Part shown: in pieces, positions 1 to 64,000 of the stretch
How the letters are laid out: each line of letters starts with the position of its first letter
Numbering within the stretch: position 1 is the stretch's first letter
Source of the DNA: Pelagibacteraceae bacterium AG-390-A02
GTDB taxonomy: Bacteria; Pseudomonadota; Alphaproteobacteria; Pelagibacterales; Pelagibacteraceae
Assembly (NCBI GenBank): GCA_003278165.1
Contig: QCGU01000001.1
Span: forward strand, 16,645-80,644
Direction of reading: 5' to 3'
DNA: 64,000 bases
Program-made: the position numbers and the translations under genes
The notes under the pieces: generated by a model
Database searches by the model: none
What the model was told of the DNA's origin: nothing
What the model saw: only the letters and a program-made list of their open reading frames with translations

Positions 1-173
1 GTAACATCTAAAGGAAATGATGAAATATTTTCATAATTTTTTGAAAGTTCATCTAAGAGTTCAGCTCTTCTTGCGGATACAGCAACATTCCATCCTTTGT
101 TTGCAAATTTAATTGCTAAGGCTTTGCCAATGCCTGTACTACCGCCAGTTATCCAAATAGTTTTTTTACTCAT
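1..173 (-). CDS. Short-chain dehydrogenase/reductase, N-terminal part (truncated by window edge)
   Basis: Reverse-strand translation from ATG at 173: MSKKTIWITGGSTGIGKALAIKFANKGWNVAVSARRAELLDEL..., a Rossmann TGxxxGIG motif. Confidence 0.85.
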   Translation of the reverse strand, partial: MSKKTIWITGGSTGIGKALAIKFANKGWNVAVSARRAELLDELSKNYENISSFPLDV

Positions 174-194
174 TTTTTGTTATGTATAAACATT

Positions 195-662
195 ATGTTA
201 AAAAATAAAATTGTAACATTTATATTATTTCTTATCATTACATTTTCAGCTTCATTAATTGGGGGTTTAGCTACATTAACTTTCAAGGAGCCTTGGTATT
301 CTTTATTAAATAAACCTGTTTTTAATCCACCAGATTGGGTATTTGGTCCAGTATGGACAATTTTATATTTATTGATGACAATTTCTATTTGGATGTATTG
401 GCATTCTAAAAATAAAGAGATGAACACAGTTTATATTTATTTTATTCATTTAGTTTTCAATGCAACTTGGAGTATAGTTTTCTTTGCATTTCACAACATG
501 ATTTTAGCATTGTTGGTATTGATTGTGTTAATTGCATTAATTATCAATCTAATCATAAGATATAGACGCGTCATAATGATGAGCTCGTATTTAATGATTC
601 CATATTTACTTTGGTGTTGCTTTGCTCTAATTTTGAATTCAAGTTTGATAATCTTAAATTAA
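195..662 (+). CDS. tspO: TspO/MBR family tryptophan-rich sensory protein
   Basis: ORF 177..662, likely start MLKNKIV at 195; motifs PWYSLLNKPVFNPPDWVFGPVWTILYLLM and FNATWSIVFF typical of TspO. Confidence 0.85.
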   Translation: MLKNKIVTFILFLIITFSASLIGGLATLTFKEPWYSLLNKPVFNPPDWVFGPVWTILYLLMTISIWMYWHSKNKEMNTVYIYFIHLVFNATWSIVFFAFHNMILALLVLIVLIALIINLIIRYRRVIMMSSYLMIPYLLWCCFALILNSSLIILN

Positions 663-664
663 TT

Positions 665-1768
665 ATGGATGATGTTGTTGTAGTTGGCGGTGGAATAATT
701 GGAGTAGCAACTGCTTATTTTCTCTCAAAAGAAGGAAGAAAAGTTAAAGTTATTGAAAGAGATCCAACTTACAAAACAGCTTCATTTCCTTTATCTTTAG
801 GAGGTTTTAGAAGACAATTTTTTCAAAAAGAAAATATCTTACTAGGTAAATTTGCTAGGGAATTTATTTTTCAAATACCAGAATTATTGAAAACTGAAAA
901 AAATCCTAATCCAACAGCAAGTATGGTCACCAACGGTTACCTTTTGATGTTTGGTCCCGAACATGCTGAAGAACAATATAAAGCTTTAGAAAATCATAAA
1001 GAATGTGATGCGGGTACAAAAAATATTAAAGGCTCAGAGCTATCAAAAGTGTTTCCATATATAAATGATGAAGGAGTTGAGACTGCTACTTACACAGACA
1101 ATCAAAGTGAAGGTTGGATTGATCCTTTTATGTTTCATAGTGCACTTAAAAGTAAGGCAATAGAACTTGGAGCAGAATTTATAAAAGGAGAGGTTAAAAG
1201 TCTTTCAGAGATAAATGCTAAAACAATTGTCTCTGCAGCTGGCTGTTGGACCAAAGAATTGTTAGAAGACATTCCTGTTGAGCCTCAAAAACACACTGTG
1301 TTTAGAGTAAAATGTCCAACATATATAAAAGAAATGCCATTAACTGGTGATTTAACAACTGGTGTTTATTGGAGACCTGAAGGAGGAGAGTATTTGGCAG
1401 GATCGCCATTGTCAGTATTTGGCGCAGATGATTTAGAGCCAGCATGGAATGATTTTGAAGAATTAGTTTGGCCAGCACTAGCAAAAAGAATACCAGCTTT
1501 TGAAGAATTAAAATTAACCGGAGGATGGGCAGGTTATTACGATTGTAACAGATTAGATAATAATGCTGTTGTTGGAAAACATCCTAAGTACGAAAACGTT
1601 TATATGGCTACTGGTTTTACAGGAAGAGGATTAATGCAAGCCCCAGGTATTGGAAGAGCATTAACTGAATTGATTACAACTGGTTCATACCAAACAATTG
1701 ATATAAGTGATTTTGCTGTTGAAAGAGTGTTAGGCAAAACCGCAAGAAGAGAACCTTACGTTTTATAA
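665..1768 (+). CDS. FAD-dependent oxidoreductase, DAO family (FOXRED1-like)
   Basis: Likely start MDDVVVVGGGIIGVATAYFLSKEG (dinucleotide-binding motif) at 665; C-terminal ATGFTGRGLMQAPGIGRALTELI. Confidence 0.85.
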   Translation: MDDVVVVGGGIIGVATAYFLSKEGRKVKVIERDPTYKTASFPLSLGGFRRQFFQKENILLGKFAREFIFQIPELLKTEKNPNPTASMVTNGYLLMFGPEHAEEQYKALENHKECDAGTKNIKGSELSKVFPYINDEGVETATYTDNQSEGWIDPFMFHSALKSKAIELGAEFIKGEVKSLSEINAKTIVSAAGCWTKELLEDIPVEPQKHTVFRVKCPTYIKEMPLTGDLTTGVYWRPEGGEYLAGSPLSVFGADDLEPAWNDFEELVWPALAKRIPAFEELKLTGGWAGYYDCNRLDNNAVVGKHPKYENVYMATGFTGRGLMQAPGIGRALTELITTGSYQTIDISDFAVERVLGKTARREPYVL

Positions 1769-3214
1769 TTAAGTTCCACAAAAAGTTTGATATTTTTCAT
1801 TACCAATTGGTGAAGGCTTTTGAAATTCAATAATATTTTCTTGATCAGAATAAGGATTACTTAAAACTTTTAAAAGTTTTTTCATTGTTTCTAGATTTCC
1901 TTTATCCGCATCAGCTAGGGCTTCTTCTACTTTTTGATTTCTTGGTATAATTATTGGATTAGTTTTTTTCATCAGTTCTAAATGTTTTTCAGATGAATTA
2001 TTTAACTTTAATCTTTTTTGCCATTCATTAGCCCAAACTTTAAAATCATCATTTTTGTAAATTTCATTATCAATCTCAACACCCATTAAATGACAGAAGG
2101 TATTTGTATAATCTGCATTATTATTTTTCATCCAATCTAAAAGTTTATTAATTAATGTTTGATCATTTTTATCTTTACCAAATAAACCAAGTTTATCTCT
2201 CATCATATTTAACCATTTTTCTTCATAAATATTTTGAAAGTTATCAATTAACTCTGTTGCAATTTTAATCGCTGTATCTTCATCTTTATCAATAAGTGGA
2301 ATTAAACATTCTGCAAATCTTGCTAAATTCCATTTAGTAATTGGTGGTTGATTTGAAAAAGCATATCTTCCAAATTTATCTATAGAGCTAAATACAGTTT
2401 TTGGATCGTATTGATCCATGAAAGCACATGGACCATAATCAATTGTTTCACCAGAAATAGCCATGTTATCAGTATTCATTACTCCATGGATAAATCCTAC
2501 TCTCATCCAATTGATTACTAACTGACATTGTTTTTCCATTACTATACTTAATAAATCTAAAGCTTTATATTTAGAGGATTGAATTTCTGGATAGTGTCTA
2601 TCGATTGTATAATTAATTAGTGTATTAAGATCTTCAAGATTTTGAGTGGCTGCAATATACTGAAATGTACCAACTCGTATATGACTTGACGCAACTCTAG
2701 TTAAAATTGCTCCATTTAACAAATTTTCTCTTACAACTTTTTCTCCAGTTCTAACAACTGCAAGACTTCTAGTTGTTGGAATATTCAAAGCATTAATTGC
2801 TTCACTAATTATATATTCTCTTAGCATTGGACCTAAAGCGGCTCTTCCATCGCCACCTCTAGAGAAAGAGGTTCTGCCTGAACCCTTAAATTGTATATCA
2901 AAACGTTGATTTTTATTAACTAAATGCTCTCCTAATAGAACAGCCCTACCATCACCAAGCATTGTGAAATGACCAAATTGATGACCAGCATATGCTTGTG
3001 CAATTGAATTAGTTCCATCAGGTAAACTGTTTCCTGAAAAGATCTCAGCTAATTTTTTTTTATCTATTCCTGAAAAGTTTAAATTTAGATTTTTAGCAAG
3101 TTCTTCGTTTAAAATAATAAGCTCAGGATCATGAACTGGAGTAGGCTTGATATCTTCTTTAAATGTTTTTGATAGTTTTGAATATGAATTGTCAAAATGC
3201 CAACCAATGGTCAT
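1769..3214 (-). CDS. selO: SelO/YdiU (UPF0061) family pseudokinase-fold protein adenylyltransferase
   Basis: 481 aa; YAGHQFGHFTMLGDGRAVLLGE, KGSGRTSFSRGGDGRAALGPMLREYIISEA, GFIHGVMNTDNMAISGETIDYGPCAFMD motifs. Confidence 0.93.
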   Translation of the reverse strand: MTIGWHFDNSYSKLSKTFKEDIKPTPVHDPELIILNEELAKNLNLNFSGIDKKKLAEIFSGNSLPDGTNSIAQAYAGHQFGHFTMLGDGRAVLLGEHLVNKNQRFDIQFKGSGRTSFSRGGDGRAALGPMLREYIISEAINALNIPTTRSLAVVRTGEKVVRENLLNGAILTRVASSHIRVGTFQYIAATQNLEDLNTLINYTIDRHYPEIQSSKYKALDLLSIVMEKQCQLVINWMRVGFIHGVMNTDNMAISGETIDYGPCAFMDQYDPKTVFSSIDKFGRYAFSNQPPITKWNLARFAECLIPLIDKDEDTAIKIATELIDNFQNIYEEKWLNMMRDKLGLFGKDKNDQTLINKLLDWMKNNNADYTNTFCHLMGVEIDNEIYKNDDFKVWANEWQKRLKLNNSSEKHLELMKKTNPIIIPRNQKVEEALADADKGNLETMKKLLKVLSNPYSDQENIIEFQKPSPIGNEKYQTFCGT

Positions 3215-3219
3215 TTTAA

Positions 3220-5988
3220 TTAACTAACTTCAGCTTGATGTTCTTTTGGCTTAACTTCTGTTTTAAATTGATTAGAAATTTTTTGAACTTCAACTGATGA
3301 AACTTTGTATTCAGCACACATTGTCTCTTCATCTTTTCCATGACCAGTTACCATATTGACCATGTGTTCTGGGAAATGGAATGTTGTAAATACAATTCCT
3401 TCTTTAACTTTATCTGTTACTTCTACTTTTAAAGCAACTTCTCCTCTTCCAGAATATAATCTTCCAATATCACCTGTATTCAGATCTCTATATGCTGCAT
3501 CTTTAGGGTGAATTAATAAAACATCCTCATCAACAATGTTTATATTTTTTGTTCTTCTTGTCATTGTTGCTGCATTATAATGTTGTAAAACTCTACTAGT
3601 TGTTAAAATTAAGGGATAATCTTTTTGATTAGCCTCTATCTCACTAGATTCTTTCCAATCAAAGTTTTTCAATCTACCTTTACCAAGTTTAAACTCTTCA
3701 GTATGTAAAATTTTTGTATCCGAACCATCTTCTTTTACAGGCCATTGCAATCCTAATTTTCCAAGTCTTTCTCTTGTTACTCCTTTAAAGAAAGGAACAA
3801 TATCAGCTATTTCTTCTAATACCTGATCAGCATCATAAGATGGTTGATCAAAACCTAATTTTTGCATCATGTCAGTTACAATTAACCCATCAGGTTTTGT
3901 ACCAGGTAGTGGAGGTACTGCTCTATTAACTCTTTGAATTCTTCTCTCAGTATTTGTGAAAGTTCCATCTTTTTCTAAGAAAGTTGTTCCAGGTAAAACT
4001 ACCGTTGCAAGTTTAGCAGTCTCGCTCATAAATATTTCTTGAACAACTAATAGCTCTAATGAGTTCATTGCTTCAATAACATGTGCACTATTTGGATCTG
4101 TTTGAACTATATCTTCACCAATAATCCATAATCCTTTTAATTCTTTATTGATTGCAGCCTCAAACATTTGAGGAATTTTTAAACCAGCTTTAGTAGGATG
4201 AGTTACACCATATTTTTCTGTATAAAATTTTTGGTTTTCTGTTTTATCTACTGGAAAATAACCTGCACCTTGGTGAGGCTGACATCCCATGTCTGCTGCA
4301 CCTTGAACATTATTTTGACCTCTTAGAGGATTTACACCGACACCTTTTCTTCCAATGTTTCCTGTAATCATTGCTAAATCAGCAATTAACATCACAGTTT
4401 TTGAACCTTGTTCGTGTTCAGTAACTCCTAGTCCATGGAATTCCATAGAATTTCTTGCTGTTGCATAAGCAATTGCAGCCTCTTTTACTAATTGTTTATC
4501 AACACCAGCAACTTTTGCTAATTTATCAACATCTTGTCTTTCAATTTCTTTCAAGAAATTATCAAAACCTTCTGTTCGATCTCTTACAAAGTCAGCATTA
4601 TACAGTTTTGATTTAATAATAAAGTGTAACATCATATTTAGAACCGCAACGTTAGTTCCAGGTCTAAGTTTGATATGATAATCAGCAAGTTTAGCTAATT
4701 CAGTTGTTACTGGATCAAGGACAATTAACTTTTTTCCTTTCATCACTTGCTGTTTAATTTTTGCTCCTGTAACTGGATGAGCATTAGTTGGGTTAGCACC
4801 AATAACTAAAAATAAATCTGCATGATAAATATCCTCTGTTGAGTTTGTTGCAGCCCCTGTCCCAAAAGTTTGCTGCATACCCCAAGCTGTAGGTGAATGA
4901 CAAATTCTTGCACAACAATCTACACTGTTAGTCCCAACAGCAGCTCTAATCATTTTTTGAAAAACATAATTTTCTTCATTAGTACATCTTGCAGAAGAAA
5001 TTCCAGCAAAAGCATCTGGTCCATTTTCTTTTGTAATTCTATTCATTTCTTTTTTGATAAAGTCATACGCTTCATCCCAACTAGCTTCTTCAAACTTTCC
5101 ATTTCTTTTTATCAATGGAGTTTTTAATCTGTCAGGGTGATCATAAAAACTGAATGCATATCTTCCTTTAATACATGTATGACCTGCATTTACTTCTGTT
5201 TGCTTAGGAGTATCAATTGCTACTACTTTATCATCTTTGATTGATGCTTCTAAGTTACAACCAACACCACAGTATGAACAAGTTGTTCTAACTTTTTTAT
5301 CTACAGCTGCAGATTTAGATTGGAATACATCTGAAATAGCATCTGTTGGACATGTGTGAGCACAAGCTCCACATGACACACAAGAACTATCTCCAAACAT
5401 CATATCGTTATCTGTTGTAATTCTAGATTCAAATCCTCTGCCACTCATTGTTAAAACAAATGATCCTTGAATTTCATCACATGCCCTGACACATCTTCCA
5501 CAATTAATACAGTTATCTAAATTCATTCTCATGTAATCATGAGAAGTGTCTCTTGGAATTCCTTTATGTTGCTTAGGACTATTGTATCTATGATCATCAA
5601 TACCTAAATCATTTGCAACTGTTTGAAGTTCACAGTTATTGTTTACTTCACAAGTATCACATTCCATTGGATGATCAGTTAAAACTAACTCAACAATATT
5701 TTTTCGAAGACTTGTTAGCTCTTCATTTGAAGTAAATATATGCTGGTTTTCTGCAACTGGCGTATGACAAGATGCAACCACTCTAGTTGGTCCATCTTTT
5801 TCTAACGCAACTTCAACTGAACAAACTCTACATGCTCCATAGGGCGCTAAGTTTGGATCATCACATAAAGTTGGCACCTTTTTTTCACCAATATAGCTTT
5901 TAACGAATTTTAAAATAGATGAATGATTAGGACCTATTTCATAAGGTTTTCCATCAATATATGCAATTTTTCTTTTCTCTGAACTCAT
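3220..5988 (-). CDS. fdsA: NAD-dependent formate dehydrogenase alpha subunit (molybdopterin, Fe-S)
   Basis: 922 aa; N-terminal [2Fe-2S] and 2x[4Fe-4S] motifs, TTCSYCGVGCNL, active-site region VDCCARICHSP with TGT (Cys, not Sec TGA). Confidence 0.93.
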   Translation of the reverse strand: MSSEKRKIAYIDGKPYEIGPNHSSILKFVKSYIGEKKVPTLCDDPNLAPYGACRVCSVEVALEKDGPTRVVASCHTPVAENQHIFTSNEELTSLRKNIVELVLTDHPMECDTCEVNNNCELQTVANDLGIDDHRYNSPKQHKGIPRDTSHDYMRMNLDNCINCGRCVRACDEIQGSFVLTMSGRGFESRITTDNDMMFGDSSCVSCGACAHTCPTDAISDVFQSKSAAVDKKVRTTCSYCGVGCNLEASIKDDKVVAIDTPKQTEVNAGHTCIKGRYAFSFYDHPDRLKTPLIKRNGKFEEASWDEAYDFIKKEMNRITKENGPDAFAGISSARCTNEENYVFQKMIRAAVGTNSVDCCARICHSPTAWGMQQTFGTGAATNSTEDIYHADLFLVIGANPTNAHPVTGAKIKQQVMKGKKLIVLDPVTTELAKLADYHIKLRPGTNVAVLNMMLHFIIKSKLYNADFVRDRTEGFDNFLKEIERQDVDKLAKVAGVDKQLVKEAAIAYATARNSMEFHGLGVTEHEQGSKTVMLIADLAMITGNIGRKGVGVNPLRGQNNVQGAADMGCQPHQGAGYFPVDKTENQKFYTEKYGVTHPTKAGLKIPQMFEAAINKELKGLWIIGEDIVQTDPNSAHVIEAMNSLELLVVQEIFMSETAKLATVVLPGTTFLEKDGTFTNTERRIQRVNRAVPPLPGTKPDGLIVTDMMQKLGFDQPSYDADQVLEEIADIVPFFKGVTRERLGKLGLQWPVKEDGSDTKILHTEEFKLGKGRLKNFDWKESSEIEANQKDYPLILTTSRVLQHYNAATMTRRTKNINIVDEDVLLIHPKDAAYRDLNTGDIGRLYSGRGEVALKVEVTDKVKEGIVFTTFHFPEHMVNMVTGHGKDEETMCAEYKVSSVEVQKISNQFKTEVKPKEHQAEVS

Positions 5989-7643
5989 TAGTTATCTTTC
6001 ACCATATCATTTTTCATTTCATCACCAAAGTATTTTAGGATGTTCTGAATTGGAGTTGGGATCGCTCCACATAGAGCACATAAGCAGCCTTTTTGCATAG
6101 TAACCAACAACTCTTCTAGTAATTTTAAAGGAATTTTAGCTGTTTTCTTCTTAGCTTGATCAAACATTTCTTTTCCTCTGTAAGATCCAAGTCTTCCTGG
6201 GAAACATTTTCCACAAGATTCTTCTGCAGAAAACTCAAATAAATGATGAATGTATTCAGCCATTGGAAAATCTTTTGGAATACTAACAACACTTGCGTGA
6301 CCTAACATAAAACCTTTTGCTGTGAATTCTTGAAAATCTAAATTTAAATTTTCTATTTCACTTAAAGGAACAACCCCACCTAATGGACCTCCAATTTGAA
6401 AAGCTTTAACAGGTTCTTTGTATCCACCACCAATTTCATTAAATATTTTTTTCATTGGTGTTCCCATGTCAATTTCATAAACACCAGGATTGTTAAAAAA
6501 ACTATCTAAGCAAACTAATTTAGTTCCAGCTGATTTTTTATTTCCAACTGAAGAAAATTTTTCAGATCCATTTAATAAAATTCCGGTTGCAGCAGCTAAA
6601 GTTTCAACATTATTAACTACAGTTGGTTTTTTATATAATCCTTCGGTTACAGGGAAGGGAGGTCTTACATCTACTTCAGCTCTTCTTCCTTCAATAGAAG
6701 CTATCAAAGCTGTTTCTTCTCCACAAATGTATGCACCTTGACCTATACAAATTCCAAGATCGAAAGAAAAATCTGTTCCTAAAATATTTTCACCTAATAA
6801 ATTTAATTTTTTAAGTTCATTGATGCAGCCATTAATTGCTTCAATAGATTTTGGATATTCACCCCTAATGTATAAAACTCCTTCGTCGCTTCCAATTACA
6901 AATCCACACAATACCATTCCAAAAATAACTTTTAGTGGCTGATCCTCTAACAAGTATCTGTCTGAAAAAGCTCCAGAGTCACCTTCGTCTGCATTGCAGA
7001 TTACATATTTCTTATCACCTTTTGCTTTACTACAAAAATCCCATTTCATTCCTGTTGGAAAACCTGCTCCACCTCTTCCTGTAAGGTTTGAGTCTAATAA
7101 TGATTTTACTATTTCTTTTTTATCTGTTTTTAAAAATTTACTTAATTGTTCTTTGAACTGATCTGTTGATGATAATTTATCATCCATTAAAAAACTTGTT
7201 GTTGCATAACTCTTAGAGAAAAACTTTTCTTGTTTAATTTCTTCACCCTTTAAAATTTGATCTATCTTTTCAATATCTTTTCCAGCATAATTTTCACCGT
7301 CATAGTGAAATGCATGGTTTTCATAACAATGACCTAGACAAAACATCTCTCCAACTTTGTCATCACCTAGTTTTTCTTTTAATTTATCTTTTAGTTTGTC
7401 TTGAGTACCTGCGCACATGCAAGCACTACCGTTACAAACGAAAGCTTTTTTTTTTCTATGTGAAGGTCTTAAAAATTCATAAAAAGACTCTGCACCGTGA
7501 AGTGTTGAAACTCCAAGGTTGTGTTTATTTGCAATTTCTTTAATATCTCGAGGGTTTTCACTCAAAGTGTTCTCTGAGATTTGCTTAAACAGGTTGTCTT
7601 TTAAGCCTATTCTTCCAGATAAATTACTTATATTTTTTGACAC
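5988..7643 (-). CDS. fdsB: Formate dehydrogenase gamma-beta fusion (NuoE-like + NuoF-like)
   Basis: 551 aa; NuoE-like CNGSAC...CLGHC followed by NuoF-like GRGGAGFPTGMKW, GAYICGEETALIASIEG, ESCGKCFPGR. Confidence 0.92.
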   Translation of the reverse strand: MSKNISNLSGRIGLKDNLFKQISENTLSENPRDIKEIANKHNLGVSTLHGAESFYEFLRPSHRKKKAFVCNGSACMCAGTQDKLKDKLKEKLGDDKVGEMFCLGHCYENHAFHYDGENYAGKDIEKIDQILKGEEIKQEKFFSKSYATTSFLMDDKLSSTDQFKEQLSKFLKTDKKEIVKSLLDSNLTGRGGAGFPTGMKWDFCSKAKGDKKYVICNADEGDSGAFSDRYLLEDQPLKVIFGMVLCGFVIGSDEGVLYIRGEYPKSIEAINGCINELKKLNLLGENILGTDFSFDLGICIGQGAYICGEETALIASIEGRRAEVDVRPPFPVTEGLYKKPTVVNNVETLAAATGILLNGSEKFSSVGNKKSAGTKLVCLDSFFNNPGVYEIDMGTPMKKIFNEIGGGYKEPVKAFQIGGPLGGVVPLSEIENLNLDFQEFTAKGFMLGHASVVSIPKDFPMAEYIHHLFEFSAEESCGKCFPGRLGSYRGKEMFDQAKKKTAKIPLKLLEELLVTMQKGCLCALCGAIPTPIQNILKYFGDEMKNDMVKDN

Positions 7644-7659
7644 AATTACCCTTTTTTTA

Positions 7660-8499
7660 TTAATCCACCTTAACTTTTTTGTTATTTGTGTAAATATTAA
7701 AACTGTCCATCTTTACGAAACCTATAAGGGTAATGTCAAACTTATTAGCTAAATCGATAGCAAGACTTGTTGGCGCACCAACCCCGATCATAATACCAAT
7801 ATCAGTCATCAAAACCTTCTGAACTAGCTCAAAATTAAGTCTCCCAGAACACGTAATAAATTGATTTTTTGGATCAAATTGCTTCTTCTCCAAAGCACAA
7901 CCGATAAGTTTGTCTAATGCGTTATGTCTTCCAACATCTTCTCTAAGAGCTATCAATTTTCCATCACTATTAAATAGACCACTGGCATGGATACCACCAG
8001 TTTTACTGAATTCAGACTGACTTTCTCTTAAAATATTAGGTGATTGAATAACTACATCTTTTGAAATTTTGGGTTCAGATGCATTTGTTTTAGTTGTCTT
8101 AATAATTTCTAGGGCATCTAACGAAGATTTCCCGCAAACACCACAAGAGGAGTTAGTTAAAAAATCTCTTTTAATTTTTGATATATTTACATTTTCGGAA
8201 TTATTGAGTGATGCTAATATTTTATTTTGAATTTTGTACTGACCAACTTTATCCCCATAACTTTCAATACTATCTATATCATTTATACTTTTTACAATTT
8301 GTTCATTAAATAGAAATCCTCTGACAAGGTCATCATCATTACCAGGAGTTCTCATAGTAATAGATAAAGTTTGTTCAATCCATTTATTTTTTTCTTTGTA
8401 CTTTAAAGAAATTTCTAATGGCTCTTCAATTGAAACTAAATCTTCAACATCTTCAAAATTATTATATGAATATTTTAAAACTTTGTATTTTGAATTCAT
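7660..8499 (-). CDS. fdhD: Formate dehydrogenase accessory sulfurtransferase FdhD
   Basis: 279 aa; SSCGVCGKSSLDAL, GGIHASGLF, REDVGRHNALDKLIG motifs. Confidence 0.93.
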   Translation of the reverse strand: MNSKYKVLKYSYNNFEDVEDLVSIEEPLEISLKYKEKNKWIEQTLSITMRTPGNDDDLVRGFLFNEQIVKSINDIDSIESYGDKVGQYKIQNKILASLNNSENVNISKIKRDFLTNSSCGVCGKSSLDALEIIKTTKTNASEPKISKDVVIQSPNILRESQSEFSKTGGIHASGLFNSDGKLIALREDVGRHNALDKLIGCALEKKQFDPKNQFITCSGRLNFELVQKVLMTDIGIMIGVGAPTSLAIDLANKFDITLIGFVKMDSFNIYTNNKKVKVD

Positions 8500-8502
8500 A
8501 AA

Positions 8503-8979
8503 TTATTTTAATGGATAGTTTTTTTGCAATAAATATTTATTGATTATGATGGCTAATAACAAAATTATTATACACCCAAAAATAATTGGATTTATTAAAT
8601 AATTATAAGAAGCACTTCCAATTATAACAATTATTGGATTTCCACCTGCAGGGGGATGAACAACGTTTAATAAAATCATTAAGAACACTCCAATTCCTAC
8701 CGCAAATGCAATGCTAATATAAATTGGAAGTGGAATAAAATTTACAAATAATACACCCGTTAAGGCAGTTAATAAATGTCCAAAGAAAACATTTTTTGGT
8801 TGAGCAAAAGGACTTTCAGGAAAACCAAATAACAAAACCATCGATGAACCAAATGATGCTGCAATAAAATATCCAAGAGTGCTTTTGTAAGTTAGAAATG
8901 TAAGAACACCTATAGTGATTGTTGAAAAAAAACCTGCAATCAATGCTTTTTGCAATAAAGGTTTTGTAATTTTGATCAT
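8503..8979 (-). CDS. HPP family integral membrane protein
   Basis: 158 aa multi-TM; GFPESPFAQPKNVFFGHLLTALTG and NVVHPPAGGNPIIVI (HPP motif). Confidence 0.88.
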   Translation of the reverse strand: MIKITKPLLQKALIAGFFSTITIGVLTFLTYKSTLGYFIAASFGSSMVLLFGFPESPFAQPKNVFFGHLLTALTGVLFVNFIPLPIYISIAFAVGIGVFLMILLNVVHPPAGGNPIIVIIGSASYNYLINPIIFGCIIILLLAIIINKYLLQKNYPLK

Positions 8980-9378
8980 TTAAATTTTTAAAGCTTTAGC
9001 AATAGTTCTTAAAGGTAAAAGCAAACATTCCTTCCTTGAAAGATTTTTTTTATCTAAAATTTCTTTAAAATCTTTCCAATGTTTTTCCATACTCACTTTT
9101 GCGTCCTCAAAAAGCTGCTCACCAACTTTTATAAATTTTTTTATATCATCAACTTTTTTTTCCTTAATTTTTCTGGACAAAAGGCTGACTGATGCCTGGC
9201 AATAAACGCATGATTTACACTGATAACCCATATCTTTTACAACATCATCTTTGACAACTAAGCTTATTTCCATCTCATCACCACATAATGGATTTTTGTG
9301 TTTTGTTTTATGAGTATAGTTTTCAACAATTTTATTGTTCTCAGTATGGGCTGCTATTTCTAAAATTCTTAAATCCAT
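8980..9378 (-). CDS. SufU/NifU-N-like iron-sulfur scaffold-family protein
   Basis: 132 aa; NPLCGDEMEISLVV, CKSCVYCQASVSLLS, RKECLLLPLRTI Cys pattern of the IscU/SufU fold. Confidence 0.78.
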   Translation of the reverse strand: MDLRILEIAAHTENNKIVENYTHKTKHKNPLCGDEMEISLVVKDDVVKDMGYQCKSCVYCQASVSLLSRKIKEKKVDDIKKFIKVGEQLFEDAKVSMEKHWKDFKEILDKKNLSRKECLLLPLRTIAKALKI

Positions 9379-9420
9379 TTAATTTCTTTAATTCAACTTT
9401 GAATGTTTTATATTTTATAG

Positions 9421-10026
9421 ATGGATCATAACAATATTTTAGGAACAGTGCTAGCAGGCGGTAAGTCACAAAGGTTTGGTGAGGACAAATCTCAGATATT
9501 GCTAGCTGATAAAATATTAATTGATTACATCTTGGCAGAAATAATTGATGAATTTAAAGAAGTATTAATAATATCTAATAAATCAATTAAATTTAATAAT
9601 TCAGATAAAATTTCATTAATTGGAGATTTCAAAAAAGATCTTGGTCCCTTAGGGGGAGTTCTTTCAGCAATGAAATGGGTCAAAGATCATAATAAAAACT
9701 ATCAATGGATAGCAACTTTTCCTGTAGATACTCCTTTTTTTAGAAAAGAAATTTTAGAGGAATTTATTAAACAAATTGATGAAAATGAAAGTAGCTTGTT
9801 TTTTATAAAATCAAATAATACTCGGCATAACATTTTTGGCTTATGGTCAATGAAACTATTGGATCAATTAGAAAATGATTTAGAAAAAGGAGCGAGGAAA
9901 GTTGAAATGTGGGCTAACAATATTGGAGTTAAAACAATTAATATGGAGTTTCCAAACCAAGATCCTTTCTTTAATATAAATACTAAAGAAGATTTAGAAC
10001 AAGCTAAAGAATTATTAAAAAAATGA
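9421..10026 (+). CDS. mobA: Molybdenum cofactor guanylyltransferase MobA
   Basis: VLAGGKSQRFGEDKS nucleotidyltransferase motif; adjacent to moeA and formate dehydrogenase genes. Confidence 0.88.
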   Translation: MDHNNILGTVLAGGKSQRFGEDKSQILLADKILIDYILAEIIDEFKEVLIISNKSIKFNNSDKISLIGDFKKDLGPLGGVLSAMKWVKDHNKNYQWIATFPVDTPFFRKEILEEFIKQIDENESSLFFIKSNNTRHNIFGLWSMKLLDQLENDLEKGARKVEMWANNIGVKTINMEFPNQDPFFNINTKEDLEQAKELLKK

Positions 10027-11276
10027 TTAGTTACGATCAATCTAAGAAAATTTTAAAAAAAGCAAAAATTAAAATCAAAGACGAAATTATATTAAGTGAA
10101 AACTCTCTTAATAGAGTGATTTCAAATAATATTTATTCAAAGATCAATTATCCAGCAGGAGATAATGCTGCATTTGATGGATTTGCAGTTAACTCCAGAG
10201 ATACTAATGGGATTAAGAAAAATTCACCAAAACAATTTAAAATAATTGGATCTATTGCTGCAGGAACTAAATCATTAAATAAAAAAATTAAAAAATACGA
10301 TGCTGTTGAAATAATGACAGGTGGCATAATTCCAAAAGGTTTTGATACAATTATTCCAATAGAACAAATAATTTTTTATCCAAACAAAAATAATAAAAAA
10401 TACATTTTAGTTAATCAAAAAATCAAAAAGTTTAACCATGTAAGATTTGCAGGTTCAGACTTTAGAAAAGGCGAGATTGTTGTTAAAAAAAATACAATTA
10501 TTCAACCAAATCATATTTTAGCTTTTAAAACTTTAGGAATTAAAAAAATTAAGGTCAAAAAAAAAATTAATATTTTATTTTTTTCAACGGGGAATGAAAT
10601 TACAGACCAAGATAACATTCCAACTTGGAAAGTTAGAAACTCTAATAGCCATTATATCAAAAATCTTAGAGAAAACTTTTTATTCAATTTTAAAAATGGT
10701 GGTATACTTAGAGATAATCATCAAAATATTTATAAATCACAAATTAAAAAACTTATAAATAGTGATACTGATCTATTGATAACTTCAGGGGCTGTTTCTG
10801 CAGGAAAATATGACTATATCCCTAGTGTTGTAAAGACATTTAAATTATCCAATTATTTTAAAAGTGTAGCAATCCGACCAGGAAAACCAATTCTATTTGC
10901 TAAAATTAAAGGAAAACAAAAAGCAATCTTTGGACTTCCTGGAAATCCAATGTCATCATCTGCCTGCTTTAGATTTTTTGTTATCCCTTTTATGGAGAAT
11001 ATCTTGGGATTAAGTGAAGAACAGCCTATCAGAGCGATTTTAAAAAATAGTTTCTCTAAAAAACAAAAATTTACACGATTTGCAAAAAGCAAACTAAGCA
11101 CAACTAAAAATGGAAAAATAGAAGTTGAAATTTTACAAGGACAAGAGTCTTTTAGAGTTAAGTCTTTTGTTAAATCAAATATTTGGTCTTTATTGCCAGC
11201 AGGAAAATCAAAATTTAAAAAAGGGGATATCTTAGATTGTTTTTTCCCCAACTACTCTAATCAAACTTTAATTTAG
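10023..11276 (+). CDS. moeA: Molybdopterin molybdenumtransferase MoeA
   Basis: 417 aa; PAGDNAAFDGFAV, EIMTGGIIPKGFDTIIP, FFSTGNEI, ITSGAVSAGKYDYIP, GLPGNPMSS motifs. Confidence 0.93.
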   Translation: MISYDQSKKILKKAKIKIKDEIILSENSLNRVISNNIYSKINYPAGDNAAFDGFAVNSRDTNGIKKNSPKQFKIIGSIAAGTKSLNKKIKKYDAVEIMTGGIIPKGFDTIIPIEQIIFYPNKNNKKYILVNQKIKKFNHVRFAGSDFRKGEIVVKKNTIIQPNHILAFKTLGIKKIKVKKKINILFFSTGNEITDQDNIPTWKVRNSNSHYIKNLRENFLFNFKNGGILRDNHQNIYKSQIKKLINSDTDLLITSGAVSAGKYDYIPSVVKTFKLSNYFKSVAIRPGKPILFAKIKGKQKAIFGLPGNPMSSSACFRFFVIPFMENILGLSEEQPIRAILKNSFSKKQKFTRFAKSKLSTTKNGKIEVEILQGQESFRVKSFVKSNIWSLLPAGKSKFKKGDILDCFFPNYSNQTLI

Positions 11277-11325
11277 AAACGTATTTTTGTTGTAGAAAAA
11301 TCTTTTTAGAATTAGATTTCTTCAT

Positions 11326-12231
11326 ATGTTAGAGTTAAGAAATCCAAAACTTGCTGTCCCAATTGTGCTGTTTGCTGGAATTTTATGGTCATTTGGACCA
11401 TTGGTTGTAAGATATATGCATAGTCCCAATCTTGTTCCTTGGCAGTATATATTTGGAAGAGGTTTAACTATTTTTATACTCCTTAACCTCTACTTATATT
11501 TTGAAGAAGGAAAAAACTTCTATAAAAATTACTATAAAATAGGATTATCAGGAATAGTAGGTGGTTCGGGACTTGGAGTTGCAATGATCACTTTCATTTA
11601 TTCGATAACAAATACCAGTGCCGCTGTTACTTTACTTTGTTTAGCTGCAATGCCTTTTTTTACAGCTCTTTTGGCATTTTTATTTCTTAGAGAACGGATT
11701 TCACTCAATGTTTGGATATCAATCATAATTGCAACAGCCGGTATATTGATAATGGCAATAGGTAATACAGGAGAGAAATCTTTGATAGGATTTGTATTTG
11801 GACTAACCTCATCAATAGGATTTTCAGTGTTTTCAGTTTCACTAAGATGGAGAAAAGAAACTCCTAAATTTACAACAGTTGCATTCGCTGGTTTCTTCTG
11901 TTTTGTGTTTGCATCAATTATGATTTTGTCTACTGGACAAACGTTCTTTGCTACAAGTTATAACAGTTCCTTATTTTCACTTCACGGGTTTCTGGTTTGT
12001 TCAGGATTAATTTTATATTCAATTGGTTCAAAAGCTATACCTGCTGCAGAATTGACATTGCTATCTTTAACCGAGGTAGTTGGTGGAATATTTTGGGTTT
12101 GGTTACCAATTTTAGGAATTAACGAAGTACCATCAACAAATACGATTATAGGAGGTTTTTTTCTATTTGTATCTTTATTTTACTACAGCTTAATTATGAG
12201 ATGGAACAAGCGCCACATAGCACTAAATTAA
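11326..12231 (+). CDS. EamA/DMT family permease
   Basis: 301 aa, about 10 hydrophobic segments, EamA-like repeats (AAMPFFTALLAFLFLRERI; LLSLTEVVGGIFWVWL). Confidence 0.85.
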   Translation: MLELRNPKLAVPIVLFAGILWSFGPLVVRYMHSPNLVPWQYIFGRGLTIFILLNLYLYFEEGKNFYKNYYKIGLSGIVGGSGLGVAMITFIYSITNTSAAVTLLCLAAMPFFTALLAFLFLRERISLNVWISIIIATAGILIMAIGNTGEKSLIGFVFGLTSSIGFSVFSVSLRWRKETPKFTTVAFAGFFCFVFASIMILSTGQTFFATSYNSSLFSLHGFLVCSGLILYSIGSKAIPAAELTLLSLTEVVGGIFWVWLPILGINEVPSTNTIIGGFFLFVSLFYYSLIMRWNKRHIALN

Positions 12232-12237
12232 ATTTTT

Positions 12238-13455
12238 ATGGAACGACCAGATTTTTTTGAACTTAAAAATGGTGAAAAAGTAAAATTACCATTTACAGAT
12301 AAAGAATATAACGATCGAGTAAGTAAACTTAGATCTGTGATGGATAAAAATAATTTAGATATGGTTATTTTAACATCCATGCATAACGTTGCATATTATA
12401 CAGGTTTTATTTACTGTTCTTTTGGTAGACCATACGGATGTGTCATTACCCAAAATAAAATTTCAACAATTTCAGCTAATATTGATGCAAGTCAACCATG
12501 GCGTAGATCACATTGTGATAATGTTATTTATACTGATTGGAAAAGAGACAATTTTTTAAAAGCAATTGTATCAATTATTGGAAGAGATGAGCCTCCTAAG
12601 AATATTGGAATTGAAAATGATCATGTCACATTGGATATGAGAGAAAAAATAGGGTCTATTTTTACTTTCTCTGTATTTAGTGATGTTTCAAAAGATTTAA
12701 TGAAACTTAGAATGATTAAATCTAATGAAGAAATTGAGATCATTAGAAATGGTGCAAGAATTGCAGATATTGGAGGTGAAGAAATAGCTAAAAATATTAG
12801 AGAAGACAATACTGAGATCGAGGTAGCAATTGCAGCAAGAGATAGAATGGAAAGAGAGATAGTTAAAAGCTATCCAGGTGCAGAGTATATGGATACATGG
12901 GTATGGTTTCAATCTGGTATTAACACAGATGGAGCTCACAATCCAAAGACTAATAGAAAATTAGTTAAAGGAGATATTTTATCTTTAAATACTTTTCCAA
13001 TGATCTCAGGTTACTACACTGCACTGGAGAGAACTTTATTTTTAGATCATGTAGATGATGCTTCACTTAAAGCTTGGGAAGCAAATGTTAGAATTCATAA
13101 ACGAGGAATAGAATTAATTAAACCAGGTATTAAATGTTCAGATATTTGTAATGAGTTAAATGAATTGTTTGCTGAACTTGGTTACCTTCAGTATCGAACT
13201 TTTGGTTATGGTCATTCATTTGGTATGCTTTCACACTTTTATGGAAGAGAAGCTGGTTTAGAATTAAGAGAAGATATTGATACTGTTCTTGAGGAAAATA
13301 TGGTCGTTTCTATGGAGCCAATGATAATGATACCAGAAGGAAATCCTGGTGCAGGTGGATATAGAGAGCATGATATTTTAGTGATTGGTAAAGATGGATC
13401 AGAAAATATTACAAAATTTCCTTTCGGGCCTGAGCATAATATTATAAAAAACTAA
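12238..13455 (+). CDS. Creatinase-like M24-fold hydrolase (creatine amidinohydrolase)
   Basis: 405 aa; YCSFGRPYGCVIT, SANIDASQPWRRS, VIYTDWKRDNF, MDTWVWFQSGINTDGAHNP, GYGHSFGMLSHFYGREAGLELREDIDTVLEENMVVSMEPMIMIPEG, recalled as closely resembling Pseudomonas creatinase end to end. Confidence 0.85.
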   Translation: MERPDFFELKNGEKVKLPFTDKEYNDRVSKLRSVMDKNNLDMVILTSMHNVAYYTGFIYCSFGRPYGCVITQNKISTISANIDASQPWRRSHCDNVIYTDWKRDNFLKAIVSIIGRDEPPKNIGIENDHVTLDMREKIGSIFTFSVFSDVSKDLMKLRMIKSNEEIEIIRNGARIADIGGEEIAKNIREDNTEIEVAIAARDRMEREIVKSYPGAEYMDTWVWFQSGINTDGAHNPKTNRKLVKGDILSLNTFPMISGYYTALERTLFLDHVDDASLKAWEANVRIHKRGIELIKPGIKCSDICNELNELFAELGYLQYRTFGYGHSFGMLSHFYGREAGLELREDIDTVLEENMVVSMEPMIMIPEGNPGAGGYREHDILVIGKDGSENITKFPFGPEHNIIKN

Positions 13456-13460
13456 TCTTT

Positions 13461-14576
13461 ATGAGTGAGAATAAAACTATTGTTAATAGTTGGAATGAGT
13501 GGGATCCGTTAAAACATGTTATCGTTGGAAGAGCGGATGGTACTTGTATACCAGCACCAGAGCCAGCATTAGATGCAAAAGTTCCTGAAGACAGTGATAT
13601 GCGAGGTCAGTTTGGTCCAAGAACTAAAGACACTGTCGATAAAGCAAACGAATTGTTAGATAATTTTTCAAATATGCTTCAAAAAAGAGGTATTAAAGTT
13701 GATCGACCAACACCAATTGATTTTAATCAAAAGACATCAACACCAGATTGGGAAGCAGAAACTATGTTTGGCTGTATGCCTCCAAGAGATGTTTTGTTAA
13801 CCGTGGGTAATGAAATTTTAGAAGCAACAATGAGTTACCGTTGCCGTTGGTTTGAATATCTATGTTACCGACCACTTCTTAAAGATTATTACAATCAAGA
13901 TCCTAACATGAGACACGAATCTGCTCCAAAGCCAAGATTAACTGATGCAGATTATAGAAAAGATTATCTATCGGATAAAATTGGTGTTCAAAAAAGATTA
14001 GAGTGGACCGAGAAAAAATATTTTGTAACTACAGAAGAGGAACCTTTATTTGATGCGGCAGATGTATTGAGATTTGGAAAAGACTTAGTTGTTCAACATG
14101 GATTTACAACTAATTTAAAAGGAATTGATTGGCTAAAGAGACATTATAAAGATCATAGAGTTCATGCAGTTAACTTCCCGGGTGATCCTTATCCAATTCA
14201 TATTGATGCAACTTTTACCCCAATAAAAGAAGGTTTAATAATCAATAACCCACAAAGAAGACTTCCTAACGAACAAAGAAAACTTTTTGAGAAAAATGGT
14301 TGGGAAATTGTTGATAGTGCTCAACCAGCACATAATGAACCACCGCCACTTTGCTATTCTTCAACATGGTTATCAATGAATGTTTTAGTTTTAGATCCTA
14401 AAACAGTTTGTGTTGAGAAAAGTGAAATTTATCAAGCTGAGCAATTAGATAAACTAGGAATGGAAGTAGTTCCAGTTGAATTAAGAGATGCTTACGCATT
14501 TGGTGGAGGACTTCACTGTTGTACAGCAGATGTATACCGAGAAGGTGAATTAAAAGATTATTTTCCAAAACAATAA
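13461..14576 (+). CDS. Glycine amidinotransferase-like (L-arginine:glycine amidinotransferase family)
   Basis: 371 aa; NSWNEWDPLKHVIVGRADGT, DAADVLRFGKDLVVQHG, PIHIDATFTPI and C-terminal GGGLHCCTADVYREG with catalytic Cys. Confidence 0.88.
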   Translation: MSENKTIVNSWNEWDPLKHVIVGRADGTCIPAPEPALDAKVPEDSDMRGQFGPRTKDTVDKANELLDNFSNMLQKRGIKVDRPTPIDFNQKTSTPDWEAETMFGCMPPRDVLLTVGNEILEATMSYRCRWFEYLCYRPLLKDYYNQDPNMRHESAPKPRLTDADYRKDYLSDKIGVQKRLEWTEKKYFVTTEEEPLFDAADVLRFGKDLVVQHGFTTNLKGIDWLKRHYKDHRVHAVNFPGDPYPIHIDATFTPIKEGLIINNPQRRLPNEQRKLFEKNGWEIVDSAQPAHNEPPPLCYSSTWLSMNVLVLDPKTVCVEKSEIYQAEQLDKLGMEVVPVELRDAYAFGGGLHCCTADVYREGELKDYFPKQ

Positions 14577-14578
14577 CA

Positions 14579-15628
14579 ATGGCAAAAATAAAAACAAAGA
14601 GAGAGCGAGTTAAATTCGCATCTGATAATGTTGCAGGTGCTTGCCCCGAGGTATTAGAGGCAATCATAAAAGCAAATGAAGGAGATAGCACTCCTTATGG
14701 GAATGATCCCTTGTCAACAGAGTTACAAGATAAGTTTTCTGAAATATTTGAAAAAGAAGTTATTGTTTTTCCGACTGCATCTGGAACAGCTGCAAATGCT
14801 TTAGCTTTATCAACTATGACACCTTCATACGGAAATATTTATTGCCATAAGATGTCTCATATAAACACTGACGAATGTGGTGCTCCTGAATTTTATACAG
14901 GAGGAGGTAAATTAGTTCCTTTAACAGGAATAATGGGAAAAATAACTGCGGAAGAATTACACCAATCTATAGGCGGAAAAGGTATTGTTCATCACACTCA
15001 ACCTTCATCAGTTAGCATTACTCAAGTGTGTGAAACAGGTGAAGTTTATCAATTAGATGAAATCAAAAAAATTGCAGACGTTACTCATAAACATAATTTA
15101 AATTTACATATGGATGGTGCTAGATTTGCTAATGCATTGGTATCTTTAGATGTAAGTCCTGCTGAAATGACATGGAAATCAGGGATTGATGTATTGTCGT
15201 TTGGAGCAACTAAAAATGGATGTTTAGCAGCAGAGGCAATTATTTTTTTTAAGCAAGAATTAGTAGGGGACATTGCTTTTTTAATGAAAAGAGCCGGGCA
15301 TTTATTGTCTAAAATGCGTTTTGTCTCTGCCCAATTAGATGCTTACATTTCAAATGATGTTTGGTTGAGAAATGCTAAGCACGCTAATGCAATGGGTAAA
15401 AAGTTAAGTGAAGGGTTAAGTAAGTATAATGATATTGAAATTGCTTATCCAACTGAGGCAAATGAAGTATTTGCAAAATTTCCAAGAAAAAAAATAGAAC
15501 ATCTAAATTCTGAAGGTTATAAAATGAATGAAGAAGAATTAGATGGAAAAGCAGTAAGATTAGTTGCTGCTTGGAATACTAAAGATAGCGATGTTGATGA
15601 ATTGTTAAATACAATTAAAGCTAACTAG
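14579..15628 (+). CDS. ltaE: Low-specificity L-threonine aldolase-like PLP enzyme
   Basis: 349 aa; FASDNVAGACPEVLEAI, FPTASGTAANALAL, LHMDGARFANALV, SFGATKNGCLAAEA (PLP Lys). Confidence 0.87.
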   Translation: MAKIKTKRERVKFASDNVAGACPEVLEAIIKANEGDSTPYGNDPLSTELQDKFSEIFEKEVIVFPTASGTAANALALSTMTPSYGNIYCHKMSHINTDECGAPEFYTGGGKLVPLTGIMGKITAEELHQSIGGKGIVHHTQPSSVSITQVCETGEVYQLDEIKKIADVTHKHNLNLHMDGARFANALVSLDVSPAEMTWKSGIDVLSFGATKNGCLAAEAIIFFKQELVGDIAFLMKRAGHLLSKMRFVSAQLDAYISNDVWLRNAKHANAMGKKLSEGLSKYNDIEIAYPTEANEVFAKFPRKKIEHLNSEGYKMNEEELDGKAVRLVAAWNTKDSDVDELLNTIKAN

Positions 15629-15848
15629 GATTTTCTTTTAAAAACTCAATATACTCTATAACTTCATTGTACTGTTCGTCAGGAATATCTTTGTAGCTCG
15701 CATTAAATTTGCTTTTCACACAAATAGCAACATGAGCATAGGGGTTTCTTCCCTTAGGGTGGTTTGGGTGGTCAGGTAACTGTCCCACCAAATAATCGCC
15801 AGCTTCCTGAATAATTTTCCAGAGTTTACTTGCGTTTTCTTTGTTCAT
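15621..15848 (-). CDS. Small conserved-looking protein of unknown function (75 aa)
   Basis: Complete ORF filling the gap between convergent/divergent genes; MNKENASKLWKIIQEAGDYLVGQLPDHPNHPKGRNPYAHVAICVKSKF...; no family recognised. Confidence 0.6.
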   Translation of the reverse strand: MNKENASKLWKIIQEAGDYLVGQLPDHPNHPKGRNPYAHVAICVKSKFNASYKDIPDEQYNEVIEYIEFLKENPS

Positions 15849-15879
15849 ATTAATGATTAATTTATATACATTTTAAAAT

Positions 15880-16875
15880 ATGAAAAAAATAATTAATGAA
15901 CCAAGTAATTTTGTAGATGAATCTATAGATGGTTTAATTAAATCTCATCCAAATGTTTACTCTCTAGCAGAAGATAACTCTAGAGTAATAAAAAGAGCAA
16001 AAAAATCATCCAATAAGGTAGGTCTTGTTACTGGAGGTGGGTCCGGACATTTGCCTGTATTTACAGGTTATGTTGGTGAAGGTTTATTGGATACATGTGC
16101 AATAGGATCAGTTTTTGCCTCTCCCTCTGTGGATCAAATTGCATCAGCAATTAGAAACGCAGATAATGGAAATGGCGTTCTTTGCATTTTAGGAAATTAT
16201 GGTGGTGATGTAATGAATTTTGAAATGGCTTGTGAAATAGTTAAAGATGAAGGTGTTAACACTAAAACAATTATAGTTGCGGATGACATAGCAAGTGCCA
16301 GATTAGAAGAAAAAGAAAAAAGAAGAGGAATTGCTGGGATGATTTTTGTCTTCAAAGTTGCAGGTGGTTTTGCTGAGACAGGAGTTTCCTTGGAAGAAGT
16401 TTTTAAATTAGCGAATGAAACTAATAATAATATTCGAACATTAGGTGTAGCTTTGTCACCATGTATTTTGCCTGAGGCAGGAAAACCTACATTTGAGATT
16501 GGTAAAGATGAAATAGAAATAGGAATGGGTATTCATGGAGAGCCAGGAATTTCTAGAGAAAAATTAAAAAGTGCAAATGATTTAACAGATGATATCTGTA
16601 ATAGGATATTTGATGATTTTAAACTAGGTGACAATGACGAGATAAGTTTGATGATCAATAGTTTGGGAGCAACACCATTAGAGGAACTTTATATTGTTTC
16701 AAGAAGAGTAATTGAAAATATAAATAAAAACAAAACTAAAATTTATAAGAATTATGTAGGAAGATATGCGACTTCAATGGAAATGGCAGGAATGTCAGTA
16801 ACAGTTTTGAAATTGAATGAGAATATTAAAAAAAATCTAATTGCTCCAAGTAATTGTCCTTTTTGGACAAATTAA
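15880..16875 (+). CDS. dhaK: Dihydroxyacetone kinase subunit DhaK
   Basis: 331 aa; GLVTGGGSGHLPVFTGYVG, NYGGDVMNFEMA, GMGIHGEPGISR (substrate-binding His). Confidence 0.93.
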   Translation: MKKIINEPSNFVDESIDGLIKSHPNVYSLAEDNSRVIKRAKKSSNKVGLVTGGGSGHLPVFTGYVGEGLLDTCAIGSVFASPSVDQIASAIRNADNGNGVLCILGNYGGDVMNFEMACEIVKDEGVNTKTIIVADDIASARLEEKEKRRGIAGMIFVFKVAGGFAETGVSLEEVFKLANETNNNIRTLGVALSPCILPEAGKPTFEIGKDEIEIGMGIHGEPGISREKLKSANDLTDDICNRIFDDFKLGDNDEISLMINSLGATPLEELYIVSRRVIENINKNKTKIYKNYVGRYATSMEMAGMSVTVLKLNENIKKNLIAPSNCPFWTN

Positions 16876-16876
16876 A

Positions 16877-17464
16877 ATGCTAAATAAGAAAAATTTTATA
16901 TTCATTTTAGAAAAACTATTTGAACAATCAAAGGTTTGTTATGATGAATTTAATTCTGCTGATGGAAAAATTGGAGATGGAGATTTAGGTATTACGATTT
17001 TACATGGACTAGAGGAGATAAATAAAAATATAGATAGTTTTTCTGAGGATATGGGTGAAAATTTTAAAATTTGCTCTAAAGCTTTTGTAAAAAGATCTGG
17101 CTCAAGTTTTGGAACTTTAATTGCATTTTCTTTAATGAATATAGCGAAAAATTTAAATAACAAAAAAGAATGCAATCATGAAGATATTATTGTTATTTTT
17201 AAGACTGCCTTAAATACAATTATGGAAAGAGGAAAAACAAATATAGGTGATAAAACAATTGCAGATACTTTAAATCTATTTATTCAAAAACTTGAAGAAA
17301 ATAAAAATTATTCAGAACTTTTTAAGTTAGCTAGCAAAGAAGCATTGCAAAATTTTAAGGGTAAACAAATCCTTGTAGGTAGAGCTAGAATGTTTAATGA
17401 AAAAACTAAAGAACTAGATGATCCTGGAATGTATGCTTTAAGTAAGCTCTCTGAAATTTTTTAA
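16877..17464 (+). CDS. dhaL: Dihydroxyacetone kinase subunit DhaL
   Basis: Start MLNKKNFIF at 16877; ADGKIGDGDLGITILHG, SGSSFGTLIAFSL motifs. Confidence 0.85.
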   Translation: MLNKKNFIFILEKLFEQSKVCYDEFNSADGKIGDGDLGITILHGLEEINKNIDSFSEDMGENFKICSKAFVKRSGSSFGTLIAFSLMNIAKNLNNKKECNHEDIIVIFKTALNTIMERGKTNIGDKTIADTLNLFIQKLEENKNYSELFKLASKEALQNFKGKQILVGRARMFNEKTKELDDPGMYALSKLSEIF

Positions 17465-17470
17465 ATTAAT

Positions 17471-18544
17471 TTATTTAGGCAACCATGAATGATAAAGTGG
17501 ATTATCTTTATCTATTTGAAGTTTAATGTTTTTATTTTGTCTATGAGAATCGTAAACAGCAGTAACAAATTCTAAAGATTTTCTAGCATCTGATAAGGTT
17601 ACCTCATCACTAGAAGATTCATCTAATTTGTTTGCAATCTCATCAAACATACCTGCATACCAAGACAGTGGTTTGTCCAACTTTGAGAGTACCTTATCTA
17701 TTTGAGCCTCAGTAATAGGAGCTCTTGGCAAGAAATACCACTCATCATCAGCTGGACTATATGGTTTATCTGGAGATGCTCCAGACTCAGCTGTTAATCC
17801 TTCAAAACAAAATCTTAGTCTACTAGTGTCATTTGAAGCACCAAGTGTGATTGAGCTTGTAACCAATGCCCCATTTTCCATTTCAATTGATAGAGCAGCA
17901 CAATCTTCAACCTCAATATCATTTACTCTCGTTGATAATTTAGCAAATACATTTGAAACAGGACCTAAAATCATACTTAGCAAGTCATGAATGTGTATGG
18001 AATGACTTAAAATTGCACCACCTTGTTCACCTTCCCAAGTTCCTCTCCAAGGTTTTGAATAATAATCTTTTCCTCTATTCCAATGAGTTTCTAAAGAGGC
18101 AACTAAAGGTTTTCCTGCTAAACCTGATTTCATTAATGCTTTTAATTTTGAAAATCCTGGACCATATCGATATTGGAAAACTGGAAAAATTATTTTACCA
18201 GTTTGTTTACTGATCTTTTCTAATTCATCAACTTCTTTAAGATTTGATACTAATGGCTTTTCACAAATTACATGCTTTCCAGCTTCCATAGCTTTTTTAC
18301 AAGCTGAAAAATGTAAGTGGGGTGGAAGACATATATCAATGATATCAATTTCTTTCACTTTTAATACATCATCAAAATTAAGTGATACCTTTGTTTCAGT
18401 ATCTTTTGATAAAATATTATCAATAGCTTCTCTTGTAAGCCCACACAAAGTGTGAACACTAAATCTCTCTTTAACTTTTTGAAAATCTTCATAGTGCTTG
18501 GCGCCTATGTTGGTTCCAATAATTGCTACTTGATATTTATTCAT
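17471..18544 (-). CDS. Gfo/Idh/MocA family oxidoreductase
   Basis: 357 aa; VAIIGTNIGAKHYEDF, AGKHVICEKPLV (EKP motif), GGAILSHSIHIHDLL. Confidence 0.9.
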   Translation of the reverse strand: MNKYQVAIIGTNIGAKHYEDFQKVKERFSVHTLCGLTREAIDNILSKDTETKVSLNFDDVLKVKEIDIIDICLPPHLHFSACKKAMEAGKHVICEKPLVSNLKEVDELEKISKQTGKIIFPVFQYRYGPGFSKLKALMKSGLAGKPLVASLETHWNRGKDYYSKPWRGTWEGEQGGAILSHSIHIHDLLSMILGPVSNVFAKLSTRVNDIEVEDCAALSIEMENGALVTSSITLGASNDTSRLRFCFEGLTAESGASPDKPYSPADDEWYFLPRAPITEAQIDKVLSKLDKPLSWYAGMFDEIANKLDESSSDEVTLSDARKSLEFVTAVYDSHRQNKNIKLQIDKDNPLYHSWLPK

Positions 18545-19551
18545 TTTGTTTCAGCTTTTAATTGTGCTTTTAATGCAAGTTCCATTGAAAGATAAGTTAA
18601 TTCCTGTGGGCAAGCAGTTTCAGTTCTATTGACTACATCATTAATTAAATTTCTAAAGTAGGGGAGCTTAATGTTAGAGCAATCGATGTATTTAACTTCT
18701 TCATTATTAGCTAAATACAAATGATTACCTTTATCTGATTTTGCTAAATCTGTATATTTTCTTATTTCTATATACCCTTTATCTCCAAGGATTAATAATC
18801 TTCCATCTCCCCATGTTGGAAGTGCATCTGGAGTAAACCAATCTAATCTAACGTAACCATGTCCACCATTACCAGTTAGATTAACCTCTCCAAAATCTTG
18901 AAAACCAGGCTTTTCAGTCTTAGTAGTGTTTTCCACAAAAGCATGATTAATTTTTGCTTCATTTGAATTTGTAAATACTAAAAACTGATGAATTTGATGT
19001 GAGCCTATATCAGTAATTATCCCACCATAACTTTCTCTATTATAAAACCAATCAGGCCTTTCATAATTACCCTGTCTGTGTGGACCGGTTCCAATCGTTT
19101 GCTTCACCTTACCAATTTTTCTCTGGTTAACTAATTCTTCAGCTTTTGCAACAGCTGCAACATGAAATCTTTCTGAAAAATTAACTGACCATATTTTTCC
19201 TGTTTCTTTTACTGTTTGTTTAATCTTATTTAATTGGTCTAAAGTAGTACAACCTGGTTTATCAACCATCACATCTTTTCCATTTTTTAAAGCTTCCATC
19301 GAATTATGAGCTCTATCTTTTGGAACTGAAGATATTAAAATCATATCAATAGATGGATCATTTAATATTTCTTCCTTTTTTTCTTTTCTTTTAATATTCG
19401 GATATTTTGAATTAAATTCTTTTAATGTTAATGGATCACCTTCTGTCCAAAAATAATCACATGTGCAACCTTCTTTTAACATTTCATCCAACATGTCAAA
19501 GATGTGACCATGGTCTATACCTAGGACACCAAGATTAATTGTTTTTTTCAT
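18541..19551 (-). CDS. Gfo/Idh/MocA family oxidoreductase
   Basis: 336 aa; LGVLGIDHGHIFDML, NGKDVMVDKPGCTTLDQL, YGGIITDIGSHQIHQFL. Confidence 0.9.
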   Translation of the reverse strand: MKKTINLGVLGIDHGHIFDMLDEMLKEGCTCDYFWTEGDPLTLKEFNSKYPNIKRKEKKEEILNDPSIDMILISSVPKDRAHNSMEALKNGKDVMVDKPGCTTLDQLNKIKQTVKETGKIWSVNFSERFHVAAVAKAEELVNQRKIGKVKQTIGTGPHRQGNYERPDWFYNRESYGGIITDIGSHQIHQFLVFTNSNEAKINHAFVENTTKTEKPGFQDFGEVNLTGNGGHGYVRLDWFTPDALPTWGDGRLLILGDKGYIEIRKYTDLAKSDKGNHLYLANNEEVKYIDCSNIKLPYFRNLINDVVNRTETACPQELTYLSMELALKAQLKAETK

Positions 19552-19555
19552 TAGA

Positions 19556-21268
19556 TTACTTGCTATTTATTTTTTTTTTTAAATTTTCATATATTTCTTG
19601 CTCAACATCATCCCATCTATCAAAAGCTTTTTGTTGAAATAATTTTAATGATTTATATGGATGCTTATCATTGAAGGCTCCCCATCTCCAATCAGGATGA
19701 AGATTTAAAAGTCCCCAAGTTTCTTTATTTAGAGATGCAGCTAGATGAAGGATTGACGTGTCTGATGAAATTACCAGGTCTAAATTCAGGATAATTGGAA
19801 CCATGTCACTTAGACTATAATTTCCAAGGTTTGTAATTTTAGTTTTTTCAAATTTAAATAAATCTCTTTGCCAAATCTCTTTTTGTAAACAATAATAATT
19901 AATATCTAAAGAAAATATCTTACTTAATGATTCTAAAGGTATTGATCTATAAGGTTCGTTTGGACCTTTGAATGAACCAGACCATGCTATACCAATATTA
20001 AGCTTATCTTTATTGAAATATTTAATTGGTAAATTAGACAAATCATTTTTACCAATATCAATTAGTAAATTATGATCAATTTTTTCTTTATAAAAAAATT
20101 TTAATAAAGATCCCAAAGATATTTTAAAATCAAATCTTTCATCACCAATATTTTCTTTTGTAAGAATTTTTAAATTTGGAATATCTTTTTTAAAAATATT
20201 AATTAGGTTTTTTTGGACTAAAAAAGTTACGCTTTTTGAAAGTTTTAAAAGTGGAATTAAAAATTTTGAAAACTGTACTGTATCTCCAAGTCCTTGTTCG
20301 CTATAGACAACAATACTTTTTTGATTAATATTTTCTCCTTGCCATTCTTTTATTTCATTAAAAAATGATTTTAATTTAGAATATCTATATTCATAGTATT
20401 TCCAACCAGCTTCAAAATTACCCTGAAAAAGATATCGCATACCCAGAAATTGAAAATACTCTGGATTATTCAATTCTATTTTTTGAAATTCATCAAGCAA
20501 ATTTTCTGCTTTATCTTTTTTTCCAATTAAAAAATTAATCTTTATTAATTTTATAAAAAATTTTAAATCTTTGTTTTTATTGTTTTCTAAAATTTCAATT
20601 GCTTCATCTATTTTTTTCTTTTGAATTAAATATTCGGCTTTGTTATACAAAAAATAGATAATATTTTGGTCAATATTTTTAGCTTTTTCAAAAAAGATAT
20701 CTGAATTTTTCTCATCTCTTAATTCTAAATAATTTGATAAAAGATTATTGATAATAAATGTATTATTTGGATCAATTTTTAAAGCATCTAGATAATACTG
20801 ATTTGCAAGATTTTCTTTTTCTAATTTGCTATAAAGTACACCAACATTATTTAAAGCTTTCAATTTATCTTTACCATCAAAATTGATACAGTTTTTATAG
20901 CACTCAATTGCCTCTTCTATCTTGTTGTTTTGTTCTAAAGCGTATCCAAGTTTATAATTATAAGAGGGATTTAATTTATCTATTTCAATTAATTTTTTTG
21001 CGTAAAATAAAAGTTTTTTAAAATCGTTCTTTCTCAAGTAAAGTTGTAAAAGATTATTTAAGGGCTCAACAAATTTTTCATTTTCTTTTAAAGATTCTAA
21101 AAAATTAAATTCTGCATCTTCAAAATTATTTTGCGATAAATAGATAGCACCTTTAAAGTTCAAGATAATGTATTTATTTTTTTCATTTTGATAAATTTCA
21201 CAAAGTTTTAGTGCCTTATCAAAATTTTTATTTATTATGCTATCAGCTATTTCTTTTAAATTTGACAT
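19556..21268 (-). CDS. TPR repeat protein with C-terminal glycosyltransferase (GT9/GT41-like) domain
   Basis: 570 aa; TPR-like helices then VVYSEQGLGDTVQFSKFLIPLL, NIGIAWSGS, LVISSDTSILHLAASLNKETWGLL. Confidence 0.8.
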   Translation of the reverse strand: MSNLKEIADSIINKNFDKALKLCEIYQNEKNKYIILNFKGAIYLSQNNFEDAEFNFLESLKENEKFVEPLNNLLQLYLRKNDFKKLLFYAKKLIEIDKLNPSYNYKLGYALEQNNKIEEAIECYKNCINFDGKDKLKALNNVGVLYSKLEKENLANQYYLDALKIDPNNTFIINNLLSNYLELRDEKNSDIFFEKAKNIDQNIIYFLYNKAEYLIQKKKIDEAIEILENNKNKDLKFFIKLIKINFLIGKKDKAENLLDEFQKIELNNPEYFQFLGMRYLFQGNFEAGWKYYEYRYSKLKSFFNEIKEWQGENINQKSIVVYSEQGLGDTVQFSKFLIPLLKLSKSVTFLVQKNLINIFKKDIPNLKILTKENIGDERFDFKISLGSLLKFFYKEKIDHNLLIDIGKNDLSNLPIKYFNKDKLNIGIAWSGSFKGPNEPYRSIPLESLSKIFSLDINYYCLQKEIWQRDLFKFEKTKITNLGNYSLSDMVPIILNLDLVISSDTSILHLAASLNKETWGLLNLHPDWRWGAFNDKHPYKSLKLFQQKAFDRWDDVEQEIYENLKKKINSK

Positions 21269-21269
21269 T

Positions 21270-22094
21270 TTAGTAAGAACCTTTTTTTGAAGATCCGTTA
21301 TAAAATATTTCTTGCAAGTATTGATTTTCTTTTAATCTTAAAGATTTACCCTCTTCGCTCATTAATGAATTGGTACGATCAATAACTTCGTGATAGTGAT
21401 ATTCATCTTTTCCTCTGGCGATTTGAACACTATTTTTTCCTAAAATTTGTTTAACATTAGTTCCTATATAGCTTTGAACCACAAAACCAATTCTTCGATC
21501 ATTACTTTTATTTATTCCAGAGCCGTGAACTATTTTTGGATGATGTAAGGACATTTGACCCGCTTTAAGTTCTACTGATTTAACCTCGTTTTCTGGCACC
21601 TCTTCTACTGTTTGACCGCGTGTTAATAGGTTTCCTTCATTAAACTTTTGGTTATGATCTTTTAGTTCAATATGAGATTTGGGCCACATTCTCATGCAAC
21701 CATTTTCATTATTAGAATCTGTAATTGCTATCCATGCAGTAACCCAATTATGAGGTTCCAACCCAATATATTTTGCATCTTGATGATAACTTACAAATCC
21801 CTCTTGTTTAGGATTTTTAATAAACAAAGTAGTACTACAAACCAAAATATTTTTTCCAATAATGCTTTCAACAGCATCAAGAATTTTAGAATTATGAACA
21901 ATGGCATCTAGTTTGGGAGAGATTAAGTGAGCATTATATCTGCCAGATTTATCAATTTCATTTGGCATTTCTTTTTCTATCAATTCTATTTCATTTCTTG
22001 CATCAAGAGCCTCTTCTTTGGTCAAAATATCTAAAGGAGCAACATATCCCTCTTCATTGTACTGTTTAAGTTGATTTGAATTAAGATAAGTCAT
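21270..22094 (-). CDS. Phytanoyl-CoA dioxygenase (PhyH) family protein
   Basis: 274 aa; FVSYHQDAKYIGLEPHNWVTAWIAITDSNNENGCMRMWPKSH, HHPKIVHGSGINKSNDRRIG (HxD...H Fe(II)/2OG ligands). Confidence 0.92.
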   Translation of the reverse strand: MTYLNSNQLKQYNEEGYVAPLDILTKEEALDARNEIELIEKEMPNEIDKSGRYNAHLISPKLDAIVHNSKILDAVESIIGKNILVCSTTLFIKNPKQEGFVSYHQDAKYIGLEPHNWVTAWIAITDSNNENGCMRMWPKSHIELKDHNQKFNEGNLLTRGQTVEEVPENEVKSVELKAGQMSLHHPKIVHGSGINKSNDRRIGFVVQSYIGTNVKQILGKNSVQIARGKDEYHYHEVIDRTNSLMSEEGKSLRLKENQYLQEIFYNGSSKKGSY

Positions 22095-22113
22095 ATTATT
22101 TTTTTAAGATTAT

Positions 22114-22902
22114 ATGAGTGCAATTATTACTTCAATATATAACTGTCCTGTAAAATCTATTTCATTTCAAAACATTGATAAATGCAAAATCAATAAAAAT
22201 ATTGGGATAGAAGGGGATAGAGTTTTTGCTTTTTCTCAAAATCTTGATTTGGATCAATCTAAAGAATTCGAAAAAAATCCTGAAGCAAGAAAAGGAAAAT
22301 GGAATAAAATTGTAACACTTAAAAATACTCCTGTGTTTAATAAGTATAATTTTTTATATGAGAATAATAAGTTAACTTTAACAATTAAAGATAAAGAAAT
22401 TATTACCATTAATATTAATGACTCTAATGAAAGAGACAATCTTGTAAAAAAATTAATTGAATTAGAGGGTTCTTTAAAAAATGATATTAGACTTATGAAA
22501 AATGATGAATACCCTTTTTATGATACTTCCATATCTAATAAATCAATGTTTAGAAATTCAATTTCTCTTTTAAACATCAATAGCATCAAAGATTTTGAGA
22601 ATAAAATTGATCAAAAAATTGAAAAATCCATTTTTCGAGGCAATTTATATTTTGATGGAATTAAAGCTTGGGAAGAAAGAAATTGGATTGGCAAAACAAT
22701 AAAAATAAATGATGTTTTGTTTAAAGTTGAAAAAAATATTCCAAGATGTGTTGCTATAAACTTAAAACCTAAAACAGATGACAATTCTTTTAATTTACTT
22801 AAAACTTTAAAAGAAACTTACGATCATTATGATATGGGTGTTTATTTGACACCTGACAATGATGGTGAAATAAATTTATCAGAAAAAATCCTTATGAAAT
22901 AA
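22114..22902 (+). CDS. MOSC domain-containing protein
   Basis: 262 aa; IYNCPVKSISFQNI, IGIEGDRVFAF, FRGNLYFDGIKAWEERNWIGKTIKI, IPRCVAINLKP. Confidence 0.85.
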   Translation: MSAIITSIYNCPVKSISFQNIDKCKINKNIGIEGDRVFAFSQNLDLDQSKEFEKNPEARKGKWNKIVTLKNTPVFNKYNFLYENNKLTLTIKDKEIITININDSNERDNLVKKLIELEGSLKNDIRLMKNDEYPFYDTSISNKSMFRNSISLLNINSIKDFENKIDQKIEKSIFRGNLYFDGIKAWEERNWIGKTIKINDVLFKVEKNIPRCVAINLKPKTDDNSFNLLKTLKETYDHYDMGVYLTPDNDGEINLSEKILMK

Positions 22903-22937
22903 ATATTTGACAACTTAAGATTGAATAAAATTATTTT

Positions 22938-22980
22938 GAGTGGGTGTACACAGCTTCTCTAATCTGTCTGTATTAGACTC
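22938..22980. other. Structured-looking element between convergent genes (possible terminator or small RNA portion)
   Basis: TCTAAT(22958)/ATTAGA(22972) hairpin with 8-nt loop, palindrome GTGTACAC just upstream, higher GC than flanks. Confidence 0.35.
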
Positions 22981-22996
22981 GCATTAATATTTAAAT

Positions 22997-24310
22997 TTAA
23001 TAATTTTTTATTTCAGGATTATCGTTTATAGAAGTTTCTTCCAATGTTGCAGGAGTATCTGGGTCTAATTCTAGCCCAGCAGGTGTAATTGTTGCAGGAA
23101 TCGGTGTAAATGTTGAGTCTGGGTTTTCAACTGTATCTCTAACTTTCATCCTATATAAACCAAATCCACCAATAATTCCATGAGCGATAATTAAAAAAAC
23201 AAATAAACCGTTTAATCCGAACCATTCCATAAATAAAGAACACAAAATAGGACCACTAATTGCACCAACACCAAAAATAAATTGTAAACCTCCTCCAGCT
23301 GCTACGAATTTTGATTTTGGAACAAAGTCATTAGTATGAGCAAGATTAAGTGAAAACAAAGGAAGACATAAACTTGAATACAGTCCTACAGCAACAAAAA
23401 ATATAATTTTTCTAAAAGCAAATTCATCCATGTAATAAATATTTTGAATAGGATCATTTGAAGTTAGAATTGAAACAAAAGCTAAAAAGGAACTTCCAAA
23501 AGTTGTAATTACGATTACTTTTCTTCTATCGAACGTATCTGAGAAATAACCTATTGGCCCTTGACCAATCACCCCTGCAATTGTTGCAATAAACAAAAGT
23601 ATTGATGTTTCAACTAAAGTAAATTTTGCAAGTGTTGCATAAACGGATATTAAAGAAAAGAATGCTGCATGAATAATACCAGTAAAGAATGAACTTAATG
23701 AACCTAGCGGTGAAATTTTATACAATTCTTTAATACTTATTGTCTCTATTTTTTTAAATTTTGGGGCAGGTCTTTTAGTTAATAAAATAGGAACAAGCGC
23801 AATAGAAAGTAAAATAGAAACTAAAATAAATGGTTCATAGTCTTCTGGTTTGCTAACATTAAGTAACAACATACCTATAGCTAATCCAAAATAGATTACC
23901 ATCATATAAGCAGATAATAATTGTCCTCTATTTTTATTAGTTGCTCTATCATTTAACCAACTTTCAGTTACCACATAACAACTAACTAAACTTATACCCG
24001 TTATGAACCTACTAATTGTCCACATGAATGGATTTACATAAACAACCGCAACCAAAGCACTTAAAGATGCAAGCGAAGCGAATGCAGCAAATACTCTTAT
24101 ATGACCAACTTTTGAAACAAAATTAGGAGTTGTTCTCGAGCCCACAAAATAACCTACATAATATCCAGACATGAAGATACCAGTAGTAAAGACACTAAAA
24201 TCTTCTATTACGGATCTAATACCCATCAACTGCATTTGCAGTCCATGTGCAATCATCATCACTCCAATACCTATAAATAAGGCCCAGGATTTTTTTACTT
24301 CTTTTTGCAT
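22997..24310 (-). CDS. MFS transporter (YcaD-like)
   Basis: 437 aa, 12 hydrophobic segments; SGYYVGYFVGS, RFITGISLVSCYVVTESWLND, GPIGYFSDTFDRRKVI. Confidence 0.88.
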   Translation of the reverse strand: MQKEVKKSWALFIGIGVMMIAHGLQMQLMGIRSVIEDFSVFTTGIFMSGYYVGYFVGSRTTPNFVSKVGHIRVFAAFASLASLSALVAVVYVNPFMWTISRFITGISLVSCYVVTESWLNDRATNKNRGQLLSAYMMVIYFGLAIGMLLLNVSKPEDYEPFILVSILLSIALVPILLTKRPAPKFKKIETISIKELYKISPLGSLSSFFTGIIHAAFFSLISVYATLAKFTLVETSILLFIATIAGVIGQGPIGYFSDTFDRRKVIVITTFGSSFLAFVSILTSNDPIQNIYYMDEFAFRKIIFFVAVGLYSSLCLPLFSLNLAHTNDFVPKSKFVAAGGGLQFIFGVGAISGPILCSLFMEWFGLNGLFVFLIIAHGIIGGFGLYRMKVRDTVENPDSTFTPIPATITPAGLELDPDTPATLEETSINDNPEIKNY

Positions 24311-24341
24311 TTCAAAATTTTAATTCTTAACAAATTGCGGG

Positions 24342-25217
24342 CTAAGTAGTTTTGGTTTGTGTTTTTTTTATGGCCAATAAAGAATGAATTGCTATCGTGG
24401 TTATGATAACTATACCCCCATAGATAGTCTCATTAGAGGGCTGCTCTTTAATAACCATCCAAACCCATATTGGTCCAATAATTGTCTCTAAGAGGAAAAA
24501 TAGATTAACCTCAGCTGCTGTTATAAATCTTGGTGCTATGGTGACTAAGACAAATGGTATGGCTACACACATCACACACATTACAGGTATATAAAAAAGA
24601 TCATTTCCAACTAAAGCAAAATCTTTAACAAAGAAAAATGCAAATATTGCAACACAAGATTTTCCAATTACTGCAGCAGGTACCAAATCAGTCGATTTTG
24701 CATATCTTGCAATGTTTGCGTTACAGGCTAATCCAAAAGCAGTTATTAAACCAAATAAATCCCCATAAAAATTACCAAGACTTAAGGAGTCGTAGAAAAT
24801 ATAAACACAAGCAACAAAGGTAATTATTATTGCAATCCAAGTTTTATTATCCGGTTTTTCTTTTAAAAAAATAGCTCCCAAAATTGCTGAGAGCATTGGT
24901 GCTAGAGCAACCATTAATAAAGTGTTTGCTACATTGGTGTTTTGTATTGAGATAATAAAAGTAATATTACAAATAGAAAAACTAATTACATAAAAAATTC
25001 CTGGGTAACCAATTTTAAACAATGCTTTTAAGAAATTATTTTTATAAAAAAAAAGAAGACCAATTAGAACTACTACAAATGGAATTGCCCCTCTGTAAAA
25101 AAGCATTCCCCAAGTATCAATATTTGATAATCTTATTAATAAAGAGTCTGGAGTTATAAACATAACTCCTATGAAAGCCATTAACGAACCTTTTTGTTGA
25201 TTAGTTAAATTATTCAA
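24342..25217 (-). CDS. EamA/DMT family permease
   Basis: 291 aa; MVALAPMLSAILGAIFLKEKP, LFFLLETIIGPIWVWMVIKEQP. Confidence 0.87.
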   Translation of the reverse strand: MNNLTNQQKGSLMAFIGVMFITPDSLLIRLSNIDTWGMLFYRGAIPFVVVLIGLLFFYKNNFLKALFKIGYPGIFYVISFSICNITFIISIQNTNVANTLLMVALAPMLSAILGAIFLKEKPDNKTWIAIIITFVACVYIFYDSLSLGNFYGDLFGLITAFGLACNANIARYAKSTDLVPAAVIGKSCVAIFAFFFVKDFALVGNDLFYIPVMCVMCVAIPFVLVTIAPRFITAAEVNLFFLLETIIGPIWVWMVIKEQPSNETIYGGIVIITTIAIHSLLAIKKTQTKTT

Positions 25218-26137
25218 ACTTTAAGTTCTTTCCAAAAAGTTTTAGCTAAATTTTTACCAGATAGATCAAAAAGTGTTTTAAGTCCAGTTGGAGATGTTAC
25301 ATTTATATCTCCATTAAGTTTTTGATCTATAAAATCAATTCCTGCAAAAAAAATATTTTCTTTTTTTAAATCTTTTGCAATTAATTTTGAAATTTTATTT
25401 TCTAATTTTGTTAAATTAATATTAATTGGCTTAGCACCTTTACTCATATTACTTAGAAAAGATCCTTTCTTAGGAACTCTAGAGATTGCACCGCAAACTT
25501 TTCCATTAATTATAAAAACTCTTTTATCTCCTTTATTAATCTTGGATAAAAATTTTTGACACATTATATGATCATGTTTTTTTATAAATTTATTTATAAG
25601 TTTTGAATTAAATTTATTTAATAAGTGAATATCATTTCCACTATAACTGTGAATAGGTTTGATAATTATTTTTTTATTTTTTTTAATAAATTTTTTGATT
25701 TCATTTATATCCCGAGAAAAAAGTGTATCAGGCATATATTTTAGATACTTGGTGGAATATAGTTTTTCAGAAATATTTCTTATAGATGTTGGGTTATTTA
25801 TTATTTTAACTTTATTTTTAATAAAATCTAAAATGTAAGTTGTTGAAATGTATTCCAAATTAAATGGTGGATCTTGACGGATTAGAATAAACTTACATTT
25901 TGTAAGGTCTAAAGTTTGTTCTTTAATGATTTTGTAAAATTTCTTGTTTTGATAATTAAACTTAATAAAGAAGCCTTTAGCTAAAACTTTTTTGTTAATT
26001 ATTGATAGATTTTTTGGGTCGTAATAAAAAATCTTATATTTGTTCTGTATTTCGTTAGCTAAAAAAACACTAGTATCAGTTAAAGGGTTTAGGGTGGAGG
26101 GATGATTTCCTTGAACAGCTACTATTTTATTTGTCAT
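25214..26137 (-). CDS. gshB: Glutathione synthetase
   Basis: 307 aa ATP-grasp: FILIRQDPPFNLEYISTTYILD, NNPTSIRNISEKLYS, DKRVFIINGKVCGAISRVP, INVTSPTGLKTLFDLSG. Confidence 0.88.
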   Translation of the reverse strand: MTNKIVAVQGNHPSTLNPLTDTSVFLANEIQNKYKIFYYDPKNLSIINKKVLAKGFFIKFNYQNKKFYKIIKEQTLDLTKCKFILIRQDPPFNLEYISTTYILDFIKNKVKIINNPTSIRNISEKLYSTKYLKYMPDTLFSRDINEIKKFIKKNKKIIIKPIHSYSGNDIHLLNKFNSKLINKFIKKHDHIMCQKFLSKINKGDKRVFIINGKVCGAISRVPKKGSFLSNMSKGAKPININLTKLENKISKLIAKDLKKENIFFAGIDFIDQKLNGDINVTSPTGLKTLFDLSGKNLAKTFWKELKV

Positions 26138-27422
26138 ATAATTCTTCTAGATTTTCATTTTTTGAAAATTTACTAATCATATGATCTGCATTTGTAGTTT
26201 TGTTATCAACTACATTTTGCAAGTGATTTAAGAAGATGGTTTCGTTATTTCCTTTTTTACTAATGATATCTCTTTTCTCTAATCCTTTTCTAGATATGTC
26301 CAAAAGAGAAGAAGTCCAATACAATAAGTCTTTACCCATTAATTGAGTATTAAATCCTTTTTGTGGAGCATCTAAATAAGCATTGATAATTTTATCTGTT
26401 TCCCATGCAGAGACTAATTCGTATGCTTCATCTAAATTTCCATACAACATACCAATATTAAAAGCTGGTCCAGCACATAGGCAATCCCAACCACATGTAT
26501 CCATAGATCTAAGCTCTATATATTTCTTTAATCTATTTTCAGTAAAGATAGTACTCAAGTGTGTTGTTAGATCAGACTCTGTTGGAAGTCTATTTCCTAT
26601 CTCTTCAATTTTTCCATCCATAAAATCTTTAAATATATATTTTCTTCCTGAAATATATTGATCATTATGTTGAATAAATAGAATTGGAAAGTTCATCACA
26701 AATTCTGCATATTTATCAAAATCTAAATTTTCAAAAAATAATTTAGGCAAACCTCCTCTTGAAGTACTTTGCCATACTTTAGATCTGTAGGATAAATAAT
26801 TACTATTCTTTTTCTCAACTATTGAAGAGTTTGCAAACAATGCAATTGAAATTGGGACAATAGAATTAACTAATTTAAATTTTTTAATAAAATCTCCCTC
26901 TGAATTGTAATCAATATTTAATTGTGTGCCACATGTTCGATACATCATATCTAAACTAAGTTCTCCACCTAGAGGCATATCTTTTGTCATTAACTCATAA
27001 CGTTTCTTTGGATTTTTTGGAATATCTTCTAATTTTGAAATAGGATCAAAGCCTGCACTAACTATTTTAATACCTAATTTTTTTGTTACTTGTTTTAATT
27101 CAAATAAATAATCTTGAGACTCTGCACAAGCTTCATGCATATGGTTTAACTTATCACCTGATAATTCAATTTGATTGCCAGGTTCTAGTGTTATATTTTT
27201 ACCACCTTTATTGAGACCAATAATATTTTTTTTCTCAAAAACAGGGTTCCAGCCAAACTCAGTCAAGGCTGTAAACATTTCTTTTACTTTTGGATAATCA
27301 ATTCTTTTATTATCTTTAGTGTTGAACAAAAATTTTTCGTGTTCAATTCCGATTTTAAAGTCTTTTGTTTCTTTAATACCTGACTGAAAATATTCTACGA
27401 TTTGCTCTTTAGTTTTAATCAT
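26127..27422 (-). CDS. gshA: Glutamate-cysteine ligase (GCS2/plant-type)
   Basis: 431 aa; IGIEHEKFLF, TLEPGNQIELSG, MMYRTCGTQLNIDY, YIELRSMDTCGWDCLCAGPAF; overlaps gshB. Confidence 0.88.
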   Translation of the reverse strand: MIKTKEQIVEYFQSGIKETKDFKIGIEHEKFLFNTKDNKRIDYPKVKEMFTALTEFGWNPVFEKKNIIGLNKGGKNITLEPGNQIELSGDKLNHMHEACAESQDYLFELKQVTKKLGIKIVSAGFDPISKLEDIPKNPKKRYELMTKDMPLGGELSLDMMYRTCGTQLNIDYNSEGDFIKKFKLVNSIVPISIALFANSSIVEKKNSNYLSYRSKVWQSTSRGGLPKLFFENLDFDKYAEFVMNFPILFIQHNDQYISGRKYIFKDFMDGKIEEIGNRLPTESDLTTHLSTIFTENRLKKYIELRSMDTCGWDCLCAGPAFNIGMLYGNLDEAYELVSAWETDKIINAYLDAPQKGFNTQLMGKDLLYWTSSLLDISRKGLEKRDIISKKGNNETIFLNHLQNVVDNKTTNADHMISKFSKNENLEELYDK

Positions 27423-27451
27423 GGCTTCTAATTAGTGATTTATAAATAAAT

Positions 27452-28009
27452 TTAAAGGTAATAATAAGGTTCTTTTGAGAATATTTTCCTTATTAATGGT
27501 GTAAAATCCTCTAAAGACATACTTTTATATTCAGGATCAAATGAACACTGATCGTATTTTTCACAAAAATCTATCGTATCCTGGTAGTACTTATGATCTT
27601 TAAATTTGTCTCTTGCGTTTCTATCACCACCTAAATGATGAGCGCTATAATAAGTTTGAAAAAGTCCATGATAAAGAATGATCCAATATGTTCTCTCAGA
27701 AACGTAAGGTCTTAAAATAGATGCTGCATATTGTGAATGATTCATTGGTGCAAGATCATCTCCTATGTCATGTAATAATGTTGCAACAATCATCTCATCA
27801 CTTTCATTATTTTTAAATGCTCTTGTTGCAGCTTGTAAAGAATGTTCTAATCTTGTGATTTTATATCCTTCTAGAGTTGTAGTTTGCTTAGATAAATAAT
27901 TTATAATTCTATCTGCTGTTTGCCTTTCAAAATTTTTTTCAAATTTTTCTAATAGCTCATAATCTTCTTTAGTACCATTTTTCATTTCAGTAAAATTTAC
28001 TGTTTTCAT
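27452..28009 (-). CDS. HD-domain metalloprotein (HD phosphohydrolase or HD-domain oxygenase-like)
   Basis: 185 aa; ITRLEHSLQAATRA, VATLLHDIGDDLAPMNHSQ, IILYHGLFQTYYSAHHLGGDRN, EKYDQCSFDPEY: H...HD...H...H...D metal-ligand pattern. Confidence 0.8.
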   Translation of the reverse strand: MKTVNFTEMKNGTKEDYELLEKFEKNFERQTADRIINYLSKQTTTLEGYKITRLEHSLQAATRAFKNNESDEMIVATLLHDIGDDLAPMNHSQYAASILRPYVSERTYWIILYHGLFQTYYSAHHLGGDRNARDKFKDHKYYQDTIDFCEKYDQCSFDPEYKSMSLEDFTPLIRKIFSKEPYYYL

Positions 28010-28011
28010 AA

Positions 28012-29493
28012 TTAATTATTAGACGCTGTACTTAATAAAGAAAGTTGAGTTATTTTATTATCACCCAATTCATCAACAGGTTTTACTGGGTAATCTCCAG
28101 TAAAATAATGATCTGTTAATTGAGGATAAGCCTCATTTCTTTTGTCAAATCCAATTGCTCTATACAATCCATCAATAGATAAAAATTTAAGTGATTTTGC
28201 ACCTATATATTCGCAAATTTCATCGTTGGTTTTATTTGCTGCTAATAATTCTTTTTTAGTTGGAGTATCTACGCCATAAAAATCTGGATATTTGATCTCA
28301 GGACAAGCTATTCTTACATGAACTTCTTTTGCACCCGCATCATATAACATTTTAACAATTTTATAAGATGTAGTTCCTCTAACTAGCGAGTCATCAATTA
28401 AAATAATTTTTTTATCTTTAATCGTACTTTGGTTTGCATTTAATTTTAACTTTACACCTAAGCTTCTTATTTTTTGACTTGGCTCAATAAAAGTTCTTCC
28501 AACATAATGATTTCTAATTAAACCATGTTCAAAATTCATTTTTAAATGTTGAGCAAAACCAAGTGCTGCAGCGTTTCCTGAATCTGGTACAGGTACAACT
28601 ATGTCCGCTTTTATATCATTTTCTTTTGCTAGTTCTTTTCCTAAATTCTTTCTATGTTCATAAGCTGTTTTATTATCAAGTAGGCTGTCTGGTCTTGAAA
28701 AATAAATATACTCAAATACACATGGTCTTACTTTTTTAGGTGAGAAGGGTTTGATACTCGTTAATTCGTCATTTTGAATTAATACTATTTCTCCATTCTC
28801 TACTTCTCTTATAAATTTTGCGCCAATTATATCTAATGCGCAAGTTTCGGAGGCTAGTACATAGCTGTTTCCTAATTTTCCAATCATTAATGGTCTAATT
28901 CCATATGGATCTCTTACACCTATTAAAGATTTTTGTGTCATCATTACCAATGCATAACCACCTTGAATTTGAAATATGGCATCTATTATTTTATCAATTG
29001 TTTTTGATCTTTTAGATTTAGCAATTAACTGGACTATAGTTTCAGTGTCAGAAGTAGTGTAAAAAATCGCTCCTTCTTCTACTAGTTTATTTCTTAAAGA
29101 TATTGAATTTGTTAAGTTTCCGTTATGAGATACTCCAACTCCTCCTGCATTTGTATCTGCAAAAAAAGGCTGGATATTTCTTAAAATATTATTTCCAGTA
29201 GTACTGTATCGATTATGCCCAATAGCATAATTACCTTTAAGGTTTTTTAGAACTTTTTCTTTATTGAAATTGTCTCCAACTAAGCCAAATCTTTTTTCTG
29301 AATAGTATTTTTCTCCATCAAAAGTAACAATTCCACAACCTTCCTGACCTCTATGCTGAAGTGCGTGCAACCCTAAAGCTGTTAAAGCAGATGCGTCTTT
29401 AGCATTACTAATTCCAAATACTCCACACTCTTCTTTTAATTTCGGATCAAATATCTTCAATTTTTTCTTTAGATTCTTGATATGTTTTTTCAT
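28012..29493 (-). CDS. purF: Amidophosphoribosyltransferase
   Basis: 493 aa; EECGVFGISN, GLHALQHRGQEGCGIVTF, PVPDSGNAAALGFAQ, IILIDDSLVRGTTSYKIVKML. Confidence 0.96.
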   Translation of the reverse strand: MKKHIKNLKKKLKIFDPKLKEECGVFGISNAKDASALTALGLHALQHRGQEGCGIVTFDGEKYYSEKRFGLVGDNFNKEKVLKNLKGNYAIGHNRYSTTGNNILRNIQPFFADTNAGGVGVSHNGNLTNSISLRNKLVEEGAIFYTTSDTETIVQLIAKSKRSKTIDKIIDAIFQIQGGYALVMMTQKSLIGVRDPYGIRPLMIGKLGNSYVLASETCALDIIGAKFIREVENGEIVLIQNDELTSIKPFSPKKVRPCVFEYIYFSRPDSLLDNKTAYEHRKNLGKELAKENDIKADIVVPVPDSGNAAALGFAQHLKMNFEHGLIRNHYVGRTFIEPSQKIRSLGVKLKLNANQSTIKDKKIILIDDSLVRGTTSYKIVKMLYDAGAKEVHVRIACPEIKYPDFYGVDTPTKKELLAANKTNDEICEYIGAKSLKFLSIDGLYRAIGFDKRNEAYPQLTDHYFTGDYPVKPVDELGDNKITQLSLLSTASNN

Positions 29494-29992
29494 TAGGGAA
29501 TTCTTTTATCAGATAATTACTACCTTTTTCCAAATATGGAAAGGTGTATGATTTATCTAAATTAATCGGCCATTTATCATGATTATAAACAATATGAATT
29601 CCTGAAAATATACAAACTGAAATAATATATGCTTTTACAAACCCAAAAAAGAATCCGAAGGTAGTGTCTAAGCTTCCTATGCCAGTATATTTTACAGCTT
29701 TACTGATACCTTTATTAACCAATAAGACTAAAAAGATAACAACTATAAATATTGCAATTCCAAGTCCAACATCGAGAACATACTCGTTGTCGATTATATC
29801 TTTTACATAAGGTTTTAAACGGGGAAATAAAATAAGTGTAATAATGTAGGCTAGAAGCCATTTTGCCATTGAGAGGATGCTTAAGATAAAACCTTTTCTA
29901 TAACAACTTATCAAAGACCATATGGTTATTGCAACATAGATTAAATCAATAATAGAGGAGGCTTCATAAAAATCTTTAAGAGCATCTAACAT
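29447..29992 (-). CDS. cvpA: CvpA family membrane protein
   Basis: 181 aa with 4 TM segments, RKGFILSILSMAKWLLAYIITL, GSLDTTFGFFFGFVKAYI; adjacent to purF. Confidence 0.88.
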   Translation of the reverse strand: MLDALKDFYEASSIIDLIYVAITIWSLISCYRKGFILSILSMAKWLLAYIITLILFPRLKPYVKDIIDNEYVLDVGLGIAIFIVVIFLVLLVNKGISKAVKYTGIGSLDTTFGFFFGFVKAYIISVCIFSGIHIVYNHDKWPINLDKSYTFPYLEKGSNYLIKEFPNEKTYQESKEKIEDI

Positions 29993-32385
29993 TAAGCATT
30001 TTTACCAAAGGGTTTAACTACCAATATTAAAGTAGGCAGTAAAGTTAAAACCGATATCATTGCAAGCAGCATTGCAAGACCTGTAAACATTCCAAAATAA
30101 ATTGTAGGTATAAATTTAGACAATACTAAAATTGAAAAACCAAATACAATTGTGATTGAGGTATTTAAAATTGCAACTCCAACAGTTGAATGACAAATTT
30201 TTAAAGTTTTATTGTAATCTTTTAATTTATTAAATTCTTCCTTAAATCTATAAATATAGTGAATACTATTATCAACAGCTATACCAATTGTAATTGCAGC
30301 AATTGTAATAGTCATCATATCCAATGGAATTTCTAACAAACCAATAATTCCTAAAATAAAGAATGCAGCAATAAAATTAGGCACAACACCAATTAATGAA
30401 AGTTTTATATTTCTAAATAAAATAATAAACATTGAGAAAATACCAATCATAACCAAACCCAGAGTTAAAATTTGTGACTTAAACAAGCTTTGTAGTAAAT
30501 TATTAAACAATATTAATACCCCTGCTAATTTGTAATCATCTTTTCCTAATCCCAATTCATTTTCTAGATCAAAATTAATTTTATTAATCAGATCATTTCT
30601 TCTCAAATTTTCTTGTGAGTCTATTATTCTTAGACTAATTCGAGCTTCATTATTTTCTATTGATAGATATGGATCAATTATTTCTATTTTAATACTTTCA
30701 GGTATTTTTGAGTACAATACTCCCATCTCTAAAGTACCAAGTGGATTATTATTATTTAGTTGAGTAGCAACATCTATGATTGATGAAAAAGATAAAACTT
30801 TACCAACTTGTGGAAGACTGTCTAAATAATTATGTACAGATGCAATTCTATCAACTTTATCTTTAGTAAACCAATATTTTTCATCATTTGTATCCCCTTC
30901 ATCTCCCCAATCATCAAACTCATCATCTTCTTCAGATTTACCTTCCTCTTTTTTGGGAAATTTTAAAATAACTTCTAAAGGAGTAGTTCCACCCAGTTCC
31001 TCATCAATTAGTTTCATTCCTTTGTAGATTTCAGTATTTTTATCAAAATAATTTATAAAGCTATTTTCAACTTCTAGCTTACTTATACCAACCACACTTA
31101 AGACAATAATAATTCCCGTTACAGAAAAAATTGTAAATTTGTTATTTAAAGAAATTGAGCCAAGTATCGATGTAATTTTAGAATCTTGTTCTTTTTTTAA
31201 AGCTACATTTTCAGTTGAAGTAAAACTTAAAAGAGTAGGGAGTAAAGTAAATGTAATAATAAAAGATGTAATTAAACCAAAGGTCATCATCCATCCAAAA
31301 TCTATGATGGGTTTAATTTCACTAAAGATCAGAGACAAGAAAGCTAAAATTGTAGTTAAAACTGTATACAATATAGGCCAAAACATTTTGCTGGTTGTTA
31401 AGGAAATGATTTCAAAGTTATTTTTTGATGGAAAGTTTTTTTTAAGTTGTAGAAATCTTGTGCTCATATGAATATTCATTGCCATTGTAAGAATTAACAT
31501 CAAGGCAATAAAGTTTGACGAAATAACAGTTACTTTCCATCCAAGTAATCCTAGTAAACCCATCATGATGACGACAGAGAAAAAACAACTACTAATAGGA
31601 ACAATAATCCAAATTAGTTTTCTAAAAACAAACCAAAGAGTTGCGATAATAAATAGTAAAACTCCAATACCAAATACAATGATATCACTTTTTATAAAAG
31701 TCATCATATCATCCGCAATCATTGGAATACCACCTAAGTAAATTTTTCCAACATCACCATAACTTTGAATTACTTGTCTTATTTCTAAAATATTTTGGTG
31801 ATTTTGTTTTTTGATTTGATCTTTATAATTTTCAATTTCTTCTTTAGATTTGCTTTCAATATCTTCTAATTTTTTACTCTGTTTTATATTAACAATAATC
31901 CCACTTGTTTTACCATCTTCACTAATTACAAAATTCCTAAATACAGGACTGTTTAAAATTTCACTAAAACCTCTTTCTCTATCTACATCTTCATCTTTCA
32001 AAGTTTTGAAGCTTTCTAATCTTTCCTGAAGTGGTGCATCTGAATTATTTAAAAGTGGTATATCTAAAAGTGTTATAACACTATGAACCCAATCTAAACT
32101 TTGAATTTTGTACTTTAAACTTAATAGATTATTTATTGAGGAATCTGTAGCCATACCCTCATTAGGAGTGTATGTAAGAATTAAAAATTCTTTAGAACCG
32201 TATCTTTCTGAAATTTCCTGTAAGTAAGCTAAATCTGGATCTCCATCAATTAATAGTGTTTCTGAGGAAGCATCTAACCTAAAATCTTTAGAATAATATC
32301 CAAAACTTAGAATAGAAATAATCAGTAATATAAATACCGCCTTTGGGTTCTTTAGTACTAAGTTTTGATACATTTGAGCCAACAT
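29992..32385 (-). CDS. RND/MMPL family transporter
   Basis: 797 aa, two TM bundles; FRLDASSETLLIDGDPD, ITIAAITIGIAVDNSIHYIYRFKEE. Confidence 0.9.
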   Translation of the reverse strand: MLAQMYQNLVLKNPKAVFILLIISILSFGYYSKDFRLDASSETLLIDGDPDLAYLQEISERYGSKEFLILTYTPNEGMATDSSINNLLSLKYKIQSLDWVHSVITLLDIPLLNNSDAPLQERLESFKTLKDEDVDRERGFSEILNSPVFRNFVISEDGKTSGIIVNIKQSKKLEDIESKSKEEIENYKDQIKKQNHQNILEIRQVIQSYGDVGKIYLGGIPMIADDMMTFIKSDIIVFGIGVLLFIIATLWFVFRKLIWIIVPISSCFFSVVIMMGLLGLLGWKVTVISSNFIALMLILTMAMNIHMSTRFLQLKKNFPSKNNFEIISLTTSKMFWPILYTVLTTILAFLSLIFSEIKPIIDFGWMMTFGLITSFIITFTLLPTLLSFTSTENVALKKEQDSKITSILGSISLNNKFTIFSVTGIIIVLSVVGISKLEVENSFINYFDKNTEIYKGMKLIDEELGGTTPLEVILKFPKKEEGKSEEDDEFDDWGDEGDTNDEKYWFTKDKVDRIASVHNYLDSLPQVGKVLSFSSIIDVATQLNNNNPLGTLEMGVLYSKIPESIKIEIIDPYLSIENNEARISLRIIDSQENLRRNDLINKINFDLENELGLGKDDYKLAGVLILFNNLLQSLFKSQILTLGLVMIGIFSMFIILFRNIKLSLIGVVPNFIAAFFILGIIGLLEIPLDMMTITIAAITIGIAVDNSIHYIYRFKEEFNKLKDYNKTLKICHSTVGVAILNTSITIVFGFSILVLSKFIPTIYFGMFTGLAMLLAMISVLTLLPTLILVVKPFGKNA

Positions 32386-32405
32386 AGGCTCTTTTATATT
32401 TGAAA

Positions 32406-33824
32406 TTAATTAGTTTGAGTATCTTTAAATTTGGTAAATCTTTCCTCAAACTCTAATGTAACATTACCAATTGGTCCGTGTCGTTGTTTACCAATAATAA
32501 TTTGAGCTAAGTGAGCCACCTCATTCATTTTAGCTTGCCATTCAGCATGTTCTACAGTCGCTTCTCTTGGTTCTTTTCTTGATAGATAATATCCTTCTCT
32601 GTAAACAAACATTACAACATCAGCATCTTGTTCGATTGAGCCTGATTCTCTTAAATCGGCTAATTGAGGCTTATGATCATCTCTTTGTTCTACTTGTCTT
32701 GATAACTGTGATAGTGCTACAACAGGAACTGCAAGCTCTTTTGCTATTGCTTTTAGTCCTTGAGTGATTTGAGATATCTCCTGGACTCTACCATCTTTAT
32801 TATAGGTGGTACCTCTCATTAATTGAATATAATCAACAACAATCATATCCAATCCAAATAATCTTTTTATTCTTCTTGCTCTATTACTTAAAGCAGCAAT
32901 GCTGATGGCTGGTGTTTCATCGATATAAAGTGGAAGTTCGGCTATATTTTTAGAAGTTTCTAAAAATTTATCAAATTGATCATCTGAAATTCTCCCCCTT
33001 CTAATGTCATTAGAACTAATTCTTGCTTGTTCAGAGATTATTCTTGTTGAAAGTTGTTCAGAGGACATTTCCAAAGAGAAAAAAGCAATAGAAGATTTTT
33101 TACCACTATCTTGTAATTTTTGCGCTGCATTAAAAGCGATATTTGTAGCAAGCGAGGTTTTACCCATTGATGGACGACCTGCAATAATAATTAAATCAGA
33201 TTGATGTAAACCTCCAAGTTTATCATCTAAATCTCTAAGCCCAGTTGGAACTCCTACAATTCCTTCCTCATTTTTATATGCGGCTGAAGCCATCTCTATA
33301 GTTTGTTTCATGGCATCATCAAATTTTATAAGAGAAGAATTGAAAGATCCTTTTTCTGCTAAATCAAATAATTGTCGTTCAGAATTCTCAATTATAGTTT
33401 GACCATTAGTATCAAGATCATTTAACTTTGCACTATCAATCGTTTCTTCAGAAATTTTTATCAGTTCTCGTCTGACAAACATATCATATATTATTTTTGA
33501 ATATTCTACTGCTTGTCTTACAGATGTAGAAAATTTAGTTACTTTTACTAAATACTCTGGAACATTAATGTCATCTTTTTCATCTTCAAAATAACTTTTT
33601 AATGTAATTGGGTTAGCGAGCATACCCTTGTAGATAAGACTTTCGATTGCTTCAAATATCTTTTGATGCATTGGATCATAAAAGTTAATTGATGAAATAA
33701 TTGTGTTAATTTCATCAAAAATATCATTGCTAACTAAAATTGAACCAATTACAGATTGTTCTGCCTCAATGTTGTTTGGTAGTTCTTTAAATTTGTCTTT
33801 AACAACACTTAAATTATTTTCCAT
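32406..33824 (-). CDS. dnaB: Replicative DNA helicase
   Basis: 472 aa; PNNIEAEQSVIGSIL, LIIIAGRPSMGKTSLATNIA, MIVVDYIQLM, SQLSRQVEQRDDHKPQLADLRESGSIEQDADVVMF. Confidence 0.97.
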   Translation of the reverse strand: MENNLSVVKDKFKELPNNIEAEQSVIGSILVSNDIFDEINTIISSINFYDPMHQKIFEAIESLIYKGMLANPITLKSYFEDEKDDINVPEYLVKVTKFSTSVRQAVEYSKIIYDMFVRRELIKISEETIDSAKLNDLDTNGQTIIENSERQLFDLAEKGSFNSSLIKFDDAMKQTIEMASAAYKNEEGIVGVPTGLRDLDDKLGGLHQSDLIIIAGRPSMGKTSLATNIAFNAAQKLQDSGKKSSIAFFSLEMSSEQLSTRIISEQARISSNDIRRGRISDDQFDKFLETSKNIAELPLYIDETPAISIAALSNRARRIKRLFGLDMIVVDYIQLMRGTTYNKDGRVQEISQITQGLKAIAKELAVPVVALSQLSRQVEQRDDHKPQLADLRESGSIEQDADVVMFVYREGYYLSRKEPREATVEHAEWQAKMNEVAHLAQIIIGKQRHGPIGNVTLEFEERFTKFKDTQTN

Positions 33825-33893
33825 AAAACAAAATTTACAGAAAAAATTTTAGTATTTAAATTTTAATTTTTAGCTGTTGAAAAGAATGTATAA

Positions 33894-34352
33894 TTATTGA
33901 ATTGTATCTGCTGATGTAACATTTACAACTATTTCAGCATCAACTTCAGAGTGTAAGGAAATTTTAACCTTGAATTTTCCCAGAGATTTTATTTCTTCGA
34001 CTGGTTGTATCATTGAAGGTTTAATTTCAATTTTATTTTCTTCTTGAATAATTTTTGAAATTTCAGTTGGTTTTACTGAACCATAAAGTTCTTTATTTTC
34101 AGTGCTTAATTTTTGAACTGAGTATTCTTTGTTGTTGATTTGCTCTGCAATCTTAGTAGCTTCTTGTTTTTTCTCGTTATCTTTTTTAGATAAGTCAGCT
34201 TTTATCTTTTCAACTTCTTTAATGTTTTCTTTAGATGCATAAAGTGCTTTTTTGTTAGCTATTAAAAAATTTCTAGCAAATCCTCTTTTTACATCTATTA
34301 CTTCACCAATAGATCCAATTCTTTTTACGTTTTCTAATAAAATAACTTTCAT
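33894..34352 (-). CDS. rplI: 50S ribosomal protein L9
   Basis: [37 protein letters not shown]. Confidence 0.96.
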   Translation of the reverse strand: MKVILLENVKRIGSIGEVIDVKRGFARNFLIANKKALYASKENIKEVEKIKADLSKKDNEKKQEATKIAEQINNKEYSVQKLSTENKELYGSVKPTEISKIIQEENKIEIKPSMIQPVEEIKSLGKFKVKISLHSEVDAEIVVNVTSADTIQ

Positions 34353-34624
34353 TATAGTAAAGCTAAATTTCTTGCTCTTTTAATTGATAAAGATAACTCT
34401 CTTTGTTTCTTTTGAGACACATTTGTAATTCTAGATGGTAAAATTTTTCCATTTTCAGAAACGTATTTTTTCAACAGCTTTATATTTTTATAGTCAACCT
34501 TAGGTGCGCCTTTAACTGATAGTGGACAAGTTTTCTTAAATTTATATTTATTTGGTTGGAAGATACTTAACTTTGCAAAGTTACTTTGTTTTCCTTTTTT
34601 ATTTCCACTTTGTCTTTTTGGCAT
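34352..34624 (-). CDS. rpsR: 30S ribosomal protein S18
   Basis: [48 protein letters not shown]. Confidence 0.96.
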
Positions 34625-34977
34625 TAGTTTTTAACACTTTCTTTTTCTTCACTGTCCACTTTTTTTCCAAAGTAGTTAGTATCTAAATCAAACTCTTTTA
34701 CTCTTACCGTTAGATATCTTAACAATTTCTTATCGATTGCTTCATTTTTTTCTAATTCTTCTACCACTTTACCTTTACCTTTAATTTTAAAGTGAATGTA
34801 GCTTCCTTTTTTATTTTTCTTGATCAGATAAGATAGATTTAGCAGACCCCAGTTCTCAGTTTTAACAACTTCACCTTCATTCTTTTCAACAATTTTAGAA
34901 TATTTCTCAGTTAGTTGTTTTAATTCACTTGGAGATGTATCTTGTCTAGCTATTATTGTATGTTCGTATAAGTTCAT
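34624..34977 (-). CDS. rpsF: 30S ribosomal protein S6
   Basis: [22 protein letters not shown]...[20 protein letters not shown]. Confidence 0.95.
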
Positions 34978-35064
34978 TTAAGTTCTTTAATAAAAAGTGA
35001 GGATATACTATTATAAAAGTTCAATTACAATAGTTAAAAACACAAAATAAGTAATATTTTTTAT

Positions 35065-35991
35065 ATGTTTTCAGTTATTTTTCCAGGCCAAGGATCTCAA
35101 ATAGTTGGAATGGGAAAAGAGTTTTACGATAAATTTGAGCTTGTAAAAAGCCTATTTAAAGAGGCAGATGAAATATTAAATTATTCAATTTCAAAGCTAA
35201 TATTGGAAGGGCCCAAAGAAGATCTAGATTTAACAGTAAACACTCAGCCATCAATTTTTTTAATAAGTTACTCTATATTTAATGTTATAAAAAAAGAATT
35301 TAATATCGATCTAAATAAAGCAAAGTTTTTTGCCGGGCATTCTTTAGGTGAGTATTCTGCTTTATCTTGTGCTGGTTATTTAAATTTTTCAGAAACATTA
35401 AAAATTTTAAGAATCAGAGGCGATGCAATGCAGAATTCTGTTCCAAAAGGAGAGGGTGGCATGGTTGCAGTACTTGGTTCAACTATTGATATAATTGAAA
35501 AAATATTAAAAAATAATGAATCTAATTTTATAGCTCAAATTGCAAATGATAATTCAGAAGGGCAAATAGTTTTGAGTGGAAAAACTCATGATTTAGAGAA
35601 GTTAACTGAAGTATTAAAAGAAAATTCTATTAAAAATATAAAGCTTCCAGTCAGTGCTCCTTTTCACTGTAGCCTTATGAGCAAAGCAACAAGGATTATG
35701 AAAGAAGAATTAAACAAAATTTCATTTTCTTCAGGCAATAACAAGTTAATATCAAATGTAACTGCTGAAGCTATTTCAGATCCTGAAGGTTTAAAATCAC
35801 TTTTAATAAAACAAATCGAAAATAGAGTTAGATGGAGAGAAAGTGTTATAAATATGATAAATAATGATATCGATCATTTTATTGAAATTGGACCTGGGAA
35901 AGTTTTATCAGGTTTGATAAAAAGAATTAATAGAGATGTTCAAACTAACAGTATAAACAGTCAAATGGATATTGAAAATTTAAAAATATGA
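35065..35991 (+). CDS. fabD: Malonyl-CoA:ACP transacylase
   Basis: FPGQGSQIVGMGKEF, FAGHSLGEYSALSCAG, LPVSAPFHCSLM. Confidence 0.95.
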   Translation: MFSVIFPGQGSQIVGMGKEFYDKFELVKSLFKEADEILNYSISKLILEGPKEDLDLTVNTQPSIFLISYSIFNVIKKEFNIDLNKAKFFAGHSLGEYSALSCAGYLNFSETLKILRIRGDAMQNSVPKGEGGMVAVLGSTIDIIEKILKNNESNFIAQIANDNSEGQIVLSGKTHDLEKLTEVLKENSIKNIKLPVSAPFHCSLMSKATRIMKEELNKISFSSGNNKLISNVTAEAISDPEGLKSLLIKQIENRVRWRESVINMINNDIDHFIEIGPGKVLSGLIKRINRDVQTNSINSQMDIENLKI

Positions 35992-36725
35992 ATGATTTAA
36001 AAGGTAAAAATATAATTGTTACAGGTGCATCTGGAGGGATAGGAAACTCAATTGTTAAAAAATTATATGAAGGTGGTGCAAATATTTTAGCTACTGGTAC
36101 AAAAATTGAAAAACTTGAACAATTAAAAAAAGATTTTGAAAAAATTAATATTTTAAGATTTGATATATCTGAAACTCAAAAAATTGAGGAGTTCATCGAT
36201 AATGCAACCAAAGAATTAGGAGGCAGTTTGGATTGTATTGTAAATAATGCTGGTATCACACAAGATAACTTGGCAATTAGAATGAGTTTGGATGAATGGA
36301 AAAAAGTAATAGATCTTAACCTAACATCTACATTTTTGATCAGTAAATTTGCAATTAAAAAAATGTTAAAAAATAAATTTGGCAAAATTGTTAATATCAC
36401 CTCTGTTGTAGGACATACTGGTAATTTAGGTCAAGCCAATTATACAGCATCAAAAGCAGGAATAGTTGCAATGTCTAAAAGCTTAGCAATTGAGTATGCT
36501 AGGAAAAATATCAATGTTAATTGTATCTCACCTGGATTTATTAAAACTGCAATGACTGATAATATAGATGAAAAGTTTAAAGAAACAATTATAGCAAAAA
36601 TCCCCTCAGCTCGCCTTGGAGAGCCTGATGATATTGCAAATGCTGTAGTATTTTTGTGTTCTAACCAAGCAAACTATATTAATGGTGAGACATTACATAT
36701 CAATGGCGGAATGTATATGGCTTGA
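35988..36725 (+). CDS. fabG: 3-oxoacyl-ACP reductase
   Basis: IIVTGASGGIGNSIVKKL, NNAGITQDNLAIRMS, YTASKAGIVAMSKSLA; follows fabD. Confidence 0.95.
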   Translation: MNDLKGKNIIVTGASGGIGNSIVKKLYEGGANILATGTKIEKLEQLKKDFEKINILRFDISETQKIEEFIDNATKELGGSLDCIVNNAGITQDNLAIRMSLDEWKKVIDLNLTSTFLISKFAIKKMLKNKFGKIVNITSVVGHTGNLGQANYTASKAGIVAMSKSLAIEYARKNINVNCISPGFIKTAMTDNIDEKFKETIIAKIPSARLGEPDDIANAVVFLCSNQANYINGETLHINGGMYMA

Positions 36726-36773
36726 CAAAATAACTTTTTAAACTAATAAGAATTTATAACAAAAAGGATCAAT

Positions 36774-37013
36774 ATGTCAGAAGACGTTTCAAGCAAAGTA
36801 AAAAAAATTGTAGCAGATCACTTAGGTCTTGATGAAACTAAAGTTACTGAAGAATCAAGTTTTATTGATGATTTGGGTGCTGATAGTTTAGATACTGTAG
36901 AATTAGTGATGGCTTTCGAAGAAGAATTTGGATCTGAAATTTCCGATAGTGAAGCTGAGAAAATTTTAACTGTAGGAGATGCAGTAAAATTCATCGAAGG
37001 AAAAGCAAACTAA
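36774..37013 (+). CDS. acpP: Acyl carrier protein
   Basis: 79 aa; [29 protein letters not shown] Shine-Dalgarno-like sequence upstream. Confidence 0.97.
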
Positions 37014-37020
37014 TTTATTA

Positions 37021-37653
37021 ATGCCCTCGCAAAACGATGGGGTTATGATAATTTTATCATCTCCTTCTGGAGCAGGTAAAACCACATTAGTTAAAAAATT
37101 ATCTGAATTAGATAATTATGAAATCTCTATTTCTCATACCACGAGACAACCAAGACCAAATGAGACACAAGAGGAAGATTATTTTTTTGTTAGTGAGCAA
37201 GAATTTAAGAGACTGATTTTAAACGAGGAGTTTCTTGAGTATGCAAAAGTATTTAAGAATTATTATGGTACTACAAGAACCCCAGTTATCGATAAATTAA
37301 ATAAAAGTAAAAATGTTTTATTTGATATTGATTGGCAAGGTGCCGATCAAATTAAAAATAAAAAATTGGATTATAAATTAATAACATTCTTTATTTTACC
37401 CCCCAGTAAAGAAATTTTATTTGAAAGATTGTCAAACAGACATATTAAAGACAAATTAATAGCAGAAGAGAGAATTAACCAATTTGAAAGAGATGTGCTT
37501 CATTGGATAAATTATGATTACGTGGTCATAAATGATGACCTAGACCGTTGTTTATTGAAAATTAAAAATTTAATTTCAGCCGAGATAAACTCTGGATCAA
37601 AAGATTACGATGCCAACTTTGTTAGAAAACACGTTGAAAAATTAACTAATTAA
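37021..37653 (+). CDS. gmk: Guanylate kinase
   Basis: [43 protein letters not shown]. Confidence 0.95.
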
Positions 37654-38424
37654 ATTTTCATATTCTTTTGTTAATTGATAATAAACTTCATAATCTAAAT
37701 TTTGTGGTCTTAAGTTAAGATCAATTTTTAATTTATTTAATATATTTAGGTTCCCATTAAATATTTGATTATAAGGTTTCTTAAGCATTTTTCTTCTATG
37801 ATTAAAAAATATTCTAGTAATTAATTCTAAATTTTTTGAATTTATTTTGTGAAATTTATTTTTAGGTGTAAAGAATAATAAAGAGCTGTCTATTTTAGGT
37901 TTTGGATAAAATGATTCTGGTTTAATATCACATATTTTTTCTACTTTGAGTTTCCAATTACTTAATATAGACAATCTTCCATAATCTGATGTATTGAATT
38001 TTGCTATAATTCTATTTGCTACTTCTTTTTGAAACATAAGAATTAGATTATCAAACCAATAATTGTCATTAAGTCCAATGATCCATTTAGTAAGAATTTC
38101 TGTTGAGATATTATAAGGAAGATTTCCAAAAACTATTAATTTTTCTTTAGTTAGGGATGTTTCTTTGAACCTTAGTATGTCATCATTAAAAATAGTAATT
38201 AAATTGTTAAATTTGTCCTCAAGTTGATTTGCTAATTTATTATCTTTTTCAACAACATAAACTTTTTTTGGATTTTTATCTAAGATTGAAGAGGTTAAAT
38301 TTCCGGTACCAGGTCCAACTTCTAAAATTATCTTGCCTTGAATATTTACTATATTAACAATTTTTTCAATTATATTTTTATCAATTAAAAAATTTTGTCC
38401 TAAGCTCTTTTTTGCTCTAATCAC
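37642..38424 (-). CDS. rsmA: 16S rRNA dimethyladenosine transferase
   Basis: [44 protein letters not shown]. Confidence 0.95.
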
Positions 38425-39386
38425 TAAAAATCTAAAAATTTAATTGAGTTTAATAAACTAGTAAAATCAGATTTTTTTTGCCCTAACATCCTTTCATTTG
38501 GTCCATGATCTGGCGAAACCCTTATAAAAGGTAAACCAACTGTCAAATTGATTGCATCAAACTCAAAAATAGTTTTGATAGGTGTTAAAACTTGATCATG
38601 ATACATCCCTACAACTATATTGTATTTATTTCTATTTGATTTTGTAAAAATAGTATCAGCTGGAAAAGGTCCTTCAATATTAACTTTTGATTTTTTTAAA
38701 ATTTTTACAGCTGGAGAAACAATTTTTTTATCTTCATTAAATATGTCACTGCTTTCACAATGTGGATTTAGTCCAGTTATAGCTATTTTAGGTTTTTGAT
38801 TAAATTTGGTTTTCCAAAATTTATCAATAATTTTAATTTTTTTAACTATTTTTGACTTAGATATATTTTTTGAAACAAACTTTAATGGTTCATGAGTAAT
38901 TATAGGACTTACTGATAATTTTTTATTAAATATTACCATGGCATAATTTTTAACCTTTGTTTTGTGTGCTAAATATTCCGTTACGCCAATATATTTTTTT
39001 TTTAAAAAATTTTTTTTTGAAATTGGACCATTAATAAGTTTGTTACTTATACCGCTTTTCATAATTTTTAATCCAATCTCAAATGATTTTTCAATATACT
39101 TGTTTGAATTTGATGAAATTTTTTGAAAGGCTTTATTTTGGTCAAAATCTATATCAATAACGTTTAGTTTTTTAAATTTAAGATTATTTAGAAAAATTTT
39201 TTTTATATCTATTTCATTAAAATTTAAATTTTCTTTAAGAGCCCTTAATTGTTTTAATAAAATTTTTTTAGAACAAATTAAAACTATTGGACTTTTAAAT
39301 TTTTTTTTGTGGATAATTTTTAAAAAGATTTCTGTAAAAATACTATTAGGTTCACCAGCCACTATAATTATTGGCTTAAATTTCAT
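38424..39386 (-). CDS. pdxA: 4-hydroxythreonine-4-phosphate dehydrogenase
   Basis: GLNPHCESSDIFNEDKKIVSPAV, VVGMYHDQVLTPIKTIFEFDAINLTVGLPFIRVSPDHGP. Confidence 0.93.
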   Translation of the reverse strand: MKFKPIIIVAGEPNSIFTEIFLKIIHKKKFKSPIVLICSKKILLKQLRALKENLNFNEIDIKKIFLNNLKFKKLNVIDIDFDQNKAFQKISSNSNKYIEKSFEIGLKIMKSGISNKLINGPISKKNFLKKKYIGVTEYLAHKTKVKNYAMVIFNKKLSVSPIITHEPLKFVSKNISKSKIVKKIKIIDKFWKTKFNQKPKIAITGLNPHCESSDIFNEDKKIVSPAVKILKKSKVNIEGPFPADTIFTKSNRNKYNIVVGMYHDQVLTPIKTIFEFDAINLTVGLPFIRVSPDHGPNERMLGQKKSDFTSLLNSIKFLDF

Positions 39387-40317
39387 TTATTTCCATATTT
39401 TCTTTTACTTTGTTAAAGTATATTTTTGAGTATTGATTTAATTGATTATTTCTAGTTATCTGAATTAATTTTTTTAATTCAGTGTTTAAGTTTATTTCTG
39501 ACTTTTGAGTTTTAATATCGTTTATTTTTAAAATTAAAAATCCACCAGGAACTGTTATTGGTTTTGTAAATTCATTTACTTCTTTTTTTGCTAAAACATC
39601 TCTGATTTTGATATTCAAAGAATTTTCATTAATCCAATCTAATTTACCACCCATGTTGCTTGTAGCTGAAATACTATATTTTAGTGCTGTATTTTCAAAT
39701 CCATTATTGTTAATTGAATTAACAATTTCTTTATATTTAGTTTGAATTTTTTCAGATTTTGAGACCTCAAAGAAAATTTCTGACATTAAATAAGACTTTA
39801 TTTTTTTTGCATTATTTTTAAGTATATCTTCTCTAAGTTTTTCTTCATCAATTTTAACATTTTTTGAGTATAAAGAATAAATAAGTTCATTCCATAACGC
39901 TTCGGTTTCAATTTTTTTGAGTACAGTAAAATAATTTACATTATTTATTTCAAGGTATTTTTTAAAATCTTCCAAGTTATTTAAACCTATGTTTGTATAA
40001 ATATTTTTTAACAATTGTTCTAATAATGATTGAGGTATTTCTGCATTTTTAAATCTATTTGAAATTTCAATTCTTTTTATTTTTTCTCTAACAACTGATT
40101 TTTTAGTTACATCAATAATTTCATTATATTTTAATTTTTTTAAATTTGGATTTAATGCAATTAAATAATTTTTCTCATTTTCAACATCTATATGCGTTAT
40201 TATTTCATTATCTATTTTAAAAATTATTTTATTTTCTAAACTGCTTAAATTTTCTGATAAGAAAAAAAAAAGTATAATAATAAAATAGATTTTTTTTAAT
40301 TTTAAATTAATTTCCAT
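39376..40317 (-). CDS. surA: SurA-like periplasmic peptidyl-prolyl isomerase/chaperone
   Basis: Signal-peptide-like N-terminus (likely start MEINLKLKK at 40317), NMGGKLDWINENSL parvulin-type motif, position between lptD and pdxA. Confidence 0.8.
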   Translation of the reverse strand: MEINLKLKKIYFIIILFFFLSENLSSLENKIIFKIDNEIITHIDVENEKNYLIALNPNLKKLKYNEIIDVTKKSVVREKIKRIEISNRFKNAEIPQSLLEQLLKNIYTNIGLNNLEDFKKYLEINNVNYFTVLKKIETEALWNELIYSLYSKNVKIDEEKLREDILKNNAKKIKSYLMSEIFFEVSKSEKIQTKYKEIVNSINNNGFENTALKYSISATSNMGGKLDWINENSLNIKIRDVLAKKEVNEFTKPITVPGGFLILKINDIKTQKSEINLNTELKKLIQITRNNQLNQYSKIYFNKVKENMEINEI

Positions 40318-43153
40318 ACTGATCTCTTTCATAAAGTTTTCTTTCATAAGTAGTAAGTGGAATTAAAGTAACTGATAAAAACAAGTTTTCAGATGGAACA
40401 AGATCATCATCTTTATAGAATGTTCTGTTATACTTTATTGCTGCAGTCAAACAATCATTTTTATATTCATAACTTAAATCATAATATTCTGTTAGTGAAA
40501 TTTCTTTATTTCTACGTGTTGAAAAAGAAAATGAATTGCTTTCGTTAAAATTATATGAGGTTTTATTTGTGAGTGAATGCGTTGTTCCTAATTTATTTCT
40601 TTCTTCTATATAACCAAATTCGGTTACAAAATTATTTATAGATACTTCGGAAGTAATTGAGTGCGAATCAAAAGTCTTTAAATCGTTATCAATAGAAAAA
40701 TCATATTTTAAGTTAATATTATCTAATAAATTATTGTTTATTGAACCAAAAATATTTGAACTTTTTTGATTTATTGTCGATTTTTTTGGAATCTTTTCTT
40801 CAAAAGAATCTCTTAATACTGTAGCTAATTTTATTTCTAAAAATTTATCCTTTAACTCATTCTCTTCATCAATGTAAGAATTTTTATCAAACTTATAATC
40901 GAGGCCTAAAGTAATTGATTTTCCTTGTTCGAAAGTATCACTTAAACCCAATCTATTTATTGCAAATACATTGTCAGCGTTTATTACTTTAGATGATGAA
41001 CTATAATCTATCATATCATTGATAGGATTTAATCTAAAAGAAATTTTAGGTATTAATATTTCATTTGATAAATCATTATTTTTAACAAGGGGAAGACTTG
41101 AAATAACTTCAAATAATCCCATTCCTTCAATTCTTGGTGACGATTTATATGATTGATCCTTTTTTCCAACTGAATTTAGATTTTTAAAATATAAATTCAT
41201 ATTATTTTTAAATCCACTATTAGTAAAATAATCAGGAGTAGAATAGGATAAATTATTGGTAATTGATGATCTTAGACTGTTAGTATCTCTTAAATAATTA
41301 CTTCCAGATGAGTCAAAATTAAAAGAACCATCAATTTCACTTATTTTGAAATTTTTATTATAATTATATCTTGGCAATACGTACTGGTATCTATCTGTGT
41401 GCCTTACACCTAAATTTTCATAAATATTTAAACCAGTAGAAAAATCATAATCTTCATGGTCAAAAATATAATTTAATTCAGTATTCATCGAGTTTTTATT
41501 TGAAGGCATAACTGGGCTAGGAAAAAGATTATTTTGAAAAACTTTTAAATAAGTATCGTTATTAACCCTCTCGATTTTAGCATTCATTTTGCTATTTAAA
41601 AAGTTTGGTAAATTTAAGTCTTTATTATATGCAACAAAAATATGATTGATATTTTTTTCTTTATTGTTTGTATTTGATTTGTAACCTTTTGTTAAACTAA
41701 AATCAGCTATCAAAGATGAATTTTTCGTTTTTTGTCTATATTCATTTTGAAGAATTATTTTTTGTTTATTACTTTTATTTTCAAAAATTGTAGGCTTAAA
41801 AGTATAATCTTTATCAGGTCCAAGAGTTTTAAAGTAAGGTAAATAAATTGAAGAACCCAAAGTTTTTGATCTATTTAATTGAGGCTGCAGAAAGCCAGTT
41901 TTTCTTTTCACTGTTGGGTCAGGATGAAAAAATTTAGGAAAGTAAATAATTGGTACATCATAAATTTTTAGAACAGGATTTTTATAAATTAAATTTTTAT
42001 TTTTTTTGTCGTGGGTAATTTTTTCAGAATATATGCTCCATGGCGGACAATTACCTTTAATTTTACAGCTAGTAAAAATTCCATTATTAATTATTGTATA
42101 ATTTTCATTTCCTGAAGATGAGGATCCATAAATTCTTGGGTCTTGCTCAGGGTTTCCAAATATATCTTTATGAACTTTTATTTTTGTATCCTTTGATAAA
42201 AAACTTTGATCTTTAAAATCAAAAAATCCTTCCGAAAAATAGTAATTATCATATTTATTTTTTTCAACTTTCGAGATAAGAGTTACATTTTTTGCCTTAA
42301 GAAGTCTTGTATCTATTTGATAGAGAAAATTACTAGCTTCATATTGATTTTCATTATTATCAATTACAATAGAATTGTGTTTAGATGATAATTCTTGTTT
42401 CAGTTTATTGTAGATTACATTCTTTGATGAAAATTTATATTTTTTTTCAACATTAGCCCTTGAATTCCCCTCTGTGAAAACTATTTCTTCATTTTTTAAA
42501 TAAGTGGCTTTGTCAGATTCTATTGTTGTATTTTTTTCTGAATCTAAAAATTGAACGTTTTTGTTTGCTGTTAATATATTTTTAATTCTGTCAAATTTAA
42601 AATTTGAGGCTGTAATAGTATTGTTTACATCAACGGCTTTAGAATTCCCCTCTGTGAAAACTATTTCTTCATTTTTTAAATAAGTGGCTTTGTCAGATTC
42701 TATTGTTGTATTTTTTTCTGAATCTAAAAATTGAACGTTTTTGTTTGCTGTTAATATATTTTTAATTCTGTCAAATTTAAAATTTGAGGCTGTAATAGTA
42801 TTGTTTACATCAACGGCTTTAGAATTCCCCTCTGTGAAAACTATTTCTTCATTTTTTAAATAAGTGGCTTTGTCAGAATAAATTGTAAAATTATCATTAG
42901 TGTTTAAAAATTCTACATTTCCTGAGACGTTTAATATATTTTTTGATTTATTATATACAAAATTTTCAGCAACTATTATAAATCCATCATTGGTTTCAGC
43001 TTTTCCATATTTAGTACCAATAACCAAATTACCATTCTCAACTATTTCAATTTCTGTTATATTAAATTTAAATTCATCTTGTGCAGCAGAAAAATTAAAA
43101 AAATTAATTATAAAATAAATTATTAAAATAAAATATTTTAGTTTATTTCTCAT
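40307..43153 (-). CDS. lptD: LPS-assembly outer membrane protein LptD with internally duplicated OstA-like N-terminal region
   Basis: 948 aa; signal peptide, LptA/OstA-like repeats (SDKATYLKNEEIVFTEGNS), long beta-rich C-terminus; adjacent to lptG/lptF and surA. Confidence 0.88.
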   Translation of the reverse strand: MRNKLKYFILIIYFIINFFNFSAAQDEFKFNITEIEIVENGNLVIGTKYGKAETNDGFIIVAENFVYNKSKNILNVSGNVEFLNTNDNFTIYSDKATYLKNEEIVFTEGNSKAVDVNNTITASNFKFDRIKNILTANKNVQFLDSEKNTTIESDKATYLKNEEIVFTEGNSKAVDVNNTITASNFKFDRIKNILTANKNVQFLDSEKNTTIESDKATYLKNEEIVFTEGNSRANVEKKYKFSSKNVIYNKLKQELSSKHNSIVIDNNENQYEASNFLYQIDTRLLKAKNVTLISKVEKNKYDNYYFSEGFFDFKDQSFLSKDTKIKVHKDIFGNPEQDPRIYGSSSSGNENYTIINNGIFTSCKIKGNCPPWSIYSEKITHDKKNKNLIYKNPVLKIYDVPIIYFPKFFHPDPTVKRKTGFLQPQLNRSKTLGSSIYLPYFKTLGPDKDYTFKPTIFENKSNKQKIILQNEYRQKTKNSSLIADFSLTKGYKSNTNNKEKNINHIFVAYNKDLNLPNFLNSKMNAKIERVNNDTYLKVFQNNLFPSPVMPSNKNSMNTELNYIFDHEDYDFSTGLNIYENLGVRHTDRYQYVLPRYNYNKNFKISEIDGSFNFDSSGSNYLRDTNSLRSSITNNLSYSTPDYFTNSGFKNNMNLYFKNLNSVGKKDQSYKSSPRIEGMGLFEVISSLPLVKNNDLSNEILIPKISFRLNPINDMIDYSSSSKVINADNVFAINRLGLSDTFEQGKSITLGLDYKFDKNSYIDEENELKDKFLEIKLATVLRDSFEEKIPKKSTINQKSSNIFGSINNNLLDNINLKYDFSIDNDLKTFDSHSITSEVSINNFVTEFGYIEERNKLGTTHSLTNKTSYNFNESNSFSFSTRRNKEISLTEYYDLSYEYKNDCLTAAIKYNRTFYKDDDLVPSENLFLSVTLIPLTTYERKLYERDQYGN
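42472..42877. repeat. Perfect tandem repeat, period 180 bp (60 aa), about 2.26 copies, in lptD
   Basis: Lines at 42481/42541/42601 are identical to those at 42661/42721/42781; third partial copy 42832..42877 then diverges. Confidence 0.97.
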
Positions 43154-44219
43154 TTATATTTACTAGTAACAAAGTGTTCAAAATACATAAAATTATTAAA
43201 GGTGAAAAAATAGAAAATGTTAATGGTATTTTTTCTGTTACACCCATAACATTAAAAAAATTACTTACATAGTAAATAATAACTGAAAAAAAAAGACCTA
43301 TAACAACTTTAAACGTACTGCTTTTAAATTTTTTTGTATTAAACATTATTATTGAAGAGAAAATAGTCATTAGCATAAGATAAAAGGGATAGGTAAATAT
43401 TTTATTTATTTGTAAATCGACATCGATTAATGAATAATTTAGCTTTTTATAATTTTTCCTTAAATCTAAAAGTTTTAAAATTGATAACGAGGATAGGTTT
43501 GAAAACAATGATTCAATTTTCCTCTGATTAAAGTTAGTTTGAAATTCTAAAATACTTATTTTTTTGCTTGTGTTATCTTCGAAAACAGAAGCATCATAAA
43601 TTAACCATTTATTATTTTTGATATCAATTCTATTGCTTCTAATATTTTTTAATAGCTCATAATTTTTATCAAAAGTTGATATAAAAGTTTCTGATAAGAT
43701 ATTATTGTTAATTTTTGAGGAATTAATTATATTTATTTCATCATCTACAATATCTTTTATCCATAAACCATTTTTGTTGATTACAGCTAAATAATCAGAT
43801 TTATCTGTAGAGTATTGATTTTTAATTTCTAGATAATAACTCTGTAGAGTTGATGATAAATTATAGTACATAGTGATTATACCAATACCAATAACAAAAC
43901 TGGAAATACTTAAAATTGAAATAATTTTCAAATTTTTTAGTCCAGAATATTTAAATATATTAATTTCATCATTATTAAAAAGTTTTATAAAATAAAATTG
44001 TGTTGATATTAAAAAAATGAAAGGAAACATTTCAAATATTATTGATGGAGTGTTCATAAGTGACAGGTATATTGGATAATAAGATCCTACATTTTTGCCA
44101 CTAAAAAATTCTATTTCTTGTAGTATATTAAGTATGAAAACTAAACTTAGCATAACCAAGAAAACATTTAAAAAAGATTTTAAAAAATTTGTTACTATAA
44201 ATTTGATATGAGTTCTCAT
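43143..44219 (-). CDS. lptG: LPS export permease LptG (YjgP/YjgQ family)
   Basis: 358 aa, 6 TM; adjacent to second YjgP/YjgQ-like protein and lptD. LptF/LptG assignment based on order. Confidence 0.82.
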   Translation of the reverse strand: MRTHIKFIVTNFLKSFLNVFLVMLSLVFILNILQEIEFFSGKNVGSYYPIYLSLMNTPSIIFEMFPFIFLISTQFYFIKLFNNDEINIFKYSGLKNLKIISILSISSFVIGIGIITMYYNLSSTLQSYYLEIKNQYSTDKSDYLAVINKNGLWIKDIVDDEINIINSSKINNNILSETFISTFDKNYELLKNIRSNRIDIKNNKWLIYDASVFEDNTSKKISILEFQTNFNQRKIESLFSNLSSLSILKLLDLRKNYKKLNYSLIDVDLQINKIFTYPFYLMLMTIFSSIIMFNTKKFKSSTFKVVIGLFFSVIIYYVSNFFNVMGVTEKIPLTFSIFSPLIILCILNTLLLVNINEK

Positions 44220-44221
44220 TT

Positions 44222-45343
44222 TTAAATACTAGCTTTCTTGATTTTAAATTTATAAATTATGCCTAAGTAAATTATTAAGATAGAAAATACAGGAATAGAA
44301 ATCAAAAAAATATTTTTTATAAAACTGTCTCCAATAAATCCAAGTGAACTTTCAGAAATAATTATCATAAATATACCCAAAGAAAATATTAGAAATCTAT
44401 ATTTAAAATAATTTACATTTTCTTTTGTTATAATTAAATTAAATGCAGCAATTAAAATTAATAATGGAAGATAAAATGGGACAATAAATCTTTTAAATAA
44501 CTCTTTATAAACATTCCTTGGATTATTTTTATTACAATTAATAATACTTATATCTTTACCCAAATATATACTTTTAATGCAATCAACAAGTTCTATTGTT
44601 GATTGTTCTTGTAGTTTTTTATGAAACACCACGTGAGACTCCATATCTCCTAAAAGAAAATCAGATTTGCTAAAACTAAAATTTGTAATTTTATTTTTAT
44701 TATTATTAAAGTTTTGCCCTTCGTATAAAACTAAAACTTTATTATTTTTTCTTTGCTCAAAAATTCCTTTTTTTGCAAAAGTTATTTGAAAATTATCTTT
44801 ATTTGTTCTTTTTTTTATATAAATATTTATAAATTCATCTTTTTTATTCTTCTCTTCTGCAAATATTGTTAATCCTTTAATATTATCATTAAATTTTTTT
44901 GGTTTTATCAATCCTTCAAAATAATCGACTTCAGAGGTTCTTATAAGACTTTTAGCAATTTCTTGAGATTTAGGAGTTACAATTGTTAGTAATATGATCT
45001 GAATCAAAAAAACTAGAACAGAGAAAATTAAAAAAAAATTTATTACAGAAATTTTTTCTATTCCATGATTCCAATATATAATTAATTCATTTTTCAATTC
45101 ATACTTTATAAAAATATATGAGAAGCCAAAGAAAATACAAAAAGGTAAAACTTTGGCTATAATTTTAGGAAAATTTAAAAGTGTATAAAGAAGATATATG
45201 TTATGGTTTCTGCCGTCTTCGATTATTATATCTAGAAAGTTAACTGCTTGGAATACCCAAATAATTGAACTTATTCCAAATAATGCAACTAAAGAGAAAA
45301 CTAAACAATCAGATAAAAGCTTTCTAAATATTATTTTTTTCAT
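44222..45343 (-). CDS. lptF: LPS export permease LptF (YjgP/YjgQ family)
   Basis: 373 aa, 6 TM; GLTIFAEEKNKKDEFINIYIKKR, FAKKGIFEQRKNNKVLVLYEGQNF typical of the family. Confidence 0.83.
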   Translation of the reverse strand: MKKIIFRKLLSDCLVFSLVALFGISSIIWVFQAVNFLDIIIEDGRNHNIYLLYTLLNFPKIIAKVLPFCIFFGFSYIFIKYELKNELIIYWNHGIEKISVINFFLIFSVLVFLIQIILLTIVTPKSQEIAKSLIRTSEVDYFEGLIKPKKFNDNIKGLTIFAEEKNKKDEFINIYIKKRTNKDNFQITFAKKGIFEQRKNNKVLVLYEGQNFNNNKNKITNFSFSKSDFLLGDMESHVVFHKKLQEQSTIELVDCIKSIYLGKDISIINCNKNNPRNVYKELFKRFIVPFYLPLLILIAAFNLIITKENVNYFKYRFLIFSLGIFMIIISESSLGFIGDSFIKNIFLISIPVFSILIIYLGIIYKFKIKKASI

Positions 45344-45403
45344 TGAAATAAGCTATTTTTATTCATATATACCACTCATCTTTAGCATATAGAATCGAAA
45401 ATT

Positions 45404-46859
45404 ATGAGTGTTCAAATAAGTTATAATAAAAAATGGTCTTCAAAAAATTCAGTAAACAAAGTCTTATTTATAGACGAGAAATATAAAATTTCTGGTTTAA
45501 AAAAACATTTATTTGCTGCTGAATTTAAATGTATTTCTGATTTGTTAAAATCAAAAGACGTTAAGCAAAAAATATTGTCTTTTGAAATAAGCTCCAAAGT
45601 AAAAGTAACTTTAGTGTCTGTAAAAAAAGATATAAAAAGTTCAGATTTAGAAAATTTAGGAGCAAAATTTTATGATATTTTTAAATCATCTAAAATAAAA
45701 AATTTTAATTTAAACTCTGATACTGCTCCAAAAAATAAAAATGATGTTGTTGGTTACTTTTTACATGGAATAAAATTAAAATCTTACAAATTTGATAAGT
45801 ATAAAACAAAAAAATTAAACGAGAATTTATCAATTATAGTAACTGGTAAGAATAAACCTTCTATAAAAAATCAGATAAAATTTAAAGCGATTGAAGATGG
45901 AATTTTTTATGCAAGAGATTTGGTTTCAGAACCAGGAAATGTTTTGCATCCAGATGAATATGCAAAAAGAATAAATTCACTAAGAAATGATGGACTTAGA
46001 ATAAATATATACGATGAAAAAAAATTAAAAAAATTAGGAATGAATACATTGCTTGGTGTTGGCCAAGGGAGTGTAAGAGGTTCTTATCTAGTGACAATGG
46101 AATGGAAAGGATTAAAAGATAATTCTAAACCTTTAGCATTTGTCGGTAAGGGAGTTTGTTTTGATACTGGTGGTATTTCATTAAAACCAGCTAAATTTAT
46201 GGAAGATATGACTTATGATATGGCTGGCTCAGCAGTCGTTGTTGGATTAATGAAAAGTTTAGCTCTTAGAAAAGCAAAGGTTAATGCTGTAGGTGTTGTT
46301 GGATTGGTAGAGAATATGCCAGGTGGTAATGCTCAAAGACCAGGAGACATTGTCAAATCTTACAGTGGAAAAACTGTTGAGATATTAAACACTGATGCAG
46401 AAGGAAGATTAGTACTTGCAGATGCACTTACTTATACAGAAGAAAAATTTAAACCTAAATTTATAGTTGATTTAGCAACACTTACTGGAGCAATTATTGT
46501 ATCTTTGGGATCTGAGTACGCAGGTTTGTTTTCAAATGATGACAATTTATCAAATCAATTAATTAAAGCAGGTGAGGAAGTTGAGGAAAAGGTTTGGAGA
46601 ATGCCTCTAAATAAAAAATTTTGATAAACTAATTGACTCAAAAAATGCAGATATGCAAAATATAAATTATGTTGGCGGTGCGGGCTCAACAACTGCTGCT
46701 CAATTTTTACAAAGATTTATTTTAAACAAAACACCATGGGCACATTTAGATATTGCTGGCATGGCTTTTTCTAAATATGGAGGAGCATTAAATTCAGGTG
46801 GAGCTACTGGTTATGGAGTAAGATTATTAAATAAACTAATAGAGGACAAATATGAGTAA
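45404..46859 (+). CDS. pepA: Leucyl aminopeptidase (M17) interrupted by a +1 frame change at 46619..46625
   Basis: ORFs 45404..46624 and 46653..46859 join as ...[42 protein letters not shown]...; [30 protein letters not shown] motifs. Confidence 0.92.
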
Positions 46860-47262
46860 TATTGAACAAACTTTATCAATTATAAAACCTGATGCAGTTG
46901 AGAGAAATCTTGAGAATGAAATAAAAGAAATGTTTAAAAATAATGGTTTTTCAATTTTAAAAGAGAAAAAAATTCAAATTGAAAAATCTGAGGCAGAAAA
47001 TTTTTATAAAGTTCATGAAACAAAACCATTTTATAATGATTTGTGTGAATACTTGTCCTCAGGTCCGATAGTGGTAATGGTGCTTGAAAAAGAAAATGCA
47101 GTTCTTGGTAACAGAGAATTGATGGGAGCTACAAATCCTAAAGATGCTGCAGATGGTACGATCCGAAAGAAATATGGGATTTCTATTGATAAAAACTCAG
47201 TTCACGGCTCTGACAGTGTTGAGAATGCAAAAATTGAAATTGAGTTCTTTTTTAAGGATTAA
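46852..47262 (+). CDS. ndk: Nucleoside diphosphate kinase
   Basis: [55 protein letters not shown]. Confidence 0.96.
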
Positions 47263-47833
47263 AGATTTTCAAAATAGCTTCTGGATATAATTTATGCTCT
47301 TGTGCTAAAATTTTTTTAGCAAGACTACCTGGTGTATCTTTTTTTAAAATTTTAACTTTTTTTTGAAGGATTATTTTTCCTGAATCCAATTTTGAATTCA
47401 CAAAATGCACAGTACATCCTGAATATCTATCTTTATTTTTTATCGCTCTTTGATGAGTATTTAAACCTTTATATTTTGGTAATAGAGAAGGGTGTATATT
47501 TAAAATTTTTCCTTTAAAATTTTTAATAAAATTTTTTGAAATTATTTTCATAAATCCAGCTAAGCAAATTAATTCAATTTTATTTTTTTTTAGTTCGTTA
47601 AGTATTTTTTTTTCAGCAACATCTTTATTTATGAATTGAATTATTTTTTTTTGAATTTTAAAAATGACTCCATATTTCAAACCTTTAGCTAGTTTGTTGT
47701 TAGTAATAATTAGGTTAATAGAAATAGGTGATTTCTGTAACTTAGAAAACTTAATCAGTGATTTTAAATTACTACCTTTTCCTGATATAAATACTGCGGT
47801 TTTAATTTTATTTGTTCCAGTTGAAAGAACCAT
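47252..47833 (-). CDS. purN: Phosphoribosylglycinamide formyltransferase
   Basis: AVFISGKGSNLKSLI, LAGFMKIIS, ILNIHPSLLPKYKGLNTHQRAI, GCTVHFVNSKLDSGKIILQ. Confidence 0.94.
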   Translation of the reverse strand: MVLSTGTNKIKTAVFISGKGSNLKSLIKFSKLQKSPISINLIITNNKLAKGLKYGVIFKIQKKIIQFINKDVAEKKILNELKKNKIELICLAGFMKIISKNFIKNFKGKILNIHPSLLPKYKGLNTHQRAIKNKDRYSGCTVHFVNSKLDSGKIILQKKVKILKKDTPGSLAKKILAQEHKLYPEAILKIFNP

Positions 47834-48839
47834 TTAATTTTACTTTATTTTTACCTTTAATAATTTTTCCAATTACATATGGTTTATATGCTTTAGGAAA
47901 ATAATTTTGAATTTTACTCAAGTTTTTTTTGTTTATTATTAAACAAAAACCTACTCCACAGTTGAAAGTTTTTAACATTTCATTTTCAGATATTCCATTT
48001 TTTTTAAGCCAGTTAAATATTTTTAAAGTTTTAATTTTATTTAAATCAATATCAGCAACTAAATTATCAGGTACAACTCTTTTAATATTATCTGCAAGTC
48101 CTCCTCCTGTGATATTAGCGCAACCATTAATAAGATTTTTTGAAATTAAATTAATTACTTCTTTCACGTATATTTTTGTTGGTCTTAAAAGTTCTGATTT
48201 TAAAAATTTACTTTTATTAATTTTAATTCTTTTTTTATTTATTAGGTATCTAACCAGAGAGAACCCATTTGAGTGCAAACCACTTGATGGAATTGCTAAT
48301 ATTAAATTATCATTTTTTATTTTATTTTTATTTAAAATTTTATTTTTACTAACAACTCCAATGGCAAATCCTGCTATATCGAATTTTCCTTTAGAATAAG
48401 TTCCAGGCATTTCTGCAGTTTCACCACCCACAAGATCACAACCAGAGAGCTTACATCCTCTAACAATTCCTTTGATGATTGGTTTTAGCTTAGATAAGTC
48501 AATCTTGTTTATTGAAATATAATCTAAAAAAAGTAGAGGTTTTGCACCTTGAACAATTAAATCATTTACACTCATCGCAACAAGATCAATTCCAATGGTA
48601 TCAAATTTATTCAAAGAATTAGCAATTTCAATTTTAGTACCAACACCATCTGTACAAGCAACTATTTGAGGTTGTTTAATATTGTTTGGTATTTTTGAAA
48701 TAGATCCAAAACCACCAATATTAGAAAACTTTTTTTTGCCCTTTTTCTTTGATGATACTGATGATATGAAATTTACAAATCTATCAGCTGCTTTTATGTT
48801 AACACCACTTTTTTTATAGGTAAATTTTTTATTATTCAT
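47808..48839 (-). CDS. purM: Phosphoribosylformylglycinamidine cyclo-ligase
   Basis: ACTDGVGTKIEIA, DLVGGETAEMPGTY, NITGGGLADNIKRVVP. Confidence 0.95.
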   Translation of the reverse strand: MNNKKFTYKKSGVNIKAADRFVNFISSVSSKKKGKKKFSNIGGFGSISKIPNNIKQPQIVACTDGVGTKIEIANSLNKFDTIGIDLVAMSVNDLIVQGAKPLLFLDYISINKIDLSKLKPIIKGIVRGCKLSGCDLVGGETAEMPGTYSKGKFDIAGFAIGVVSKNKILNKNKIKNDNLILAIPSSGLHSNGFSLVRYLINKKRIKINKSKFLKSELLRPTKIYVKEVINLISKNLINGCANITGGGLADNIKRVVPDNLVADIDLNKIKTLKIFNWLKKNGISENEMLKTFNCGVGFCLIINKKNLSKIQNYFPKAYKPYVIGKIIKGKNKVKLNGSFNWNK

Positions 48840-48850
48840 TACAATATTTT

Positions 48851-49930
48851 ATGAGGTGTTTTTCAAAATTTGTTAAACTAAAGAGTTTATATAATTTTTT
48901 TCTATTTCTTGCTTTATTAAATATTTTTTTTTCCACAGAAAATAGTGTCGCGAAAACATTTTTAATAAAAGGAATCAAAGTTTCATCACCATTTAATGCC
49001 TCTTTTGAGAAAAATAAGATCATAAATGACGGTTTTGTTAAAGCATATGAAGAACTAATTTTAACTATTGCTCAAAGTAAGGATCAAGCAAAACTTAAAA
49101 AAACTTCAATTAAAGAAGTCAAAAGTTTAGTTGAAACATTTTCAATTATTGAGGAAAATTTTATTGATGAAAATTATAATCTTACTTTAGATGTACAATT
49201 TAATAAAAGAAATTTTTTTGAATTATTAGAAAAAAAAAATATATTTCCTTCGTCAATTATTAAAAAAGATTTAATTTTTTTTCCAATAGAAGTAGATGAA
49301 AGAAAAAACGAAATATTTCTTTTTTCAGAAAGTAAATTATTTAAAAATTGGAATTTAACAAAGCACAAATATCATCAATTAAATTATATTTTACCAAACG
49401 AAGATATCAGTGACTACAATTTAATTAAAAAAAATATTAATAATTTAGAAGATTTTGATTTTAGGGAAATTTCAAAAAAATATAATTATGAAGATTTTAT
49501 TATAATGATTATATTTAAAAATAAACAAGAGATTCGAGTTCTTAATAAAATAGTATTTAATAAAAATAAAAATTTAAAAAATTTTAAATTTAAAAATATC
49601 AATTTTGGAAATTCAAAAGATATAAATAAATTTATAGAAAAACAAAAAATAGTTTTCGAGGATTATTGGAAATTAAAAAATATAATTAATACTTCAATTA
49701 GATTAAATTTGACCATTTCAGTTGATAATAGAAATATAATTAAAATTGATCAGTTTGAAGAAACACTTTCAAACATAGAATTAATTAACAATTTCAATAT
49801 ATTTAAATTTGATAATAAAAAAAACATTTATAAAATAATCTTTAATGGAACACGAGATCAATTTTTAGAAATAATGAAGGATTATAATTACTTTTTTGAA
49901 ATTAAAAATAAAATTTGGGTGTTAAAATGA
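48851..49930 (+). CDS. Exported protein, DUF2066-like
   Basis: N-terminal hydrophobic signal; position divergent from purM and upstream of hda-like gene; family assignment tentative. Confidence 0.55.
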   Translation: MRCFSKFVKLKSLYNFFLFLALLNIFFSTENSVAKTFLIKGIKVSSPFNASFEKNKIINDGFVKAYEELILTIAQSKDQAKLKKTSIKEVKSLVETFSIIEENFIDENYNLTLDVQFNKRNFFELLEKKNIFPSSIIKKDLIFFPIEVDERKNEIFLFSESKLFKNWNLTKHKYHQLNYILPNEDISDYNLIKKNINNLEDFDFREISKKYNYEDFIIMIIFKNKQEIRVLNKIVFNKNKNLKNFKFKNINFGNSKDINKFIEKQKIVFEDYWKLKNIINTSIRLNLTISVDNRNIIKIDQFEETLSNIELINNFNIFKFDNKKNIYKIIFNGTRDQFLEIMKDYNYFFEIKNKIWVLK

Positions 49931-50589
49931 AATCTTTAAATCAAGAAATCTTAAAATTTGACTATGATCAAAATTTTAAAGATCAGGATTTTTATGTTTC
50001 TAAATCTAATGAATTTTCATTTCTATTATTAAATAGTTGGCCTAAGTGGGAAAAAAATTTTATAAATTTAATTGGTGAAAAATTTTCAGGCAAATCTCAT
50101 TTAATTAATATTTTTTTACATAAATTTAGTGGAATTAAAATAAATGCTGCTGATATCAGCAATGAATACCTAAAAAAAATTAAAATTTATGAAAATATAA
50201 TTATTGAGGACTTGAATAAAAATATCGACGAAAAATTGTTATTCACTTTTTTGAATAATATAGAGCAGGACAACAAATATTTAATTATTACTACAACAAA
50301 ACCCATTGTTGATTTCTCTTTCGAATTAAATGATTTAAATTCTCGTGCTAAAAATTTTATTTTATCAAAGATCGATAAACCAGAAGATGATTTATTGTAT
50401 GCCTTAATATTAAAAAATCTTTCTGATCGTCAGATATCAATTGATAAAAAATTGATAGATTTCATCATAAAAAGAATTGATAGATCTTATGGCAAAATAT
50501 CTGAATTCATATATAAGATCGACGAAATTAGTTTAAAAAGAAAAAAGCCAATCGATTTTAAAATTATTAAAGAGGTTTTAGGAGATTAA
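49915..50589 (+). CDS. Hda/DnaA-like regulatory inactivation protein (DnaA AAA+ homolog)
   Basis: 224 aa; LNSWPKWEKNFINLIGEKFSGKSHLINIF, SRAKNFILSKIDKPEDDLLYALILKNLSDRQISIDKKLIDFIIKRIDRSYGKISEFIYKID. Confidence 0.82.
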   Translation: MGVKMKSLNQEILKFDYDQNFKDQDFYVSKSNEFSFLLLNSWPKWEKNFINLIGEKFSGKSHLINIFLHKFSGIKINAADISNEYLKKIKIYENIIIEDLNKNIDEKLLFTFLNNIEQDNKYLIITTTKPIVDFSFELNDLNSRAKNFILSKIDKPEDDLLYALILKNLSDRQISIDKKLIDFIIKRIDRSYGKISEFIYKIDEISLKRKKPIDFKIIKEVLGD

Positions 50590-52374
50590 TTGAGCAAATA
50601 TAGAACACATACTTGTAACGAATTAAGAAAAGAAGACATAAATAAAAATGTATTTCTTTCAGGCTGGATAAATAAAAAAAGAGATCATGGTAATTTATTG
50701 TTTATAGATTTAAGAGATAATTATGGAGTAACTCAATGTATCATCGACAAAGATAACAAAAATTTTATTAATTTAGAAAAAACTCAATTAGAAACCGTAG
50801 TTAAAATTGAAGGTAAGGTTGTAGCTCGATCTGAAGATACAATTAACAAAGAAATAGGTACAGGAGAAATTGAAGTAAAAATTGATAGTTACGAAGTACT
50901 AGGATCTTGCAAAGAATTGCCAATGCCAGTTTTTAGTGATCAAGAATATGCAGAAGAAATAAGATTAAAGTACAGATTTTTAGATTTAAGAAGAAAAAAA
51001 ATACATGAAAATATAATCTTAAGATCAAAAGTTATTTCACACATTAGAAATGAAATGACTAAATTAGGTTTTTTAGAATTCCAAACTCCAATACTAACAT
51101 CCTCTAGCCCTGAAGGTGCTAGAGATTTTCTAGTTCCAAGCAGATTAAATCCAGGAAAGTTTTATGCATTACCTCAAGCACCACAACAATTTAAACAATT
51201 AATTATGGTATCAGGTTTTGATAAGTATTTTCAAATTGCACCTTGCTTTAGGGATGAGGATGCAAGATCAGACAGAAGTCCAGGTGAATTTTATCAATTA
51301 GATTTAGAAATGTCTTTTGTAGAGCAAGAAGATGTTTTTAATGTTGTTGAAAAATTAATGGTTAATACCTTTAAAACATTTTCTAATAAAAAATTATTGC
51401 AAGAAAAATTTCCAAGAATTTCTTACAAAGATGCAATGCTAAAGTATGGAACTGATAAACCTGATTTAAGAAATCCACTTGTAATAAAAGATATCACTGA
51501 AATATTTACTAGAGATGATGTATCTTTTGAAATATTTAAAAAGTTAGTAAACTCTGGTTCAAGAGTAAGATGTATTATAACAAAAAATACCAAGGATAAA
51601 CCAAGAAGTTTTTTTGACAATATTGATAAATGGGCTAAAGCACAAGGTGCCTCTGGTTTAGCTTATTTTACATTTGAAAAGGATACTGAGTTGGCTGGGA
51701 AAGGACCGATAGGAAAATTTTTCTCTAAAGAAGCATTATCAGAAATAATGAATTTAACTAATGCAGAAGTAGGAGATAGTATTTTCCTAGCTTGTGGCAA
51801 ACAAAATGAATTAGAAAAAATAACCTCTCAGGCAAGAAATAAAATTGCAGAAGATTTAGATTTAATAGATGAAGATGTTTTTGCGTTTTGTTGGATTGTT
51901 GATTATCCGATGTTTGAAAGAGATGAAGTTACCAATAGAATTGAATTTAGTCATAATCCATTTTCTATGCCGCAAGGTGATTTGACAGAAAAAGAACTTG
52001 AAAATCCTTTAGAACTATTAGCTTATCAATACGATATTGTTTGCAATGGTATTGAATTATCCTCTGGCGCTATAAGAAATCATAAACCAGAACTCATGTA
52101 TAAGTTATTTTCTATTGCTGGATATGACAAGAAGCAAGTAGATGAAAAATTTAGTGGTATGATAAATGCATTAAGTTACGGTGCCCCACCTCATGGCGGT
52201 ATTGCTCCAGGAATAGATAGAATTGTTATGCTGTTAGCTAACGAAAAGAATATTAGAGAAGTAACAATGTTTCCAATGAACCAAAATGCTCAGGATTTGA
52301 TGATGAATGCTCCATCAGAAGTTAATCCCGAGCAGTTAAAAGAATTAAACTTATCTTTTAAAAATAAAAAATAG
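50590..52374 (+). CDS. aspS: Aspartyl-tRNA synthetase (TTG start)
   Basis: 594 aa; FLSGWINKKRDHGNLLFIDLRD, QAPQQFKQLIMVSGFDKYFQIAPCFRDEDARSDRSPGEFYQLDLEMSF, GAPPHGGIAPGIDRIVMLL. Confidence 0.96.
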   Translation: MSKYRTHTCNELRKEDINKNVFLSGWINKKRDHGNLLFIDLRDNYGVTQCIIDKDNKNFINLEKTQLETVVKIEGKVVARSEDTINKEIGTGEIEVKIDSYEVLGSCKELPMPVFSDQEYAEEIRLKYRFLDLRRKKIHENIILRSKVISHIRNEMTKLGFLEFQTPILTSSSPEGARDFLVPSRLNPGKFYALPQAPQQFKQLIMVSGFDKYFQIAPCFRDEDARSDRSPGEFYQLDLEMSFVEQEDVFNVVEKLMVNTFKTFSNKKLLQEKFPRISYKDAMLKYGTDKPDLRNPLVIKDITEIFTRDDVSFEIFKKLVNSGSRVRCIITKNTKDKPRSFFDNIDKWAKAQGASGLAYFTFEKDTELAGKGPIGKFFSKEALSEIMNLTNAEVGDSIFLACGKQNELEKITSQARNKIAEDLDLIDEDVFAFCWIVDYPMFERDEVTNRIEFSHNPFSMPQGDLTEKELENPLELLAYQYDIVCNGIELSSGAIRNHKPELMYKLFSIAGYDKKQVDEKFSGMINALSYGAPPHGGIAPGIDRIVMLLANEKNIREVTMFPMNQNAQDLMMNAPSEVNPEQLKELNLSFKNKK

Positions 52375-52376
52375 AA

Positions 52377-53192
52377 TTACTTTTTACCTTTAAGACTTAT
52401 TTTTACATCAGATAAATCAACCAGATTTTTTTTATAGTTATTTCTAACAAATCCTTTGCTGGTAATATCTTTTACAATCTTTAATAGTTGATTTTGATCA
52501 TCAGTTTCTTGATCATTTGAATCATTTTCACCAATTGAAGGAGTATGTGCAAGATCTTCCCTATTTTGATAAGATATGGCTAATTCTCTAAAAATATAAT
52601 CTAAAATAGAAGTAGCACTTAATATCCTATCATTTCCAATTACTTTACCTGATGGTTCAAATTTTGTTCCCACAAAGGCACTAATAAACTCATCTAATGG
52701 AACTCCATATTGAAGACCTAAAGATATTGCTATAGCAAAGTTATTCATTAAAGCTTTAACTAACTCGCCCTCTTTACTTGTATCGATAAATATTTCTCCA
52801 ATTTTACCATCCTCATATTCACCTGTATGAAGATATACTTTATGATCTCCAATTGTAGCCTTTTGTATATAGCCCTTTCGTCTGTCAGGCATACTAAATC
52901 TTTTTCCACTTTTTTCTGAGGTTTTATTTAAGTTTTGAACAACTGTCTCTTTATTTATAGAATTTTCACTTGCACTTTTTGATACAATTTCAATTTTTTT
53001 ATTTTCAATTACTTTGTTATTATTGGGATCTAAGCTTTTAGTTTTTCTGTTATCTAATTTAACATCCAAAACTTCGAATTTACCATCGTCTCTTTTTTCT
53101 AAGTTTTTAAGCTCTGCTTCATTAATATCGTCTAAGTAATGATTCACTTTAAAGGTACAAGTGTAATAAGTTTCTACAAGATATTTTGCCAT
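52377..53192 (-). CDS. Stand-alone protein related to the C-terminal (TSCPD-like) region of class II ribonucleotide reductase NrdJ
   Basis: 271 aa; [105 protein letters not shown]. Confidence 0.85.
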
Positions 53193-53306
53193 TTTACCTC
53201 AGTTTAAAATTAATTTGAAAATAGTTTCTATTAATTTATATACTTATTCAAATTTTAGTCTAATTTAATTTTTACAATTTTTAATTGAAATAAAAAATAA
53301 AATAAT

Positions 53307-53666
53307 ATGTTGACACTTTTAAAAAAAATTTTCACTTGGTGGAATCAAGATACTTTTGGCACAAGATTAAAAACAATTTTTTTTGGCAAACTTGCTGGTA
53401 CTGACGAGTTTGGAAATAAATATTATGAAGATAAAAAAGGAAAAAGATGGGTAATATATTCTGATGTTATTGATGCATCAAAAATTCCAGTTGAGTGGTA
53501 TTCATGGATGCATTTTACACCTAACAAAATAGAAAAAAAACATGAGTTAGAAAAATATGAATGGCAAAAACCTCATCAATCCAACTTAACTGGCACTGAA
53601 GAAGCATATTATCCAAATAAAAATAAAGATGGTGTTAAAAAAAAATATACTAGTTGGAAAGAATAG
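53307..53666 (+). CDS. NADH:ubiquinone oxidoreductase 17.2 kDa subunit homolog (NDUFA12 family)
   Basis: 119 aa; FGTRLKTIFFGKLAGTDEFGNKYYEDKKGKRWVIYSDVIDASKIPVEWYSWMHF. Confidence 0.93.
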   Translation: MLTLLKKIFTWWNQDTFGTRLKTIFFGKLAGTDEFGNKYYEDKKGKRWVIYSDVIDASKIPVEWYSWMHFTPNKIEKKHELEKYEWQKPHQSNLTGTEEAYYPNKNKDGVKKKYTSWKE

Positions 53667-54030
53667 TTTTTTTCTTTATTTCCTAATCTTCTTTTTTCTA
53701 TTTATAACTATTTCATACTCAAAAAGTCAACTTGAGGGTTCTTTTACTGAAATTAAAATTTTAGATAAAATTAGTTCTAAAAATACTTCATTGAAACTTA
53801 AAAATGGTCAATTACTAAAATTTAAAGACTTATCAATCCAAAGTTTAAAATGTAAAAATTCCAAATTTGACGATAATCCAGAAATTACGGCTTACATACA
53901 AGTTAGAGATTTATCAAATCAAAATAATAATGAAGTTTTTGTTTTTAATGGATGGATGTTTTCTTCTAGTCCTTCAATAACTCCATTTGATCATCCAATT
54001 TATGATGTGTGGTTAGTAAAATGCTACTAA
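53629..54030 (+). CDS. DUF2155 domain-containing exported protein
   Basis: Signal-like N-terminus, ILDKISSKNTSLKLKNGQ...FNGWMFSSSPSITPFDHPIYDVWLVKC; follows NDUFA12 homolog. Confidence 0.83.
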   Translation: MVLKKNILVGKNSFFLYFLIFFFLFITISYSKSQLEGSFTEIKILDKISSKNTSLKLKNGQLLKFKDLSIQSLKCKNSKFDDNPEITAYIQVRDLSNQNNNEVFVFNGWMFSSSPSITPFDHPIYDVWLVKCY

Positions 54031-55364
54031 ACTAAAGTATCTTTATCTAGCCAGCTTACATTAAAATCTGAATTGATAAATTTTTTATGATTTAACAATT
54101 TTTTGTGAAGTGGAATGGTAGTTGTAATACCTTCAATTACAAATTCATCCAAAGATCTGTTCATTCTTTGAATAGCTTCTGTTCTATTTCGTCCATGGCA
54201 AATTAACTTGCATACCATACTGTCATAATATGGAGTAACTTTGTAACCTTGAAATATAGCTCCATCTACTCTAGTTCTAAATCCAGATGGTTGGTGACAC
54301 ATACTTATAACTCCTGGAGATGGTTGAAAATTTTTACTTGCATCTTCGGCGTTTATTCTGCATTCAATAGCATGACCTCTTGGGTTAATATCGCTTTGCT
54401 GTAGTGCCGTTTCTTCAGAAAATGCTATCCAAATTTGTTCTTTAATAATATCTACTCCTGTTACCATTTCTGTAACAGGGTGTTCTACTTGAACTCTTGT
54501 ATTCATTTCTAGAAAATAAAATTTTTCATCTTCGTAGATAAACTCAACTGTACCAGCGCCCATGTAACCAATTTTAGAGACCATTTTTACAGTTTTTTCA
54601 AAAAGATCTTTTCTAATTTCATCATTCAAAACAGGACTAGGTGTTTCCTCAATAAGTTTTTGATGTCTTCTTTGAACAGAGCAATCTCTCTCGTGTAAAT
54701 GCACAACTCTATTTTTTCCTGCGAGTATTTGAACCTCTATATGTCTTGGATTTTGAAAGAATTTCTCAATATATACTTCATCGTTACCAAAGTATTTTTG
54801 TGCCTCTGATTTAGCTGTAGAAAATAAAGTTTCAAATTCTTTCTCTTTATGAACAATTTTCATTCCTTTTCCACCACCTCCACCTGAGGCTTTAATTAGA
54901 ACAGGAAAACCAATTTTTTTACAAAGATCTTTTGCTTCATTAATATCCCTAACACCACCTTCAGATCCTTCAATAACAGGTAAACCATTTTCTTTAGCTA
55001 TTCTTTTGGCTTGAATTTTATCTCCCATCATTTCGATGTGTTTAGAGGATGCACCAATAAATTTAATTTTATTTTCCTCTAAAATTCTAGCAAAGTTAGC
55101 ATTTTCAGATAAAAAACCATATCCTGGATGAACAGCATCTGCATTAGTCAGCTCTATCGCAGACATTAATGCAGGAATATTTAGATAACTGTTTGCTGGT
55201 TGATGAGAACCTATGCAGACACTTTCATCTGCCATTCTTACATGCATGCTTTCTCTATCAACATCTGAATGGACTGCTACAGTTGCAATACCCCATTCTT
55301 TACATGCTCTTATAATTCTAACTGCAATTTCTCCACGGTTTGCAATTAAAATTTTTTTGAACAT
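54027..55364 (-). CDS. accC: Acetyl-CoA carboxylase biotin carboxylase subunit
   Basis: MFKKILIANRGEIAVRIIRACKE, KASGGGGGKGMKIV, FLEMNTRVQVEHPVTEMVTG. Confidence 0.97.
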   Translation of the reverse strand: MFKKILIANRGEIAVRIIRACKEWGIATVAVHSDVDRESMHVRMADESVCIGSHQPANSYLNIPALMSAIELTNADAVHPGYGFLSENANFARILEENKIKFIGASSKHIEMMGDKIQAKRIAKENGLPVIEGSEGGVRDINEAKDLCKKIGFPVLIKASGGGGGKGMKIVHKEKEFETLFSTAKSEAQKYFGNDEVYIEKFFQNPRHIEVQILAGKNRVVHLHERDCSVQRRHQKLIEETPSPVLNDEIRKDLFEKTVKMVSKIGYMGAGTVEFIYEDEKFYFLEMNTRVQVEHPVTEMVTGVDIIKEQIWIAFSEETALQQSDINPRGHAIECRINAEDASKNFQPSPGVISMCHQPSGFRTRVDGAIFQGYKVTPYYDSMVCKLICHGRNRTEAIQRMNRSLDEFVIEGITTTIPLHKKLLNHKKFINSDFNVSWLDKDTLV

Positions 55365-55367
55365 TAC

Positions 55368-55802
55368 TTATTCTAAAATAAGAATTGTTTGACCAAACTC
55401 AACTGGTTGGCCATCATCAACACAAATTTCTTTTACAACACCATCATGCGTAGAAGGTACATGGTTCATTGTCTTCATTGCTTCAACAATCATTATTGTG
55501 TCACCTTTTTTAATTTTTTTACCAACTTCAACAAATTTTTTTGCTCCTGGCTCTGGTGCATGATAAGCAGTTCCAATTATTGGGGAAGTAATTTCTGTTC
55601 CAGATTTAACACTCTCAGCTGATTGAGAAGCATTACTTAAATTTGAATTGCTTACAGATGCCGGAATTGTTTGATTGCTAATTGATACGTTATTTTTTGA
55701 AACTTTTATTTTTGTATCTTTTTCAGTAATTTCTATTTCAGTTAAATTAAACTCATCTAAATAATTACTAAGTTCTTTAATTATGTTTTTATCTATTTTC
55801 AT
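55368..55802 (-). CDS. accB: Acetyl-CoA carboxylase biotin carboxyl carrier protein
   Basis: 144 aa; KGDTIMIVEAMKTMNHVPS biotinylation motif; adjacent to accC. Confidence 0.95.
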   Translation of the reverse strand: MKIDKNIIKELSNYLDEFNLTEIEITEKDTKIKVSKNNVSISNQTIPASVSNSNLSNASQSAESVKSGTEITSPIIGTAYHAPEPGAKKFVEVGKKIKKGDTIMIVEAMKTMNHVPSTHDGVVKEICVDDGQPVEFGQTILILE

Positions 55803-56239
55803 TTTTGTAAAAGCTTGTGTAATGAAATTATGGCCAAAATATATCCTTCAGTGCCTAATCCAAAAATCCCACCTGTTACAACTCCACTAATAAGTGATTT
55901 ATGTCTGAATTCTTCTCTTTTGTATATATTTGATATATGCATTTCAATTATTGGTTTCTTGAATAATTCAAGAGCATCTCTTATTGCAACTGAAGTATGT
56001 GTAAATGCAGCAGCATTTATAATCATTCCATCATAAGTTTTACGAGCATCTTGAATTGTGTTTACCAAATCGCCTTCCAAATTTGATTGGATAAATTTAC
56101 AGTCCAGTCCAATTTCTTTTGATTTTTTTAAACAATTTTCTCTAAGTTTTTCATAGCTACCCGATCCATATTGTGATTGTTCTCTTTCACCTAATAGATT
56201 AAGATTTGGACCATTAATAATAATTATTTTATTATTCAT
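55799..56239 (-). CDS. aroQ: 3-dehydroquinate dehydratase type II
   Basis: IIINGPNLNLLGEREQSQYGS, INAAAFTHTSVAIRDAL, GVVTGGIFGLGTEGYILAI. Confidence 0.95.
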   Translation of the reverse strand: MNNKIIIINGPNLNLLGEREQSQYGSGSYEKLRENCLKKSKEIGLDCKFIQSNLEGDLVNTIQDARKTYDGMIINAAAFTHTSVAIRDALELFKKPIIEMHISNIYKREEFRHKSLISGVVTGGIFGLGTEGYILAIISLHKLLQK

Positions 56240-56255
56240 TCAGCATTTATATACG

Positions 56256-56465
56256 ATGAAAAAAATAAAAATCAAAGTAAATGGTAAAAACAGATCAATT
56301 TCTGAAAAATATAAACTTTCAGATTTAATAAAACACCTTAAAATTCCTATGAAAAAAGTAGCAATTGAACTTAATGAAGAAATAATAGATAAAAAAAAAG
56401 TTAACAAAATTAAATTAAAACAAAACGACAAAATTGAGGTTGTTCATTTTATAGGAGGAGGGTAA
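56256..56465 (+). CDS. thiS: Sulfur carrier protein ThiS
   Basis: 69 aa ubiquitin-like ending in GGG, immediately upstream of thiG. Confidence 0.9.
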   Translation: MKKIKIKVNGKNRSISEKYKLSDLIKHLKIPMKKVAIELNEEIIDKKKVNKIKLKQNDKIEVVHFIGGG

Positions 56466-56466
56466 C

Positions 56467-57240
56467 TTGAAAAAAGATAATCTCATCATTGCTAAAAAAA
56501 AATTTAAATCTAGATTAATTGTTGGTACTGGAAAGTATAAAACAATGTCAGAATGTGCTAAAGCTATCAAATTATCGGGAGCAGAGATCGTAACTGTTGC
56601 AGTTAGAAGAGTAAATATTTCTGATAAAAACAAACCTTTGTTAATGGATTATATAGATCCAAAAAAGATTACCTATTTGCCTAATACAGCGGGTTGTTTT
56701 AATTCTAAAGAAGCTCTTAGAACTTTAAGGTTAGCAAGAGAAATTGGTGGGTGGAAATTAGTTAAATTAGAAGTTTTAGGTGATAAGGAAAATTTATTTC
56801 CAGATATGGTTGAAACTTTAAAATCTACTGAAGTTCTTACAAAAGAGGGATTTAAAGTTATGGTTTATTGTAACGATGATCCATTAATGGCAAAAAGATT
56901 AGAAAGTGTTGGAGCTGCTGCGATAATGCCACTAGCAGCACCAATTGGATCAGGTTTAGGAATACAAAATAAAATTAATATTCAAATAATCAGGAAACAA
57001 ACAAAACTTCCATTAATAATAGATGCGGGTCTTGGACAAGCTTCAGATGCTACAATTGCAATGGAGCTGGGTTGTGATGGAGTATTGGTAAACACTGCAA
57101 TCGCAAAAGCGAAAAAACCATTTGATATGGCTCTTGCATTTAAAAACGCTGTTATTGCTGGAAGACAATCATATAAATCAGGAAGAATAGATAAAAATTT
57201 AATGGGAAACCCTTCTTCTCCATTAAAAGGTATTATTTAG
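56467..57240 (+). CDS. thiG: Thiazole synthase
   Basis: SRLIVGTGKYKTM, ITYLPNTAGCFNSKEALRTLRLARE, PLAAPIGSGLGIQN, DAGLGQASDATIAMELGCDGVLVNTAIA. Confidence 0.96.
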   Translation: MKKDNLIIAKKKFKSRLIVGTGKYKTMSECAKAIKLSGAEIVTVAVRRVNISDKNKPLLMDYIDPKKITYLPNTAGCFNSKEALRTLRLAREIGGWKLVKLEVLGDKENLFPDMVETLKSTEVLTKEGFKVMVYCNDDPLMAKRLESVGAAAIMPLAAPIGSGLGIQNKINIQIIRKQTKLPLIIDAGLGQASDATIAMELGCDGVLVNTAIAKAKKPFDMALAFKNAVIAGRQSYKSGRIDKNLMGNPSSPLKGII

Positions 57241-59041
57241 TTTTTTTATAATATTTCTTTTTTTTATAATTTTTTTTTATTTTTTTAACTTCTTTTTTTT
57301 GAGAAATTTTATCTTCTTTATTTTGGGTTTCTAAGTTTTTTAATTTTTCATAATGTTCAACAAGCTCAATTGTTTTTTTTGATTTGTTTTGGATATTAAT
57401 AATATATTCTGGTATTATTAAAGAATTGTCGCTAATGATATCAATAGTCATTTTATTCTTTTTTTCAAAGTAAGTTAAATCGTTAACAAAGTTTTCCTTT
57501 AGAAAATCTGAAACTTTTTCACATACTTTTACCTCAACAAATTTTGCTTTATTAATTACAGCCTTTAATTCAACAATTTTTAACAATTTTTGTGCAAAAG
57601 ACTCATCTGTTAAAGTCACTTTCCATTTGACAGCACTTTCTCTTAATCTTTGTCTAGACATTTCTAAAAGGCCGAAATTACTTATTCTTCCAATTTGAAT
57701 TCTTGCTCTATCTGATCTACATTTTTCCTTAAGCTTTCTCTCAACTAAGCGTCGGTTGCCATAACTAAGCATATCAATGAAGTCTATAATTATTAATCCT
57801 GATAAATCTCTTATTTTTATTTGTCTTGCAATTTCCTCTGCCGCTTCAATATTTGTGTCTAATGCTGTGCTCTCAACATTTTTACCTTTAATAGAGCTAC
57901 CTGAGTTAATATCAATTGATACAAGCGCTTCTGTAGGATTAATCACCAAGTATCCTCCAGATTTAAGTTTAATTTCTGAGTCAAAAATTTGATTTAATTT
58001 TTGTTCAATATTTTCCTCAATAAATAGTGGTGTTCTTCCTCTATATTTTTTAACTTTTTTTACATTTGATGGCATCATTGTTTTCATGAATGATTGGGCT
58101 TTTTTATAACCTTCATTTCCTTCAACAATAATTTGATTAGTAGTATCATCGTACATATCTCTTAAAGTTCTTTTAATTATTTCACTTTCTTGATGAATTA
58201 AAGAGGGAGCTATAGAATTAATTGCATTATCTTTTATCTGTCCCCAAGTATTAATTAGAGTTGTTAAGTCACTATTGATTTCATTTTTTGTTTTATTGCT
58301 ACCAGCTGTTCTTACAATTAGACCCATCTCTTTAGGAATTTCAATTTCATTTAGAATAGCTCTAATTTTTTTTCTATCTGCAGGATTAAATATTTTTCTT
58401 GAAATTCCTCCACCTTTTGGTGTGTTTGGCATCAACACTATGTATTTTCCTGCGATTGAAATAAATGTGCTTAGTGCAGCACCTTTTTGACCTCTTTCGT
58501 CTTTGATAACTTGGACAAGAATTACTTGATTAGGTTTAATAACCTCTTGAATTTTATATCTTTTAAATTTGAGTCTTTTTTCAGCTTTTTTTTCTGTTTT
58601 TTCCTCTGTATCTGAATTTTCTTTAGTCTCTACTTCCTCTTTACCAGATTCAAAATCTTCAACTTTTTCTTCTATCGGATCATCTATTTCAAGTTTTCCC
58701 TCAGCAATATTTTCTTCTTCTTTTGCTTCAACTTGCTTTGAAAGTTCTTCCCTTGCTTTTTCTTCTTCTTCTTTTATTTTTTCAAGATCAGCTTTTGGTA
58801 TTTGATAATAATCTGATTGAATATCATTAAATGATAAAAATCCATGTCTTTCCCTTCCAAAGTCAACGAAGGCTGCTTGGAGTGAAGGTTCAATCCTGCT
58901 TACCTTACCTAAATATATATTATTTTTAATTAAATTATTTTTTAAACCTTCGTACTCGTAGTCTTCAATATTTTCACCTGATTTAAGTACAACTCTTGTT
59001 TCGTTTGGATGCGATGCATCGATATATAAATTTTTTTCCAT
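57233..59041 (-). CDS. rne: Ribonuclease E/G family protein
   Basis: Likely start MEKNLYIDASHPNETRVVL at 59041; GLIIIDFIDMLSYGNRRLVERKLKEKCRSDRARIQIGRISNFGLLEMSRQR. Confidence 0.92.
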   Translation of the reverse strand: MEKNLYIDASHPNETRVVLKSGENIEDYEYEGLKNNLIKNNIYLGKVSRIEPSLQAAFVDFGRERHGFLSFNDIQSDYYQIPKADLEKIKEEEEKAREELSKQVEAKEEENIAEGKLEIDDPIEEKVEDFESGKEEVETKENSDTEEKTEKKAEKRLKFKRYKIQEVIKPNQVILVQVIKDERGQKGAALSTFISIAGKYIVLMPNTPKGGGISRKIFNPADRKKIRAILNEIEIPKEMGLIVRTAGSNKTKNEINSDLTTLINTWGQIKDNAINSIAPSLIHQESEIIKRTLRDMYDDTTNQIIVEGNEGYKKAQSFMKTMMPSNVKKVKKYRGRTPLFIEENIEQKLNQIFDSEIKLKSGGYLVINPTEALVSIDINSGSSIKGKNVESTALDTNIEAAEEIARQIKIRDLSGLIIIDFIDMLSYGNRRLVERKLKEKCRSDRARIQIGRISNFGLLEMSRQRLRESAVKWKVTLTDESFAQKLLKIVELKAVINKAKFVEVKVCEKVSDFLKENFVNDLTYFEKKNKMTIDIISDNSLIIPEYIINIQNKSKKTIELVEHYEKLKNLETQNKEDKISQKKEVKKIKKNYKKKKYYKKTK

Positions 59042-59140
59042 AATATATTGATTGTTAAGTTCATTAAATTTTTTTAGTAATAAATTTTGTTTAATCTGAT
59101 GCCTTATCTTTAACAAATTCCAAGATATAATGGAAACAAA

Positions 59141-61477
59141 ATGAGTAAATTATTTAAAAATATTCTATTATTTTCTTCAACTATTTTAATATTATTAGGT
59201 GTTTTAATATTTAGTATTTTATGGAAATACTCCAACGATATTCCAGATTATAAATTTCTCAAGAGTTATAAGCCACCAGTTTCAAGCAAAGTTTATTCAA
59301 GAAATGGTGAATTAGTTGCAGATTTTTCAAAAGAAAAAAGAGTTTTTGTTCCGTACAATGCTATACCAAAAAACGTAATTAACTCATTTTTATCTGCAGA
59401 AGATAAAAATTTTTTCTCTCACCCTGGTGTAGATGCAAAAGGTGTTCTAAGAGCAGTTATCAACAATATTTCAAATTTAATGTCTTCTAAAAGATTAGAA
59501 GGTGCATCAACTATTACTCAACAAGTAGCAAAAAATTTTTTATTAACAAATGAAGTAAGTCTAAATAGAAAGATAAAAGAGGCAATTTTAGCATTTAGAA
59601 TTGAGAGAGCATTATCTAAAGAAAGAATATTAGAACTTTATTTAAATCAAATTTATCTTGGTAGTGGAGCTTATGGTGTAGCCGCTGCAAGTTTAGAATA
59701 TTTTGATAAATCTATAAGGGAACTTAATTATTCAGAAGCTGCGTTGTTAGCTGCTTTACCTAAAGCCCCAAGTAAATATAACCCTTATAAAGACAAAGAT
59801 TTAGCAAAATTTAGAAGAAATTTAGTTTTAAAAAATTTATATGAAAATAATTATATTACATTTGAATGGTTAGAAAAATTAAGCAATCAAGAAATCAAAT
59901 TAAAGAAAAAACAAAAAATATACTTAGAGGATGCACAATATTATATTGAAGATGTTAGAAAGAAAGTCATAGAAAGTTTGACTTATGACAAAGTTTACAA
60001 ACAAGGTCTAAATATCAATACTCCTATAGACTTAGATTTACAAAAAATAGCAACTTATTCTCTAAGATCTGGGTTAATTTCCTATGATCAAAGAAAAGGA
60101 TGGAGAGAGGCTCTAATTAATAAACCTTATAATTCAAATTGGCATAAAGATTTAGATAAATACAAGCTTGAAAAATCAATAAATTGGAAATTAGCTATTG
60201 TAAAAAAATTAAATAAATTTTCAGCAATTATAGAAACGATTGATAAAGATGATGGTGTTATCGAATATAAAGATATTTCTTGGACAAAAAAAGAGTTTAA
60301 TCAATTGTTAAAAATTGGTGACGTAATTTATGTGAAAGAAATAAAAGATAAAAAATATAGTTTACAACAATTACCAAAAATAAATGGAGGAATTGTTGTA
60401 ATGGATCCTTATACAGGAAGAATTTTGGCTCTCAATGGTGGTTTTAGTTTCAAAAAAAGTGAGTTTAATAGAGCAACACAAGCTAAAAGACAACCAGGCT
60501 CTGCATTTAAACCATTTGTTTATGCACTTGCCTTAGAAAACAATTATACTCCTACATCATTAGTTTTGGACGCACCTTTAGTTTTAGATCAAGGGGATGA
60601 TTTAAAGTTATGGAAACCAGAAAATTATGGAAAAAAATTTTATGGTCCATCTACGATCAGAACTGGGTTAGAGAAATCAAGAAATCTGATGACAGTTAGG
60701 ATAGCTCAAGATTTAGGACTAGATAAAATTATTAACTATTCTAAAAAACTTTCAATTTATGAAAATCCTGAAGAACTTTTGTCAATTTCATTAGGTTCCG
60801 CTGAAACTACTTTGATGCAGCTTACATCTGCTTATTCTGTATTTGTTAATGGAGGAAAACTTGTTGAACCTGTATTGATTGATAGGATACAAGATAGTGA
60901 GGGAAACACTATTTATAATAATGATAAGAGATCTTGTGTAAATTGTGATGAAATATCCTATCTTAGTGATGATTATCCTGAGTTAAATAATAAATATGTA
61001 AAAATTTTTTCTGAAGAGACAGCGTATCAAATGACATCAATTCTTGAAGGGGTAGTCCAAAGAGGAACTGCAAAAAAATTAAGAGATTTAAAATTAAATA
61101 TTGCGGGAAAAACTGGAACTACGAATAATAATACTGATACTTGGTTCATTGGTTTTACATCAAACTTATTAGTAGGTGTTTATGTAGGAATGGATACTCC
61201 AACACCACTTGGTAAATTTGAAACAGGATCAAAAACAGCCTTACCAATATTTAAAAATTTTATAAAAAATTCTGTTAAAAAGTCTGAGGCTAGACCATTT
61301 AAAGCGGCAAAAGACACAATTATGATGGTTGTGGATCCCTCTACAGGCCAAAAAGCTAAATTTACATCCAAAAATACAATAATTGAGGTTTTTAAAAAGA
61401 AAAATGTTGTAGATGGTAAAGTTCTTTATTCAAATTCTGATAGAATGGATATAAACAACATATTAAAGTTTTACTAA
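59141..61477 (+). CDS. mrcA: Penicillin-binding protein 1A
   Basis: 778 aa; FLSAEDKNFFSHPGVDAKGVLRA, EGASTITQQVAKNFLL, QPGSAFKPFVYALAL, AGKTGTTNNNTDTWFIGFT. Confidence 0.95.
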   Translation: MSKLFKNILLFSSTILILLGVLIFSILWKYSNDIPDYKFLKSYKPPVSSKVYSRNGELVADFSKEKRVFVPYNAIPKNVINSFLSAEDKNFFSHPGVDAKGVLRAVINNISNLMSSKRLEGASTITQQVAKNFLLTNEVSLNRKIKEAILAFRIERALSKERILELYLNQIYLGSGAYGVAAASLEYFDKSIRELNYSEAALLAALPKAPSKYNPYKDKDLAKFRRNLVLKNLYENNYITFEWLEKLSNQEIKLKKKQKIYLEDAQYYIEDVRKKVIESLTYDKVYKQGLNINTPIDLDLQKIATYSLRSGLISYDQRKGWREALINKPYNSNWHKDLDKYKLEKSINWKLAIVKKLNKFSAIIETIDKDDGVIEYKDISWTKKEFNQLLKIGDVIYVKEIKDKKYSLQQLPKINGGIVVMDPYTGRILALNGGFSFKKSEFNRATQAKRQPGSAFKPFVYALALENNYTPTSLVLDAPLVLDQGDDLKLWKPENYGKKFYGPSTIRTGLEKSRNLMTVRIAQDLGLDKIINYSKKLSIYENPEELLSISLGSAETTLMQLTSAYSVFVNGGKLVEPVLIDRIQDSEGNTIYNNDKRSCVNCDEISYLSDDYPELNNKYVKIFSEETAYQMTSILEGVVQRGTAKKLRDLKLNIAGKTGTTNNNTDTWFIGFTSNLLVGVYVGMDTPTPLGKFETGSKTALPIFKNFIKNSVKKSEARPFKAAKDTIMMVVDPSTGQKAKFTSKNTIIEVFKKKNVVDGKVLYSNSDRMDINNILKFY

Positions 61478-62572
61478 TGGATAACAATTACCAAAATTAC
61501 AAAGAAGAAATTCAAAAGATTAATCAAAGAATTAAGGAGTATCTTTGAAAACAATAAAATTTCTTCAAAACTTGAAAAACTAAATTCTCAAATGTTGGAT
61601 GCCAATTTTTGGCAAGATAAAGATAATTCAAAAAAAGTTATAAAAGAGAAAAAACTTTACGAAGATTTAGTAAATTCTTTAAATCAGTCTATCCAAAAAT
61701 TAAATGATTTTGATGATTTGAATGAACTTGCTTTAGAGGAAAATAACCTAGCAGTTCAGGAAGAAACGCTACAAAATATTAAAGATTTAAAAAAGGAAGT
61801 AAAAAAGAATGAAATCAAATGTTTTTTATCAGACGAAGCAGACTCTTTAGATTGCTATATAGAAATACATGCAGGTGCTGGAGGTACTGAAAGTCAAGAT
61901 TGGGCCGATATGTTGAGAAGAATGTATTTGAAGTGGTCTGATAAAAAAAGTTTTACATCAAATTTAATCAGTGAGCATAAAGGAGATGAAGCCGGCATCA
62001 AATCAGCAACAATAAAAATTGAAGGTGATTACGTATTTGGTTGGTTGAAAAAAGAATCAGGTATTCATCGTTTGGTTAGAATTTCACCATTTGACTCAGG
62101 AGCAAGAAGACACACAAGTTTTGCAAGTGTCTGGATTTACCCAGTAGTTGATGAAAATATAAATGTTGAAATTTTAGAGAAAGATTTGAGAATAGATACT
62201 TATAGATCAAGTGGTGCTGGTGGACAGCATGTAAATACAACTGATAGCGCTGTTAGAATTACTCACATTCCATCGAAAATAGTAGTCCAATGTCAAAATG
62301 AAAGATCACAACATAAAAATAAAGAAACTTGCATGAATATGTTAAAAGCAAGATTGTACGATTTTGAAATTAAAAAAAGAGAAGAAGAGAACCAAAGTAC
62401 AGAAAATAGTAAATCAGAAATTGGTTGGGGCCATCAAATAAGATCATATGTTTTGCAACCTTATAGATTGGTAAAAGACAACAGAACAAATTTTGAAAGC
62501 ACAAGTCCAGATAAAGTTCTTGATGGAGAATTAGATGATTTTCTGGAACAATCTCTTTACAAAATTAAATGA
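61477..62572 (+). CDS. prfB: Peptide chain release factor 2 with programmed +1 frameshift at the CTT TGA site near 61543..61548
   Basis: Frame 0 from ATG 61477: MDNNYQNYKEEIQKINQRIKEYL, in-frame TGA 61546; +1 frame continues ENNKISSKLEKLNSQMLDANFWQDK...; AAGGAG TAT CTT TGA matches the bacterial RF2 recoding cassette; GGQHVNTTDSAVRITH motif. Confidence 0.95.
61531..61549 (+). promoter_or_regulatory. RF2 programmed +1 frameshift signal (internal SD-like AAGGAG, slippery CTT, TGA stop)
   Basis: Sequence att AAGGAG TAT CTT TGA A; 3-nt spacing as in the E. coli cassette. Confidence 0.93.
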
Positions 62573-64000
62573 AATTAAATATTTTTAAATACTTTTTATT
62601 ATTTCTAGGATTTTTAATATCACTTATAATTTATTTAAGCATTTTTGGAATAGAAACCGACAAATTTAATCAACAGTTAAAAGACACAGTTGTTCAAAGT
62701 AATAATAATTTGGATGTATCTTTAAAAAAAGTAAAATTAATTCTTGATCCTCTTAAACTTAAAATAAATGCAAAAACTATTGGTGCAAAAATCTATTATG
62801 CAAATAGAGCACTTGAGCTCGAATATATAAAAACTCAAGTATCACTTGATTCTATTCTTAAAAATAAATTAGTTTCCTCTAATTTTGAGGTAGCAACAAA
62901 GTCAATATTATTAAAAGATTTTGTGAAATTTATAAGAGCCACAAGTAACAAACCAGAATTATTAATTTTGGAAACCTTTATTAAAAAAGGACATGTAATT
63001 TTTGATTTAAGTCTTAACTTAGATCAAAATGGAAAAATTAAAAATGATTACAAAATTAAAGGATTATTGAAAGATGGAAAATTTAAATTTTTTAATGGAT
63101 TAGATATTAATAATATTAATTTTTTATTTAACATAGAAAAAGACAAATATTTATTTGAAGATATTAAATTTGCATCAGATCAAATTGATTTTACATCTAA
63201 ATTATTAACAGTTAATAAAAAGAATAATAATCACTACGTAGAAGGTAAAATTCAAAATTCTGAGGCAGTTTTATCAGATAATTTAATTAACATATTAAAT
63301 TTAAATTTAAATAATTTTAATTTTAAAAATACCAAGTTTAGTTCTGAGAATAATTTCAAATTTGAAATAAATAATAAATTTAAATTAAATAATATAAAAA
63401 TAAACTCTGATATAAATCTTAAAAAAATTATTTATAATGATAATTTGATTTCGAATTACCTTTTAAACCAAAATAAAGAAATTTTATTAGATAACCATAA
63501 ATTAAATTTAATTTATGAAGACAAAGTTCTTTTAGGTGATGGAGTAGGTGAGCTAAAGTTAGAAAATAAAACTAATAAAATTGAGTATACTTTTAAAAAA
63601 GATCAAAATAACTTTGAATTTGGAACTAGTTTAAATATTAAAAAAGGAACATTTAAAAATCAAAAAATTATCCAAGAATATTTTCCACTGATTAAGGATC
63701 AAATAAATATTGAAAATCATAAAATAAATTTAAATTATAAAAATAAAGATTTTACTCTGAAAGGTGAAGGTAAAGTAAAATTTAATAAAGATTTAAATTA
63801 TATTAAATACTCTTACAGCAAAAATGATAAAGATTTTGAATTTATTTCAGATATTAATTTAAAAAGTATTGATTTAAAAAATCAAGAATTTTTTAAGCAA
63901 TTTTTTCCATCTACTAAAAAATTTCTCAACCTTCAAAATCATAAACTCAATATTAAATACAAAAAAGACTCATTAACTCTTTCAGGAAATGGAAATATAA
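62569..64000 (+). CDS. AsmA/TamB-like (DUF3971-type) membrane-anchored repeat protein, truncated by window edge
   Basis: Open frame from ATG 62569 (overlaps prfB stop as ATGA) to window end; N-terminal TM MKLNIFKYFLLFLGFLISLIIYLSIFG followed by beta-rich repeats; missing from supplied ORF track because no stop. Confidence 0.75.
   Translation, partial: MKLNIFKYFLLFLGFLISLIIYLSIFGIETDKFNQQLKDTVVQSNNNLDVSLKKVKLILDPLKLKINAKTIGAKIYYANRALELEYIKTQVSLDSILKNKLVSSNFEVATKSILLKDFVKFIRATSNKPELLILETFIKKGHVIFDLSLNLDQNGKIKNDYKIKGLLKDGKFKFFNGLDINNINFLFNIEKDKYLFEDIKFASDQIDFTSKLLTVNKKNNNHYVEGKIQNSEAVLSDNLINILNLNLNNFNFKNTKFSSENNFKFEINNKFKLNNIKINSDINLKKIIYNDNLISNYLLNQNKEILLDNHKLNLIYEDKVLLGDGVGELKLENKTNKIEYTFKKDQNNFEFGTSLNIKKGTFKNQKIIQEYFPLIKDQINIENHKINLNYKNKDFTLKGEGKVKFNKDLNYIKYSYSKNDKDFEFISDINLKSIDLKNQEFFKQFFPSTKKFLNLQNHKLNIKYKKDSLTLSGNGNI

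Follow-up and report, generated by a model that had tools for sequence, protein, structure and literature searches.

The window analysed here, a stretch of 64,000 nucleotides from the genome of Pelagibacteraceae bacterium AG-390-A02, a member of SAR11, contains on its reverse strand the gene lptD, which encodes an LPS-assembly outer-membrane protein. Directly upstream, in the same direction, lie two genes of LptF/LptG-family permeases. The region of lptD encoding the N-terminal jellyroll contains a perfect tandem array built of two kinds of elements, named H1 (the spacers) and H2. The features, all on the reverse strand, are as follows.

40307..43153, reverse strand: lptD, LPS-assembly outer-membrane protein of 948 amino acids (open reading frame, Foldseek, profile match to PDB LptD chains)
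42462..42517, reverse strand: H2 copy 3, 56 bp, exact match
42518..42641, reverse strand: spacer (H1 element) copy 2, 124 bp, exact match
42642..42697, reverse strand: H2 copy 2, 56 bp, exact match
42698..42821, reverse strand: spacer (H1 element) copy 1, 124 bp, exact match
42822..42877, reverse strand: H2 copy 1, the first in gene order, 56 bp, SDKATYLKNEEIVFTEGNS, exact match
42878..42997, reverse strand: diverged H1 element ahead of the array and outside the perfect repeat, amino acids 53-92, orthologous to position 1 of the relatives
43143..44219, reverse strand: LptF/LptG-family permease gene in the same operon direction (Pfam PF03739, E 2.2e-34)
44222..45343, reverse strand: second LptF/LptG-family permease gene (Pfam PF03739, E 2.8e-36)

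The assignment of the array to lptD, made in the initial annotation, is borne out by the fold and by the position downstream of the two permease genes. In a Foldseek search with the AF2 model, solved LptD structures rank first (4q35, E 2.5e-26, probability 1.00). The TM-scores to LptD are moderate (0.39/0.47), as expected given the longer N-domain and the flexible hinge. The LptD family profile matches PDB LptD chains with a best E-value of 2.4e-18. The model has the LptD layout, an OstA/LptA-type jellyroll (approximately amino acids 25-330) followed by a large outer-membrane barrel. The invariant cysteines are C363, C369 and C901, none of them within the jellyroll repeats. The only Pfam match of this protein at E <= 0.001 is PF06835 (LptC-related, jellyroll), and PF03968 falls below its cut-off in the window genome; recognition of only the LptC-related jellyroll is a limit of the models on divergent SAR11 proteins. 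The genes lptB and lptC are located elsewhere in the genome. Together with the lptF/lptG-type neighbours, they are consistent with a role of this LptD in LPS insertion.

TRF identifies a single array at 42462-42877 (period 180, 2.3 copies, 100% matches, 0% indels, score 832), all its other rows in the 64-kb window being short and of low complexity. The 416 bp of the array are two 180-bp units and 56 bp more, or, in gene order, H2-spacer-H2-spacer-H2, with three copies of the 56-bp H2 and two of the 124-bp spacer. Since 180 bp make 60 codons, the identical units are all in frame. At offset 180 there are 236 consecutive identical positions with no difference, a run that cannot be due to chance. 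The identity ends abruptly on both flanks, at the outer edges of the first and the last H2. A DNA search of the same genome with the array region yields this one location only. The nucleotide-perfect in-frame duplication proposed initially thus stands, with its extent corrected: the array starts at 42462, 10 bp before the proposed 42472, and the partial third copy has 56 bp rather than about 46 bp. The repeat family is indeed otherwise diverged, as had been stated, because the first H1 element bears only a remote resemblance to those that follow; its nearest units are the position-1 units of the homologues L074, L073 and L003 (70-72% nucleotide identity). The suggestion of a very recent duplication also holds: there are 0 differences in 236 positions compared with about 71% lptD nucleotide identity to the nearest relative, recent being understood relative to the divergence scale of the nearest available relatives. 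No relative of the same species, or nearer than this 71%, was found among 399 genomes of the genus, 200 relatives, 394 relatives of G273 and the GTDB contigs.

It is likely that the array arose by recent in-frame amplification of a 60-residue jellyroll module of LptD through recombination between H2 copies, which would lengthen the LPS-transport bridge. The two spacers of the array, that is, the second and third H1 elements, do not differ from each other, and their identity to units found elsewhere does not exceed 73%. The first H1, in contrast, has its best match in position 1 of the relatives, and the new unit is therefore a copy of the second H1 together with H2. In relatives that lack one unit, two copies of H2 lie at a distance of 180 bp, and the ancestor, one unit shorter, would have had the same arrangement. 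Once two H2 copies are identical, unequal homologous recombination between them would convert H2-spacer-H2 into H2-spacer-H2-spacer-H2, which predicts, to the exact base, where the array begins and ends. The identical runs between the two H2 copies cover 50 of 56 nt in L003, 50 of 56 nt in L092 and 37 nt in L081, but 17 nt in L073 and 8 nt in L074, the sisters of L003. Thus H2 copies have been homogenised more than once, and gene conversion would be the simplest cause. From these patterns we infer the order of events: the H2 copies would have been made alike, and unequal recombination would have followed.

In other SAR11 lineages, too, units have been gained or homogenised at this site time and again, and each step amounts to about 30 or 60 residues. 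In 10 of the 32 expanded genes (L002, L003, L007, L011, L012, L013, L019, L021, L076, L092), the best pair of copies within the gene scores higher than either copy against any other genome, although in L013 the margin is small. The offsets within these pairs are always 180, 183, 186 or 93. Judging by the sequences, such similarity within genes is the signature of recurrent in-place duplication or homogenisation, and the window array is one case of a recurrent SAR11 process, a module duplication caught very early. The LptD of L021 has a half-size repeat at amino acids 75-163, with a period of 93 bp, or 31 residues, and 85% identity over 268 bp, so that a step can equal one half-module.

To describe unit numbers in SAR11, lptD was extracted by two genus-level searches, a scan of GTDB contigs and two direct retrievals, which yielded 78 distinct genes, and the N-domain length was measured from the start up to the conserved CPPW motif. 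The lengths step by about 30/60 residues. No extra unit is present in 46 of the 78 species, which appear not to need one; 20 species have +60 residues, two +95, eight +120 (including the window) and one +180, and one lies between the classes. The variation of unit number among relatives that had been anticipated is therefore seen, from 0 to +180 residues, and the comparison of copy numbers proposed along with it showed that they differ rather than being identical in all relatives. In-frame stops are reported within the matched stretch of L009 (lptD of G107) and of L022 (lptD of G103), one in each.

On a maximum-likelihood tree of the LptD barrel only, which leaves out the repeats, the length class changes at least 15 times; this is a count of gene changes and not of duplications, as some of them may be replacements. 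The window lptD adjoins six relatives with one unit fewer, although its placement (support 82/64) is not firm. An early branch of its group, L077, has zero extra units, and its alignment with members of the clade is free of gaps up to the first unit, where the step is visible by eye. Diverged extra units stay open and in register, for instance in L014/L098, L016/L103 and L101. Related SAR11 species have thus acquired or remodelled this module independently of one another, and bridge length appears to evolve by unit steps.

The closest pair of genes differing in unit number, L007 (+120) and L078 (+60), calls for caution. Their barrels are 96% identical in DNA. However, a sliding comparison reveals a block of about 3.3 kb, comprising lptG, lptF and the LptD N-domain, that is approximately 80% identical, whereas its flanks are 91-99% identical. 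The inner breakpoint of this block (L072 1801-5100 compared with L078) is at the border of N-domain and barrel. Judging from this profile, the block was probably replaced by recombination in L007 or L078, which rules out the pair as a clean sister case of unit gain; the difference in unit number may be allele replacement and not duplication in place. The contacting parts, LptG, LptF and the LptD N-domain, could have been exchanged together.

The N-domain of the window LptD is modelled by AF2 with pLDDT of about 80-94. The strands of the first unit (104-114, 118-128, 133-144, 149-159) recur in the second (164-174, 178-188, 193-204, 209-219), strands 104-114 and 118-128 being interrupted by short gaps. 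The model of the zero-extra homologue L077 is without exactly these eight strands, and thus each unit of 60 residues corresponds to four strands. The AF2 alignments contained 39 and 33 sequences, the overall pTM is 0.45-0.49, and the models are unreliable at the hinge between N-domain and barrel. Below the LptD structures, Foldseek also lists LptA, and 2r19 superposes on a region of the model with rmsd 1.9 over 129 columns. The models agree with the initial proposal that the periplasmic jellyroll gains strands with every unit: each would contribute four long strands in register, and the LptA-like jellyroll would grow without a break. With strands alternating between the sheets, a unit would add two strands per sheet, about 0.48 nm each, and the LPS-carrying groove may be about 1 nm longer per unit.

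The jellyroll had been described as joining the LPS-transport bridge. Here the partner has to be corrected, as in SAR11 it is probably not LptA, which is seemingly missing. In nine SAR11 loci spanning the region, kdsD, lptC and lptB are adjacent, and no gene lies between lptC and lptB. One of these loci belongs to the window genome, G000 (C2, about 62.2-62.7 kb; L118 628-2951), and the others are L127, L141-L144 and L146-L148. Searches for a third jellyroll protein with PF03968, PF06835 and TIGR03002 in 10-18 SAR11 genomes, including five with a completeness of 99% or more, gave only an ORF of LptC size and LptD, weak matches in an ORF of about 1500 residues aside. The TIGR03002 matches in the latter ORF are weak and cover just a short stretch at one profile end; we consider them unrelated to LptA. 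As a control, PF03968 scores above its cut-off in an ORF of 161-545 residues in 50 of 56 other alphaproteobacterial genomes. A profile built from the SAR11 LptD N-domain and used to look for LptA matched LptD alone and missed even LptC; it is too narrow to speak for the absence on its own. The absence is thus based on synteny, the three models and the class-wide control, and from these data SAR11 seems to be without LptA, or to have an LptA too diverged for these models. Among other alphaproteobacteria (e.g. G491, G511, G488, G510), many ORFs of LptA size, 270-410 residues, contain two tandem PF03968 matches; jellyroll doubling may also occur in LptA there.

SAR11 has O-chain gene clusters (PMC11898729), and therefore LPS is expected to be made. 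If there is no LptA, LptC would contact the LptD N-domain directly, and the length of this domain would be one factor in how far the bridge extends. One possibility, which we put forward only tentatively, is that SAR11 dropped LptA in favour of a shorter bridge, with LptC docked on LptD and the reach tuned by addition and removal of 60-residue modules through repeat recombination. The extra modules are not a general replacement of LptA, as most SAR11 species do without them.

Several other explanations of the array should be considered. The perfect second unit could have been made in assembly or in single-cell amplification, the true gene having one unit or some other number. Indeed, there are no mismatches between the units, the genome is a draft of 62 contigs and 79% completeness, and an array of 416 bp exceeds typical short reads. 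On the other hand, short-read assemblers usually collapse perfect repeats rather than expand them. Moreover, the array ends exactly where the 56-bp element ends, and this element is duplicated in independent genomes. Similar expansions with copy differences that no artefact makes are present in the independent assemblies of L007, L076, L013 and L021, and as a +180-residue array in the one-contig genome G384 (L101). Thus an artefact is unlikely. A phase-variable contingency locus, with fast switching of unit number among strains like that of the tolA repeats of E. coli, is more doubtful still. Perfect 180-bp repeats are good substrates for RecA-type recombination, and RecA-dependent changes in the repeat number of tolA arise at about 7e-5 within a clonal population (PMC3477136). 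However, every SAR11 species seen has a single in-frame unit number, and most have only diverged units that would rarely recombine.

A real duplication could also be neutral, tolerated by the modular jellyroll with no benefit or effect on transport. We regard this as a possibility to be taken seriously, though not as the probable one. The fold is modular, units were repeatedly gained and probably lost on the tree, and among SAR11 species extra units are common, as is their absence. In E. coli, cells with a truncated monomeric LptA grow, so bridge length is tolerated there (PMC5575297). However, the diverged extra units of L014/L098, L016/L103 and L101 have long been kept open and in register. 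Each long stretch holds the step of 30/60 residues, which suggests that the modules are, at the least, preserved as parts that fold. Recent amplification of a module that lengthens the bridge is the reading we prefer.

The window LptD shares with LptD of E. coli, Klebsiella, Shigella and Neisseria the N-terminal LptA-like jellyroll and the large C-terminal barrel. Zero-extra SAR11 proteins have about the size of E. coli LptD, whereas the N-domain of the window protein is about 120 residues, or two 60-residue modules, longer than in these homologues. The strands of LptA stack head to tail into a continuous groove (PMC6164715), and E. coli LptA oligomers, of varying or unknown number, are proposed to fit the bridge to the periplasm (PMC6164715, PMC5575297). 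The fold in SAR11 is the same, but the extra modules are covalent repeats within LptD. As in tolA of E. coli, the number of in-frame repeats varies in a periplasm-spanning protein by a recombination mechanism (PMC3477136). However, the repeats of tolA are helical, of 15 bp and switch fast, whereas those of SAR11 lptD are folded jellyroll modules of 180 bp that differ mostly between species. In tolA the repeat-driven length affects tolerance of envelope stress (PMC3477136). In the open-access literature we found no paper on LptD repeat number, or on LptD or LptA in SAR11.

Thus SAR11, among the most abundant bacteria of the sea, has a countable series of covalent LptD N-domain lengths across species. 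These natural variants (0, +60, +95, +120 and +180 residues) allow one to compare bridge length, periplasm width and LPS transport. If LptA is indeed absent in SAR11, the extra modules of LptD would lengthen the bridge directly.
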